Of a DNA stretch of 64,000 nt, positions 1 through 64,000 are shown in pieces (position 1 is the first letter of the stretch; each line of letters begins with the position of its first letter). Below the pieces are notes generated by a model, which was given only the letters and a program-made list of their open reading frames with translations, had not been told where the DNA came from and made no database searches. Origin of the DNA: Streptomyces sp. XM83C (GTDB taxonomy: Bacteria; Actinomycetota; Actinomycetes; Streptomycetales; Streptomycetaceae). Where the stretch lies: positions 1 through 64,000 of the forward strand of contig NZ_JALLGL010000002.1 in NCBI RefSeq assembly GCF_023072675.1, in the 5' to 3' direction. The translations under genes and the position numbers were made by a program.

Positions 1-1
1 C

Positions 2-1141
2 GGCGACATCGACCCGGCCGCCCTCGGTGCCCTGCTCGCCCGGCACGGCTGGTCGCGCCGCGGCGGCGCCCGGGGACGCTACGGCCGCTGGACCCCGCCC
101 GGCCCCGACACCGGCACCAGCCTCCTCGTCCCCGAATCACGGGCCTTCCCCGACAGCGAGGACCTGCTCGCAGAGGCACTCGACGCCCTCGCCCGCAGCG
201 CCACCCCCGCCGCCCGCGAGGTCCTGCTCGCCCTCGCCGTGCCCAGCGACGAGATCCGCTGGTGGCGCGACGCACCCGACGGCCCCGCCGGCGCCACCTC
301 CTGGACCGCGCAGGAACAGATGCGCGGCGCCGCCCGCCGCATGCTCCTCGCCGCCGCCCTCGCCACCCGTGCACGCGCCGGCTTCCACGGCGCCCGGCAC
401 CGCCGCGCCGCCGCCGGCCTGCTGGAGAACGTCCTGGTCGGCGCCGCCGACGGCGGGCACGCCCTCACCGCGTTCGTCCCCGTCCGCGCCGCCCGGCCGC
501 TCACCGTCCGCCTCCACCAGGCCCTGCACGCCACCCGCGAGGCCATTGACTACCGGCGCGCCACCGGCCGTACGGACGCCTTCGACGCCGCCGTCGAGGC
601 CGGCGTCAGCAGGGAACTGACCGAGGCGTTGATCACCCTCGTCCACGGCACCGAAGGTGCCCGCGTCGCCGTCGCCTGGGCCCCGGCCGCCCCCGTCCCC
701 GGCCACGGCACGACCGACACCGAACCGGTCGAGTTCTCACCCGGCGACCTGCCCGTCCTGCGCGAGGCCGGCGCCCGCTATCTGCACGGCGAACCGTCCC
801 AGCCCGTGGAGATCACCGGCACCGTCGTCCGCATGCGCCGCTCCCAGCCCCGCGGCGACGGCACCGTACGGCTGCGGGTCCTCGACGGCGCCGACGTCCC
901 GCACGTCCGCCTCACCCTCGGCGAGGACGACTACCGCATCGCCGGCCAGGCCCACCTCGTCGGACTGCCGGTGCGGGTGTGCGGCCGGCTGGAGAGCCGC
1001 GGCGGCTTCCGCAGGCTCACCGCCGTCACCGAGGTCGCCCCCGCGCAGGTCGAGGAGGCCGAACGGGACCGGCTGATCAAGGAACTCCAGGAGAACCTCG
1101 ACTTCTTCGAAGGGGCCTGCGGAGGGGACTGCGCGGACTGA
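2..1141 (+). CDS. Conserved protein of unknown function, 5' end outside window
   Basis: The reading frame is open from the first bases of the window to the TGA at 1139-1141, so the gene starts upstream; 379 codons are visible. I do not recognise the family. The N-terminal and middle parts are rich in Ala and Arg and probably helical. The last 120 or so residues (EITGTVVRMRRSQPRGDG, then VHLVGLPVRV-like strands and a LESRGGFRRL turn) read like a small beta-barrel, possibly an OB fold, which is an inference. No signal peptide or membrane segment is visible in the part shown. It lies 105 bases upstream of thrS in the same direction. An ATG or GTG start inside the frame (for example GTG at 239) would drop an in-frame stretch with the same codon bias, so a start beyond the window is more likely. 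Confidence 0.7.
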   Translation, partial: GDIDPAALGALLARHGWSRRGGARGRYGRWTPPGPDTGTSLLVPESRAFPDSEDLLAEALDALARSATPAAREVLLALAVPSDEIRWWRDAPDGPAGATSWTAQEQMRGAARRMLLAAALATRARAGFHGARHRRAAAGLLENVLVGAADGGHALTAFVPVRAARPLTVRLHQALHATREAIDYRRATGRTDAFDAAVEAGVSRELTEALITLVHGTEGARVAVAWAPAAPVPGHGTTDTEPVEFSPGDLPVLREAGARYLHGEPSQPVEITGTVVRMRRSQPRGDGTVRLRVLDGADVPHVRLTLGEDDYRIAGQAHLVGLPVRVCGRLESRGGFRRLTAVTEVAPAQVEEAERDRLIKELQENLDFFEGACGGDCAD

Positions 1142-1180
1142 CCGCCGATATCGATTTCGCGGAGCACGGGTGAGGGTCGG

Positions 1181-1186
1181 TACGAT
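1181..1186 (+). promoter_or_regulatory. Possible -10 box (TACGAT) of thrS
   Basis: TACGAT lies about 60 bases before the thrS start in the short gap after the upstream gene. No good -35 box is seen at 17-18 bases, so the call is weak. I saw no T-box motif in this 105-base gap, which is too short for one. Confidence 0.3.
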
Positions 1187-1246
1187 CCATACCTATGCGT
1201 GCGCTCCGGTATGGCGCCGCACCCCACCTTCAGTCAGGAGAGACCG

Positions 1247-3223
1247 GTGTCAGACGTCCGTGTGATCATCCAACGCGATTCCGAGCGGGAAGAGCGCGTG
1301 GTGACGACGGGCACTACGGCCGCCGACCTCTTCGCCGGCGAGCGCTCGATCATCGCCGCGCGCGTGGCCGGTGAGCTGAAGGACCTCTCGTACGAGCTGT
1401 CCGACGGCGACGAGGTCGAGGGCGTCGAGATCTCCTCCGAGGACGGTCTCAACATCCTGCGCCACTCCACCGCGCACGTCATGGCCCAGGCCGTGCAGGA
1501 GCTGTTCCCGGAGGCGAAGCTCGGCATCGGCCCGCCCGTCAAGGACGGCTTCTACTACGACTTCGACGTCGAGAAGCCGTTCACGCCCGAGGATCTCAAG
1601 GCCATCGAGAAGAAGATGCAGGAGATCCAGAAGCGCGGGCAGAGGTTCGCCCGCCGCGTCGTCACCGACGAGGCCGCCCGCGAGGAGCTGGCCGACGAGC
1701 CGTACAAGCTGGAGCTGATCGGCCTCAAGGGCTCCGCCTCCTCCGACGACGGCGCGGACGTCGAGGTCGGCGCCGGCGAGCTGACGATCTACGACAACCT
1801 GGACGCCAAGACCGGCGAGCTGTGCTGGAAGGACCTCTGCCGCGGTCCCCACCTGCCCTCCACCCGCCTCATCCCGGCGTTCAAGCTGATGCGCAACGCC
1901 GCCGCCTACTGGCGCGGCAGCGAGAAGAACCCGATGCTCCAGCGCATCTACGGCACCGCGTGGCCGTCCAAGGACGAGCTGAAGCAGTACCTGGACTTCC
2001 TCGCCGAGGCCGAGAAGCGCGACCACCGCAAGCTCGGCAGCGAACTGGACCTGTTCTCCATCCCGGAGCAGATCGGCTCCGGCCTCGCCGTCTTCCACCC
2101 CAAGGGCGGCATCGTCCGCCGGGTCATGGAGGACTACTCGCGGCGCCGCCACGAGGAAGAGGGCTACGAGTTCGTCTACACCCCGCACGCGACGAAGGGG
2201 AAGCTCTTCGAGACCTCGGGCCACCTGGACTGGTACGCCGACGGCATGTACCCGCCCATGCAGCTCGACGAGGGCGTGGACTACTACCTCAAGCCCATGA
2301 ACTGCCCGATGCACAACCTGATCTTCGACGCGCGCGGCCGTTCCTACCGCGAACTGCCGCTGCGCCTGTTCGAGTTCGGGACCGTGTATCGGTACGAGAA
2401 GTCGGGCGTCGTGCACGGCCTCACCCGCGCCCGCGGCTTCACCCAGGACGACGCGCACATCTACTGCACCCGTGAGCAGATGTCGGACGAGCTCGACAAG
2501 ACGCTCACTTTCGTGCTGAACCTGCTGCGCGACTACGGCCTCACCGACTTCTACCTGGAGCTGTCGACCAAGGACCCGGAGAAGTTCGTCGGCTCCGACG
2601 AGGTCTGGGAGGAGGCGACCGAGACCCTGCGGCAGGTCGCCGAGAAGCAGGGCCTGCCCCTCGTGCCCGACCCGGGCGGCGCCGCGTTCTACGGCCCGAA
2701 GATCTCCGTCCAGGCCAAGGACGCCATCGGCCGCACCTGGCAGATGTCGACGATCCAGCTCGACTTCAACCTGCCGGAGCGCTTCGACCTGGAGTACACG
2801 GCGGCCGACGGTACCAAGCAGCGTCCGGTCATGATCCACCGTGCGCTGTTCGGCTCGATCGAGCGGTTCTTCGCGGTGCTGCTGGAGCACTACGCCGGTG
2901 CCTTCCCCGCCTGGCTGGCACCGGTCCAGGCCATCGGCATCCCGATCGGCGACAGCCACGTCGAGTACCTGGAGAAGTGGGCCGCCGCGGCGAAGGCCAA
3001 GGGCCTGCGCGTCGAGGTGGACTCCTCCTCGGACCGTATGCAGAAGAAGATCCGCAACGCCCAGAAGCAGAAGGTGCCGTTCATGGTCATCGCGGGCGAC
3101 GAGGACATGGGCCACAACACCGTGTCCTTCCGCTACCGCGACGGCTCCCAGGAGAACGGCATCCCCTTCGACGAGGCCATCGCGAAGATCGCGAAGGTCG
3201 TCGAGGAGCGGGCGCAGATCTGA
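1247..3223 (+). CDS. thrS: Threonine--tRNA ligase
   Basis: Cytoplasmic class II synthetase that charges tRNA-Thr and edits Ser-tRNA. 658 residues. Domains in order: a TGS domain (about 1-65), the editing domain with an [11 protein letters not shown] (HxxxH) motif and the SSDDGADV region, the catalytic core with [15 protein letters not shown] (motif 2) and [15 protein letters not shown] (motif 3), and an anticodon-binding domain (about 560-658). The PMNCPMH segment carries the active-site Cys that binds zinc. The start chosen is GTG 1247, with AGGAG at 1236-1240 six bases upstream; the frame extends to an ATG at 1199 but lacks a ribosome binding site there. It is followed by a strong terminator, so it is probably monocistronic or the end of a unit with the upstream gene. 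Confidence 0.98.
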
Positions 3224-3237
3224 CCCGGCGCGTGGGC

Positions 3238-3268
3238 GGCCCCCGGTGACCTGATCTCGCCGGGGGCC
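3238..3268 (+). terminator. Rho-independent terminator of thrS
   Basis: Perfect 9-bp stem GGCCCCCGG (3238-3246) with CCGGGGGCC (3260-3268), 13-base loop, followed by a pyrimidine-rich tail (TTGCCCTTCCCTT). It starts 15 bases after the thrS stop. Confidence 0.85.
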
Positions 3269-3294
3269 TTGCCCTTCCCTTCACCCGGACGCCA

Positions 3295-3300
3295 TATGCT
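3295..3300 (+). promoter_or_regulatory. -10 box (TATGCT) of the HIT gene, leaderless geometry
   Basis: TATGCT ends six bases before the ATG at 3307, so transcription would start at or next to the A of the start codon. No ribosome binding site lies between, which supports a leaderless mRNA. Confidence 0.55.
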
Positions 3301-3306
3301 GCACGC

Positions 3307-3855
3307 ATGACGAGTGAGCCGGAGCAGCAGATCGGAGTGGGGACGCAGGACGCGTTCCAGCGCCTGTGGACGCCCCACCGGATGGCCTACATCCAGGGAG
3401 AGAACAAGCCGAGCGGCCCGGGCGCCGACGACGGCTGTCCCTTCTGCTCCATCCCGGCCAAGTCCGACGAGGACGGTCTGATCGTCCGCAGGGGCGAGCA
3501 TGTGTACGCGGTGCTCAATCTGTACCCGTACAACGGCGGCCACCTGATGACCGTCCCCTACCGGCACGTCGCCGACTACACCGACCTCACCGACGCCGAG
3601 ACCGCCGAGCTGGCCGAGCTGACCAAGCAGGCCATGACGGCGCTGCGCACCGCGTCCGGCGCCCACGGCTTCAACATCGGCATGAACCAGGGCGCCGCCG
3701 CCGGCGCGGGCATCGCCGCTCACCTGCACCAGCACATCGTGCCCCGCTGGGGCGGCGACACCAACTTCATGCCCGTCGTCGGCCACACCAAGGTGCTGCC
3801 GCAGCTGCTGGCCGACACCCGCAAGATGCTGGCGGACGCCTGGCCCCCGGCCTGA
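3307..3855 (+). CDS. HIT-family protein, probable Ap4A phosphorylase
   Basis: 182 residues. The histidine triad HLHQHIVPRW sits at residues 139-148; the middle His is the nucleophile of this superfamily. A CPFCS motif near residue 45 resembles the zinc site of GalT/HIT proteins. The gene order thrS - HIT - (other genes) - pgsA - acyltransferase - pimA matches mycobacteria, where the neighbour Rv2613c is, to my knowledge, an Ap4A phosphorylase; a role in removing Ap4A made by aminoacyl-tRNA synthetases such as ThrS is an inference. Cytoplasmic; no signal peptide. It converges on the unknown minus-strand gene, with only 30 bases between the stops. Confidence 0.85.
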   Translation: MTSEPEQQIGVGTQDAFQRLWTPHRMAYIQGENKPSGPGADDGCPFCSIPAKSDEDGLIVRRGEHVYAVLNLYPYNGGHLMTVPYRHVADYTDLTDAETAELAELTKQAMTALRTASGAHGFNIGMNQGAAAGAGIAAHLHQHIVPRWGGDTNFMPVVGHTKVLPQLLADTRKMLADAWPPA

Positions 3856-3885
3856 CGCCCGCCCGCACCCGCGCCCGACGCGCCG

Positions 3886-5541
3886 CTACGCGTCGTACAC
3901 GTCGGCCTTCTTCGGCGCCACGTCCTGCACCGCCGCGCTGAGGGAGGCCGACCGCGCGCCGAACTTCTCGGTGTCGACGCCGTTCTCCTTCAGCACCTTC
4001 AGCGCCGCCGAGTGCACCACACGCAGCACCGGCGTCGCCGCCCGCAACGCGTCGTCCGCCATGAACCGGTGCCGCCACGGCTGGTCCGCCCACGCGTGCC
4101 GCAGCCCGAACGGCTCCGGCAGGGCGATGCCGCCGCCCAGCCAGTTCAGCAGCGGCGGATACCAGGTGAGCGGCGCCCGCACGGCGAGCCGTACCACCTC
4201 GTCGGTGCTGACCAGCGGCAACTTCACCGTCCGCGTCTCCCACGGCTTGAAGGACTTCGTGACCGTCTTCGTGGGGGCCTCCGGCTTCGCGGTGAACAGC
4301 GGGTTCACCGGACCGAGCGCATGCCCGGTCACCTCGATGCGCAGCGTCTCGTACAGCACCGTCACCGTGATCAGCATGGTGATGACCAGCTGGCCGTCCC
4401 ACAGCGTCCACTGCACGCCCAGATAGTGCCGGTCGCCCGCGCCGAACTGCTGCTTGTTGCAGATCTCCTGTATGGCGTGCGGCTTGACCTGGTAGTCCTC
4501 CACGTCCGTGCCGTCGGGCCGGGCGACCGCCGTGGCGTTCTCGCCGATCGGCGTGACGATCCAGTGCCGTATGGACGGGCGGGGGAAACCGCCCGTGTTC
4601 AGTGGGCCGCGCTCCAGCATGCGCAGCTGGTCATGGATCGCCCGTATGACGTCCCAGCTGCGGAACGGGTGGATCTCACGGTCGGGATCGGCCGGGACCA
4701 GATCCTCCGCGAGCTGCCAGGAACCCCATCGGGTGCCCATGCCGAGGACGCCCTTGGGGCCGGCGTAGAAGACGGAGTTCGACTGCTGCTCGGCGCTGAG
4801 CCTGGCCAGGGACTGGCGCAGCGACTCGGCGGCGGTCTCGCGCGGACTGGTCGGCACCGCCTCGGGCACCTTCGCGCCGACGCTGCTCCCGGACAGCAGG
4901 CCGTCCCAGCGCTCCCGCAGATCGCGGGCGGTCCTCTCGCAGACGCGGCGCGCCCAGAACCAGCCGATGACCGGCATCACCACCGACGCACGCGCGTACC
5001 ACGCCCAGAAGCCGGTGAACGGCATCCTGACCAGGAACAGCACGGCGAGGATGCCCACCCCGGCGAGAAGCGCCGTCGCCAGGGCGGAGGCCCGCCGGTC
5101 GGTGGTCCTGCCGGTCTTCTGGCGGATCTGGAAGACCAGCAGCCAGCCCAGGAAGCCGGGCAGGAACAGCAGCCCGCACACGACGCTGATCGCGGTGAGA
5201 CGGTTGTCGCGGGCGCGGCGGATGTTGTTGGCGGCGAGGCAGTGCTCGACGACCATCTGAGGTTCGGTGCCGAACGACTGGATGAGCGGGGCGCGGCCAC
5301 TGCCCAGCATGCGGTCCACCACCGCGCGGGAGAACGCCTCACCCAGATTGGGACGGAAGATCGTGGCCCAGGAGCGGCCCTCCTTCACCGTCGTCTTGTG
5401 CCACTCGTTGTCGGCCTTCTTGATGTCCTGCACCGGGCTGTCCCGGTAGGCCGCCGAGGCCAGCGCGAAGGTGGCCGTATGGCCTCCGTCGCCGGTGCGC
5501 GGCACCTGCGGTCCGAACGCGTCGCCGTAACCGCTCTCCAC
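3886..5541 (-). CDS. Membrane protein of unknown function with a DNA-damage-type promoter
   Basis: 551 residues from GTG 5541, which has GGGGAA six bases upstream; GTG 5547 and TTG 5562 are in-frame alternatives. I recognise no family. Residues 1-110 are soluble. Two hydrophobic stretches follow: SVVCGLLFLPGFLGWLLVF near 120 and a pair around ATALLAGVGILAVLFLV and SVVMPVIGWFWA near 160-200. A C-terminal soluble part of some 340 residues has another hydrophobic strand (LVITMLITVTVLYETL). No enzyme motif is seen. It reads convergently to the HIT gene and lies downstream of the EF-G-like gene on the same strand, but the gap of about 200 bases holds its own promoter, which matches the PafBC / RecA-independent damage consensus. 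That makes an induced membrane or envelope function in the damage response plausible, but this is inference. Confidence 0.75.
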   Translation of the reverse strand: MESGYGDAFGPQVPRTGDGGHTATFALASAAYRDSPVQDIKKADNEWHKTTVKEGRSWATIFRPNLGEAFSRAVVDRMLGSGRAPLIQSFGTEPQMVVEHCLAANNIRRARDNRLTAISVVCGLLFLPGFLGWLLVFQIRQKTGRTTDRRASALATALLAGVGILAVLFLVRMPFTGFWAWYARASVVMPVIGWFWARRVCERTARDLRERWDGLLSGSSVGAKVPEAVPTSPRETAAESLRQSLARLSAEQQSNSVFYAGPKGVLGMGTRWGSWQLAEDLVPADPDREIHPFRSWDVIRAIHDQLRMLERGPLNTGGFPRPSIRHWIVTPIGENATAVARPDGTDVEDYQVKPHAIQEICNKQQFGAGDRHYLGVQWTLWDGQLVITMLITVTVLYETLRIEVTGHALGPVNPLFTAKPEAPTKTVTKSFKPWETRTVKLPLVSTDEVVRLAVRAPLTWYPPLLNWLGGGIALPEPFGLRHAWADQPWRHRFMADDALRAATPVLRVVHSAALKVLKENGVDTEKFGARSASLSAAVQDVAPKKADVYDA

Positions 5542-5628
5542 GGTCACTTCCCCACCCCCCAACGCCGCACTGTCGCTTCTGCGGCCTTCCCGACTTCCTT
5601 GCTGCGCACACCTGTTGATCAGGTCATC

Positions 5629-5651
5629 AGCGTATCCGCAGGTACTGACAG
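5629..5651 (-). promoter_or_regulatory. RecA-NDp (PafBC-type) promoter of the unknown membrane protein
   Basis: On the minus strand CTGTCAGTA (5651-5643), exactly 8 bases, then TACGCT (5634-5629). The published actinobacterial consensus is tTGTCRgtg-N8-TAnnnT; the first and last bases of the upstream box differ. The -10 box lies 80-90 bases before the gene start, on the correct strand. Confidence 0.65.
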
Positions 5652-5654
5652 CCC

Positions 5655-5684
5655 GTCGGCGGACGATCGAAACCGCCCGCCGAC
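5655..5684 (-). terminator. Possible terminator of the EF-G-like gene
   Basis: 8-bp stem GTCGGCGG (5655-5662) with CCGCCGAC (5677-5684), loop of 14 bases, about 60 bases past the stop on the minus strand. No U-tract; weak. Confidence 0.4.
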
Positions 5685-5745
5685 GCGGTGGGACAACGGC
5701 GTGAACCGGAACACCGGCACGCCTCGCGCGTGCGCCGGGCGCGAA

Positions 5746-7944
5746 CTACGAGGCCTGGCGCTCCTGTTCGCGCAGCTTCTCCGCGATCTGCGCCGGCATC
5801 GGCTCGTGCCGCACGTACCGGCGGCTGAAGCGTGCGGTGCCGTGCGACAGGGACCGCAGATCGACGGCGTACCGGCCGATCTCGATCTCCGGCACCTCGG
5901 CGCGGACGAGCGTGCGCCCGCCGGGCGTCTGCTCGGTGCCCAGCACCCGTCCGCGCCGCCCGGACAGGTCGCTCATCACGGCGCCGACGTAGTCGTCGCC
6001 GACGAGGACGCTGACCTCGGCGACCGGCTCCAGCAGATGGATCTTCGCGTCGGCGGCGGCCTCCCGCAGCGCGAGCGCCCCCGCCGTCTGGAACGCGGCG
6101 TCGGAGGAGTCCACCGAGTGGGCCTTGCCGTCCAGCAGCGTCACCCGCACGTCGATCAGCGGATGGCCGGCGGCGACGCCCTTCGCGGCCTGCGCGCGCA
6201 CCCCCTTCTCCACGGACGGGATGAACTGGCGCGGCACCGCACCGCCGACGACCTTGTCGACGAACTCGATGCCGGAGCCGTTCGGCAGCGGCTCCACCTC
6301 GATCTCGCAGATCGCGTACTGGCCGTGCCCGCCGGACTGCTTCACATGCCGTCCGCGGCCCGCCGACCTCGTCGCGAACGTCTCCCGCAGGGACACCTTG
6401 TGCGGTACGACGTCCACCTGGACGCCGTAGCGGGTGCGCAGCCGCTCCAGCGCGACGTCCGCGTGGGCCTCGCCGAGGCACCACAGCACCACCTGGTGGG
6501 TGTCCTGGTTCTGCTCCAGGCGCATGGTGGGGTCCTCGGCGACCAGCCGGGCCAGGCCCTGGGAGAGCTTGTCCTCGTCGGCCTTGCTGTGCGCCTGGAT
6601 CGCCAGCGGCAGCAGCGGGTCGGGCATCTCCCACGGCTCCATCAGCAGCGGGTCGTTCTTCGGCGACAGGGTGTCCCCGGTCTCGGCGCGGGCGAGCTTG
6701 GCCACGCACACCAGATCGCCGGCGACGGCATGGGTGACGGGCCGCTGCGTCTTGCCGAACGGTGTGGACAGCGCCCCGATCTTCTCGTCGACGTCGTGGT
6801 CCTCGTGGCCGCGGTCGGTCAGGCCGTGCCCGGAGACATGGACGGTCTGGTCGGGCCGGAGCGTCCCGGAGAAGATCCGGACGAGTGAGATCCGGCCGAC
6901 GTACGGGTCGGAGGAGGTCTTGACGACCTCGGCGACGAGCGGGCCGTCGATGTCGCAGGGCTTCAGCTCGCGCGGCTTGCCGTCGATGGTGGTGACGGCC
7001 GGGGTGGGGTGTTCGAACGGCGTCGGGAAACCGCGGGTGATCAGGTCGAGCAGCTCGACCGTGCCGATGCCCTGCCGGGCGCCCTCCGCGGCCGGCGCGG
7101 CGGCCAGCACCGGGAAGAAGGTGCCCCGGGCCACGGCCCGCTCCAGGTCCTCGATCAGGGTCTTCAGTTCGACCTGCTCCCCGCCGAGGTAGCGGTCCAT
7201 GAGGGTCTCGTCCTCGCTCTCGGCGATGATGCCCTCGATGAGCCGGTTGCGGGCGGTCTCCATGTCCGGCAGCCGGTCCGGGCCGGGCTCGGTCTCCACG
7301 CGCTCGCCGGAGGAGTAGTCGAACAGCTTCTGCGTCAGCAGGCCGACCAGCCCGGTCACGGGCGCGTGCCCGTCCGGGCCCTGCGGACCGTGCAGCGGCA
7401 GGTACAGCGGCAGGACGGCGTCGGGGTCGTCACCGCCGAAGGCCTCCGCGCAGATCCTGGTCATCTCCTCGAAGTCCGCGCGGGCGGCCTCCAGGTGCGT
7501 GATCACGATGGCGCGGGGCATGCCGACGGCCGCGCACTCGTCCCACACCATGCGGGTCGAGCCGTCCACGCCGTCGGAGGCCGAGACGACGAAAAGGGCC
7601 GCGTCCGCCGCTCGCAGACCGGCCCGCAGTTCCCCGACGAAGTCGGCGTATCCAGGGGTGTCCAACAGGTTGATCTTGATGCCGTCCCAGGTGACGGGCA
7701 CCAGGGAGAGCTGTACCGAGCGCTGCTGTCGGTGCTCGATGTCGTCGTGGTCGGAGACGGTGCCGCCGTCCTCCACGCGGCCCGCCCGGTTCAGCGCCCC
7801 CGCGGTCAGCGCGAGAGCCTCCACCAAGGTGGTCTTGCCGGATCCGGAGTGGCCGACCAGCACCACGTTCCGAATGGACTGGGGGTGGTCGGCCGCCACT
7901 GCCCTGCCGGCGGCTCCGGGGTGGGTGTGTGCCTTGTCGCCCAT
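5746..7944 (-). CDS. EF-G-like translation factor (EF-G2 type) with a degenerate GTPase site
   Basis: 732 residues, the full five-domain length of EF-G. The start is ATG 7944, with GGGAGG seven bases upstream; the frame extends to 7989 but without a better site. G1 is GHSGSGKT at residues 31-38. G3 is DTPGY (95-99), with Tyr where EF-G has the catalytic His. The switch I RGIT signature is replaced by RSVQ (75-78), without the Mg-binding Thr. At the G4 place (NKxD) there is THLE. Domains III-V are well preserved (KSGGHGQYAICEIEVEP, GHPLIDVRVTLLDG). In mycobacteria the second EF-G (EF-G2) is reported to bind nucleotide but lack ribosome-dependent GTPase activity, and this protein fits that picture. 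The true EF-G (fusA) would lie elsewhere, by the str operon. Confidence 0.9.
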   Translation of the reverse strand: MGDKAHTHPGAAGRAVAADHPQSIRNVVLVGHSGSGKTTLVEALALTAGALNRAGRVEDGGTVSDHDDIEHRQQRSVQLSLVPVTWDGIKINLLDTPGYADFVGELRAGLRAADAALFVVSASDGVDGSTRMVWDECAAVGMPRAIVITHLEAARADFEEMTRICAEAFGGDDPDAVLPLYLPLHGPQGPDGHAPVTGLVGLLTQKLFDYSSGERVETEPGPDRLPDMETARNRLIEGIIAESEDETLMDRYLGGEQVELKTLIEDLERAVARGTFFPVLAAAPAAEGARQGIGTVELLDLITRGFPTPFEHPTPAVTTIDGKPRELKPCDIDGPLVAEVVKTSSDPYVGRISLVRIFSGTLRPDQTVHVSGHGLTDRGHEDHDVDEKIGALSTPFGKTQRPVTHAVAGDLVCVAKLARAETGDTLSPKNDPLLMEPWEMPDPLLPLAIQAHSKADEDKLSQGLARLVAEDPTMRLEQNQDTHQVVLWCLGEAHADVALERLRTRYGVQVDVVPHKVSLRETFATRSAGRGRHVKQSGGHGQYAICEIEVEPLPNGSGIEFVDKVVGGAVPRQFIPSVEKGVRAQAAKGVAAGHPLIDVRVTLLDGKAHSVDSSDAAFQTAGALALREAAADAKIHLLEPVAEVSVLVGDDYVGAVMSDLSGRRGRVLGTEQTPGGRTLVRAEVPEIEIGRYAVDLRSLSHGTARFSRRYVRHEPMPAQIAEKLREQERQAS

Positions 7945-8388
7945 GATCCTGCCTCCCGTGCACGGTGAGGTCACTGTGGGCGCGGACATGCGGGACCGCG
8001 TGCTGGGCGGCTCCGGTGACGCCCGCGTTCTTCGAGCTTTCCACTCCCGTCACGGTGCGTCCATACGACGGACGGCTCGGCGGACGGGGGCCGCCCGTCC
8101 CCGGGAGGTGGGGACGGACGGGGGAGGGGCGCAGGGCGCGGCACCACACGGCACCACGGGTGGGTGCGGTCCGTCCGCCCGGTTCGCGGGCGGCGTGGCA
8201 GGACGGGGTGGGTGCGGTCCGTCCGCCCGGTTCGCGGGCGGCGTGGCACGACGGGTGGGTGCGGTCCGTCCGCCGGATCCGCGGGCGCGGAACGGGTGCC
8301 CGTCCGCCGTCGGCACGCGCGCGTGGCTACGATGGGCCAGCCGGTGGCCAGCAGGGGCCGCACGGCCACACCGACCCTCGGGAAGGCC
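7945..8388. other. 444-base divergent gap between EF-G-like gene and pgsA
   Basis: No gene is supported here; the open frames are GC-driven. The part next to 7944 should hold the minus-strand promoter of the EF-G-like gene. The right half holds the hairpin repeat at 8158-8291. The pgsA ribosome binding site GGGAAGG lies at 8380-8386. Confidence 0.7.
8158..8291 (+). repeat. Three direct repeats of 47-48 bases, each with a hairpin
   Basis: The unit beginning TGGGTGCGGTCCGTCCG starts at 8161, 8209 and 8256 (spacings 48 and 47). Copies 1 and 2 are nearly identical over their full length. Each contains CCGCCCG-GTTCG-CGGGCGG, a perfect 7-bp stem with a 5-base loop. Copy 3 is decayed after the first 19 bases (CCGGATCCGCGGGCGCGG). 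The repeat lies about 100 bases upstream of the pgsA start and would be in its 5' leader or promoter region. Confidence 0.85.
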
Positions 8389-9066
8389 ATGCTGAACAAG
8401 TACGCGCGTGCTTTCTTCACGCGTGTTCTCACACCGTTCGCCGCGTTTCTCATCCGCCGCGGAGTGAGCCCCGACACGGTCACGCTCATCGGCACCGCCG
8501 GTGTGGTCGCGGGCGCGCTGGTCTTCTACCCCAGGGGCGAGTTCTTCTGGGGCACGGTCGTGATCACGCTGTTCGTCTTCTCCGACCTGGTCGACGGCAA
8601 CATGGCCCGCCAGCTGGGCCGCTCCAGCCGCTGGGGCGCCTTCCTGGACTCCACGCTCGACCGGGTCGCCGACGGGGCGATCTTCGGCGGCTTCGCCCTG
8701 TGGTACGCCGGGAGCGGGGACGACAACGCGCTGTGCGCGGTGTCCATTTTCTGTCTGGCCAGCGGCCAGGTCGTGTCGTACACCAAGGCACGGGGCGAGT
8801 CGATCGGCCTCCCGGTCGCCGTCAACGGCCTGGTGGAGCGCGCCGAGCGCCTGGTGATCTCCCTGGTCGCCGCCGGTTTCGCGGGGCTGCACAAGTTCGG
8901 CGTGCCCGGCATCCAGTACCTGCTGCCGGTGGCACTGTGGATCGTCGCCGTCGGCAGCCTGGTCACCCTGATCCAGCGGGTGGTCACGGTCCGCCGCGAG
9001 TCCGCCGAGGCGGAGGCCGCCGCCGCCCGTGAAGAGGACTCCCACGGGAGGGAGACGGCGAAGTGA
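8389..9066 (+). CDS. pgsA: Phosphatidylinositol phosphate synthase (CDP-alcohol phosphatidyltransferase)
   Basis: 225 residues, integral membrane. The signature Dx2DGx2ARx8Gx3Dx3D is complete near residues 66-95 (DLVDGNMARQL...GAFLDSTLD), and several hydrophobic helices follow. In actinobacteria the enzyme in this place joins CDP-diacylglycerol to inositol 1-phosphate to give PI-phosphate; the neighbours patA and pimA, which act on PI, support that over phosphatidylglycerophosphate synthesis. The start is ATG 8389, with GGGAAGG three bases upstream. A longer frame back to 8164 runs through the hairpin repeats and is rejected. The stop overlaps the next start (GTGA). Confidence 0.9.
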   Translation: MLNKYARAFFTRVLTPFAAFLIRRGVSPDTVTLIGTAGVVAGALVFYPRGEFFWGTVVITLFVFSDLVDGNMARQLGRSSRWGAFLDSTLDRVADGAIFGGFALWYAGSGDDNALCAVSIFCLASGQVVSYTKARGESIGLPVAVNGLVERAERLVISLVAAGFAGLHKFGVPGIQYLLPVALWIVAVGSLVTLIQRVVTVRRESAEAEAAAAREEDSHGRETAK

Positions 9067-10049
9067 GCGCCCAGGAGCGGCTGACCGACGCGCTGTACGG
9101 CCTCGGCTGGGGCACCGTGAAGAAGCTCCCCGAACCGGTCGCCGTGCGCCTCGGCCGCACCATCGCCGACCTCGCCTGGAAGCAGCGCGGCGCGGGCGTA
9201 CGGCGCCTGGAGAGCAACTACGCGCGCGTGGTGCCCGGCGCCGGCCCCGAGCGGCTCGCCGAACTGTCCCGCGCGGGCATGCGCTCCTACCTGCGCTACT
9301 GGATGGAGTCCTTCCGACTGCCCGCCTGGAGCGACGAGCGGATCAAGAACGGCTTCGCCCCCGCGGACGTGCACCACCTCGTCGACGGCATGGCCGCCGG
9401 CAAGGGCGTCATCCTCGCCCTGCCCCACCTCGCCAACTGGGACCTGGCGGGCGCCTGGGTCACCACCGAGCTGGGCATCCCGTTCACCACGGTCGCCGAG
9501 CGGCTGAAGCCGGAGACCCTGTACGACCGGTTCGTCGCCTACCGCGAGGGCCTCGGCATGGAGGTCCTGCCGCACAGCGGCGGCTCCGCCTTCGGCACGC
9601 TCGCGCGCCGCCTGCGCGACGGCGGCCTGGTCTGCCTGGTCGCCGACCGCGACCTGTCCGCCTCCGGCGTCGAGGTGCGGTTCTTCGGCGAGACGGCCCG
9701 GATGCCCGCCGGCCCGGCGCTGCTCGCCCAGCAGACCGGCGCACTGCTGCTGCCGGTCACCCTCTGGTACGACGACTCCCCGGTCATGCAGGGGCGTGTC
9801 CATCCGCCGGTCGCGGTGCCCGAGTCAGGTACGCGCGCGGAGAAGACGTCTGCCATGACACAGGCGCTGGCCGACGCCTTCGCCACGGGGATCGCCGAGC
9901 ATCCGGAGGACTGGCACATGCTGCAGCGGTTGTGGACCGCCGACCTCGACCCGGCCAAGGCACCCGCCCCGAGGAGCGCCCAGGAAGCGGCTCCGCCCGA
10001 GGCGGAGACCTCCGGGCGGTCCGACGGGGCCGAGAGGCCGGCCTCGTGA
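9063..10049 (+). CDS. patA: Phosphatidylinositol mannoside acyltransferase
   Basis: 328 residues of the LpxL/HtrB-like lysophospholipid acyltransferase superfamily. The catalytic Hx4D is LPHLANWD, His122 and Asp127; a second block, CLVADRDLSASGVEVRFFG, fits the glycine- and arginine-containing substrate site. It transfers an acyl chain to the mannose of PIM at the inner face of the membrane. The last 45 residues are an acidic, Pro- and Glu-rich tail. GTG 9063 overlaps the pgsA stop by four bases and its own stop overlaps pimA in the same way, so the three genes are translationally coupled. The symbol rests on context. Confidence 0.85.
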   Translation: MSAQERLTDALYGLGWGTVKKLPEPVAVRLGRTIADLAWKQRGAGVRRLESNYARVVPGAGPERLAELSRAGMRSYLRYWMESFRLPAWSDERIKNGFAPADVHHLVDGMAAGKGVILALPHLANWDLAGAWVTTELGIPFTTVAERLKPETLYDRFVAYREGLGMEVLPHSGGSAFGTLARRLRDGGLVCLVADRDLSASGVEVRFFGETARMPAGPALLAQQTGALLLPVTLWYDDSPVMQGRVHPPVAVPESGTRAEKTSAMTQALADAFATGIAEHPEDWHMLQRLWTADLDPAKAPAPRSAQEAAPPEAETSGRSDGAERPAS

Positions 10050-11227
10050 GGATCGGCATCGTCTGCCCGTACTCCTGGGACGTACCCGGCGGCGTCCAGT
10101 TCCACATCCGTGACCTCGCCGAGTACTTCATCCGGCTCGGACACGAGGTGTCCGTCCTCGCGCCCGCCGACGACGACACGCCCCTGCCGCCGTACGTCGT
10201 CTCCGCGGGCCGCGCGGTGCCCGTGCCGTACAACGGCTCCGTCGCCCGGCTGAACTTCGGCTTCCTCAGCGCCGCCCGGGTCCGCCGCTGGCTGCACGAC
10301 GGCGCCTTCGACGTCGTCCACATCCACGAGCCGACCTCGCCCTCCCTGGGCCTGCTGACCTGCTGGGCGGCGCGCGGACCGATGGTGGCCACGTTCCACA
10401 CGTCCAACCCGCGCTCCAAGGCGATGATCGCCGCGTACGCCATCCTCCAGGCCGCGCTGGAGAAGATCAGCGCCCGTATCGCCGTCAGCGAGTACGCCCG
10501 CCGCACCCTCGTCGAGCACCTCGGCGGCGACGCCGTCGTCATCCCCAACGGCGTCGACGTCGATTTCTTCGCCAAGGCCGAGCCCAACCCCGAGTGGCAG
10601 GGCGACACGATCGGCTTCATCGGCCGTATCGACGAGCCCCGCAAGGGCCTGCCGGTGCTGATGAAGGCCCTGCCGAAGATCCTCGCCGCCCGCCCCCGGG
10701 CCCGGCTGCTGGTGGCCGGACGCGGCGACGAGAAGGAGGCCGTGGCCGGCCTGCCGGCGGAGCTGCGCTCCCGCGTCGAGTTCCTCGGCATGATCAGCGA
10801 CGAGGACAAGGCCCGCTTCCTGCGCAGCCTCGACCTGTACGTCGCGCCCAACACCGGCGGCGAGAGCTTCGGCATCATCCTCGTCGAGGCCATGTCGGCG
10901 GGCGCCCCGGTGCTCGCCTCCGACCTCGACGCCTTCGCGCAGGTACTCGACGGGGGAGCGGCCGGCGAACTGTTCGCCAACGAGGACGCCGACGCGCTCG
11001 CCGAGGCCGCAGTACGCCTCCTGGAGGACCCCGAGCGCCGCGCCGAGCTGCGGGAACGCGGCAGCGCCCATGTCCGCCGCTTCGACTGGTCGACGGTCGG
11101 CGCGGACATCCTCTCCGTGTACGAGACGGTCACGGCGGGCTCGGCGGCCGTCGCCGCCGACGACACGCCCGACGGCGACGGCTGGGGGAGCGGCCTGCGG
11201 GCCAGGCTGGGGCTGGCCCGGGACTGA
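10046..11227 (+). CDS. pimA: Phosphatidylinositol alpha-mannosyltransferase
   Basis: 393 residues, GT4 family with GT-B fold. It adds the first mannose from GDP-mannose to PI on the cytoplasmic side of the membrane. N-terminal CPYSWDVPGGVQFHIRDLA binds the acceptor. The donor site shows IGFIGRIDEPRKGL with GRGDE, and the EX7E-like motif GESFGIILVEAMSAGAPV. The length and the first 20 residues match PimA of mycobacteria closely. GTG 10046 overlaps the patA stop (GTGA). The final 40 residues are a variable, Gly- and Asp-rich tail. Confidence 0.92.
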   Translation: MRIGIVCPYSWDVPGGVQFHIRDLAEYFIRLGHEVSVLAPADDDTPLPPYVVSAGRAVPVPYNGSVARLNFGFLSAARVRRWLHDGAFDVVHIHEPTSPSLGLLTCWAARGPMVATFHTSNPRSKAMIAAYAILQAALEKISARIAVSEYARRTLVEHLGGDAVVIPNGVDVDFFAKAEPNPEWQGDTIGFIGRIDEPRKGLPVLMKALPKILAARPRARLLVAGRGDEKEAVAGLPAELRSRVEFLGMISDEDKARFLRSLDLYVAPNTGGESFGIILVEAMSAGAPVLASDLDAFAQVLDGGAAGELFANEDADALAEAAVRLLEDPERRAELRERGSAHVRRFDWSTVGADILSVYETVTAGSAAVAADDTPDGDGWGSGLRARLGLARD

Positions 11228-11297
11228 CGGGGCGGTCGGCGGGCAGGGCCGGGCCCGGCGTACGACGGGCTTCGGGCCCGCCCGGGCGTACGGCGCG

Positions 11298-11303
11298 TAA
11301 TCT
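11298..11303 (+). promoter_or_regulatory. Possible -10 box (TAATCT) of the LemA-like gene
   Basis: TAATCT ends eight bases before GTG 11312, in a run without a ribosome binding site. A leaderless or near-leaderless mRNA is possible; no clear -35. Confidence 0.45.
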
Positions 11304-11311
11304 AGCCGCCC

Positions 11312-11854
11312 GTGACCGCAACCCTGATCTGGATCCTCGTCGCACTCGCCGCGATCGGGCTCTACCTGAGCTGGACCGCGGGCCGACTCGACCGGCTGCA
11401 CGCCCGGATCGACGCCGCCCGTGCCGCGCTCGACGCCCAGTTGCTGCGCCGCGCCTCCGTCGCCCAGGAGGTGGCCACCTCCGGCGTCCTCGACCCGGCC
11501 GCGTCGATCGTGCTGTACGAGGCCGCGCACGCCGCCCGGCAGGCCGAGGAGGAACAGCGCGAGGTCGCCGAGAGCGAGCTGAGCCAGGCCCTGCGGGCGG
11601 TGTTCGCCGAGCGGGAGCAGGTCGACGCCGTCCGCGCGGCACCCGGCGGGGAGGAGGCGGCCCATGAGCTGACGGAGGCGGTACGGCGCGTGCCCATGGC
11701 CCGGCGCTTCCACAACGACGCCGTCGGCGCGGCCCGCCGGCTGCGCGAGCACCGCAAGGTCCGCTGGTTCCGGCTCGCGGGCCACGCGCCCTTCCCCATG
11801 GCGTTCGAGATGGACGACGAACCCCCGGCCGCCCTGGCCGACCGCACCGGCTGA
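11312..11854 (+). CDS. LemA-family membrane protein
   Basis: 180 residues: an N-terminal membrane helix (LIWILVALAAIGLYLSW, residues 4-21), then a long charged helical region. The block PMARRFHNDAVGAARRLRE followed by an aromatic FRLAGHAPFP resembles the LemA signature (RRFYNDAVRxYN ... AGLFGF), so the assignment is by motif only. LemA proteins have no settled biochemical role. The gene follows pimA after 84 bases and has its own -10-like box, so it may be transcribed alone. The C-terminal EMDDEPP matches the end of typical family members (FEM). Confidence 0.65.
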   Translation: MTATLIWILVALAAIGLYLSWTAGRLDRLHARIDAARAALDAQLLRRASVAQEVATSGVLDPAASIVLYEAAHAARQAEEEQREVAESELSQALRAVFAEREQVDAVRAAPGGEEAAHELTEAVRRVPMARRFHNDAVGAARRLREHRKVRWFRLAGHAPFPMAFEMDDEPPAALADRTG

Positions 11855-12023
11855 CGAGACCGCCGGGCGAGAACCGGTGCCCGTCGTCGGTTCGCGAAAA
11901 ACGATCCACCGGCTCGCCATTGGCCCTTGCTGTGGCCTGGTCCCCTCACGTTTCCTCGGGGATGCACCATCACCCCCTCGCCGGGGTGCAGAACACCCTC
12001 TTTCCCTTCAGTGAGGTCAACCC

Positions 12024-12929
12024 GTGTCCAGCACCGAGAACCAGGCTCCCGAGACCGGCACCGCGCGCGTGAAGCGCGGCATGGCGGAGCAGCTCAAGGG
12101 CGGCGTGATCATGGACGTCGTCACGCCGGAGCAGGCGAAGATCGCGGAGGACGCGGGCGCCGTGGCCGTCATGGCCCTGGAGCGGGTCCCGGCGGACATC
12201 CGCAAGGACGGCGGCGTGGCCCGGATGTCCGACCCGGACATGATCGAGGGCATCATCGACGCCGTCTCCATCCCGGTGATGGCCAAGTCCCGCATCGGCC
12301 ACTTCGTCGAGGCCCAGGTGCTCCAGTCCCTCGGCGTCGACTACATCGACGAGTCCGAGGTCCTCACCCCGGCCGACGAGGTCAACCACTCCGACAAGTG
12401 GGCCTTCACCACCCCGTTCGTCTGCGGCGCCACCAACCTGGGCGAGGCCCTGCGCCGTATCGCCGAGGGCGCCGCGATGATCCGCTCGAAGGGCGAGGCC
12501 GGCACCGGCAACGTCGTCGAGGCCGTCCGCCACCTGCGCCAGATCAAGGGCGACATCGCCCGCCTGCGCGGCCTGGACAACCACGAGCTGTACGCCGCCG
12601 CCAAGGAGCTGCGCGCCCCGTACGAGCTGGTCAAGGAGGTCGCGGAGCTGGGCAAGCTCCCCGTGGTCCTGTTCTCCGCCGGCGGTGTGGCCACCCCCGC
12701 CGACGCCGCCCTGATGCGCCAGCTCGGAGCCGAGGGCGTCTTCGTCGGCTCCGGCATCTTCAAGTCCGGCGACCCGGCCAAGCGCGCCGCCGCCATCGTC
12801 AAGGCCACCACCTTCTACGACGACCCGAAGATCATCGCGGACGCGTCCCGCAACCTCGGCGAGGCCATGGTCGGCATCAACTGCGACACCCTCCCCGAGA
12901 CCGAGCGCTACGCCAACCGCGGCTGGTAA
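12024..12929 (+). CDS. pdxS: Pyridoxal 5'-phosphate synthase, PdxS subunit
   Basis: 301 residues. It makes PLP from ribose 5-phosphate, glyceraldehyde 3-phosphate and ammonia channelled from PdxT. The conserved (beta/alpha)8-barrel motifs are clear: [47 protein letters not shown] with the active-site Lys, and the phosphate loop [15 protein letters not shown]. The start is GTG 12024 with GTGAGG at 12011-12016; the first 20 residues are a short variable leader. The upstream gap of 169 bases should hold the promoter; I saw no clear operator. pdxT follows after 13 bases. Confidence 0.97.
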
Positions 12930-12942
12930 GGCACACGAACCC

Positions 12943-13545
12943 ATGAGCAACACGCCCGTCATCGGCGTCCTGGCCCTCCAGGGCGACGTACGGGAGCACC
13001 TCATCGCCCTGGCCGCGGCCGACGCCGTGGCCAGGCCGGTGCGGCGCCCCGAAGAGCTGGCGGAGGTCGACGGCCTCGTCCTCCCCGGCGGTGAGTCCAC
13101 CACCATCTCCAAGCTGGCCGTCCTCTTCGGGCTCATGGAGCCCCTGCGCACGCGCGTGCGTGACGGCCTGCCCGTCTACGGCACCTGCGCCGGCATGATC
13201 ATGCTCGCCGACAAGATCCTCGACCCGCGCTCGGGCCAGGAGACCGTCGGCGGCATCGACATGATCGTGCGCCGCAACGCCTTCGGCCGGCAGAACGAGT
13301 CCTTCGAGGCGTCCGTCGACGTCAAGGGCATCGACGGCGAACCCGTGGAGGGCGTCTTCATCCGCGCCCCCTGGGTGGAGTCCGTCGGGGCGGGCGCCGA
13401 GGTGCTCGCCGAGCACGACGGCCACATCGTCGCCGTCCGCCAGGGCAACGCGCTCGCCACCTCCTTCCACCCGGAACTGACCGGCGACCACCGGGTGCAC
13501 TCCCTGTTCGTCGACATGGTCCGGGCGCACCGGACGCGGGAGTAG
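12943..13545 (+). CDS. pdxT: Pyridoxal 5'-phosphate synthase, glutaminase subunit PdxT
   Basis: 200 residues, class I glutamine amidotransferase. [12 protein letters not shown] and the PGGESTT oxyanion loop lie near the N-terminus. The nucleophile Cys sits in YGTCAGMI, and the His-Glu of the triad in [13 protein letters not shown]. It feeds ammonia to PdxS. The two genes form an operon (13-base gap). Confidence 0.97.
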
Positions 13546-13559
13546 CCGCGGAGTCCTTG

Positions 13560-13565
13560 TAGGAT
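13560..13565 (+). promoter_or_regulatory. Possible -10 box (TAGGAT) of yebC
   Basis: TAGGAT lies 45 bases before the yebC start, in the 65-base gap after pdxT. No convincing -35 box, so transcription from pdxST is equally possible. Confidence 0.35.
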
Positions 13566-13610
13566 TCCTGGCGTTCGTACAGAGATGGGTTACGCGAAGG
13601 AGACAGGCAG

Positions 13611-14363
13611 ATGTCCGGCCACTCTAAATGGGCCACGACGAAGCACAAGAAGGCCGTCATCGATGCCAAGCGCGGCAAGCTCTTCGCGAAGCTGATCAAG
13701 AACATCGAGGTCGCGGCGCGGATGGGCGGTGCCGACCCCGACGGCAACCCGACGCTGTACGACGCCATTCAGAAGGCCAAGAAGTCGTCGGTCCCGAACA
13801 AGAACATCGAGTCCGCGGTCAAGCGCGGCGCCGGCCTCGAGGCCGGCGGCGCCGACTACGAGACGATCATGTACGAGGGCTACGGGCCGAACGGCGTCGC
13901 GGTGCTCATCGAGTGCCTCACCGACAACCGCAACCGCGCCGCGTCCGAGGTCCGCGTCGCCATGACCCGCAACGGCGGCTCCATGGCCGACCCGGGCTCG
14001 GTGTCGTACCTGTTCAACCGCAAGGGCGTGGTGATCGTCCCCAAGGGCGAGCTGACCGAGGACGACGTCCTCGGCGCCGTCCTGGACGCCGGTGCCGAGG
14101 AGGTCAACGACCTCGGTGAGAGCTTCGAGGTCATCAGCGAGCCGACCGACCTCGTCGCCGTCCGCACCGCGCTGCAGGAGGCGGGCATCGACTACGAGTC
14201 CGCCGAGGCCAACTTCGTCCCGACCATGCAGGTCGAGCTGGACGAGGAGGGCGCCAAGAAGATCTTCAAGCTGATCGACGCGCTCGAGGACAGCGACGAC
14301 GTGCAGAACGTCTTCGCCAACTTCGACGTGAGCGACGAGATCATGGAGAAGGTCGACGCGTAA
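13611..14363 (+). CDS. YebC/PmpR-family regulatory protein
   Basis: 250 residues, full family length. The N-terminus [21 protein letters not shown] is the family signature; [14 protein letters not shown] and the acidic C-terminal domain also match. The family has been described both as DNA-binding regulators next to ruvC and, more recently, as ribosome-associated factors that relieve stalling at proline runs. Which role applies here cannot be told from sequence. AAGGAGACAGGC precedes ATG 13611. A perfect 15-bp terminator separates it from ruvC, so it is not in the ruv transcript. Confidence 0.93.
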
Positions 14364-14377
14364 CGCGCACGCTGCAC

Positions 14378-14411
14378 CGGCGGGCCGACGGGACACCCCG
14401 TCGGCCCGCCG
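14378..14411 (+). terminator. Strong terminator after yebC
   Basis: Perfect 15-bp stem CGGCGGGCCGACGGG (14378-14392) with 14397-14411, loop ACAC, followed by CTTTGT. Confidence 0.9.
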
Positions 14412-14447
14412 CTTTGTCGGCGCGGGCCGCCCTGTCGTACGGCCGCG

Positions 14448-14470
14448 TTGTCAGTGCCACCCGATAGCCT
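14448..14470 (+). promoter_or_regulatory. RecA-NDp (PafBC-type) promoter of ruvCAB
   Basis: TTGTCAGTG (14448-14456), exactly 8 bases, then TAGCCT (14465-14470): a full match to tTGTCRgtg-N8-TAnnnT, the RecA-independent damage promoter of mycobacteria and Streptomyces. It lies between the yebC terminator and ruvC, with a leader of about 80 bases. Confidence 0.85.
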
Positions 14471-14557
14471 GCACGAACAGACGATCGTGAGGCGACCGGC
14501 GGCCACCGGCGCCGCCCGGCCGGCGGTGACCGGCGGAGGACGTGAGGGAGGGGCGCG

Positions 14558-15097
14558 GTGCGCGTACTGGGGGTGGACCCCGGACTGACCCGGTGCGGGG
14601 TCGGCGTGGTCGAGGGGGTCGCGGGCCGCCCGCTCACCATGCTCGGCGTCGGGGTCGTCCGCACCCCCGCGGACGCCGACCTCAGCCACCGGCTCCTCGC
14701 TGTCGAACAGGGCATCGAGGAATGGCTGGACGAGCACCGCCCGGAGTTCGTCGCCGTCGAACGCGTCTTCAGCCAGCACAATGTGCGCACCGTCATGGGC
14801 ACCGCCCAGGCCAGCGCCGTCGCCATGCTGTGCGCCGCCCGCCGCGGCATCCCCGTCGCCCTGCACACCCCCAGCGAGGTCAAAGCCGCCGTCACCGGCA
14901 GCGGTCGCGCGGAGAAGGCGCAGGTGGGCGCCATGGTCACCCGGCTGCTGCGGCTCTCCGCGCCGCCCAGGCCGGCCGACGCCGCCGACGCGCTCGCCCT
15001 CGCCATCTGCCACATCTGGCGCGCCCCCGCCCAGAACCGGCTCCAACAGGCCGTCGCCCGCCACACCGCCCACGCACCGAAAGGCCGTACGGCATGA
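14558..15097 (+). CDS. ruvC: Holliday junction endonuclease RuvC
   Basis: 179 residues. It cuts Holliday junctions during recombinational repair, with RuvAB. The catalytic acidic residues are visible: Asp in [12 protein letters not shown], Glu in [12 protein letters not shown], and the Asp pair in [17 protein letters not shown] 14558 has GGGAGGGG just upstream. The gene has a damage-type promoter and its stop overlaps ruvA (ATGA). Confidence 0.97.
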
Positions 15098-15699
15098 TCG
15101 CCTTCGTCAGCGGCACCGTCGCCGCGCTCGCCCCCGACTCCGCGGTGGTGGAGGTCGGCGGCGTCGGCATGTCCGTCCAGTGCACCCCGGACACCCTGTC
15201 GCAGCTCCGCGTCGGACAGCCCGCCAGACTCCACACCTCCCTGGTCGTGCGCGAGGACTCCCTCACGCTGTACGGCTTCGCCGACGACGACGCACGCCAG
15301 GTCTTCGAGCTGCTCCAGACCGCGAGCGGCGTCGGCCCCCGCCTCGCCCAGGCGATGCTCGCCGTGCACACCCCGGACGCGCTGCGCCGCGCCGTCGCCA
15401 CCGGCGACGAGAAAGCCCTCACCGCCGTCCCCGGCATCGGCAAGAAAGGCGCCCAGAAGCTGCTCCTCGAACTGAGGGACCGGCTCGGCGCGCCCGTCGG
15501 CAGCCCCGCCGTCGGCGCCCCGGTCTCCCAGGGCTGGCGCGACCAGCTGCACGCCGCCCTCATCGGCCTGGGGTACGCCACCAGGGAGGCCGACGAGGCC
15601 GTCGCCGCCGTCGCCCCGCAGGCCGAGGCCGCCGGCGGCACCCCGCAGATCGGGCAGCTGCTGAAGGCCGCCCTGCAGACCCTCAACCGCGCCCGCTGA
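15094..15699 (+). CDS. ruvA: Holliday junction branch migration protein RuvA
   Basis: 201 residues. The N-terminal OB domain begins [28 protein letters not shown]. Two helix-hairpin-helix motifs follow ([36 protein letters not shown]) and a C-terminal RuvB-binding domain ([13 protein letters not shown]). It binds the four-way junction and loads RuvB. Start ATG 15094 overlaps the ruvC stop by four bases, so the two are coupled. Confidence 0.97.
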
Positions 15700-15801
15700 C
15701 GCCGCGCGGGCCCGCACGCCCGCCGGGGCGGCACCGGCCCCGCCGACCGGCCGCCGCCCTCCCCGCAAGACCGCCGCCCCCGACAGCCGAAGGCACATCA
15801 C

Positions 15802-16875
15802 ATGAACTGGGACGACACGACCGACACCGCCGCCGGACCGGAGCGGCTCGTCGGTGCGTCCGCCGACCGGGAGGACCAGGCCGTCGAAGCGGCCCTGCGC
15901 CCCAAGGACCTGGGCGAGTTCATCGGCCAGGAGAAGGTCCGCGAACAGCTCGACCTCGTCCTGCGCGCCGCCCGCGCCCGCGGCGCCACCGCCGACCACG
16001 TGCTGCTCTCCGGCGCCCCCGGCCTCGGCAAGACCACCCTCTCCATGATCATCGCCGCGGAGATGGGCGCCCCCATCCGTATCACCTCCGGCCCGGCCAT
16101 CCAGCACGCCGGCGACCTCGCCGCGATCCTGTCCTCCCTCCAGGAGGGCGAGGTCCTCTTCCTCGACGAGATCCACCGCATGTCGCGGCCCGCCGAGGAG
16201 ATGCTGTACATGGCCATGGAGGACTTCCGCGTCGACGTCATCGTCGGCAAGGGCCCCGGCGCCACCGCCATCCCCCTGGAGCTGCCCCCGTTCACCCTGG
16301 TCGGCGCCACCACCCGGGCCGGCCTGCTGCCGCCCCCGCTGCGCGACCGCTTCGGCTTCACCGCGCACATGGAGTTCTACGAACCGGCCGAACTGCAACG
16401 CGTCATCCACCGCTCCGCCGGCCTCCTCGACGTCGAGATCGAGCCGGACGGCGCCGCCGAGATCGCCGGCCGCTCCCGCGGCACGCCCCGCATCGCCAAC
16501 CGCCTGCTGCGCCGCGTCCGCGACTACGCGCAGGTCAAGGCCGACGGCGTGATCACCCGTGAGATCGCCGCCGCAGCCCTCGCCGTGTACGAGGTGGACG
16601 CCCGCGGTCTGGACCGCCTGGACCGGGCCGTCCTGGAGGCCCTGCTGAAGCTGTTCGGCGGCGGCCCCGTCGGCCTGTCCACGCTGGCCGTCGCCGTGGG
16701 GGAGGAGCGCGAGACCGTCGAGGAGGTCGCCGAGCCGTTCCTCGTCCGCGAGGGCCTCCTCGCCCGCACCCCGCGCGGCCGCGTGGCCACCCCGGCGGCC
16801 TGGGCCCACCTCGGACTCACCCCGCCCCGGCCGCAGACCTCGGGAAACGGACAACAGGACCTGTTCGGGGCGTGA
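15802..16875 (+). CDS. ruvB: Holliday junction ATPase RuvB
   Basis: 357 residues, AAA+ motor for branch migration. Walker A is GAPGLGKTT, Walker B LFLDEIHR, sensor 1 [10 protein letters not shown], arginine finger region PLRDRFG, and the C-terminal winged helix ends with [15 protein letters not shown]. It follows ruvA after a 102-base gap that I read as part of the same transcript, since I see no terminator or good promoter in it. Confidence 0.97.
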
Positions 16876-16932
16876 TGCATCCGTGACGGGGCGGTATTGG
16901 CCGGGTCAGGAACCCAGGTGCCATGCTGAGCG

Positions 16933-16962
16933 TTGTTCCTTGCGCGCGGACTCGCTTAGACT
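16933..16962 (+). promoter_or_regulatory. Sigma-70-type promoter of yajC-secD-secF
   Basis: TTGTTC (16933-16938), 18-base spacer, TAGACT (16957-16962), about 90 bases before yajC. Confidence 0.55.
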
Positions 16963-17051
16963 CCGCCGATGCCGCCCATGCGGGCGGCGCCGACCCACCC
17001 CCATCCACCAGGCCGCCCCCCGTCGCGGTCGTGCGAAGGAAAATTCGTCCC

Positions 17052-17561
17052 GTGAATAGCCTCGTGACCCTCCTCCCGTTCATCGTGCTCATCGGGGCCA
17101 TGTTCCTGATGACCCGCTCGGCCAAGCGCAAGCAGCAGCAGGCCGCGGACATGCGGAACCAGATGCAGCCCGGCTCCGGTGTCCGCACCATCGGGGGCAT
17201 GTACGCCACGGTCAAGGAGGTCAACGAGGACACGGTCCTCCTCGACGCCGGCCCCGGCGTCGAGCTCCTCTTCGCCAAGAACGCGATCGGCGCCGTCCTG
17301 ACCGACGACGAGTACAACCGCATCGTCCACGGCATCGAGCACGACCTGAAGTCCGACTCCGACGTCGTCCCGGACGACGCCTCCTCCCTCACCGAGACCG
17401 ACGAGCCCGCCGACGCTGCCGCCGCCTCCGACGCCCCGTCCGTCGACCTCGGCAAGAAGGACGAGGCCGACCAGGCCGACGAGCCGTCCGAGGACGCCGA
17501 GGCCGTCAAGGCCGACGCGGAGGAGCCGAAGAAGACCGACGGCGGCACCGACGCGAAGTAG
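17052..17561 (+). CDS. yajC: Preprotein translocase subunit YajC
   Basis: 169 residues from GTG 17052, preceded by AAGGAAAA. One membrane helix at the N-terminus (LVTLLPFIVLIGAMFLMT), then RSAKRKQQQAADMRNQMQPG and the conserved GSGVRTIGGMYATV block. The last 70 residues are acidic and low-complexity (Ala, Asp, Glu, Lys), longer than in enterobacteria but usual in actinobacteria. It joins SecD and SecF in the accessory translocase complex. Longer in-frame starts back to 16923 overlap the promoter and are rejected. Confidence 0.9.
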   Translation: MNSLVTLLPFIVLIGAMFLMTRSAKRKQQQAADMRNQMQPGSGVRTIGGMYATVKEVNEDTVLLDAGPGVELLFAKNAIGAVLTDDEYNRIVHGIEHDLKSDSDVVPDDASSLTETDEPADAAAASDAPSVDLGKKDEADQADEPSEDAEAVKADAEEPKKTDGGTDAK

Positions 17562-17689
17562 TCACGCGCCGCGGCGCGCGGGCCGGTCCCGCGCGCCGCG
17601 CGACGTGTGCTTCTCGCGGGGGGTCCCCATCCATGTCATGGCCGCCGCGCCCGAGGGGCGCGGGGCGGCCCGAGAGGGAGTACGAGAAG

Positions 17690-19495
17690 GTGGCAGCACC
17701 TAAAAAGGGCCGGAGCGCGAGCGCCCAGAGCAAGCCCTGGCGCTCGCTGGCCCTGATCCTGATCGCCATCGCGGCGCTCACCGGAGGAATGTTCTGGTCG
17801 GGGAACACCACCCCCCGCCTCGGCATCGACCTCGCCGGCGGCACCAGCATCACGCTGCGCGCGGTCCCCGAGGCCGGCCAGGAAGGCGCGATCAACAAGA
17901 CCAACATGGACACCGCGGTCGACATCATGAACCGCCGTGTCAACGGGCTCGGCGTCTCCGAGGCCGAGGTCCAGACCCAGGGCGATCGCAACATCATCGT
18001 CAACATTCCCAAGGGCACCAACTCCAAGGAAGCCCGGGAACAGGTCGGCACCACCGCCAAGCTGTACTTCCGCCCGGTCATCGCCACCGAGATCTCCGAG
18101 CCGGCCGCCCCCACCCCGAGCCCCAGCGCCTCGGGCAGCGGATCGCCGTCCCCCTCGGCCTCGGCGACCGGCAAGGGCGACAAGAGCGACCAGAGCGACA
18201 AGGACAAGGCGACCTCGTCCACCGCGCCCTCGGCGACCGCCACCTCGCAGGGCCGCGCCGTCACCGACGCCCTCAAGGCCGACCCCACCCCCAGCGGCTC
18301 CGCCTCCGGCAGCCCGAAGGCCTCCGCCACGCCGACCCCGTCCGCGAGCGGCGGCGCCTCCGGCGACACGCCCGACGCCAAGGTCCAGGCCCAGTACGCG
18401 GCGCTGAACTGCGCCGACGAGAAGGACCGCGCCACCGCCGGCAAGGGCGCCAAGCCCACCGACACCACCGTCGCCTGCGGCCAGAACTCGCAGGGCCTGT
18501 GGCAGAAGTACATCCTCGGCCCCGCTGCGGTCGACGGCACCGACGTGAAGAAGGCGCAGGCCGTCTTCAACACGCAGGGCGCCGCCGGCTGGACCGTGAC
18601 CATGGAGTTCACCGGCAAGGGCGCCAAGAAGTTCGGCGACATCACCGGCAAGCTGGCCCAGCAGCCGTCCCCGCAGAACCAGTTCGCGATCGTCCTGGAC
18701 GGCGAGGTCGTCTCCGACCCGTACGTCAACCAGGCGCTCACCGGCGGCAGCGCCGAGATCTCCGGCAGGTTCGACCAGGAGGAGGCCCAGAGCCTCGCCA
18801 ACATGCTGTCGTACGGCGCCCTGCCGCTGACCTTCAAGGAGGACAGCGTCACCACGGTGACCGCGGCCCTCGGCGGTGAGCAGCTGCACGCCGGTCTCGT
18901 CGCCGGCGCCATCGGCCTCGCACTCGTCGTGATCTACCTGCTGGTCTACTACCGAGGCCTGTCCTTCATCGCGATCCTGTCGCTGCTGGTCTCCGCCGCG
19001 CTCACCTACGTGATCATGTCGCTGCTCGGCCCGGCCATCGGCTTCGCGCTGAACCTGCCGGCGGTCTGCGGCGCCATCGTCGCCATCGGTATCACCGCCG
19101 ACTCGTTCATCGTCTACTTCGAACGCATCCGGGACGAGATCCGCGAGGGCCGCTCGCTGCGCCCCGCCGTCGAGCGGGCCTGGCCGCGCGCCCGGCGCAC
19201 CATTCTCGTCTCCGACTTCGTCTCGTTCCTCGCCGCCGCGGTGCTCTTCGTCGTCACCGTGGGCAAGGTGCAGGGCTTCGCCTTCACGCTGGGCCTGACC
19301 ACCCTGCTCGACGTGGTCGTGGTCTTCCTGTTCACCAAGCCGCTGATGACGATCATGGCGCGCAGGAAGTTCTACGCGAGCGGCCACCGCTGGTCCGGTC
19401 TGGACCCGAAGGCGCTGGGCGCCAAGCCGCCGCTGCGCAGCACGCGCCGTCGCCCCACCCCGCCCGCCGGCTCCGTCGACCCGAAGGAGGCGTGA
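17690..19495 (+). CDS. secD: Protein translocase subunit SecD
   Basis: 601 residues. An N-terminal helix (LALILIAIAALTGGMFW), the periplasm-facing P1 domain beginning LGIDLAGGTSITL, and five C-terminal membrane helices with the RND-like segments (GITADSFIVYFERIRDEIREGRSLRPAVE). It uses the proton gradient to complete protein export. P1 is interrupted at about residues 138-235 by a Ser/Pro/Ala/Thr-rich spacer. The start GTG 17690 has AGGGAG at 17674-17679; the frame extends to 17633 without a better site. It is separated from secF by one base. Confidence 0.95.
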   Translation: MAAPKKGRSASAQSKPWRSLALILIAIAALTGGMFWSGNTTPRLGIDLAGGTSITLRAVPEAGQEGAINKTNMDTAVDIMNRRVNGLGVSEAEVQTQGDRNIIVNIPKGTNSKEAREQVGTTAKLYFRPVIATEISEPAAPTPSPSASGSGSPSPSASATGKGDKSDQSDKDKATSSTAPSATATSQGRAVTDALKADPTPSGSASGSPKASATPTPSASGGASGDTPDAKVQAQYAALNCADEKDRATAGKGAKPTDTTVACGQNSQGLWQKYILGPAAVDGTDVKKAQAVFNTQGAAGWTVTMEFTGKGAKKFGDITGKLAQQPSPQNQFAIVLDGEVVSDPYVNQALTGGSAEISGRFDQEEAQSLANMLSYGALPLTFKEDSVTTVTAALGGEQLHAGLVAGAIGLALVVIYLLVYYRGLSFIAILSLLVSAALTYVIMSLLGPAIGFALNLPAVCGAIVAIGITADSFIVYFERIRDEIREGRSLRPAVERAWPRARRTILVSDFVSFLAAAVLFVVTVGKVQGFAFTLGLTTLLDVVVVFLFTKPLMTIMARRKFYASGHRWSGLDPKALGAKPPLRSTRRRPTPPAGSVDPKEA

Positions 19496-19496
19496 G

Positions 19497-20600
19497 ATGT
19501 CGAAGCTCGGCACCCTCGGCGCCCGACTCCACCGCGGCGAGGTCGGGTACGACTTCGTCGGCAACCGCAAAATCTGGTACGGCATCTCGATCCTGATCAC
19601 CATCACGGCCGTCCTCGGCCTGGCGGTGCGCGGCCTGAACATGGGCATCGAGTTCCAGGGCGGCGCCGTCTTCACCACCCCCAAGAAGACGAACGTGTCG
19701 GTCTCCCAGGCGGAGACGTACGCGGAGGACGCCTCCGGGCACGACGCGATCGTCCAGCAGCTCGGCGACGGCAGCCTGCGCATCCAGGTCGCCGGCATCG
19801 ACACGGACAAGGCCGACCAGATCAAGGACAAGCTCGCCGACGACCTGAAGGTCGACGCCGAGAAGATCAACGCCGAACTGGTCGGCCCCAGCTGGGGCGA
19901 GCAGATCGCCAACAAGGCCTGGCAGGGCCTGGCGATCTTCATGATCCTGGTCGTGATCTACCTGGCGATCGCCTTCGAGTGGCGGATGGCAGTCGCCGCG
20001 CTCGTCGCGCTGATCCACGACATCACCATCACCACCGGTATCTACGCCCTCGTCGGCTTCGAGGTCACACCGGGCACGGTGATCGGTCTGCTCACCATCC
20101 TCGGCTACTCGCTCTACGACACGGTCGTCGTCTTCGACAGCCTCAAGGAGCAGACGAAGGACATCACCAAGCAGACCCGCTGGACCTACAGCGAGGTCGC
20201 CAACCGCTCCATCAACGGCACCCTGGTCCGCTCCATCAACACCACGGTGGTCGCACTGCTGCCGGTCGCGGGCCTGCTGTTCATCGGTGGCGGTGTCCTC
20301 GGCGCGGGCATGCTCAACGACATCTCGCTCTCCCTGTTCGTCGGTCTCGCCGCCGGCGCCTACTCCTCGATCTTCATCGCCACCCCGCTCGTCGCCGACC
20401 TCAAGGAGCGCGAGCCGGCCATGAAGGCCCTGAAGAAGCGAGTCCTGGCCAAGCGCGCCCAGGCCGCCGCCGGGGAGGAGCCGCCCGGCGGACGCGGCGA
20501 CGACACGGCGGAGGACGCCACCCCCGCGGTCGTCGGACCCCGCACCCAGCCCGCCGCCCGTGGCCGGGGCCGTGGCCGACCCTCCGGGAAGCGCCGATGA
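19497..20600 (+). CDS. secF: Protein translocase subunit SecF
   Basis: 367 residues. Six membrane helices with the SecF signature LNMGIEFQGGAVF in the extracytoplasmic loop and GYSLYDTVVVFDSLKEQTK ... RSINTTVVALLPV in the core. GAGG in the end of secD serves as ribosome binding site. It ends in a basic, Gly/Arg-rich cytoplasmic tail (ARGRGRGRPSGKRR). The stop overlaps apt (ATGA), so yajC-secD-secF-apt probably form one transcript. Confidence 0.96.
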   Translation: MSKLGTLGARLHRGEVGYDFVGNRKIWYGISILITITAVLGLAVRGLNMGIEFQGGAVFTTPKKTNVSVSQAETYAEDASGHDAIVQQLGDGSLRIQVAGIDTDKADQIKDKLADDLKVDAEKINAELVGPSWGEQIANKAWQGLAIFMILVVIYLAIAFEWRMAVAALVALIHDITITTGIYALVGFEVTPGTVIGLLTILGYSLYDTVVVFDSLKEQTKDITKQTRWTYSEVANRSINGTLVRSINTTVVALLPVAGLLFIGGGVLGAGMLNDISLSLFVGLAAGAYSSIFIATPLVADLKEREPAMKALKKRVLAKRAQAAAGEEPPGGRGDDTAEDATPAVVGPRTQPAARGRGRGRPSGKRR

Positions 20601-21145
20601 CCGAGACCCGCGACCTCGCCACGCTGCTGCTCAGCCGCATCCGTGACGTGGCGGACTACCCGGAGCCGGGCGTGATGTTCAAGGACATCACCCCGCTCCT
20701 GGCGGACCCCGAGGCGTTCACGGCGCTGACCGACGCGTTCGCGGGCATCGCCGAGCGCACCGGCGCCACCAAGGTCGTCGGCCTGGAAGCCCGGGGCTTC
20801 ATCCTCGGCGCCCCCGTCGCCGTCCGCGCCGGCCTCGGCTTCGTCCCCGTCCGCAAGGCGGGCAAGCTCCCCGGCGCCACCCTCAGCCAGGCCTACGACC
20901 TGGAGTACGGCTCCGCGGAGATCGAGGTGCACGCCGAGGACCTCTGCGGCGACGACCGCGTCCTGGTCGTCGACGACGTGCTCGCCACCGGCGGCACCGC
21001 CGAGGCCTCCCTCCAGCTCATCCACCGCGCGGGCGCCCGGGTCGCGGGTGTCGCCGTACTGATGGAGCTGAGCTTCCTCGACGGCCGCGCCCGCCTGGAG
21101 GCCGCCCTGCGGGGAGCGCCGCTGGAATCGCTGATCACCGTCTGA
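20597..21145 (+). CDS. apt: Adenine phosphoribosyltransferase
   Basis: 182 residues. It salvages adenine to AMP with PRPP. The family motif GLEARGFILGAPVA and the PRPP loop VLVVDDVLATGGTA are intact, along with the N-terminal YPEPGVMFKDITPLL. Start ATG 20597 overlaps the secF stop by four bases. The secDF-apt-rel order is conserved in many actinobacteria and links purine salvage to ppGpp metabolism by position. Confidence 0.96.
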   Translation: MTETRDLATLLLSRIRDVADYPEPGVMFKDITPLLADPEAFTALTDAFAGIAERTGATKVVGLEARGFILGAPVAVRAGLGFVPVRKAGKLPGATLSQAYDLEYGSAEIEVHAEDLCGDDRVLVVDDVLATGGTAEASLQLIHRAGARVAGVAVLMELSFLDGRARLEAALRGAPLESLITV

Positions 21146-21167
21146 CGCGCGCCGCATCACGCACCGT

Positions 21168-21205
21168 GAGGGGCGGGTGCCGGAGGAATCCGGCATCCGC
21201 CCCTC
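21168..21205 (+). terminator. Terminator after apt
   Basis: 17-bp stem (21168-21184 with 21189-21205, one G-U pair), loop GGAA, followed by GTGTTGT. Confidence 0.88.
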
Positions 21206-21243
21206 GTGTTGTGCGGGTGAACGGTCCTCACAGTGGCCTGAAG

Positions 21244-21266
21244 GCGATCCCTGAGCCCAGGATCGC
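21244..21266 (+). promoter_or_regulatory. Inverted repeat next to a possible rel promoter
   Basis: GCGATCC (21244-21250), 9 bases, GGATCGC (21260-21266), directly followed by TACCAT (21267-21272), a possible -10 box about 50 bases before the rel start. It may be an operator or a short hairpin. Confidence 0.45.
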
Positions 21267-21323
21267 TACCATGGGGTTTCCGGAGCCTGACCGGGGGACC
21301 CGGATCGCGCACGAGGAGTCCTC

Positions 21324-23858
21324 TTGCCAGACGAGGCCCAGCACCTGACCGCCGCCAAGCCCGAGTCCGCCTCGGCCGCGGCGGCAAAGCCCGCGCCGAA
21401 CGCACCGCACGCCAAGAACGACACGCGCGGGCCGATCGAACACGCCCCGTCCGCGCCCGCGGAGCGCCCCGCCGCCGACCAGGCGCGCCCCAAACCGGCC
21501 CCTCCGGAGCGTGCCGTGCCCGCGGTCCGGCCCAACGTCGGCCAGCCCGCCCGCAGCGGATCCTCCAACCGCGTCCGCGCCCGCCTCGCCCGCCTCGGCG
21601 TGCAGCGCGCCAACCCGTACAACCCGGTCCTGGAGCCGCTGCTGCGCATAGTCCGCAGCAACGACCCCAAGATCGAGACGGCGACGCTGCGCCAGATCGA
21701 ACGCGCCTACCAGGTCGCCGAGCGCTGGCACCGAGGCCAGAAGCGCAAGAGCGGCGACCCGTACATCACGCACCCCCTCGCGGTGACCACGATCCTGGCC
21801 GAGCTGGGCATGGATCCGGCCACCCTCATGGCGGGCCTGCTGCACGACACCGTCGAGGACACCGAGTACGGCCTGGAGGACCTGCGCCGCGACTTCGGCG
21901 ACGTCGTCGCCCTCCTCGTCGACGGCGTCACCAAGCTCGACAAGGTCAAGTTCGGTGAGGCCGCGCAGGCGGAGACCGTCCGCAAGATGGTCGTGGCGAT
22001 GGCCAAGGACCCCCGCGTCCTGGTCATCAAGCTTGCCGACCGCCTGCACAACATGCGCACCATGCGCTACCTCAAGCGGGAGAAGCAGGAGAAGAAGGCG
22101 CGCGAGACCCTGGAGATCTACGCGCCGCTCGCCCACCGCCTGGGCATGAACACCATCAAGTGGGAGCTGGAGGACCTCGCCTTCGCGATCCTCTACCCCA
22201 AGATGTACGACGAGATCGTCCGCCTGGTGGCCGAGCGCGCCCCCAAGCGGGACGAGTATCTGGCCAAGGTGATCGACGAGGTCCAGTCCGACCTGCGCGC
22301 CGCCCGTATCCGCGCCACCGTCACCGGCCGCCCGAAGCACTACTACAGCGTCTACCAGAAGATGATCGTCCGCGGCCGTGACTTCGCGGAGATCTACGAC
22401 CTGGTCGGCATCCGCGTCCTGGTGGACACCGTCCGCGACTGCTACGCGGCGCTGGGCACCGTCCACGCCCGCTGGAACCCCGTTCCCGGGCGGTTCAAGG
22501 ACTACATCGCGATGCCCAAGTTCAACATGTACCAGTCGCTGCACACGACGGTCATCGGGCCCAGCGGCAAACCGGTCGAACTGCAGATCCGCACCTTCGA
22601 CATGCACCGCCGCGCCGAGTACGGCATCGCGGCGCACTGGAAGTACAAGCAGGACGCCGTCGCCGGCGCCTCCAAGGTCCGCACCGACGCCCCGAAGACG
22701 TCCGGCAAGGACAAGGACGCCATCAACGACATGGCGTGGCTGCGGCAGCTGCTGGACTGGCAGAAGGAGACCGAGGACCCCGGCGAGTTCCTGGAGTCCC
22801 TGCGCTTCGACCTGTCCCGCAACGAGGTCTTCGTCTTCACCCCCAAGGGCGATGTGATCGCCCTGCCCGCCGGTGCCACCCCGGTGGACTTCGCGTACGC
22901 CGTCCACACCGAGGTCGGCCACCGCACGATAGGGGCACGGGTCAACGGCAGACTCGTCCCGCTGGAGTCCACCCTCGACAACGGCGACTTGGTGGAGGTC
23001 TTCACCTCCAAGGCACCCGGCGCCGGCCCGTCCCGCGACTGGCTCGGCTTCGTCAAGTCGCCGCGCGCCCGCAACAAGATCCGCGCCTGGTTCTCCAAGG
23101 AGCGCCGCGACGAGGCGATCGAGCACGGCAAGGACGCCATCGTCCGCGCCATGCGCAAGCAGAACCTGCCGATCCAGCGCATCCTCACCGGCGACTCCCT
23201 GGTCACCCTCGCGCACGAGATGCGCTACGCGGACATCTCCGCGCTGTACGCGGCGATCGGCGAGGGCCATGTCTCCGCGCAGAACATCGTGCAGAAGCTG
23301 GTGCAGGCGCTCGGCGGCGAGGAGGCGGCCACCGAGGAGATCGACGAGGCGGTCCCGCCGGCCCGCGGCCGCGGCCGCAAGCGGCGCAGCAGCCAGGACC
23401 CCGGCGTCGTCGTCAAGGGCGTCGACGACGTGTGGGTCAAGCTGGCCCGCTGCTGCACGCCCGTGCCCGGCGACCCGATCATCGGTTTCGTCACCCGCGG
23501 CAGCGGCGTGTCCGTGCACCGCAGCGACTGCGTCAACGTGGAGTCACTGTCCCGCGAGCCTGAGCGCATCCTGGACGTCGAGTGGGCGCCCACCCAGTCG
23601 TCGGTGTTCCTCGTCGCCATCCAGGTCGAGGCCCTGGACCGCTCCCGTCTGCTGTCCGACGTCACCCGCGTCCTGTCCGACCAGCACGTCAACATCCTCT
23701 CCGCGGCCGTGCAGACCTCCCGCGACCGGGTCGCCACCTCCCGCTTCACCTTCGAGATGGGCGACCCCAAGCATCTCGGTCACGTCCTGAAGGCGGTGCG
23801 CGGCGTGGAGGGCGTGTACGACGTCTACCGCGTGACGTCCGCCCGCAGGCCGTCGTAG
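21324..23858 (+). CDS. relA: Bifunctional (p)ppGpp synthetase/hydrolase (Rel)
   Basis: 844 residues, cytoplasmic stringent-response enzyme. The first 80 residues are a disordered Ala/Pro-rich extension. The hydrolase domain has the intact HDTVED metal motif near residue 173. The synthetase domain carries RFKD at about 389, the variant of bifunctional Rel/SpoT enzymes and not the EXDD of mono-functional RelA. A TGS domain (about 495-560), a helical part with Cys-containing [11 protein letters not shown], and a C-terminal ACT domain (about 760-840) follow. The start is TTG 21324, with GAGGAG six bases upstream. The product should both make and break ppGpp, which in Streptomyces affects antibiotic production. 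Confidence 0.96.
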
Positions 23859-23902
23859 CCCCCGGCCCTCACCGAGGCCGGCCGGCCCGGCAGGACACGC
23901 GA

Positions 23903-23933
23903 GAGCCCCCGTACAGCGGCTGTACGGGGGCTC
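23903..23933. terminator. Bidirectional terminator between rel and the DUF349 gene
   Basis: Perfect 13-bp stem GAGCCCCCGTACA (23903-23915) with 23921-23933, loop GCGGC, between convergent stops. Confidence 0.85.
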
Positions 23934-23957
23934 CGACGCGTGACGGGACGGGCGGGG

Positions 23958-25187
23958 TCAGCCGCCGAACTCCTGAAGGCCCTTGAGCGCCTGGTCCAGC
24001 AGCGCCTGGCGGCCCTCCAGCTCACGCTCCAGCTTCTCCGCCTTCGCGGTGTTGCCCTGGGCGCGTGCCTGCTCGATCTGGCCCTTCAGCTTGTCCACGG
24101 CCGCTTGCAGCTGACCGGTCAGCCCCTCGGCACGCGCGCGTGCCTCCGGGTTGGTCCGGCGCCACTCGGCCTCCTCGGCCTCCTGGATCGCCCGCTCCAC
24201 GGCGTGCATCCGGCCCTCGACCTTCGGCCGGGCGTCCCGCGGCACATGGCCGATGGCCTCCCAGCGCTCGTTGATCGACCGGAACGCGGCCCGTGCGGCC
24301 TTCAGATCCGTGATCGGAAGGAGCTTCTCGGCTTCCTCGGCCAGCTCCTCCTTCAGCTTCAGATTCTCGGCCTGCTCCGCGTCACGCTCGGCGAACACCG
24401 CGCTGCGGGCCGCGAAGAACACGTCCTGGGCGCCGCGGAAGCGGTTCCACAGGTCGTCCTCGTGCTCGCGCTGCGCCCGGCCCGCCGCCTTCCACTCGGC
24501 CATCAGCTCGCGGTACCGCGCAGCCGTCGGACCCCAGTCCGTCGAGTCCGACAGCGCCTCCGCCTCGGCGACCAGCCGCTCCTTGATCCGGCGGGCCTCC
24601 TCCCGCTGCGCGTCCAGCTGCGCGAAGTGCGCCTTGCGCCGCTTGGAGAACGCCGACCGGGCATGCGAGAAGCGGTGCCACAGCTCGTCGTCGGACTTGC
24701 GGTCCAGCCGGGGCAGACCCTTCCAGGTGTCCACCAGCGCCCGCAGCCGCTCACCGGCCGCCCGCCACTGATCGGACCGGGCCAGCTCCTCGGCCTCGGC
24801 CACCAGCGCCTCCTTGGCCCGGCGTGCCTCGTCCGACTGCTTCGCCCGCTGCGCCTTGCGCTCCTCACGGCGCTTCTCGACGGTCTCGACGAGCTTGTCC
24901 AGCCGGACCCGCAGCGCGTCCAGGTCGCCGACCGCGTGGTGCGCGTCCACCTGTTCACGCAGATGGCCGATCGCGGTCATGGCGTCCTTCGCCGACAGGT
25001 CTGTGGTCTGCACGCGCTTCTCGAGGAGGCCGATCTCCACAACCAGGCCCTCGTACTTGCGCTCGAAGTAGGCCAGTGCCTCGTCGGGAGAGCCGGCCTG
25101 CCAGGAACCGACGACCTTCTCGCCGTCGGCCGTACGCACGTACACGGTCCCCGTCTCGTCGACGCGGCCCCACGGGTCGCTGCTCAC
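23958..25187 (-). CDS. DUF349-domain coiled-coil protein
   Basis: 409 residues, almost wholly charged helix. At least three DUF349-like repeats are visible, each with a W-x-aromatic pattern (WKGLPRLDRKSDDELWHRF, WKAAGRAQREHEDDLWNRF, WEAIGHVPRDARPKVEGRM). The C-terminal 60 residues form a long coiled coil. No catalytic motif, signal peptide or membrane segment. The molecular function of the family in bacteria is not settled. It is transcribed toward rel, with the terminator between them. GTG 25187 is the start. Confidence 0.85.
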   Translation of the reverse strand: MSSDPWGRVDETGTVYVRTADGEKVVGSWQAGSPDEALAYFERKYEGLVVEIGLLEKRVQTTDLSAKDAMTAIGHLREQVDAHHAVGDLDALRVRLDKLVETVEKRREERKAQRAKQSDEARRAKEALVAEAEELARSDQWRAAGERLRALVDTWKGLPRLDRKSDDELWHRFSHARSAFSKRRKAHFAQLDAQREEARRIKERLVAEAEALSDSTDWGPTAARYRELMAEWKAAGRAQREHEDDLWNRFRGAQDVFFAARSAVFAERDAEQAENLKLKEELAEEAEKLLPITDLKAARAAFRSINERWEAIGHVPRDARPKVEGRMHAVERAIQEAEEAEWRRTNPEARARAEGLTGQLQAAVDKLKGQIEQARAQGNTAKAEKLERELEGRQALLDQALKGLQEFGG

Positions 25188-25375
25188 AGCGCCTCCTCCA
25201 CATGATGCCTGCGGGGGGCCTCAGCTCCCCCGGGCATCGTCCACAGTTTCGTCACCGCCAACATAGGCGACCAGCGGGTTCCCTGTCCGCATCCAGCGCG
25301 ACCGAAATTTCGCCGCCGGCCACGGAAGACGCCGGTGAGGGCCCCACGAGGCACCGCGAGGCCCGGCCGCCGGTG

Positions 25376-26203
25376 TCAGGACTTCGTCACGGTCGCCTTG
25401 TCGATCACCACGGTCGCGTTCGGTGCCGTGTTGCCCGTCGTCGGGTCGGCGGCCTGGGCGCCCGCCGACGCGATCTTCTTCAGCACCTTCATGCCCGCCT
25501 CGGAAACCGTACCGAACGGGGTGTAGCTCGGCGGGAGCTGGCTGTCCTGGTAGACGAGGAAGAACTGGCTGCCGCCCGTGTGCGGCTGACCCGTGTTGGC
25601 CATCGCCACCGTGCCCGCCGGGTACACGTCGCCCTTCAGGCTGCTGTCCTTCAGGTTCTCGTCGGGGATCGTGTAGCCGGGGCCGCCGGTGCCGGTGCCC
25701 GTCGGGTCACCGCACTGCAGCACGTAGATGCCGGTGTCGGTGAGCCGGTGGCACTTGGTGTGGTCGAAGTACCCCTTGCCGGCGAGGAAGTTGAACGAGT
25801 TGACGGTGTGCGGCGCCGCCGACGTCTTCAGCGCGATGTCGATGTCACCGCACGTCGTCTCCAGCTTCATCGTGTACTTCGCCGACTTGTCGATGGTCAT
25901 GGCCGGTTCCTTCGACCACTTCTCCGACTTGACCGCGCCCGCCGCCGGCTTGCCGCACGGGTCGGACACCTTGCTCGCCGACGCGCTCGGCGTGACCTCC
26001 GCGCTCGCGTTGGTCTTGTCGTCGTCACCCTTGAAGGCGTCCGTCGTGTACAGGGCGACACTGCCGACCAGAACCACGCCGAGCACGGACGCGATCACCG
26101 CGTTGCGCGTGCGCGCCTTGCGCCGTGCCTCGGTGCGCCGCTGCTGCTGCCGCAAGAACTTCTCCCGGGCGAGCTGACGCCGCCGCTGCTCCTGGCTGAC
26201 CAC
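25376..26203 (-). CDS. Membrane-anchored cyclophilin-type peptidyl-prolyl isomerase
   Basis: 275 residues. A basic N-terminus (RRRQLAREKFLRQQQRR), one membrane helix (NAVIASVLGVVLVGSVALYT, about 34-53), a short linker, then an extracytoplasmic cyclophilin domain (about 105-270) with CHRLTDTGIYVLQCGDPTGTGTGGPGY, GTVAMANTGQPHTGGSQFFL and FGTVSEAGMKVL. The Arg of the HRL segment and the GGSQFF active-site strand are kept. It should help exported proteins fold at the outer face of the membrane. The start is GTG 26203 with GAGGAGT upstream. It is divergent from the metallo-hydrolase gene. Confidence 0.93.
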   Translation of the reverse strand: MVSQEQRRRQLAREKFLRQQQRRTEARRKARTRNAVIASVLGVVLVGSVALYTTDAFKGDDDKTNASAEVTPSASASKVSDPCGKPAAGAVKSEKWSKEPAMTIDKSAKYTMKLETTCGDIDIALKTSAAPHTVNSFNFLAGKGYFDHTKCHRLTDTGIYVLQCGDPTGTGTGGPGYTIPDENLKDSSLKGDVYPAGTVAMANTGQPHTGGSQFFLVYQDSQLPPSYTPFGTVSEAGMKVLKKIASAGAQAADPTTGNTAPNATVVIDKATVTKS

Positions 26204-26319
26204 CGGGTTTACTCCTCAATGCGTCTCGTTCGTCGACTGGGGCGCGTGCGTCAGTTGAGCCGATCGCCTGCGTGTGCCCCGTACCGTATATGGGTTCGCT
26301 GAGGAATCGGCACCGCCGG

Positions 26320-26325
26320 TAGGCT
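26320..26325 (+). promoter_or_regulatory. Possible -10 box (TAGGCT) of the metallo-hydrolase gene
   Basis: TAGGCT with a TCGCTG about 18 bases upstream, in the divergent 179-base gap; leader of about 50 bases. Confidence 0.4.
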
Positions 26326-26382
26326 CTGACAGCAGCCACAGCCGACCGGAACCACCCCGAACCGACACACCGAAGGACGATC

Positions 26383-27090
26383 GTGCTCATTGCCGGGTTC
26401 CCCGCCGGGGCCTGGGGGACGAACTGCTATCTCGTCGCCCCCGCCGCCGGTGAGGAGTGCGTGATCATCGACCCGGGCCACCAGGCGGCCCCCGGAGTCG
26501 AGGAGACGCTGAAGAAGCATCGGCTCAAGCCCGTCGCCGTCGTCCTCACCCACGGCCACATCGACCATGTGGCCTCGGTCGTCCCCGTCTGCGGTGCCCA
26601 CGGCGTACCGGCCTGGATCCACCCCGACGACCGGTACATGATGAGCGACCCCGAGAAGGCGCTCGGCCGGTCCATCGGCATGCCGCTCCTGGGCGAGCTG
26701 ACCGTGGGGGAGCCGGACGACGTGCGGGAGCTGTCCGACGGCACCGAGCTGGACCTGGCGGGCCTGCGCTTCTCCGTCGCCCATGCACCGGGCCATACCA
26801 AGGGGTCGGTGACCTTCAGGATGCCCGAGGCCGGCGACGTCCCGCCGGTGTTCTTCTCCGGGGACCTGCTGTTCGCCGGCTCCATCGGACGCACCGACCT
26901 GCCGGGGGGCTCCATGGAGGACATGCTCGAGTCGCTGGCCCGTGTGTGCCTGCCGCTCGACGACTCCACCGTGGTGCTGTCCGGCCACGGCCCCCAGACG
27001 ACCATCGGCCGCGAGCGCGCCACCAACCCCTATCTGCGGCAGGTGGCCGCCGGCCAGGGAGCGCCCGCCGCTCCCCGACGAGGAATGTGA
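26383..27090 (+). CDS. Metallo-beta-lactamase-fold hydrolase (glyoxalase II-like)
   Basis: 235 residues. The metal motif HxHxDH is THGHIDH. The second His ([10 protein letters not shown]), the bridging Asp ([19 protein letters not shown]) and the last His (LSGHGPQTT) complete the site. The short form resembles glyoxalase II-like thiolesterases and persulfide dioxygenase-like proteins; the substrate is unknown. Cytoplasmic. It lies 13 bases before hisS and is likely co-transcribed with it. GTG 26383 is the start. Confidence 0.9.
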
Positions 27091-27103
27091 CGAGAGACCT
27101 TCC

Positions 27104-28366
27104 GTGAGCACCTTCAAGGCCCCCAAGGGCACCTACGACCTGATCCCGCCCGAGTCCGCGAAGTACCTGGCGGTCCGTGAGGCGATCGCCGCCCCGCTGC
27201 TCTCCTCCGGCTACGGCTACATCGAGACGCCCGGCTTCGAGAACGTCGAGCTGTTCGCGCGCGGTGTCGGCGAGTCCACCGACATCGTCACCAAGGAGAT
27301 GTACGCCTTCGAGACCAAGGGCGGCGACAAGCTCGCCCTGCGCCCCGAGGGCACCGCCTCCGTGCTGCGCGCCACCCTGGAGGCCAACCTCCACAAGGCG
27401 GGCAACCTGCCGGTCAAGCTGTGGTACTCCGGCTCCTACTACCGCTACGAGCGCCCGCAGAAAGGCCGCTACCGCCACTTCTCCCAGGTCGGCGCCGAGG
27501 CGATCGGCGCGGAGGACCCCGCGCTCGACGCCGAGCTGATCATCCTCGCCGACCAGGCCTACCGCTCGCTGGGCCTGCGACAGTTCCGCATCCTGCTCAA
27601 CAGCCTCGGCGACAAGCAGTGCCGCCCCGTCTACCGGCAGGCCCTCCAGGAGTTCCTGCGCGGGCTCGACCTCGACGAGGACACCGTGCGCCGCGCCGAG
27701 ATCAACCCGCTGCGCGTCCTCGACGACAAGCGGCCCGAGGTGCAGAAGCAGCTCGCGGACGCCCCGCTGCTGCGCGACCACCTGTGCGACGCCTGCAAGG
27801 CGTACCACGAGGAGGTCCGCGAGCTGCTCATGGCCGCCGGCGTCGCCTTCGAGGACGACCCGAAGCTGGTGCGCGGCCTGGACTACTACACCCGCACCAC
27901 CTTCGAGTTCGTCCACGACGGCCTCGGCTCGCAGTCCGCGGTCGGCGGCGGCGGCCGGTACGACGGGCTGTCCGAGATGATCGGCGGCCCCGAACTGCCG
28001 TCCGTCGGCTGGGCCCTCGGCGTCGACCGCACCGTCCTCGCCCTCCAGGCCGAAGGCGTGGAACTGGACATCCCCGCGACGACCAGCGTCTACGCCGTCC
28101 CGCTCGGCGAGGAGGCCCGCCGGGTGCTGTTCGCCAAGGTCACCGAGCTGCGCAAGCTCGGGATCGCCGCGGACTTCGCCTACGGCGGCAAGGGCCTGAA
28201 GGGCTCGATGAAGAACGCCAACCGCAGCGGCGCCCGCTACACGATCGTCGCCGGTGAGCGGGACCTCGCCGAGGGTGTCGTCCAGCTCAAGGACATGGAG
28301 TCCGGCGAACAGATCCCCGTCGGCGTCAACGAGATCGTCGCGGAGCTGGAGTCCCGGCTCGGCTGA
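27104..28366 (+). CDS. hisS: Histidine--tRNA ligase
   Basis: 420 residues, class II synthetase. N-terminal [15 protein letters not shown], motif 2 [23 protein letters not shown], the histidine-specific [15 protein letters not shown] and GGGGRYDGL, and motif 3 [16 protein letters not shown]. The C-terminal anticodon domain covers about 330-420. The start is GTG 27104; a long upstream in-frame extension runs antisense-like through the preceding gene and is rejected. It is followed by a terminator. Confidence 0.97.
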
Positions 28367-28380
28367 ACGCGCGCGTGCAG

Positions 28381-28413
28381 GGCGCCGGTTGCCTCCCCGG
28401 AGGCACCGGCGCC
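28381..28413 (+). terminator. Terminator after hisS
   Basis: GGCGCCGGTTGCCTC (28381-28395), loop CCCG, GAGGCACCGGCGCC (28400-28413): 14 pairs with one bulged T. Starts 14 bases after the stop. Confidence 0.85.
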
Positions 28414-28565
28414 CCGCTGTATCACGGACCTTGTCCGGAACCGAGCGTTCTTCCCCCTCCGTACGTACGTCCTTATGTGAAGCGAACGGTGCGTGCACAG
28501 GCCGGTACGGCACAATGGCCCCTGCCCGAAGAAGGTCCAACTCTCAAGCAGACGGAATCGGCGTG

Positions 28566-29228
28566 ATGAGCAAGACGACAGTCAAGGACGTCTCCACGGA
28601 GCCCGAACCGCAGCGCGCCCAGGCCGACGCCGGGCCGAGGACGGAGGGCGGCAGCCGGGCCTTCGCCCTCATGCTGGTCATCACCGGCGCCGCCGGGCTG
28701 CTCGCCGCGTGGGTCATCACGATCGACAAGTTCAAGCTGCTCGAAGCCAAGGTCGAGGGCAAGACCTTCACGCCCGCGTGCAGCCTCAACCCGGTCGTCT
28801 CCTGCGGCAACGTCATGCAGTCCGACCAGGCCTCCGTGTTCGGCTTCCCCAACCCGATGCTCGGCCTCGTGTGCTACGGCATCGTCATCTGCGTCGGCAT
28901 GAGCCTGCTCGCCCGGGCCCGCTTCCCGCGCTGGTACTGGCTCACCTTCAACGCCGGCACCCTCTTCGGCGTCTGCTTCTGCGCATGGCTGATGTTCCAG
29001 TCGCTGTACCGCATCAACGCGCTGTGCCTGTGGTGCTCGCTGGCCTGGTGCGCGACGATCATCATGTTCTGGTACGTGACCTCGTTCAACGTCCGCAACG
29101 ACTTCCTGCCCGCCCCGCGCTGGCTCAAGAGCTTCTTCGGCGAGTTCACCTGGGTCATGCCCGTGCTGCACATCGGCATCATCGGCATGCTGGTCCTGAC
29201 CCGCTGGTGGGACTTCTGGACGAGCTGA
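28566..29228 (+). CDS. Vitamin K epoxide reductase-family membrane protein
   Basis: 220 residues, with five likely membrane helices. The VKOR signature is present: loop cysteines Cys72 and Cys80 (CSLNPVVSCGNVM), then the active-site CLWC (Cys154 and Cys157). Bacterial homologues reoxidise a DsbA-like thioredoxin partner and pass electrons to quinone, so this is probably the disulfide-bond-forming DsbB substitute. No DsbA domain is fused, unlike in some relatives. ATG 28566 was chosen; the 30 residues before the first helix are cytoplasmic. The N-terminal extension back to 28254 overlaps the hisS frame and is rejected. Confidence 0.93.
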   Translation: MSKTTVKDVSTEPEPQRAQADAGPRTEGGSRAFALMLVITGAAGLLAAWVITIDKFKLLEAKVEGKTFTPACSLNPVVSCGNVMQSDQASVFGFPNPMLGLVCYGIVICVGMSLLARARFPRWYWLTFNAGTLFGVCFCAWLMFQSLYRINALCLWCSLAWCATIIMFWYVTSFNVRNDFLPAPRWLKSFFGEFTWVMPVLHIGIIGMLVLTRWWDFWTS

Positions 29229-29241
29229 CCGGCGGACCGCA

Positions 29242-29258
29242 CCCGGCCGGCGGCCGGG
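29242..29258 (+). terminator. Weak hairpin after the VKOR gene
   Basis: CCCGGCC, loop GGC, GGCCGGG (29242-29258): short stem without U-tract, just before the rarA promoter. Confidence 0.35.
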
Positions 29259-29264
29259 GCGGCA

Positions 29265-29287
29265 CTGTCAGTGGTGTGTCTTAGGGT
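29265..29287 (+). promoter_or_regulatory. RecA-NDp (PafBC-type) promoter of rarA
   Basis: CTGTCAGTG (29265-29273), exactly 8 bases, TAGGGT (29282-29287). The -10 box ends six bases before GTG 29294, so the damage-induced mRNA would be leaderless. Confidence 0.82.
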
Positions 29288-29293
29288 TTCGGT

Positions 29294-30649
29294 GTGGAGC
29301 CCGACCTGTTCACCGCAGCCGCCGAAGAACGCCAGGAGAAGGACCCGACCGCCAGCCCCCTCGCGGTCCGGATGCGCCCGCGCACCCTCGACGAGGTCGT
29401 GGGGCAGCAGCACCTGCTCAAGCCGGGCTCACCGCTGCGCAGACTGGTCGGCGAGGGCGCCAAGGGCCCGGCCGGACCGTCCTCGGTGATCCTCTGGGGC
29501 CCGCCCGGCACCGGCAAGACCACCCTCGCCTACGTCGTCTCCAAGGCCACCAACAAGCGCTTCGTCGAACTGTCGGCGATCACCGCCGGCGTCAAGGAGG
29601 TCCGCGCGGTCATCGACGGCGCCCGCCGCGCCAGCGGGGGGTACGGGCAGGAGACCGTCCTCTTCCTCGACGAGATCCACCGCTTCAGCAAGGCCCAGCA
29701 GGACTCCCTGCTGCCCGCCGTGGAGAACCGCTGGGTCACCCTCATCGCCGCCACCACCGAGAACCCGTACTTCTCGGTCATCTCCCCGCTGCTGTCCCGC
29801 TCCCTGCTGCTCACCCTGGAACCCCTCACCGACGACGACGTCCGGGGCCTGCTGCGCCGCGCCCTCACCGACGAGCGCGGCCTGAAGGGGGCCGTCGCCC
29901 TCCCCGAGGACACCGAGGACCATCTGCTGCGCATCGCCGGCGGTGACGCCCGCCGCGCCCTGACTGCGCTGGAGGCCGCCGCCGGGGCCGCTCTCGACAA
30001 GGGCGAGAGCGAGATCGCCCTCGCCACCCTGGAGGCCACCGTCGACCGGGCGGCGGTGAAGTACGACCGTGACGGCGACCAGCACTACGACGTCGCCAGC
30101 GCCCTGATCAAGTCGATCCGCGGCTCCGACGTCGACGCCGCCCTGCACTACCTGGCCCGCATGATCGAGGCCGGCGAGGACCCCCGCTTCATCGCCCGCC
30201 GGCTGATGATCTCCGCCAGCGAGGACATCGGCCTGGCCGACCCCAACGCCCTGCCCATCGCGGTCGCCGCCGCGCAGGCCGTCGCCATGATCGGCTTCCC
30301 CGAGGCCGCCCTCACCCTCAGCCACGCCACCATCGCCCTCGCCCTGGCGCCCAAGTCCAACGCGGCCACCACCGCGATCGGCGCCGCCCTGGACGACGTA
30401 CGCAAAGGCCTGGCGGGCCCGGTCCCGCCGCATCTGCGCGACGGGCACTACAAGGGCGCCGCCAAGCTCGGCCACGCCCAGGGCTACGTCTATCCGCACG
30501 ACCTGCCCGAGGGCATCGCCGCCCAGCAGTACGCGCCCGACGCCCTCAAGGACCGCGAGTACTACACCCCCACCCGGCACGGCGCCGAGGCGCGGTACGC
30601 GGACGCCGTCGAATGGACCCGCAGGCACCTCGGTCGCAGACCGTCGTGA
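29294..30649 (+). CDS. rarA: Replication-associated recombination protein RarA (MgsA) ATPase
   Basis: 451 residues, AAA+ clamp-loader-like ATPase that acts at stalled forks. Walker A is GPPGTGKTT, Walker [16 protein letters not shown], sensor 1 [12 protein letters not shown], and the C-terminal tetramerisation domain contains [27 protein letters not shown] and [13 protein letters not shown] 29294 has no ribosome binding site but lies directly behind the promoter. The damage promoter fits a repair role. Confidence 0.95.
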
Positions 30650-30940
30650 GCACCCTGTAGACTGCCCCGAAGTGCTGTGTCCCGTGCTGTCAGAGCGGGA
30701 CGGCCAGCCGGAACCCCCCGCGGGTTCCAGGAGCGTCGCGCACCGTCGAACGGTGTCGCGGGCAGCCCACCACCACCCGGAATCCCGGGACCGGTCGGTG
30801 GGCCACTCGCGTGCTGCACGTATGTGCCCAGACCAGGGGAGCGGCTGCCCGCCCCGCCCATCGCGGCGAGGAGGGATTCCCCGGCTGCGGATGCGACCTC
30901 CCGTAACCCTGACGAGCCGAACACTAGGAAAAGAGAGACA
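30650..30940 (+). other. 291-base gap: rpsD promoter and long 5' leader
   Basis: TAGACT at 30658-30663 is a -10 candidate right after rarA; transcription from about 30670 would give a leader of about 270 bases. The stretch is rich in short G/C inverted repeats and has no credible gene. It ends with AGGAAAAGAGAG before rpsD. S4 represses its own synthesis in other bacteria, so a regulatory leader is possible. Confidence 0.5.
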
Positions 30941-31555
30941 GTGGCGAACCAGTCCCGCCCCAAGGTCAAGAAGTCGCGTGCCCTCGGTATCGCGCTGACC
31001 CCGAAGGCCGTCAAGTACTTCGAGGCCCGTCCCTACCCGCCGGGTGAGCACGGCCGTGGCCGCAAGCAGAACTCGGACTACAAGGTCCGTCTGCTGGAGA
31101 AGCAGCGTCTGCGCGCGCAGTACGACATCTCCGAGCGCCAGCTGGTCCGCGCCTACGAGCGTGCCGCCAAGGTGCAGGGCAAGACCGGTGAGGCCCTGAT
31201 CGTGGAGCTGGAGAAGCGCCTCGACGCGCTGGTCCTGCGCTCCGGCATCGCCCGCACGATCTACCAGGCCCGCCAGATGGTCGTCCACGGCCACATCCAG
31301 GTCAACGGCAAGAAGGTCGACAAGCCGTCCTTCGTCGTCCGTCCCGACGATGTCGTCCAGGTCCGCGACCGCTCCAAGGACAAGACGCTCTTCCAGATCG
31401 CCCGGGAGGGTGGCTTCGCCCCCGAGGGCGAGACCCCGCGCTACCTCCAGGTGAACCTCAAGGCCCTGGCGTTCCGCCTGGACCGCGAGCCGAACCGCAA
31501 GGAGATCCCGGTGATCTGCGACGAGCAGCTCGTCGTCGAGTACTACGCCCGCTGA
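30941..31555 (+). CDS. rpsD: 30S ribosomal protein S4 (zinc-free type)
   Basis: 204 residues. The start GTG 30941 begins ANQSRPKVKKSRALGIALTP. The N-terminus lacks the four Cys of zinc-binding S4 (the region before YFEARPYPPGEHGRGR has none), so this is the C-minus form. The S4 RNA-binding domain is clear (EKRLDALVLRSGIARTIYQARQMVVHGHIQVNGKKV). It nucleates 30S assembly. The gene stands alone, away from the alpha operon, as is usual in Streptomyces. Confidence 0.97.
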   Translation: MANQSRPKVKKSRALGIALTPKAVKYFEARPYPPGEHGRGRKQNSDYKVRLLEKQRLRAQYDISERQLVRAYERAAKVQGKTGEALIVELEKRLDALVLRSGIARTIYQARQMVVHGHIQVNGKKVDKPSFVVRPDDVVQVRDRSKDKTLFQIAREGGFAPEGETPRYLQVNLKALAFRLDREPNRKEIPVICDEQLVVEYYAR

Positions 31556-31576
31556 TCTCCAGCGCGCCGTAGCACC

Positions 31577-33658
31577 TCAGCCCGCCGGCGCCGGCCGAGG
31601 ACCGGTACGGCGCAACGCCCGCGCCACGGCCGCCTCCCGGTCCAGCAGCCGCCCCCGGGCCAGGCACCGCTCGTACCGCTCCTCGCCGAGCCGCTCGCGT
31701 GCCGCCGCCGCGCACAGCTCGTGCGGCGCGTTGTAGTGGGCCGACCCGAACAGCGGCAGCCCCACCGACGGCCAGATCCGGCTCGCCGCGCCCTGTAGCA
31801 CCGCCGCCTCCGCCGCGTCCCCCTCCGACGCCGTCACCAGCGCCAGCAGCTCCAGCGCCAGCACCGAACCCAGCAGATCGTGGAAGCCGTGCGCGTCGGA
31901 CAGACACGCCGACAGCAGCGTACGGGCACCCGGCAGATCACCCTCCGCCCACGCCGCGTACCCCAGCACGTACAGCGCGTACGCCCGCGCCCACCGCTCC
32001 CCGTGGTCGTCGCAGATCCGCCGTACGTCCTCACTGATACGCACCGCGTCCGCCCGGTCGCCGAGGAACGCCCGCGTCATCGCCAGCTCCACCTGGCTCA
32101 TCAGCACATTGCTGTTCAGCTCGCCGACCTCCCGGTAGCGCTCCAGCGCCGACCGCAGCAGCCGCTCCGCCCGCACCGCGTCGTCCGAGACCAGCGCCAG
32201 ACAGCCGGTGCGGTGCTCCGCGTACGCCAGCGCCGTCGCGTCGGCGGTGCGCTCCGCGCCCTCCCGGCACTCCTCCAGCGCCGCCAGCGCGGGCACCGAG
32301 TCGCCTTGGAGGATCGCCACATAGCCGAGCACCCACAGCGCCTTCAGCCGTGTCCGCGCGTGCGCCGGACGGTCGGCGTCCAGCTCCACACTGCGCTCCA
32401 GCCAGTGCCGGCCCTCCGGCAGCCGCCCGCAGCCCACCCACAGAAACCACAGCGAACCCGCCAGATACTGGCCCAGATGCGCCTCGCCCGGCTCGGTCAG
32501 ACAGTGCTCCAGCGCGCACCTGAGGTTCGGCAGCTCCACCTCGGCCCGCGCCGCCACCTCCGCCTGCCGGGGCGAGAACCACTCCAGCTCGCACCAGGTC
32601 GCCAGACCCACATACCAGTCACGGTGCCGCCGCCGCAGCCGCGGCTCGTCCCCGGTGGCCCGCAGCCACTCGGCGCCGTACGCACGGAGCGTGTCCAGCA
32701 TCCGGTAGCGCGCCCCGGCCGCGGTCTCCTCCCGCGTCACCACCGACTGCGCGATCAGCTCGGTGAGCACCTCCAGCACCTCGTCGGAGGGCAGCCCGTG
32801 CCCCCCGCACACATACTCCGCCGCCTCCAGATCGAACCGGCCCGCGAACACCGAGAGCCGCGCCCACAGCAGCCGCTCCTCGGGGGTGCACAGCTCATGG
32901 CTCCAGCCGATCGCCGTGCGCAGCGCCCGATGACGGGGGAGCGCGTCGCGCGCCCCGCCCGCCAGCAGCCGGAACCGGTCGTCGAACCGTTCCAGCAACT
33001 GACGCGGCGACAGCGCCCGCAGCCTCCCCGCCGCCAGCTCGACCGCCAGCGGGATCCCGTCCAGACGCCGGCACAACTCCCGTACGACATCCGTCTCCCC
33101 GTCGACCGGCACGCCCTGCGCGGCGGCACGGTCCGCGAACAGCCGCACCGCGTCCGCCTGGGGAAGCGGCTCCAGCGGGAACAGCCGCTCACCGGCCAGC
33201 CGCAGCGGGCGGCGGCCCACCGCGAGCACCCTCAGCGACGGCAGCCTGGCCAGCAGCTCCGCGACCAGCTCCGCGCACGCCTCCGCCAGATGCTCCACCC
33301 CGTCGAGCAGCAGCAGCACTTCCCGCCCGCGCAGATGCGCCAGCAGCGTCTCCCGCGGCCCCCGGGGCCGCTGGTCCGTCAGCCCCAGTGCCTCCACGAC
33401 GGCGTGGTCCAGGACCTCCGGGTCGCGCAGCGGCGCCAGCTCCACCCGCCACGCCCCGTCCCGGGCGCCGGCACCGCCCGCGGCGCGCCCGGCCAGCCGC
33501 GACTTGCCGACCCCGCCCGGTCCTGTCACGGTCACCAGCCGTGCGGTGCGGAGCGCCTCGGCGAGCGAGGCCAGTTCGGCCGACCGTCCCACGAACGCGT
33601 CGGGCTCCACGGGCAGATTGCCGGGCGGAGGCGCCTGTCCGGGCTGCTGATCTCGCAT
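31577..33658 (-). CDS. STAND (NB-ARC) ATPase with helical repeats, no DNA-binding domain
   Basis: 693 residues. After a short Pro-rich start and DAFVGRSAELASLAEAL, a P-loop (TGPGGVGKS), a Walker B LLLLDGVEHL, and the GLPLA-like LDGIPLAVELAAGRLRAL mark an NB-ARC domain of the AfsR/LuxR-regulator type. From about 330 on come tetratricopeptide-like helices. Family members usually carry an N-terminal SARP or a C-terminal LuxR helix-turn-helix; here the protein ends at RTGPRPAPAG without one. A sensor or adaptor role is inferred. The start is ATG 33658; the frame runs open to 34405 antisense to the next genes but is not credible. The gene faces rpsD with a 21-base gap. Confidence 0.85.
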   Translation of the reverse strand: MRDQQPGQAPPPGNLPVEPDAFVGRSAELASLAEALRTARLVTVTGPGGVGKSRLAGRAAGGAGARDGAWRVELAPLRDPEVLDHAVVEALGLTDQRPRGPRETLLAHLRGREVLLLLDGVEHLAEACAELVAELLARLPSLRVLAVGRRPLRLAGERLFPLEPLPQADAVRLFADRAAAQGVPVDGETDVVRELCRRLDGIPLAVELAAGRLRALSPRQLLERFDDRFRLLAGGARDALPRHRALRTAIGWSHELCTPEERLLWARLSVFAGRFDLEAAEYVCGGHGLPSDEVLEVLTELIAQSVVTREETAAGARYRMLDTLRAYGAEWLRATGDEPRLRRRHRDWYVGLATWCELEWFSPRQAEVAARAEVELPNLRCALEHCLTEPGEAHLGQYLAGSLWFLWVGCGRLPEGRHWLERSVELDADRPAHARTRLKALWVLGYVAILQGDSVPALAALEECREGAERTADATALAYAEHRTGCLALVSDDAVRAERLLRSALERYREVGELNSNVLMSQVELAMTRAFLGDRADAVRISEDVRRICDDHGERWARAYALYVLGYAAWAEGDLPGARTLLSACLSDAHGFHDLLGSVLALELLALVTASEGDAAEAAVLQGAASRIWPSVGLPLFGSAHYNAPHELCAAAARERLGEERYERCLARGRLLDREAAVARALRRTGPRPAPAG

Positions 33659-33670
33659 GGGACACGGAGC

Positions 33671-33694
33671 GTACTGAACCGTGTTCGGTCCGTA
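33671..33694. promoter_or_regulatory. Imperfect palindrome in a divergent promoter region
   Basis: GTACTGAACC-GTGTTC-GGTCCGTAC lies 13 bases before the STAND gene start and 130 bases before the DUF948 gene. It may be an operator for either. TAGGCT at about 33762 could be the -10 box for the plus-strand gene. Confidence 0.3.
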
Positions 33695-33820
33695 CAATCG
33701 CGCCTTCGGACACCCGCGCTCCGCGCCTAATCCGGTACGGAGCGGCACCCCCGGCGCGATAGGCTCGGTGACACTGATTTTTCGATGTTCAGGCACGTTT
33801 TCAGGGAGCGGGTGCACAAG

Positions 33821-34267
33821 GTGTCCGGTGGAGAGGTGGCCGGGATCCTGGTGGCCGTCTTCTGGGCGATCCTGGTCTCCTTCCTCGCGGTGGCTCTCGC
33901 GAGGCTGGCCCAGACGCTCAAGGCGACCACCAAGCTCGTGGCGGACGTGACCGACCAGGCCGTTCCGCTGCTGGCCGACGCCTCCGCGGCGGTGCGCTCC
34001 GCGCAGACCCAGATCGACCGGGTCGACGCGATCGCCTCGGACGTCCAGGAGGTCACCTCGAACGCCTCCGCGCTGTCCACCACCGTGGCCTCCACCTTCG
34101 GCGGCCCGCTGGTCAAGGTCGCGGCGTTCGGCTATGGCGTCCGCCGCGCCCTCGGCGGACGCCGGGACGAGGGCACCCGCGGCAAGGACGTGCCCGCCGA
34201 GTCGCCCCGGCGTACCGTGATCGTGGGCCGCACCGTCCCGTCCGCGCGGCGGGGCAAGCGGAAGTGA
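33821..34267 (+). CDS. DUF948-domain membrane protein
   Basis: 148 residues from GTG 33821 (SGGEVAGILVAVFWAILVSFLAVAL). One membrane helix at the N-terminus, then a helical region with AVRSAQTQIDRVDAIASDVQEV, typical of DUF948 proteins, and a basic tail. GTG 33812 and ATG 33785 are in-frame alternatives; AGGGAG at 33803-33808 sits 3 bases from 33812 and 12 from 33821, so the start is unsure. Function unknown; its partner follows after 16 bases, before alaS. Confidence 0.8.
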   Translation: MSGGEVAGILVAVFWAILVSFLAVALARLAQTLKATTKLVADVTDQAVPLLADASAAVRSAQTQIDRVDAIASDVQEVTSNASALSTTVASTFGGPLVKVAAFGYGVRRALGGRRDEGTRGKDVPAESPRRTVIVGRTVPSARRGKRK

Positions 34268-34283
34268 GGACTGAGACCGAGCG

Positions 34284-34631
34284 ATGTTCCGCCGTACGTT
34301 CTGGTTCACCACGGGTGTGGCCGCCGGTGTGTGGGCCACCACCAAGGTCAACCGCAAGCTGAAGCAGCTGACGCCCGAGAGCCTGGCCGCCACCGCGGCG
34401 AACAAGGCCCTGGAGACCGGTCAGCGGCTCAAGGACCGAGCGGTGGACTTCGCCCTCGACGTCCGCGACAACATGGCCCGGCGGGAGGCGGAACTCGAGG
34501 AGGCCCTCGGCATCCACGAGGACCCCGGACTCACCCCGCCCCGGCGGCTCGCCGCCCTGGAAACCAACCGCAGCAACCCCCAGTACATCGAGACCACGAC
34601 GTACTCGTACAACCGGAATGAGGACCACTGA
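34284..34631 (+). CDS. Small conserved actinobacterial protein upstream of alaS
   Basis: 115 residues. [26 protein letters not shown] suggests a short membrane or amphipathic segment, followed by a helical charged part and a Tyr/Thr/Asn-rich C-terminus ([12 protein letters not shown]). I do not recognise a function; it resembles the small DUF6167-type proteins found here in Streptomyces. Its TGA overlaps the alaS ATG by one base, so it is translated with alaS. Confidence 0.8.
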
Positions 34632-37303
34632 TGGAGTCGGCTGAGATCCGCCGTCGCTGGCTGAGCTTCTTCGAGGAGCGCGGGCACACCGTCGTCCCTT
34701 CGGCGTCGCTCATCGCGGACGACCCGACTCTGCTCCTCGTCCCCGCCGGCATGGTGCCCTTCAAGCCCTACTTCCTGGGCGAGGTCAAGCCGCCGTTCCC
34801 GCGCGCCACCAGCGTGCAGAAGTGCGTGCGCACCCCCGACATCGAAGAGGTCGGCAAGACCACGCGGCACGGCACGTTCTTCCAGATGTGCGGCAACTTC
34901 TCCTTCGGCGACTACTTCAAGGAAGGCGCCATCAAGCTCGCCTGGGAGCTGCTCACCACGCCCCAGGACAAGGGCGGTTACGGCCTCGACCCCGAGCGCC
35001 TGTGGATCACCGTCTACCAGGACGACGACGAGGCCGAGCAGATCTGGCACGAGGTCGTCGGCGTGCCGAAGGAGCGCATCCAGCGCCTCGGCATGAAGGA
35101 CAACTTCTGGTCCATGGGCGTGCCCGGCCCGTGCGGCCCCTGCTCCGAGATCAACTACGACCGCGGCCCCGAGTTCGGCGTCGAGGGCGGCCCCGCCGTC
35201 AACGACGAGCGGTACGTGGAGATCTGGAACCTCGTCTTCATGCAGTACGAGCGGGGCGAGGGCACCGGCAAGGACAACTTCGAGATCCTCGGGGACCTGC
35301 CGAGCAAGAACATCGACACCGGCCTCGGCCTGGAGCGGCTCGCCATGATTCTTCAGGGCGTGCAGAACATGTACGAGATCGACACCTCCATGGCCGTCAT
35401 CGAGAAGGCCACCGAGCTGACCGGTGTCCGCTACGGCGACGCCCAGGCGTCGGACGTGTCCCTGCGCGTGGTCACCGACCACATGCGCACCGCCACCATG
35501 CTCATCGGCGACGGCGTCACCCCCGGCAACGAGGGCCGCGGCTATGTGCTGCGCCGCATCATGCGCCGCGCCATCCGCAACATGCGGCTGCTCGGCGCGA
35601 CCGGTCCGGTCGTCAAGGACCTGATCGACGTGGTGATCGGCATGATGGGCCGGCAGTACCCCGAGCTGATCACCGACCGCGAGCGGATCGAGAAGGTCGC
35701 CCTCGCCGAGGAGGCCGCCTTCCTCAAGACGCTGAAGGCCGGCACCAACATCCTCGACACCGCCGTCGCCGAGACCAAGGCCGCCGGCTCCTCCGTGCTC
35801 CCCGGCGACAAGGCGTTCCTGCTCCACGACACCTGGGGCTTCCCGATCGACCTCACCCTGGAGATGGCCGCCGAGCAGGGCCTGTCCGTGGACGAGGACG
35901 GCTTCCGCCGCCTGATGAAGGAGCAGCGGGAGCGCGCCAAGGCCGACGCCCAGGCCAAGAAGACCGGCCACGCCGACCTCGGCGCCTACCGTGAGATCGC
36001 CGACCGCGCCGGTGAGACCGACTTCATCGGCTACACCGACACCGAGGGCGAGTCCACCGTCGTCGGCATCCTCGTCGACGGCGTCTCCTCGCCGGCCGCC
36101 ACCGAGGGCGACGAGGTGGAGATCGTCCTCGACCGCACCCCGTTCTACGCCGAGGGCGGCGGCCAGATCGGCGACACCGGCCGCATCAAGGTGGACACGG
36201 GCGCCGTCATCGAGGTCCGCGACTGCCAGAAGCCGGTGCCGGGCGTCTACGTCCACAAGGGCGTCGTCCAGGTCGGTGAGGTCACCGTCGGTGCCAAGGC
36301 CCACGCCGCCATCGACGCCCGGCGGCGTACCGCCATCGCCCGCGCCCACTCGGCCACCCACCTCACCCACCAGGCCCTGCGCGACGCCCTCGGCCCGACG
36401 GCCGCCCAGGCCGGCTCGGAGAACCAGCCGGGCCGCTTCCGCTTCGACTTCGGCTCCCCGTCGGCCGTGCCGACGGCCGTGATGACCGACGTCGAGCAGA
36501 AGATCAACGAGGTGCTCGCCCGCGACCTCGACGTCCGCGCCGAGGTCATGGGCATCGACGAGGCCAAGAAGCAGGGCGCCATCGCCGAGTTCGGCGAGAA
36601 GTACGGCGAGCGGGTCCGCGTCGTCACCATCGGCGACTTCTCCAAGGAGCTGTGCGGCGGCACCCATGTGCACAACACCGCCCAGCTGGGTCTGGTGAAG
36701 CTGCTCGGCGAGTCCTCCATCGGCTCCGGTGTGCGCCGTATCGAGGCCCTCGTCGGTGTGGACGCCTACAACTTCCTCGCCCGTGAGCACACGGTCGTCA
36801 ACCAGCTGACCGAGCTGCTCAAGGGCCGCCCGGAGGAGCTGCCGGAGAAGGTCTCCGCGATGCTCGGCAAGCTGAAGGACGCCGAGAAGGAGATCGAGAA
36901 GTTCCGCGCCGAGAAGGTGCTGCAAGCCGCCGCCGGTCTCGCCGAGTCCGCCAAGGACGTCCGCGGCATCGCCGTGGTGACCGGGCAGGTGCCCGACGGG
37001 ACCACCCCGGACGACCTGCGCAAGCTGGTCCTCGACGTGCGGGGCCGCATCCAGGGCGGGCGGGCCGCCGTCGTCGCCCTGTTCACCGTGAACAACGGCA
37101 AGCCGCTCACCGTGATCGCCACCAACGACGCCGCCCGCGACCGCGGCCTCAAGGCCGGTGACCTGGTGCGCACCGCCGCCAAGACGCTCGGCGGCGGCGG
37201 TGGCGGCAAGCCGGACGTCGCCCAGGGCGGCGGCCAGAACCCGGCCGCTGTCGGCGAGGCCGTCGAGGCCGTGGAGCGGCTGGTCGCGGAGACGGCCAAG
37301 TAA
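34631..37303 (+). CDS. alaS: Alanine--tRNA ligase
   Basis: 890 residues, class IIc synthetase. The N-terminal catalytic domain begins [22 protein letters not shown]. The editing domain shows [11 protein letters not shown] (HxxxH) and the zinc-binding [11 protein letters not shown]-Ala (DHHA1) domain ends with a Gly-rich RNA-binding loop ([15 protein letters not shown]). ATG 34631 shares its A with the upstream stop, and its own TAATG joins ruvX. This gene order (alaS-ruvX-mltG-aroE) is widely kept in actinobacteria. Confidence 0.98.
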
Positions 37304-37767
37304 TGCGCAGAGGACGCCGGCTCGCCGTCGACGTCGGGGACGCCCGGATCGGGGTCGCCTCGTGCGACCCCGACGGGATCCTCGCCACACCGGTGGAGAC
37401 CGTCCCCGGCCGGGACGTGCCCGCCGCCCAGCGCCGGCTGAAGCAGCTGGTGGAGGAGTACGAGCCGATCGAGGTGGTGGTCGGGCTCCCTCGCTCCCTC
37501 AAGGGGGGCGAGGGCCCGGCCGCGGCCAAGGTCCGCGGTTTCGCCGAGCAGCTCGCCCGTATGATCGCGCCCGTGGGGGTGCGGCTGGTCGACGAGCGGA
37601 TGACGACGGTGACGGCCAGTCAGGGGCTGCGCGCCTCGGGGGTGCGGTCCAAGAAGGGACGGTCGGTGATCGACCAGGCCGCCGCTGTGATCATCCTGCA
37701 GCAGGCACTGGAATCCGAACGGGTGTCAGGTAAAGCTCCGGGCGAGGGCGTCGAAGTGGTCATCTGA
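37303..37767 (+). CDS. ruvX: Holliday junction resolvase-like protein RuvX (YqgF)
   Basis: 154 residues, RNase H-like fold. Conserved acidic residues: Asp in LAVDVGDARIGVAS, Glu in VVVGLPRSLKGGEG, and the DERMTTVTASQ motif with the final Asp pair region DQAAAVIIL. YqgF family members process 16S rRNA in E. coli and cut four-way junctions in M. tuberculosis; which applies here is open. ATG 37303 overlaps the alaS stop. Confidence 0.93.
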   Translation: MRRGRRLAVDVGDARIGVASCDPDGILATPVETVPGRDVPAAQRRLKQLVEEYEPIEVVVGLPRSLKGGEGPAAAKVRGFAEQLARMIAPVGVRLVDERMTTVTASQGLRASGVRSKKGRSVIDQAAAVIILQQALESERVSGKAPGEGVEVVI

Positions 37768-37889
37768 TCGCGATACGGTAACGTTCCGCGCGACGCGGTG
37801 GTGTTCGAACAGCCGCTGCGCAGAGAGAGGCGGAACGGGAAGCCGGACCGAGTGCCGCGTGACCGCCGCCTCGCGGCTCTAGGGGATCG

Positions 37890-39734
37890 ATGACTGAGTA
37901 TGGCCGGGGCCCAGGCTCCGAACCGTGGCATCCGCAGGACCCGGCGTACGGGGACGGCGGATGGGAAGGGCAGCAGGCCCACACCGGCCGCCAGGCTGCC
38001 TACGGCGGCCCCACGCAGCAGCACCCCCAGGGCCAGGGCGACTGGCAGGCCTACGGCCAGGACCAGCAGCAGTACGGCCACGCTCAGCAGCAGTACGGGC
38101 AGGACCAGCAGCAGTACGGGCAGGACCAGCAGTACACCGGTTACGACCAGCAGTACACCGGTTACGACCAGCAGCACTCCGGGTACGGCGACCAGCAGCA
38201 CGACGGCTACGGCGCCCAGCAGCAGCACAACGGCTACCCGCAGCAGTACTACGACGGCCAGGGCCGGCAGCAGGGCTACCCGCAGCAGGCCGGCTGGGAC
38301 AACACCGGCGGGCAACCGCTCCCGTACGTCCCCGACCCGAGCGACCCCTACGGGCAGCAGCCCGCCGGCTACAACGGCGAGCAGGCCGACTTCTACCAGA
38401 CCCCGGACGCCTACCCGCCGCCCGAGCCCCCGGCGAGGCGGCGCGCCGAGCCGGAGCCCCGCACCGACTGGGACCCGGACCCCGGCCGGGCCGACGACCA
38501 CCCCTTCTTCACCGGCGCCGACGACGACCGGGACACCCCGGACGACGGCACCGACGGCACCGACGACCGCGGCGACGAGCCGGGGGACCGCCGCACCCGC
38601 GGCGAACGGCGCGGCAAGAACGCGCCCAAGGGCGACAAGAACGGCCCGAAGGGCAAGAAGCGCCGCAACGGCTGCGCCTGCCTGGTCGTCGTCCTGGTCT
38701 TCGGCGGTGGCGTCGGCGGCGTCGGCTACTTCGGCTACCAGTTCTACAAGGAACGTTTCAGCGCGGCCCCGGACTACGCGGGCAGCGGCAACGGCCAGAT
38801 GGTCACCGTCGTCATCCCCAAGGGCGCGGGCGGCTGGGAGATCGGCCGCCGGCTGTCGGAGGCCGGCGTCGTCAAGAGCGCGTCCGCGTTCGTCTCCGCG
38901 CTGGAGGCCGACCCCGACGGCAAGTCCCTCCAGGACGGCGTCTACACGCTGCAGAAGGAGATGTCCGCCGCCAGCGCGGTCGACCTCATGCTCAGCCCGA
39001 AGAGCCGCAGCAACCTGATCATCGCCGAGGGCCTGCGCAACACCGCCGTCTACAGCCTGATCGACAAACGCCTGGGCGTGAACGCGGGCACCACCGCGGC
39101 CGTCGCCAAGAAGGAGTACAAGAACCTCGGCCTGCCGGCGTGGGCGCTGAACCACCCCGACCTCAAGGACCCGCTGGAAGGCTTCCTGTACCCGTCCAGC
39201 TACGCCGTCACCAAGGGCCAGGACCCCAAGGCGGTCCTGAAGAACATGGTCTCCCAGGCCAAGGCCAAGTACGAGGAACTCGGCCTGGAGCAGAAGGCGA
39301 AGGATCTCGGCCTGGAGGGCCCTTGGCAGCTGCTGACCGTCGCCAGCCTCGTGCAGGCGGAGGGCACCAGCCACGAGGACTTCCGCAAGATGGCCGAGGT
39401 CGTCTACAACCGGCTCAAGCCCGGCAACCGCGAGACGTACGGCTCCCTGGAGTTCGACTCCACGTACAACTACGTCAAGAACCAGAGCAAGATCGACCTG
39501 AGCATCGCCGAGCTGCGCAAGTACAACAACCCGTACAACACGTACTACGTCAAGGGACTCCCGCCGGGCCCCATCGACAACCCCGGCGAGGAGGCGCTCA
39601 AGGGCGCGCTGAACCCGACCGACGACGGCTGGTACTACTTCATCTCCCTGGACGGCAAGACCAGCAAGTTCACCAAGACGCTCGCCGAGCACAACAAGCT
39701 CGTGAAGGAGTTCAACGCCTCCCGGGGCAACTGA
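37890..39734 (+). CDS. mltG: Endolytic murein transglycosylase MltG with a Gln/Tyr-rich cytoplasmic domain
   Basis: 614 residues. The catalytic YceG-like domain (about 300-600) starts VVIPKGAGGWEIGRRLSEAGVV and carries the motif SLVQAEGTSHEDFRKMAEVVYNRL with the Glu of the lytic site, and NPYNTYYVKGLPPGPIDNPG. One membrane helix at about 260-280 (CACLVVVLVFGGGVGGVGY). The first 255 residues are cytoplasmic: a Gln/Tyr/Gly-rich repeat (QQYGQD, QYTGYDQ) at about 50-130, then an acidic Asp/Pro/Arg-rich linker. It cuts nascent glycan strands and sets their length. Confidence 0.93.
   Translation: MTEYGRGPGSEPWHPQDPAYGDGGWEGQQAHTGRQAAYGGPTQQHPQGQGDWQAYGQDQQQYGHAQQQYGQDQQQYGQDQQYTGYDQQYTGYDQQHSGYGDQQHDGYGAQQQHNGYPQQYYDGQGRQQGYPQQAGWDNTGGQPLPYVPDPSDPYGQQPAGYNGEQADFYQTPDAYPPPEPPARRRAEPEPRTDWDPDPGRADDHPFFTGADDDRDTPDDGTDGTDDRGDEPGDRRTRGERRGKNAPKGDKNGPKGKKRRNGCACLVVVLVFGGGVGGVGYFGYQFYKERFSAAPDYAGSGNGQMVTVVIPKGAGGWEIGRRLSEAGVVKSASAFVSALEADPDGKSLQDGVYTLQKEMSAASAVDLMLSPKSRSNLIIAEGLRNTAVYSLIDKRLGVNAGTTAAVAKKEYKNLGLPAWALNHPDLKDPLEGFLYPSSYAVTKGQDPKAVLKNMVSQAKAKYEELGLEQKAKDLGLEGPWQLLTVASLVQAEGTSHEDFRKMAEVVYNRLKPGNRETYGSLEFDSTYNYVKNQSKIDLSIAELRKYNNPYNTYYVKGLPPGPIDNPGEEALKGALNPTDDGWYYFISLDGKTSKFTKTLAEHNKLVKEFNASRGN
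38058..38175 (+). repeat. In-frame tandem repeats in mltG
   Basis: Repeated CAGGACCAGCAGCAGTACGG-like units, then two copies of a 21-base unit coding QYTGYDQ. All unit lengths are multiples of three, so copy number can change without a frameshift. Confidence 0.75.
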
Positions 39735-39774
39735 CCCCCAAGGCGCCGGGCGCCCGGCACGTCGGCACCCGTGG

Positions 39775-39780
39775 GATGAT
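39775..39780 (+). promoter_or_regulatory. Possible leaderless -10 box (GATGAT) of aroE
   Basis: GATGAT ends six bases before ATG 39787; a poor hexamer but with the same spacing as other leaderless genes here. Confidence 0.35.
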
Positions 39781-39786
39781 CGCCGT

Positions 39787-40626
39787 ATGGCATCCATGGC
39801 AGCTGACGCGCGCCGGGCCGCCGTGCTCGGCAAGCCCATCGCCCACTCCCTCTCCCCGGTGCTGCACCGCGCCGCCTACGCCGAACTGGGCCTCGACGGC
39901 TGGACGTACGACCGCTTCGAGGTGGACGAGGCGCAGCTCGCGCCCTTCGTGGAGGGGCTCGGCCCCGAGTGGGCGGGACTGTCGCTGACCATGCCGCTGA
40001 AGCGGGCCGTGCTGCCGCTGCTCGACGAGATCACCGAGACCGCGCGCTCCGTCGAGGCCGTCAACACGCTCGTGTTCACCGACGACGGCCGCCGCGTCGG
40101 CGACAACACCGACATCCCCGGCATGGTCGCCGCGCTGCGCGAACACGGCATCGAACAGGTCGAGACGGCCGCGGTGCTCGGCGCCGGCGCCACCGCGTCC
40201 TCCGCGCTCGCCGCCCTCTCCCGGGTCTGCGCCGGCGAGATCACCGTCCACGTCCGCAGCGAGGCCCGCGCCGCCGAGATGCGCGCCTGGGGCGAGCGCC
40301 TCGACGTCGATGTCCGTATCGCCGACTGGGCGGACGCGGCCGAGGCCCTGCACGCCCCCCTCGTCGTCGCGACGACCCCGGCCGGGACGACCGACGCCCT
40401 CGCCCACGCCGTACCCGAGCGCCCCGCCGCCCTGTTCGACGTGCTGTACGACCCCTGGCCCACCCCGCTCGCCGCCCGCTGGTCCATGTTCGGCGGCGCC
40501 GTCGTCAGCGGCCTCGACCTGTTGGTGCACCAGGCGGTCCTCCAGGTCGAGCAGATGACCGGCCGCTCCCCGGCACCGCTGGAGGCGATGCGCAGGGCGG
40601 GGGAGAAGGCGCTCGCCGAGCGCTGA
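39787..40626 (+). CDS. aroE: Shikimate dehydrogenase
   Basis: 279 residues. It reduces 3-dehydroshikimate with NADPH. PIAHSLSPVLHRAAY binds shikimate, the catalytic Lys is in LSLTMPLKRAV, and NTDIPGM and the nucleotide loop VLGAGATASSALAAL follow. An in-frame ATG four codons later (39796) is also possible; neither has a clear ribosome binding site. It opens the aro block, but a 166-base gap separates it from aroC. Confidence 0.92.
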   Translation: MASMAADARRAAVLGKPIAHSLSPVLHRAAYAELGLDGWTYDRFEVDEAQLAPFVEGLGPEWAGLSLTMPLKRAVLPLLDEITETARSVEAVNTLVFTDDGRRVGDNTDIPGMVAALREHGIEQVETAAVLGAGATASSALAALSRVCAGEITVHVRSEARAAEMRAWGERLDVDVRIADWADAAEALHAPLVVATTPAGTTDALAHAVPERPAALFDVLYDPWPTPLAARWSMFGGAVVSGLDLLVHQAVLQVEQMTGRSPAPLEAMRRAGEKALAER

Positions 40627-40792
40627 CCCCCCGTCCGGGCGTCCGCCTGCTGGACCGGCGGCCGGATCGGCACGCCGGACGTGGGAGGATCGGAGGTGGC
40701 GGGCCCGGGCACGCGCACCCGGTCGCGCCGCCGCCGTACGCCGAGCAGCGCGCGGCGGGCAGTAACCCGAGCGCGACCACTGAGGAGCATCG

Positions 40793-43577
<2,785 letters not shown>

Positions 43578-43700
43578 AGGCCGGCCGGCGGCAGGAACCG
43601 GCACGCGGTGTCCGCCGCCCCGGGCGCGCCGCAGTGGCCCGGTGCGGCGGCCGACATGCGGTATCCGCCCGATTCGCCTGCCGCGTCGGGCACTTCGCGC

Positions 43701-43736
43701 CGCCCCCGGCCGTTCACGGAACGACAGCCGGGGGCG
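43701..43736 (+). terminator. Terminator of the aro operon
   Basis: CGCCCCCGGC (43701-43710) with GCCGGGGGCG (43727-43736), an inner CGTTC/GAACG stem, and a bulge ACA. It lies 124 bases after aroB. Confidence 0.7.
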
Positions 43737-43843
43737 GTACCGTTCGAACGCGGGTGCCTTCGAGCCCTCTAGGCTGTGGGGGGAGAGCGGGTCTCACGCC
43801 CGCTGCCAGCAACAACCGCCTTGACGAGACGGAGTGGCACCGG

Positions 43844-44627
43844 ATGCAGCACGCAGTGGGTTCTCCGCTGCCGCCGCCCCACCAGCCGGGGCACGGACCG
43901 GCCGCCGGCTGGTCGCCGGCCGCACACCACCCGGGCCCGCACCAGCCGGGCCCGCACCACCCGGGAGCCCACCGGGGACCGGCGCCCGTGCCGCCCGGGC
44001 GGCGGGGCGGGATAGCCCGGCCCGGTCGGTATCCCCAGCGCGCCGCCCAGCGCCGCGCCGGACCCGGGCGCCGCGACCCTCGCCGTCCTGCTGATCGGCC
44101 CGGCGGGCGCGGGCAAGACCAGCGTCGCCAAGTACTGGGCCGACCACCGCCGCGTCCCCACCGCCCACATCAGCCTCGACGACGTGCGCGAGTGGGTCCG
44201 CTCCGGCTTCGCCGACCCGCAGTCCGGGTGGAACGACAACTCCGAGGCGCAGTACCGCCTCGCCCGCCGCACCTGCGGCTTCGCCGCCCGCAACTTCCTC
44301 GCCAACGGCATCTCCTGCATCCTCGACGACGCCGTCTTCCCCGACCGCCCGGTGATCGGCCTCGGCGGCTGGAAGCGCCATGTGGGACCAGGCCTGCTCC
44401 CCGTCGTGCTCCTGCCCGGACTGGACATCGTCCTGGAGCGCAACGCCGAGCGCACCGGCAACCGCCGCCTCAGCGACGAGGAGGTGGCCCGCATCCACGG
44501 CCGTATGGCCGGCTGGTACGGTTCCGGGCTGCCGATCATCGACAACTCCCAGCTCGACATCCCGGAGACCGCCCGCATCCTCGACGAGGTGCTGGCACGG
44601 GCGATAGCCAGCCCGCCGAAGTGGTGA
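43844..44627 (+). pseudogene. P-loop ATPase/kinase-like gene broken by a frameshift
   Basis: ATG 43844 (QHAVGSPLPPPHQ, then His/Pro/Gly repeats) begins a frame that stays open but does not encode the ATPase. The ATPase frame (LAVLLIGPAGAGKTSVAKYWA, HISLDDVREWVRSG, ILDDAVFPDRPVI, to SPPKW) is shifted by +1 and is preceded by a TAG at 44013-44015. There is no ATG, GTG or TTG between that stop and the P-loop. Reading must change frame between 44016 and about 44085; dropping one G near 44025 (CGGCCCGGTCGG) would restore a continuous protein of about 260 residues (RPVGIPSAPP). Either a real mutation, a sequencing error in a GC run, or programmed slippage. The only in-frame start, GTG 44184, loses the P-loop. 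The product looks like a small AAA_33/zeta-toxin-like kinase; the substrate is unknown. Confidence 0.7.
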
Positions 44628-44760
44628 CGGGGCGTCTGCCGGTGACGGAGCGTGTGGGGCCCGACCCGGCGCGGTGCCCGACCGCGCGGAGGGAAGCAGT
44701 GTGGGCCCGCCGTGACCCCCACTCGGCTCCTCCCGAACGGCACAAAACGCCCATCGATCC

Positions 44761-44766
44761 TACGCT
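44761..44766 (+). promoter_or_regulatory. Leaderless -10 box (TACGCT) of the M24-like gene
   Basis: TACGCT ends six bases before ATG 44773, with no ribosome binding site between. Confidence 0.5.
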
Positions 44767-44772
44767 CGTGTC

Positions 44773-45882
44773 ATGTCAGAGGTGTACGCGGCCCGCCGGG
44801 CCCGCCTGAGGGAACGCTGTCAGGCAGGCGGCAGCGCCTCCGCGCTGATCACACGCCCCGCCAACGTGAGATATCTGGCGGGCCCCGCCCCCCTGGGCAC
44901 CGTCCTGCTGCTCGGCCGCCAGGAGGACGTCCTGGTCTGCTCCGGCCCGCCCGGCGAACGCCCGACGCCCGCTGGGCGACCCGACGAGTCGCTGCGCCGG
45001 CACACCCTGTCCGGCCCGGGCGGTGACCCCGCCGTGGCCGCGGCCGGACTCGCCGAGGCACAGGGCGCCGACTCGCTCGCCCTGGAGGAGCACCACCTCA
45101 CCGTCGCCCGGCACCGGGCCGTCCGCTCCGTCGCACCCCGGCTGCGCCTCGCCGACCTCGGCGGCGCCGTCGAACAGCTTCGGGTGGTCAAGGACGAGGA
45201 GGAGATCTCCTGTCTGCGCATCGCCGCCGAGATCGCCGACCAGGCCCTCGGCGAGCTGCTGGAGTCCATCCTCGTCGGCCGCACCGAGCGGCACCTCGCT
45301 CTCGAACTGGAACGTCGCCTGGTCGACCACGGCGCCGACGGCCCCGCCTTCCCCACCTCCGTGGCGACCGGGCCGAACGCCGGGCGGCGCGGACACCGGC
45401 CCACCGACCGCCGGGTGGAGGAGGGGGATTTCCTCTCCGTCTGTCTGGGCGCCGCCTACCGCGGCTACCGCTGCGAGATCGGCCGTACGTTCGTCATCGG
45501 CACCGCGCCCGCGGACTGGCAGATCGAGCTGTACGACCTCGTCTTCGCCGCTCAGCGCGCCGGACGCGAGTCCCTCGCACCGGGCGCCGCCTACCGGGAC
45601 GTGGACCGCGCCGCCCGCCAGGTGATGGACTCCGCCGGTTACACCCAGGGCCTGCCGTCGCTCACCGGACACGGCGTCGGACTCGAAATCGACGAGGACC
45701 CTCAATTGGGGCCCGCGGCCATGGGTAAACTGGACGCTTGCGTGCCGGTCACCGTCGAACCGGGGGTCCACCTCCCGGGACGGGGCGGCGTCCGGATCGA
45801 TGACACGCTCGTCGTACGCCCCGAGGCGGACGGCGGACCCGAGCTACTCACCATTACGACCAAGGAGCTGCTCGCGCTCTAG
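44773..45882 (+). CDS. M24 (pita-bread) peptidase-like protein with a changed metal site
   Basis: 369 residues, with the creatinase-like N-terminal and the M24 C-terminal domain of Xaa-Pro peptidases. The metal residues differ: where the family has VDFGA and SDxTRT, this protein has VCLGA (Cys224) and CEIGRT (Glu235). His300 (GHGVGLE) and Glu329 (VEPG) are kept, while the last Glu (RIED) is Asp343 (RIDD). The active site may bind metal poorly or not at all. It lies directly before efp, the place held by pepQ in mycobacteria, but the gene is probably not an active prolidase. ATG 44773 seems to be leaderless. Confidence 0.88.
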
Positions 45883-45941
45883 CCTCGCGCTGTGCGCCTG
45901 CCCCGGGGTCGTCCACGTCAGTCCAGGAGATTCCGAGAACC

Positions 45942-46508
45942 GTGGCCACCACGAACGACCTCAAGAACGGCATGGTGCTCAAGCTCGAAGGCGGCCAGCT
46001 GTGGACCGTCGTCGAGTTCCAGCACGTCAAGCCCGGTAAGGGCCCGGCCTTCGTGCGCACCAAGCTCAAGAACGTCCTGTCCGGGAAGGTCGTCGACAAG
46101 ACCTTCAACGCCGGCGTGAAGGTCGAGACGGCCACCGTCGACAAGCGTGACATGCAGTTCTCCTACATGGACGGCGACTACTTCGTCTTCATGGACATGG
46201 AGACGTACGACCAGCTGCACATCGACCGCAAGGTCGTCGGCGACGCCGCCAACTTCCTGATCGAGGGCTTCGAGGCCACCGTCGCGCAGCACGAGGGGGA
46301 GGTGCTCTTCGTGGAGCTGCCGGCCGCCGTCGAGCTGACCGTCCAGGAGACCGAGCCCGGCGTCCAGGGCGACCGTTCCACCGGCGGCACCAAGCCCGCG
46401 ACGCTGGAGACCGGTCACCAGATCCAGGTCCCGCTCTTCATCACCACCGGTGAGAAGATCAAGGTCGACACCCGTACCAGCGACTACCTCGGCCGGGTGA
46501 ACAGCTAA
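45942..46508 (+). CDS. efp: Translation elongation factor P
   Basis: 188 residues. It relieves stalling at polyproline. The N-terminal KOW domain has the tip loop [10 protein letters not shown] with the conserved Lys; the OB domains follow ([40 protein letters not shown]). GTG 45942. The actinobacterial loop PGKGP is of the type thought to work without modification. nusB follows after two bases. Confidence 0.97.
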
Positions 46509-46510
46509 CC

Positions 46511-46942
46511 GTGGCTGCCCGCAACACGGCCCGCAAGCGCGCCTTCCAGATCCTCTTCGAGGGCGACCAGCGCGGCGCCGACGTCCTGACGGTCCTCGCG
46601 GACTGGATCCGGCTCTCCCGGAGCGACACCCGGCAGCCGCCGGTCAGCGAGTACACGATGCAGCTGGTCGAGGGCTACGCGCAGCACACGAAGCGCATCG
46701 ACGAGCTGATCTCGCAGTACGCGGTGGGCTGGACGCTGGACCGGATGCCGGTCGTCGACCGCAACATCCTGCGCCTGGGCGCGTACGAGCTGATCTGGGT
46801 CGACGAGACCCCGGACGCCGTGGTCCTGGACGAGATGGTGCAGCTGGCGAAGGAGTTCTCCACGGACGAGTCGCCCTCGTTCGTCAACGGGCTCCTCGGC
46901 CGCCTGAAGGAACTCAAGCCCTCCCTGCGCAGGGAGGCCTGA
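46511..46942 (+). CDS. nusB: Transcription antitermination factor NusB
   Basis: 143 residues, all-helical. Begins ARNTARKRAFQILFEGDQRG, with DRMPVVDRNILRLGAYELIW and the VVLDEMVQLAKEFS helix typical of NusB. It binds boxA of rRNA leaders with S10. GTG 46511; co-transcribed with efp. Confidence 0.96.
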   Translation: MAARNTARKRAFQILFEGDQRGADVLTVLADWIRLSRSDTRQPPVSEYTMQLVEGYAQHTKRIDELISQYAVGWTLDRMPVVDRNILRLGAYELIWVDETPDAVVLDEMVQLAKEFSTDESPSFVNGLLGRLKELKPSLRREA

Positions 46943-46995
46943 GACAGGCACGGCACGCCCCGGTGACCGGACGACGGTCGCATACCGGGACGTGA

Positions 46996-47058
46996 CCCGC
47001 CCGCATACGACAGGGCCCGCAGCACAGCCTGCTGCGGGCCCTGTCGTATGCGGGCGGG
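46996..47058 (+). terminator. Very long perfect hairpin after nusB
   Basis: A 29-bp perfect stem (46996-47024 with 47030-47058), 5-base loop CAGCC, starting 53 bases after the nusB stop and without a U-tract. It may be the nusB terminator. Its length is unusual. Confidence 0.75.
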
Positions 47059-47115
47059 GCCGGCGCGGTCCGGCACGGCGGGAGGCACCGTGAGGACGAC
47101 GTCCGGCACGGCACG

Positions 47116-47166
47116 AAAAAGCCGCCGGGGCGGCAGGAACCGAACAGTTCCGGCCACCCCGGCGGC
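47116..47166 (-). terminator. Terminator of bldD
   Basis: On the minus strand: GCCGCCGGGG (47157-47166 pairing with 47121-47130), an inner GGAAC/GTTCC stem, then a U-tract from the AAAAA at 47116-47120. It starts 28 bases past the bldD stop. Confidence 0.88.
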
Positions 47167-47193
47167 ACGTTTCTGCGGGGGACCCGCGGGAGG

Positions 47194-47694
47194 TCAGCCC
47201 TCCTCGTGGGCGACCGCGCGCCGCGCGTCCGCGTCCAGGACACCCCAGCTGATCAGCTGCTCGGTGAGCACCGAGGGCGACTGGTCGTAGATGACCGCCA
47301 GCGTGCGCAGGTCGTCCTGCCGGATCGAGAGCACCTTGCCGTTGTAGTCACCGCGCTGCGACTGGATCGTCGCCGCGTACCGCTGCAGCGGGCCCGCCTT
47401 CTCGACCGGCACATGCGCCAGCCGCTCCAGGTCCAGGACCAGCTTCGGCGGCGGCTCGGCGGCACCGCCCGGCGTCGTGCCCGGGAGCAGCTCCTGCACC
47501 GGCACGCCGTAGAAGTCCGCCAGCTCGGCGAGACGCTGCACGGTCACCGCACGGTCGCCCCGCTCGTACGAACCGACCACGACGGCCTTCCAGCGTCCCT
47601 GGCTCTTCTCCTCGACACCGTGGAGGGAAAGGCCCTGCTGGGTGCGGATGGCCCGGAGCTTCGCCCCGAGCTGTTTGGCGTATTCGCTGGACAT
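47194..47694 (-). CDS. bldD: Developmental master regulator BldD
   Basis: 166 residues, nearly identical in my memory to S. coelicolor BldD. The N-terminal helix-turn-helix (about 1-79) includes AIRTQQGLSLHGVEEKS and VVVGSYERGDRAVTVQRL. The C-terminal domain binds tetrameric c-di-GMP through RGD (114-116), eight residues, and RQDD (125-128), the known RXD-X8-RXXD motif, which is intact. It represses sporulation genes during vegetative growth. The start chosen is ATG 47694 (MSSEYAKQLG), not the longer frame to 47709. Confidence 0.98.
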   Translation of the reverse strand: MSSEYAKQLGAKLRAIRTQQGLSLHGVEEKSQGRWKAVVVGSYERGDRAVTVQRLAELADFYGVPVQELLPGTTPGGAAEPPPKLVLDLERLAHVPVEKAGPLQRYAATIQSQRGDYNGKVLSIRQDDLRTLAVIYDQSPSVLTEQLISWGVLDADARRAVAHEEG

Positions 47695-47749
47695 ATAGCT
47701 CCCCGGCACTGTGTCGACGCGACGGGACTGGCTTCCTGCCGCGCGGCTG

Positions 47750-47769
47750 GTAACTCACTGTGAGGTTAC
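47750..47769. promoter_or_regulatory. Likely BldD autoregulatory operator
   Basis: Inverted repeat GTAACTCAC-T-GTGAGGTTAC overlapping the -10 box and start of transcription. BldD is known to repress its own gene. The repeat does not fit the published consensus at every base, so the call rests on place and symmetry. Confidence 0.6.
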
Positions 47770-47792
47770 GCAGCGTGATTCTCGTGCGTCAA
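47763..47792 (-). promoter_or_regulatory. Promoter of bldD
   Basis: Minus strand: TTGACG (47792-47787), 18 bases, TAACCT (47768-47763), start near 47756, leader of about 60 bases. Confidence 0.75.
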
Positions 47793-47899
47793 GCCGAATG
47801 GTCCACACCGACTCTTCCGTGGTATCGCCGCCCCATTGCTCCAGTGGAGTGAAACGGCGCCCCTCAAGGGGGTGATCAGGGGGTGTCGCTGCCACCTGA

Positions 47900-47905
47900 T
47901 ACCGT
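47900..47905 (+). promoter_or_regulatory. Possible -10 box (TACCGT) of the pyr operon
   Basis: It would start transcription near 47912 and give a leader of about 59 bases beginning just before the PyrR hairpin. No good -35 box. Confidence 0.35.
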
Positions 47906-47925
47906 GGGTGGCGCAATCCCGACGT

Positions 47926-47957
47926 CCTTTAAGGTCCGTCCCGTGAGGCGGAGAAGG
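47926..47957 (+). promoter_or_regulatory. PyrR-binding RNA hairpin hiding the pyrR ribosome binding site
   Basis: Upper stem CCGUC (47936-47940) with GGCGG (47947-47951) closes the hexaloop CCGUGA, which fits the PyrR loop consensus CNGNGA (within UCCNGNGAGG). Lower stem CCUUU (47926-47930) pairs with GAAGG (47953-47957), the first part of the GAAGGAGG ribosome binding site. UMP-loaded PyrR would thus block translation, as reported for mycobacteria. Confidence 0.8.
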
Positions 47958-47970
47958 AGGTCCGTTTCGT

Positions 47971-48540
47971 ATGGACAAGCAGCAGGATGCGCAAGCGTCC
48001 GACGCACGGCCCGTTCTCGAAGGCCCCGACATCGCGCGGGTACTGACCCGCATCGCCCACGAGATCGTCGAACGCGCCAAGGGCGCCGACGACGTGGTGC
48101 TCCTCGGCATCCCGACCCGAGGTGTCTTCCTCGCCCAGCGGCTCGCCGCCAAGCTGGAGCAGATCACCGAGCGCAAGGTCCCCTGCGGCTCGCTCGACAT
48201 CACCATGTACCGCGACGACCTGCGCATGCACCCGCCGCGTGCGCTGGCCCGCACCGAGATCCCCGGTGACGGCATCGACGGCAAGCTCGTCGTCCTCGTC
48301 GACGACGTGCTCTTCTCCGGCCGCACCATCCGCGCGGCCCTCGACGCCCTGAACGACATCGGGCGCCCCCGCGCGGTCCAGCTCGCGGTCCTCGTCGACC
48401 GCGGCCACCGCGAACTGCCGATCCGCGCCGACTACGTCGGCAAGAACCTCCCCACGTCGCTGCGGGAGACGGTCAAGGTCCAGCTCGCCGAGGAGGACGG
48501 TCGCGACACCGTGCTGCTCGGCGCCAAGGCCGACCAGTAG
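47971..48540 (+). CDS. pyrR: Bifunctional pyr operon regulator / uracil phosphoribosyltransferase PyrR
   Basis: 189 residues. PRPP motif [22 protein letters not shown] and the conserved ITMYRDDL. PyrR binds the leader RNA when UMP is high and reduces expression; the same protein has uracil phosphoribosyltransferase activity in other bacteria. The gene starts with ATG 47971, with GGAGG about ten bases upstream inside the hairpin. It is divergent from bldD. Confidence 0.96.
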
Positions 48541-48631
48541 CAATCCGGGCGCAGGCCCTGCTTCGGCATGCCCTGCCCACGCCGGTTTGCCCACCTCCTC
48601 CCGACTTGAACTTCCTTACGGAGCCTGACAG

Positions 48632-49618
48632 ATGCAGCGTCATCTCATCTCGGCCGCCGACCTCACCCGCGACGACGCCGTCCTGATCCTCGACACCGCC
48701 GAGGAGATGGCCCGGGTCGCGGACCGGCCCATCAAGAAACTGCCGACCCTGCGCGGCCGTACCGTCGTCAACCTCTTCTTCGAGGACTCCACCCGCACCC
48801 GGATCTCCTTCGAGGCCGCCGAGAAGCGGCTCTCCGCGGACGTCATCAACTTCTCCGCCAAGGGCTCCAGCGTCTCCAAGGGCGAGTCCCTCAAGGACAC
48901 CGCGCAGACCCTGGAGGCCATGGGCGTCGACGCCGTCGTCATCCGGCACGGCGCCTCCGGAGCGCCGTACCGCCTCGCGAACTCCGGCTGGATCGACGCC
49001 GCCGTCATCAACGCCGGCGACGGCACCCACCAGCACCCCACCCAGGCCCTGCTGGACGCGTTCACCATGCGCCGCCGCCTCGTCGGCCGGGACGCCGGAC
49101 TCGGCCAGGACCTCGCCGGCAAGCGGATCACCATTGTCGGCGACGTCCTGCACAGCCGGGTCGCCCGCTCCAACGTCGACCTGCTGCACACCCTCGGCGC
49201 CGAGGTCACCCTCGTCGCCCCGCCCACCCTGCTCCCGGTCGGCATCGAGACCTGGCCCTGCGAGATCTCGTACGACCTCGACTCGACCCTCCCCAAGTGC
49301 GACGCGGTGATGATGCTGCGCGTCCAGCGCGAACGCATGAACGCCGCCTTCTTCCCCACCGAGCGCGAGTACTCGCGCCGGTACGGCCTCGACGGCGACC
49401 GCATGGCCAAGCTGCCCGAGCACGCCATCGTGATGCACCCCGGCCCGATGGTCCGCGGCATGGAGATCACCGCCGAGGTCGCCGACTCCGACCGCTGCAC
49501 CGCCGTGGAGCAGGTCGCCAACGGCGTGTCCATCCGCATGGCCGTCCTCTACCTGCTGCTGGGCGGCAACGAACCCGCCGTCACCCACACCCGCCCCACC
49601 GGCTCCGAGGAGAAGTGA
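48632..49618 (+). CDS. pyrB: Aspartate carbamoyltransferase, catalytic subunit
   Basis: 328 residues. Carbamoyl phosphate motif [12 protein letters not shown] and the [11 protein letters not shown] and [10 protein letters not shown] blocks are intact. It makes N-carbamoyl-aspartate. No pyrI regulatory gene is present, as in other Gram-positive bacteria. GGAG at 48618 precedes ATG 48632. pyrC follows after four bases. Confidence 0.97.
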
Positions 49619-49622
49619 CCCC

Positions 49623-50909
49623 ATGAGCAAGATCCTGATCCGCGGTGCGAAGGTGCTCGGCGGCGAGCCCCAGGACGTCCTGATCGACGGCGAGACCATC
49701 GCCGAGGTCGGCAGCGGCCTCACCGCCGAGGGCGCCGAGATCGTCGAAGCCGACGGCAAGGTGCTGCTGCCCGGCCTGGTCGACCTCCACACCCATCTGC
49801 GCGAGCCCGGCCGCGAGGACTCCGAGACCGTCCTCACCGGCACGCGCGCGGCGGCGAGCGGCGGCTACACCGCCGTGTTCGCCATGGCCAACACCTTCCC
49901 CGTCGCCGACACCGCCGGCGTCGTCGAGCAGGTCTGGCGGCTCGGCAAGGAGCACGGCTACTGCGACGTGCAGCCCATCGGCGCCGTCACCGTCGGCCTG
50001 GAGGGCAAGAAGCTCGCCGAGCTGGGCGCCATGCACGACTCCGCCGCCGGCGTCACCGTCTTCTCCGACGACGGCAAATGCGTCCACGACGCCGTGATCA
50101 TGCGCCGCGCCCTGGAGTACGTGAAGGCCTTCGACGGCGTCGTCGCCCAGCACGCCCAGGAGCCCCGCCTCACCGAGGGCGCCCAGATGAACGAGGGCGT
50201 CGTCTCCGCCGAACTCGGCCTCGGCGGCTGGCCCGCCGTCGCCGAGGAGTCGATCATCGCGCGCGATGTGCTCCTCGCCGACCACGTCGGCTCCCGCGTC
50301 CACATCTGCCACCTGTCGACCGCCGGCAGCGTCGAGATCGTCCGCTGGGCCAAGTCCCGCGGCATCCGCGTCACCGCCGAGGTCACCCCGCACCACCTCC
50401 TCCTCACCGACGAGCTGGTCCGCACCTACAACCCGGTCTACAAGGTCAACCCGCCGCTGCGCACCGAGCGTGACGTGATGGCGCTGCGCGAGGCCCTCGC
50501 CGACGGCACCATCGACATCGTCGCCACCGACCACGCCCCGCACCCGCACGAGGACAAGGACTGCGAGTGGGCCGCCGCCGCCATGGGCATGGTCGGCCTG
50601 GAGACCGCGCTGTCAGTGGTGCAGGAGACCATGGTGGAGACGGGTCTGCTGGACTGGGCCGGCGTCGCCGACCGCATGTCCTTCAAGCCCGCGCAGATCG
50701 GACAGGCCACCGGACACGGCCGGCCCGTCTCGGCAGGTGAGCCCGCCAACCTCGTCCTCGTCGATGCGGCATACCGTGGCCGGGTGGACCCCGCGGGCTT
50801 CGCCTCGCGCAGCCGCAACACCCCGTACGAGGGGCGTGAGCTGCCGGGCCGTGTGACGCACACGTGGCTGCGGGGCAAGGCCACGCTCGTCGACGGGAAG
50901 CTCACGTGA
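49623..50909 (+). CDS. pyrC: Dihydroorotase
   Basis: 428 residues, class I type. Metal motif [12 protein letters not shown], the MANTFPVAD loop, [25 protein letters not shown] and [12 protein letters not shown] supply the ligands. It cyclises carbamoyl-aspartate. Its TGA overlaps the GTG of the next gene. Confidence 0.97.
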
Positions 50910-51466
50910 CACCCCTTCTGACCATCGCCGCAGAACAGCAGTCGGCCGAGGTGACCGACTGGGCCGCCCGGATCGGCTGGGTCATCGGCATCCTGCTGTT
51001 CATCGCCCTCGTGTACTGGCTGATGCGCGAGGGCTGGAAATGGCGCGGCACCCTCCAGAGCGACCTTCCGGAGCTGCCCACCGCGCCGGACTCGCCCGGC
51101 GAGGCGAAACTGACCATGAGCGGCCGCTACCACGGCTCCACCACCGCCGGGCAGTGGCTGGACCGCATCGTGGCCCACGGCCTCGGCACCCGCAGCCGGG
51201 CCGAGCTCACCCTGACCGACGCGGGCCTGGACGTCGTACGCCCCGGAGCGGCCGACTTCTTCGTCCCCACCGGCGCACTGCGCGGCGCCCGGCTCGACAA
51301 GGGCATCGCCGGCAAGGTCCTCACCGAGGGCGGGCTGCTGGTGGTGACCTGGGCGCACGGCGACCGGCTGATCGACTCCGGCTTCCGCTCCGACCGCGCG
51401 GCCGAGCACACCGAATGGGTCGACACCCTGAACGACATGATCAACAAGACGGAAGGCGCACGATGA
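50906..51466 (+). CDS. Membrane protein of unknown function within the pyr operon
   Basis: 186 residues. One membrane helix ([16 protein letters not shown], about 25-41), then a 140-residue soluble domain ([40 protein letters not shown] ... HTEWVDTL). The domain resembles a pleckstrin-like or DUF-type beta domain, but I recognise no enzyme motif. The mycobacterial gene between pyrC and carA (Rv1382) is likewise a membrane protein. Coupled by four-base overlaps to both pyrC and carA. Function unknown. Confidence 0.82.
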
Positions 51467-52597
51467 CGACCTCCACAAGGGGAACCGCCAAGGTTCCCGC
51501 CGTACTCGTCCTGGAGGACGGCCGGATCTTCCGCGGCCGCGCCTACGGGGCCGTGGGGGAGACCTTCGGCGAGGCCGTGTTCTCCACCGGCATGACCGGC
51601 TACCAGGAGACCCTCACCGACCCGTCGTACGACCGGCAGATCGTCGTCGCGACCGCCCCGCAGATCGGCAACACCGGCTGGAACGACGAGGACGACGAGT
51701 CCCGCCGCATCTGGGTCTCCGGCTACGTCGTGCGCGACCCCGCGCGCGTGCCGTCCAACTGGCGCGCCACCCGCTCCCTCGACGAGGAGCTGGTCGACCA
51801 GGGAGTCGTCGGCATCTCCGGCATCGACACCCGCGCCCTCACCCGCCACCTGCGCGAGCGCGGGTCCATGCGCGCCGGGATCTTCTCCGGCGAGGCCATC
51901 GCCGCCGAGGCCGAGCTGATCGAGCGCGTCCAGGCCCAGCCCCACATGAAGGGCGCGAGCCTCTACGAGGAGGTCGCCACCCAGGAGGCGTACGTCGTCC
52001 CCGCGATCGGCGAGAAGAAGTTCACCGTCGCCGCCGTGGACCTCGGCATCAAAGGCATGACCCCGCACCGCATGGCCGAGCGTGGTATCGAGGTGCACGT
52101 CCTGCCCGCCACCGCCACCGTCGACGACGTGTACGCCGTCGACCCGGACGGCGTGTTCTTCTCCAACGGCCCCGGCGACCCCGCCACCGCCGACGGCCCC
52201 GTCGCCCTGATGCGGGCCGTCCTGGAGCGCAAGACCCCGCTTTTCGGCATCTGCTTCGGCAACCAGATCCTCGGCCGCGCCCTCGGCTTCGGCACCTACA
52301 AGCTGAAGTACGGCCACCGGGGCATCAACCAGCCGGTCCAGGACCGCACCACCGGCAAGGTGGAGATCACCGCCCACAACCACGGCTTCGCCGTGGACGC
52401 ACCGCTCGACAAGGTCAGTGAGACGCCCTTCGGCCGCGCCGAGGTCTCTCACGTCTGCCTCAACGACAACGTCGTGGAGGGGCTTCAGCTGCTCGACCAG
52501 CCGGCCTTCTCCGTCCAGTACCACCCCGAAGCGGCCGCCGGTCCGCACGACGCCGCCTACCTGTTCGACCGCTTCGTTTCCCTGATGGAGGGCCAGC

Positions 52598-52605
<8 letters not shown>
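51463..52605 (+). CDS. carA: Carbamoyl-phosphate synthase, small (glutaminase) subunit
   Basis: 380 residues. It releases ammonia from glutamine for CarB. N-terminal [34 protein letters not shown]; the amidotransferase nucleophile Cys in [12 protein letters not shown] and the His-Glu in [15 protein letters not shown] 51463 overlaps the gene before; its stop lies inside carB. Confidence 0.97.
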
Positions 52606-55906
<3,301 letters not shown>

Positions 55907-55914
55907 CAGCCGGC

Positions 55915-55945
55915 GAGGGGGACACCGTCCAGCGGTGTCCCCCTC
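55915..55945 (+). terminator. Terminator between carB and pyrD
   Basis: Perfect 13-bp stem GAGGGGGACACCG (55915-55927) with 55933-55945, loop TCCAG, eight bases after the carB stop. It may separate pyrRBC-carAB from pyrDF or attenuate them. Confidence 0.8.
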
Positions 55946-55984
55946 GTCATGAGGACCCCCCAGGACCCAGAGGACTTCCCCGCG

Positions 55985-57090
<1,106 letters not shown>

Positions 57091-57094
<4 letters not shown>

Positions 57095-57936
57095 GCCCGT
57101 ACGAGCCCTTCGGAGCCCGACTGCGCCGCGCGATGGACGAGCGCGGCCCCCTGTGCGTCGGTATCGACCCGCACGCGTCCCTGCTCACCGAGTGGGGCCT
57201 CGACGACGATGTGGCCGGTCTCGAACGGTTCAGCCGCACCGTCGTGGAGGCGGTGGCCGGCCGGGTCGCCGTCGTGAAACCGCAGAGCGCCTTCTTCGAG
57301 CGGTTCGGCTCACGCGGCGTCGCCGTACTGGAGAGGACCGTCGAGGAGGCCCGCGCGGCCGGCACGCTGGTCGTCATGGACGCCAAGCGCGGCGACATCG
57401 GCTCCACCATGGCCGCGTACGCCGAGGCCTTCCTGCGCAAGGACTCCCCGCTCTTCTCCGACGCGCTGACCGTCTCCCCGTACCTCGGGTACGGCTCGCT
57501 CGGCCCGGCCGTGGCCATGGCCCGGGAGAGCGGCGCGGGGCTGTTCGTGCTGGCCCTGACCTCCAACCCGGAGGGCGGCGAGGTGCAGCACGCGGTGCGC
57601 GCCGACGGCCGCACCGTGGGCGCGACCGTACTGGCCCACCTCGCCGCCGAGAACGCGGGGGAGGAACCGCTCGGCTCCTTCGGCGCCGTCGTCGGCGCCA
57701 CGCTCGGTGACCTGTCCTCCTACGACCTGGACATCAACGGCCCGCTGCTCGCCCCCGGCGTCGGGGCGCAGGGCGCGACCCCCGCCGACCTGCCCAAGGT
57801 CTTCGGCTCCTCGGTGCGCAACGTCGTGCCGAACGTCAGCCGGGGGGTGCTGCGGCACGGCCCCGACATCGTCACACTGCGTGACGCCGTGGATCGTTTC
57901 GCGGACGAGGTCCGGGCCGCGCTGGCGCTCGCCTGA
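57091..57936 (+). CDS. pyrF: Orotidine 5'-phosphate decarboxylase, type 2
   Basis: 281 residues, the long actinobacterial form. The catalytic motif [18 protein letters not shown] is intact. [11 protein letters not shown] binds substrate and [12 protein letters not shown] is near the C-terminus. It makes UMP. pyrE is not in the window. Confidence 0.95.
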
Positions 57937-57943
57937 GCCGATC

Positions 57944-57970
57944 GCGGCGGCCGTCCGGGGCGGTCGCCGC
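57944..57970 (+). terminator. Terminator after pyrF
   Basis: 10-bp stem GCGGCGGCCG (57944-57953) with CGGTCGCCGC (57961-57970), one G-U pair, 7-base loop, eight bases after the stop. Confidence 0.7.
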
Positions 57971-58236
57971 GTCCATCAGGGACGTTGCTGTAGGGGGCAC
58001 CGGTCGGGTTGAGCCTGGATACATCCTCAAATCCGGGGCAGTATGTCCTAAATGTCCGCCCTGACGGAGGCTGACCAGGACTTTTCCGCTGTTCTCGCTG
58101 ACTCCGGCGGACTTGACCGCTAGTCTCCGACGTGTGTGAGCGGGCGAGCGTGTTGCTCGTCCCTCCCCAGGTGTGGGGCGTACTAGGTTCCTCACCGGTC
58201 CGTATCCGACAGTTCGACATCCGAGGTGACGTAGGC
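57971..58236 (+). other. AT-richer regulatory gap before the sIHF gene
   Basis: About 270 bases without a credible gene. The part 58010-58100 is unusually AT-rich for the window, with ATGTCC twice (in TATGTCCTAAATGTCC) and TTTTCC. CTGACT (58098-58103), 17 bases, TAGTCT (58121-58126) is a promoter candidate, giving a leader of about 100 bases. Confidence 0.5.
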
Positions 58237-58560
58237 GTGGCTCTTCCGCCCCTTACCCCCGAACAGCGCGCAGCCGCGCTCGAAAAGGCCGCCGCGGCTC
58301 GCCGGGAGCGGGCCGAGGTCAAGAATCGACTCAAGCACTCCGGCGCCTCCCTGCACGAGGTCATCAAGCAGGGCCAGGAGAACGACGTCATCGGCAAGAT
58401 GAAGGTCTCCGCCCTGCTCGAGTCCCTGCCGGGCGTGGGCAAGGTCCGCGCCAAGCAGATCATGGAGCGACTCGGCATCTCCGAGAGCCGCCGTGTGCGC
58501 GGCCTCGGCTCCAACCAGATCGCGTCGCTGGAGCGCGAGTTCGGCAGCACCGGTTCGTGA
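58237..58560 (+). CDS. Actinobacterial integration host factor sIHF
   Basis: 107 residues, basic, nucleoid-associated. Start GTG 58237 (ALPPLTPEQRAAALEKA). It has one long helix and a helix-two-turn-helix with the LESLPGVGKVRAKQIMERLGI hairpin that binds DNA without sequence preference. In S. coelicolor the protein affects supercoiling and sporulation. The frame is open to 58132 but the known family start is the GTG. sIHF-gmk-rpoZ-coaBC-metK-priA order is conserved in actinobacteria. Confidence 0.96.
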   Translation: MALPPLTPEQRAAALEKAAAARRERAEVKNRLKHSGASLHEVIKQGQENDVIGKMKVSALLESLPGVGKVRAKQIMERLGISESRRVRGLGSNQIASLEREFGSTGS

Positions 58561-58620
58561 TCGCGACTCCCGCCCCGGGCGCCGCCGGGAAGGGAGTCCC
58601 GGGCACTCCGGGATTGCTGG

Positions 58621-58626
58621 AATAAT
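58621..58626 (+). promoter_or_regulatory. Leaderless -10 box (AATAAT) of gmk
   Basis: AATAAT ends six bases before ATG 58633, with no ribosome binding site between. Confidence 0.4.
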
Positions 58627-58632
58627 CGCTGC

Positions 58633-59190
58633 ATGAGTGAACGTCCGCGGCTGACCGTGCTCTCCGGCCCCTCGGGGGTCGGCAAGAGCACGGTCGTCGC
58701 TCATATGCGCAAGGAACACCCCGAGGTCTGGCTCTCGGTGTCGGCGACGACCCGCAAGCCCCGCCCCGGCGAGCGGCACGGAGTCCACTACTTCTTCGTC
58801 ACCGACGACGAGATGGACAAGCTCATCGCCAACGGCGAGCTGCTGGAGTGGGCCGAGTTCGCCGGCAACCGCTACGGCACGCCGCGCGCGGCCGTGCTGG
58901 AGCGGCTGGAGGCGGGTGAGCCCGTCCTGCTGGAGATCGACCTTCAGGGGGCCCGCCAGGTCCGCGAGTCGATGCCGGAGGCGCAGCTGCTGTTCCTGGC
59001 TCCGCCCTCCTGGGAGGAGCTGGTGCGCAGGCTCACCGGCCGGGGCACCGAGCCGCCCGAGGTCATCGAGCGCCGCCTGGAAGCGGCCAAGATCGAACTG
59101 GCGGCCGAGCCGGAGTTCGACCGGACCCTTGTCAACACCTCCGTCGAGGACGTGGCGCGCGAGCTGCTAGCCTTGATGGACGTTGTGTGA
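58633..59190 (+). CDS. gmk: Guanylate kinase
   Basis: 185 residues. P-loop [15 protein letters not shown]; the GMP-binding [22 protein letters not shown] and [13 protein letters not shown]; the lid [17 protein letters not shown]. It converts GMP to GDP. ATG 58633, likely leaderless. Confidence 0.97.
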
Positions 59191-59206
59191 TCAAAACTGG
59201 TCACAC
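59185..59206. promoter_or_regulatory. Inverted repeat between gmk and rpoZ
   Basis: GTGTGA-N10-TCACAC overlapping the gmk stop; the spacer is AT-rich (TCAAAACTGG). A possible operator for rpoZ; no clear promoter boxes nearby. Confidence 0.4.
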
Positions 59207-59240
59207 TGACTGTTCTTTCCCACCCATCGGAAGGTAGAGC

Positions 59241-59513
59241 GTGTCCTCTTCCATCTCCGCGCCCGAGGGCATCATCAACCCGCCGATCGACGAGCTCCTC
59301 GAGGCCACCGACTCGAAGTACAGCCTCGTGATCTACGCGGCCAAGCGTGCCCGCCAGATCAACGCGTACTACTCGCAGCTCGGCGAGGGTCTCCTCGAGT
59401 ACGTCGGTCCGCTGGTGGACACCCACGTCCACGAGAAGCCGCTCTCGATCGCCCTGCGCGAGATCAACGCGGGACTGCTGACGTCCGAGGCCGTCGAGGG
59501 CCCCGCACAGTAA
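59241..59513 (+). CDS. rpoZ: RNA polymerase omega subunit
   Basis: 90 residues. [31 protein letters not shown] is the omega signature that clamps beta-prime. [13 protein letters not shown] follows. GGAAGG at about 59230 precedes GTG 59241. A strong terminator follows. Confidence 0.97.
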
Positions 59514-59548
59514 GCGGCAGTCATACGATCAGCCCGCAGTTGTTTTTT

Positions 59549-59583
59549 CCACAGGCCCGGCAGACAAGCTGCCGGGCCTGTGG
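59549..59583 (+). terminator. Terminator after rpoZ
   Basis: Perfect 15-bp stem (59549-59563 with 59569-59583), loop ACAAG, T-run on the 5' side and TGTGTC after it. Confidence 0.85.
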
Positions 59584-59625
59584 TGTGTCATGGATGTCGT
59601 ACGGTTCCGAGCCCGGGGAGAGACG

Positions 59626-60828
59626 GTGGACAAGCCGAAGGTCGTGCTGGGGGTCAGCGGTGGCATCGCCGCCTACAAGGCGTGCGAGCTGCTGAGAAGG
59701 CTCACGGAGTCGGGACACGACGTGCGCGTCGTGCCCACCGCCTCCGCGCTGCACTTCGTCGGCGCCGCCACCTGGTCGGCGCTGTCCGGCAACCCCGTCT
59801 CCACCGAGGTCTGGGACGACGTGCACGAGGTCCCGCACGTCCGCATCGGCCAGCACGCCGACCTCGTGGTGGTCGCCCCCGCCACGGCCGACATGCTCGC
59901 CAAGGCGGCGCACGGCCTCGCCGACGACCTGCTCACCAACACCCTGCTCACCGCCCGGTGTCCCGTGGTCCTCGCCCCCGCCATGCACACCGAGATGTGG
60001 GAGCACCCGGCCACTCAGGAGAACGTGGCCACCCTGCGCCGCCGTGGCGCCGTCGTCATCGAGCCCGCCGTCGGCCGGCTCACCGGCGTCGACACCGGCA
60101 AGGGCCGGCTGCCCGACCCCGCCGAGATCTTCGAGGTGTGCCGTCGCGTCCTCGCCCGCGGCGTGCGCGAACCCGACCTCGCCGGACGGCACGTCGTCGT
60201 CAGCGCCGGCGGCACCCGCGAACCCCTCGACCCCGTCCGCTTCCTCGGCAACCGCTCCTCCGGCAAGCAGGGCTACGCCCTCGCCCGCACCGCCGCCGCC
60301 CGCGGCGCCCGCGTCACCCTGGTCGCCGCCAACACCCACCTGGCCGACCCGGCCGGAGTCGACATCGTCCGGGTCGGCACCGCGGTGCAGCTGCGGGAGG
60401 CCGTGCTGAAGGCCGCCGCGGACGCCGACGCGGTGGTCATGGCCGCGGCCGTCGCCGACTTCCGGCCCGCCGAGTACGCCGCCGGGAAGATCAAGAAGAA
60501 GGACGGCCAGGAACCGGAACCTCTCGTCCTGGTGCGGAATCCGGACATTCTCGCGGAGATCTCGGCCGAACGGGCGCGCGCCGGTCAGGTGATCGTCGGC
60601 TTCGCCGCCGAGACCGACGACGTCCTCGCCAACGGCCGCACCAAGCTCGCCCGCAAGGGCTGCGATCTGCTGGTCGTGAACGAGGTCGGCGAGCGCAGAA
60701 CCTTCGGCTCCGAGGAGAACGAGGCCGTCGTGCTGGGCGCCGACGGCAGCGAGACCCCCGTGCCGTACGGACCCAAGGAAGCCCTGGCCGAAACCGTGTG
60801 GGACCTGGTGGCCGAGCGACTGGGGTGA
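59626..60828 (+). CDS. coaBC: Bifunctional phosphopantothenoylcysteine decarboxylase / phosphopantothenate--cysteine ligase
   Basis: 400 residues, coenzyme A pathway. The CoaC half (1-185) has GVSGGIAAYKACELLRRL, the active-site His in EVPHVRIGQ and the PAMHTEMW motif. The CoaB half has SAGGTREPLDPVRFLGNRSSGKQG and the KLARKGCDLLVVN motif. Start GTG 59626 with GGGGAG five bases upstream; an ATG at 59590 lies just behind the terminator and lacks a ribosome binding site. Confidence 0.95.
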   Translation: MDKPKVVLGVSGGIAAYKACELLRRLTESGHDVRVVPTASALHFVGAATWSALSGNPVSTEVWDDVHEVPHVRIGQHADLVVVAPATADMLAKAAHGLADDLLTNTLLTARCPVVLAPAMHTEMWEHPATQENVATLRRRGAVVIEPAVGRLTGVDTGKGRLPDPAEIFEVCRRVLARGVREPDLAGRHVVVSAGGTREPLDPVRFLGNRSSGKQGYALARTAAARGARVTLVAANTHLADPAGVDIVRVGTAVQLREAVLKAAADADAVVMAAAVADFRPAEYAAGKIKKKDGQEPEPLVLVRNPDILAEISAERARAGQVIVGFAAETDDVLANGRTKLARKGCDLLVVNEVGERRTFGSEENEAVVLGADGSETPVPYGPKEALAETVWDLVAERLG

Positions 60829-60933
60829 ATGTTTCCCTCTCCTCGAGAATGGACGACAGCCCGCTACATTGACGCGTGGCGGCCCTGTTCAAGGCCGCCC
60901 GGCATTGGGCAGAATGCCCGTGCCGCAGGTCAC

Positions 60934-60961
60934 AGCCCTCCCGAGAGGCGAGACAGGGAGG
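60934..60961 (+). terminator. Possible terminator between coaBC and metK
   Basis: CCTCCC and GGGAGG flank about 13 bases in the metK upstream region, followed by GCC. Short stem; low weight. TAAACT (60983-60988) shortly after is a -10 candidate for metK. Confidence 0.35.
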
Positions 60962-61067
60962 CCGGTGAGCTGACGCGACAGATAAACTGTTCTCGGACGA
61001 CGCCGGGTGCAGCCCCCGTCCGTCCGCCAATGATCAGCCAGCAGCCGCTGCAACCCCAGGGAGCGTT

Positions 61068-62276
<1,209 letters not shown>

Positions 62277-62301
62277 GCCCCGGCCCGCCCGGCTCATCGA
62301 G

Positions 62302-62326
62302 GCCCGGTCCCTTTGCGGGGCCGGGC
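62302..62326 (+). terminator. Terminator after metK
   Basis: GCCCGGTCCC (62302-62311) with GGGGCCGGGC (62317-62326), loop TTTGC, 25 bases after the stop. Confidence 0.75.
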
Positions 62327-62520
62327 ACTCGCGCATCCCCCCAGCGTCAACCGGTGACCGGTGCCGCCCCGCCACCCGTATGCTCGGCGCTTCCCGGTGC
62401 GACGACCGCGGCTCCTTCGGTGGAGTGCGCCCCCGCGGGGACACACGGTGAATCCGGAATGTGTGCGCCGCCGTCACCCTGATCTCGGGAGCGACCACCC
62501 GGCGCCGCACACACGCGGCG

Positions 62521-62543
62521 CTGTCAGTGGCGTTTGGTAAGAA
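62521..62543 (+). promoter_or_regulatory. RecA-NDp-like (PafBC-type) promoter of priA
   Basis: CTGTCAGTG (62521-62529), exactly 8 bases, TAAGAA (62538-62543; the next base is T). Slightly off consensus in the last position. The box ends seven bases before GTG 62551, so the mRNA may be leaderless. Confidence 0.6.
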
Positions 62544-62550
62544 TGCAAGC

Positions 62551-64000
62551 GTGAGCAGCGAGAACGGAAGCGGCAGCGACAGCGGCGAGAGCGCGCCGCC
62601 GGAGCAGCTCGCGCTCATCCGGGAGAGCGTCCGCAGGGCCAAGATGCCACGGGCCAAGCCGCGGACCTGGCGGGGCGCCGCGCTCGCGCCGCACCTGCCC
62701 GTCGCCCGGGTCCTCGTCGACAAGGGCGTCCTCCACCTCGACCGGTACTTCGACTACGCCGTCCCCGCCGAACTGGACGCCGACGCCCAGCCCGGCGTCC
62801 GGGTCCGGGTGCGGTTCGGGGCCGGACGGCACCGCGTCCGTGACGGACGCCGTGAGGGCGGCGGGCTGATCGACGGCTTCCTCGTGGAGCGGCTCGCCGA
62901 GTCCGACTACAGCGGGCCGCTCGCCGCGCTCGCCCAGGTCGTCTCACCCGAACCCGTCCTGGGCCCGGAACTCCTCCAACTCGCCCGCGCCGTCGCCGAC
63001 CGCTACGCCGGCAGCCTCGCCGACGTGCTTCAGCTCGCCGTGCCCCCGCGCAACGCGCGCGCCGAGCAGCGGCCCTCGCCCGCCCCGCTGCCCCCGCCGC
63101 GGCCACCGGCCCCCGGACCGTGGACACGGTACGAGCGGGGGGCCGCGTTCCTGGAGGCGCTGGCCTCGGGGGCCGGACCGCGGGCCGTGTGGCACGCGCT
63201 GCCCGGACCGCAGTGGAGCGAGGAGATCGCCCGCGCCGTCGCCGCGACACTCGCCTCCGGGCGCGGCGCCCTCGTCGTCGTCCCCGACGGGCGCGCCGTC
63301 AGCCGTGTCGACGCCGCCCTGACCGCCCTGCTCGGGGACGGGCGGCACGCCGTGCTCACCGCCGACGCCGGCCCCGAGAAGCGCTACCGGGAGTGGCTGG
63401 CCGTCCGGCGCGGCTCGGTGCGGGCCGTAGTCGGCACCCGCGCCGCCATGTTCGCGCCGGTGCAGAACCTGGGACTGGTCGTCCTCTGGGACGACGGCGA
63501 CGACAGCCACAGCGAACCGCACGCCCCCCAGCCGCACGCCCGGGAGGTGCTGCTGCTGCGCGCGGCCCAGGACCGGTGCGGCTTCCTGCTGGGCGGATGG
63601 AGCTGCACGGTCGAGGCCGCCCAGCTCGTCGACAGCGGCTGGGCGCGGCCCATCGTCGCCACGCGGGAGGAGGTGCGGTCCGCCGCGCCGCTCGTGCGGA
63701 CCGTCGGCGACACCGACCTCGCCCGCGACGAGGCCGCCCGCGCCGCACGGCTGCCCACCCTCGCCTGGCAGGTGGCCCGCGAAGGACTGCGCCACGGCCC
63801 GGTCCTCGTCCAGGTGCCCCGGCGCGGGTACGTGCCCCGGATGGCGTGCGCCCGCTGCCGCGAACCCGCCCGCTGCCGGCACTGCTCCGGACCACTGGAG
63901 GGACGGGACGGAGGAGCCCTGCGGTGCGGCTGGTGCGGACGGGAGGAGAGCGCCTGGCACTGCCCGGAGTGCGGCTCCTTCCGGCTGCGCGCCCAGGTGG
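62551..64000 (+). CDS. priA: PriA-like primosome protein, degenerate helicase motifs, 3' end outside window
   Basis: 483 codons visible, start GTG 62551. N-terminal 3'-end-binding domain with ARVLVDKGVLHLDRYFDYAVP. Where active PriA has the Walker A loop GVTGSGKT, there is ALPGPQWSEE; where DEEH is expected, WDDGDDSHS. Both ATPase motifs are therefore lost, though the fold is aligned up to VVGTRAAMFAPVQNLGLVV. The zinc cysteines are kept (CARCREPARCRHC ... CGWCGREE ... CPEC). It probably acts as a structural primosome or fork protein. The damage promoter upstream supports a repair role. Confidence 0.9.
   Translation, partial: MSSENGSGSDSGESAPPEQLALIRESVRRAKMPRAKPRTWRGAALAPHLPVARVLVDKGVLHLDRYFDYAVPAELDADAQPGVRVRVRFGAGRHRVRDGRREGGGLIDGFLVERLAESDYSGPLAALAQVVSPEPVLGPELLQLARAVADRYAGSLADVLQLAVPPRNARAEQRPSPAPLPPPRPPAPGPWTRYERGAAFLEALASGAGPRAVWHALPGPQWSEEIARAVAATLASGRGALVVVPDGRAVSRVDAALTALLGDGRHAVLTADAGPEKRYREWLAVRRGSVRAVVGTRAAMFAPVQNLGLVVLWDDGDDSHSEPHAPQPHAREVLLLRAAQDRCGFLLGGWSCTVEAAQLVDSGWARPIVATREEVRSAAPLVRTVGDTDLARDEAARAARLPTLAWQVAREGLRHGPVLVQVPRRGYVPRMACARCREPARCRHCSGPLEGRDGGALRCGWCGREESAWHCPECGSFRLRAQV

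Follow-up and report, generated by a model that had tools for sequence, protein, structure and literature searches.

A putative PafBC-type promoter upstream of a conserved Streptomyces membrane-protein gene and its clade-limited -26 box

Does a membrane protein of no known family take part in the response of streptomycetes to DNA damage? The question is raised by a short sequence on the minus strand of the 64,000-nucleotide stretch of the Streptomyces sp. XM83C genome analyzed here (the window), for which the original prediction proposed a RecA-independent, PafBC-dependent promoter. Mycobacterial RecA-NDp/PafBC promoters consist of a TGTCRGTG-like -26 box, 8 nt, and a TANNNT -10 element. According to PMC11804915, PafBC acts by sigma adaptation, with PafB contacting the -26 motif and ssDNA serving as the activating ligand.

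The promoter site and its gene

Read on the minus strand from 5651 to 5629, the site has the form CTGTCAGTA-CCTGCGGA-TACGCT, and the two elements are separated by exactly 8 nt. The motif with this spacing is real: the 23-mer is matched exactly once in the window and not once in 100 shuffles. Its -10 hexamer ends 81 nt upstream of the GTG at 5547. The features referred to below are the following.

3886-5547, minus strand: membrane-protein gene, 553 aa, GTG start, stop included
5548-5628, minus strand: 5' leader with a near-invariant core at 5587-5611, GTGTGC-N7-GGAAGTCGGGAA
5629-5636, minus strand: -10 element with preceding GA, GATACGCT, recognized from the orthologue regions and also present in several other genera
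5643-5651, minus strand: putative PafBC (-26) box CTGTCAGTA, recognized from pattern counts and from TGTC[AG]GT at the same offset in orthologue promoters
5654-5685, minus strand: strong hairpin (fold of 5640-5720: -38.5 kcal/mol in all, z -2.06)
5746-7989, minus strand: EF-G-like GTPase gene, upstream on the same strand
14449-14470, plus strand: same box before ruvC (positive control)
29266-29287, plus strand: same box before rarA/mgsA

We set the start of the membrane-protein gene at GTG 5547 because near relatives have methionine there. The resulting length of 553 aa replaces the 551 residues originally given, while the lack of a known family was borne out: we found no Pfam match, no NCBIfam match near the cut-off (one at E 0.098), no match in PADLOC, and in the PDB nothing of significance (two matches, E 0.26 and 0.62). 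An AlphaFold2 model built with 36 close sequences was too poor for use (mean pLDDT 45.2, pTM 0.34). Two clear hydrophobic spans lie within about 115-142 and 151-184, and the protein is presumably membrane-anchored, its large C-terminal part facing the cytosol. Its gene belongs to the core set of the Streptomyces family: it was detected in 199 of the 200 Streptomyces genomes searched, and across the wider family 118 of 121 genomes gave a match, covering all or nearly all of the length in 15 of 17 genera; one genus (g15, three genomes) gave no match and another (g18) weak matches only. The alignment found nothing in 14 genomes of a neighboring family, where a search with the single protein gave two weak matches (E 5e-4 and 9e-4). 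SCO1529 is presumably the S. coelicolor orthologue, judged from gene order and locus numbering; a search by this name found nothing in the literature covered.

Since a strong hairpin separates the EF-G-like gene from the membrane-protein gene, it is very probable that the latter has its own promoter. The hairpin itself is probably the end signal of the EF-G-like gene; a scan for T-run terminators between the two genes found none.

The leader that follows the -10 element is almost invariant in one of the two Streptomyces clades defined below (clade A, many columns at 99-100%) and recognizable in most of the other (clade B). In a scan of 16 genomes, its core was matched exactly in nine of 12 Streptomyces, once in each and always at this gene. 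One genome (G019) has a single mismatch at the gene, and two (G115 and G031) have no listed match there; matches with two mismatches were of the same order as in the reversed control. A riboswitch was rejected, given that the leader has neither an Rfam match nor a stable or covarying fold. The Rfam search of 3800-8100 with E up to 1 returned three sub-threshold matches (5412-5453, 7017-7072, and 7025-7085), none of them on the leader, five single-sequence leader folds were no better than shuffles (z -1.04 to 0.63; 0.18 for the window), and no pair changed on both sides. An upstream peptide was likewise rejected from reading the alignments, in which frame and length vary and no codon pattern is seen. 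The leader may be a binding site for a protein or small RNA.

The motif class in Streptomyces genomes

Three places in the window (5629, 14449, and 29266) fit the pattern TGTCRGT-N9-TANNNT, compared to 0.02 expected from shuffles. The other two sites are those before ruvC and rarA/mgsA, so that the strict motif accompanies two other repair genes here and not three, as had been counted. Three further sites have one mismatch (47884, 62522, and 50611). The site at 47884 precedes a reading frame at 47971 that appears PyrR-like from our reading of its translation; for the site at 62522, no plus-strand frame of at least 90 aa is listed in 62400-63400. A sigma-70 consensus scan of 5400-5900 found no promoter.

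We found 54 matches to the pattern in the XM83C assembly (6.8 Mb, 720 contigs), including the window site, compared to one for the reversed pattern. Twenty further Streptomyces genomes contained 34 to 78 matches each, with 0 to 5 for the reversed pattern. The motif is therefore strongly enriched in all 21 Streptomyces genomes scanned, among which S. venezuelae was not knowingly included. In PMC9380542, a first search is reported to have found no conservation of the M. smegmatis PafBC motif in S. venezuelae; the enrichment seems at odds with this remark, as far as other species can speak to it. By matrix score, the site upstream of the membrane-protein gene ranks 43rd of the 54, and it carries an A after TGTCAGT where G is usual.

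For each site in the own genome, one downstream reading frame was chosen by a GC rule. All proteins except that of this gene and three more were scanned, which makes 50 of the 54; Pfam served for the first ten and NCBIfam for the remainder. Even though the proteins were cut at 331 residues, so that many scores lie below full-length cut-offs, 18 of the 50 are repair, recombination, or replication enzymes by match: UvrD-like, PcrA, UvrB, Ogt, DnaG, a DEDDh exonuclease, Ung, a DEXH helicase, RuvC, RarA, RecA, RadA, DinG/YoaA, UvrA, an AddB/RecB-like nuclease, RecQ, Xth, and XseA. Non-repair genes are also represented, for example those for a molybdenum cofactor enzyme, efflux and ABC transporters, and FolC, and many proteins had no match. 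In 34 of the 54 chosen frames, the first possible start codon lies at most 10 nt from the -10 hexamer, a count that is biased toward short distances by the use of the first possible start. This suggests that the PafBC-type regulon may include many leaderless messages; the 81-nt leader of the membrane-protein gene differs from this arrangement.

As to the regulator, contig C221 encodes two WYL proteins in tandem, on the same strand as a Pup-ligase-family gene and about 2 to 3.5 kb away from it. By family and neighborhood, they are candidate PafB and PafC; the association of pafB and pafC with the Pup-ligase locus is known (PMC8223512). Separately, we observed a box of the same type before a protein with a Cas3 HD domain (L184, G000:C233:10106-10127), possibly a damage-inducible CRISPR gene.

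Conservation of the box upstream of orthologues

We fetched 153 orthologue regions (L031-L183, own genome included), of which L177 was dropped because its anchor was missed and L141 has no -10 element, leaving 151. The weakest matches of the 200 Streptomyces genomes are absent from this sample, and the most divergent orthologues are thus under-sampled. Clades A and B denote the two sides of a midpoint-rooted FastTree protein tree, in which L179 and L055 form long branches. A -10 element was found in 151 of 152 regions and mostly reads GATACGCT, in a search that required TA...T and preferred GATACGCTG; its free letters are G in 143, A in 136, C in 141, G in 131, and C in 148 of the 151.

The box TGTC[AG]GT is present at the exact offset (-16) in 46 of the 151 promoters, compared to four at all other offsets together in about 420 nt. 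When near boxes, with one of the seven letters off, are included, 64 of the 83 clade A rows carry it (39 strict, 25 near). In clade B, the box was found in seven of 68 rows, all strict, and is absent from 61; five of the seven (L124, L127, L128, L130, and L131) branch at the base of the clade, and two (L048 and L049) stand beside the box-less L132. None of 22 rows from 14 other genera has a strict box (near boxes were unscored, and two of four g20 loci were unread by the script). The 80 named loci close to the window comprise 34 with a strict box, 19 with a near box, and 27 without; S. griseosporeus, S. curacoi, and S. canus V4I20 are among the clade A species with a strict box. S. griseosporeus (90-91% identical) has an identical box, and S. 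actuosus, a close relative (87% identical), has none. Conservation upstream of homologues, proposed at the outset as a check on the promoter, thus applies to most of clade A and extends neither to most of clade B nor, in strict form, to the other genera.

The ruvC control gave a different picture. A strict box lies within 250 nt upstream of ruvC in 28 of 30 clade A genomes and in 23 of 28 readable clade B genomes (two of 30 were not anchored), whereas the membrane-protein gene in the same genomes has it in 19 of 30 and two of 30, respectively (one of 30 being unreadable). Since ruvC mostly keeps its box in both clades, the regulon appears to persist, with this member being clade-specific. The proposal that the protein is a new member of the damage response can accordingly be upheld for a clade-specific candidate and not for the gene as such, because the box is missing from 61 of 68 clade B rows and, in strict form, from all 22 of the other-genus rows while the gene and mostly the -10 element are kept. 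Nothing found here favors the suggested link of division or envelope state to repair.

Parsimony yields 12 changes of box state (strict or near versus none) on the tree. Within the clade A tree, the box letters G-15 and C-13 changed twice each, while the T positions changed 13-14 times, as often as the spacer. Averaged over columns, the counts are 8.8 (six box letters), 12.7 (spacer columns -8 to -3), 5.1 (first leader columns), and 1.7 (-10 hexamer), the last two being far below the box. These counts point to moderate selection on the box.

The main alternative is a housekeeping promoter with a strong GATACGCT -10 element, in which the box would be a passing or decaying resemblance and damage would have little or no effect. 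The frequent changes of box state and the far better conservation of the -10 element and leader would be expected from such a promoter, and S. coelicolor HrdB promoters mostly lack a conserved -35 and keep the -10 (PMC6344877). However, it would account neither for the exact register of the box, in 46 rows against four elsewhere, nor for the near-invariance of G-15 and C-13, nor for the strong enrichment of the motif before repair genes in the same genome. We regard this alternative as unlikely, though likelier than the others discussed here. We instead favor, as the probable explanation, a lineage-specific recruitment of the gene into the PafBC regulon by gain of a box in a housekeeping-type promoter. 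The original prediction of a PafBC/RecA-NDp-type promoter has good support from the sequence and its position, the genome-wide context, and the conservation found inside one clade of Streptomyces.

Origin of the promoter and relation to known systems

In eight of nine inspected rows from other genera (five of six genera), which had been picked by eye for GATAC, CTGACG lies 18 nt upstream of the -10 element and is plausibly a housekeeping -35. None of the 53 other box sites in the own genome has GAC at this place. The seven box-bearing clade B rows contain CTGACG or CTGCCG together with the box. At the corresponding place, 38 of 83 clade A rows read CCGACG and the window CGACGG; in clade A this place overlaps an arm of the upstream hairpin, whose downstream arm covers the place of the ancestral -35. 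At least four of six matches to TTGACA were found in 10 of 83 clade A rows (fewer in 73), compared to 25 of 68 clade B rows (fewer in 43); a weak -35 alone is no mark of clade A, because clade B rows are mostly weak too. Within clade A, the better -35 is present in four of 64 rows with the box and in six of 19 without it (p 0.008, a value that ignores descent).

These data suggest that an ancestral housekeeping-type promoter may have had the form CTGACG-18-TACGCT. Within the genus, a PafBC box would then have appeared between these two elements, in register with the existing -10, and would have been lost later in some lineages; one large clade would have kept it in most of its members, few of which have the old -35 intact. 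That the box came first and the -35 weakened later is a suggestion. As the -10 element is conserved almost everywhere, the box is clade-limited, and the ruvC box is mostly kept in both clades, it is probable that a PafBC box was added to an ordinary promoter and subsequently lost in places. Parsimony counts cannot separate gain from loss, so that a gain of the box, rather than its loss elsewhere, is the direction we infer; the change of promoter was presumably selected.

According to this explanation, the gene would be transcribed from its own housekeeping-type promoter. Single-stranded DNA arising from damage would activate PafBC, which would dock the main sigma factor on the -26 box by sigma adaptation, and more membrane protein would be made. 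Because the box is kept in most of clade A, the promoter in the window's species should be PafBC-activated; PafBC would thus be predicted to bind here, and DNA damage to induce the gene.

A second regulatory input is suggested by sequences in clade B. Within 300 nt upstream, the DnaA-box pattern TTNTCCACA occurs in 16 of 68 clade B rows compared to none of 83 clade A rows, with 0.14 of 68 rows expected from letter shuffles. It is also absent from the 80 named clade A loci and from 20 other-genus rows. The clade B forms are TTGTCCACA, which is the high-affinity DnaA box of S. coelicolor (PMC4285127), and the variants TTTTCCACA and TTATCCACA, to which several of the matches belong. Clade B promoters with such a sequence include those of L138, L155, L122, and L166. 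Across 392 Streptomyces genomes, a box 26-38 nt from GATACGCT was found in 27 genomes, compared to one in the reversed control; this range had been set from the offsets in an unrestricted 300-nt search, which showed the same two forward offsets. This gene accounts for 22 of the 27 loci, and the spacings there are 26 (12 loci), 37 (two), and 38 (eight) only, in two groups about one helical turn apart. The unrestricted search also gave one reverse copy, at -58 in L132. DnaA-box state changed at least four times on the tree.

The gene might accordingly read chromosome status by interchangeable routes, through PafBC in one clade and through DnaA in some other lineages, where a DnaA box upstream of the same -10 element would couple it to replication initiation. 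The clade bias, the restricted spacings at this one gene, the repeated changes, and the identity of TTGTCCACA all speak for this possibility, which is compatible with recruitment into the PafBC regulon. However, the boxes are putative, concern a minority of clade B, and are partly variants, the equal offsets may reflect descent, few independent pairs bear on a mutual exclusion of PafBC and DnaA boxes, and the window's promoter has no DnaA box (the sole match in the window is at 59545). We therefore consider the DnaA route rather improbable. Slightly more doubtful still is a bolder version, in which a single promoter would have switched repeatedly between PafBC, a sensor of ssDNA and damage, and DnaA, a sensor of replication initiation, while the -10 element stayed fixed and the leader near-invariant; the protein would then be a membrane-bound output of replication stress, a so far undescribed checkpoint-like component. 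It is very improbable that induction runs through LexA (SOS) instead of PafBC, as the SOS consensus TCGAAC-N4-GTTCGA has no match with up to three mismatches in 2875-10402, although S. venezuelae damage genes are under LexA (PMC9380542).

Recruitment into the PafBC regulon, the explanation that we favor, places the promoter beside the RecA-NDp/PafBC promoters of M. smegmatis and M. tuberculosis, which share the -26 box, the 8-nt spacing, TANNNT, and an association of the regulator genes with the Pup-proteasome locus. It differs from them in that the box here appears to be laid over an older housekeeping-type promoter and is patchy in the genus. In Streptomyces, the same promoter type precedes a gene outside classical repair, S. 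coelicolor SCO6735, which is induced 5-fold by UV (PMC5087735). In contrast to this UV-inducible macrodomain protein, the present gene encodes a membrane protein of no known family and is a candidate only. Because RecA-NDp promoters in Streptomyces, including this one before a UV-induced non-classical gene, are published (PMC5087735), the kind is already in print; the member is new as far as searches by gene name show.

The gene is a good candidate for a new damage-response gene. If it is damage-induced, the PafBC-type regulon of streptomycetes would include a membrane protein of no known family. The promoter additionally offers a natural series (no box, box with -35, box with weakened -35, and DnaA-box sequence) for the evolution of sigma adaptation, and knocking out the gene itself would be worthwhile, given that it has no family name and is found in 199 of the 200 Streptomyces genomes.

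Distant paralogues are present in Streptomyces and a related genus (for example L417, L419, L421, L422, and L423). The homology covers the membrane and C-terminal parts with E values of 1e-11 to 3e-23 in a small local search, which inflates significance; the matches were much weaker in per-genome searches. Eight proteins of this paralogue family gave no Pfam match above the cut-off and no NCBIfam match at E up to 0.1. By eye, several paralogues have longer N-termini and glycine/asparagine-rich tails, and the orthologue ends without such a tail. The tails of L417, L418, L419, L422, L421, L423, and L416 look, again by eye only, like amyloid-type signalling motifs.
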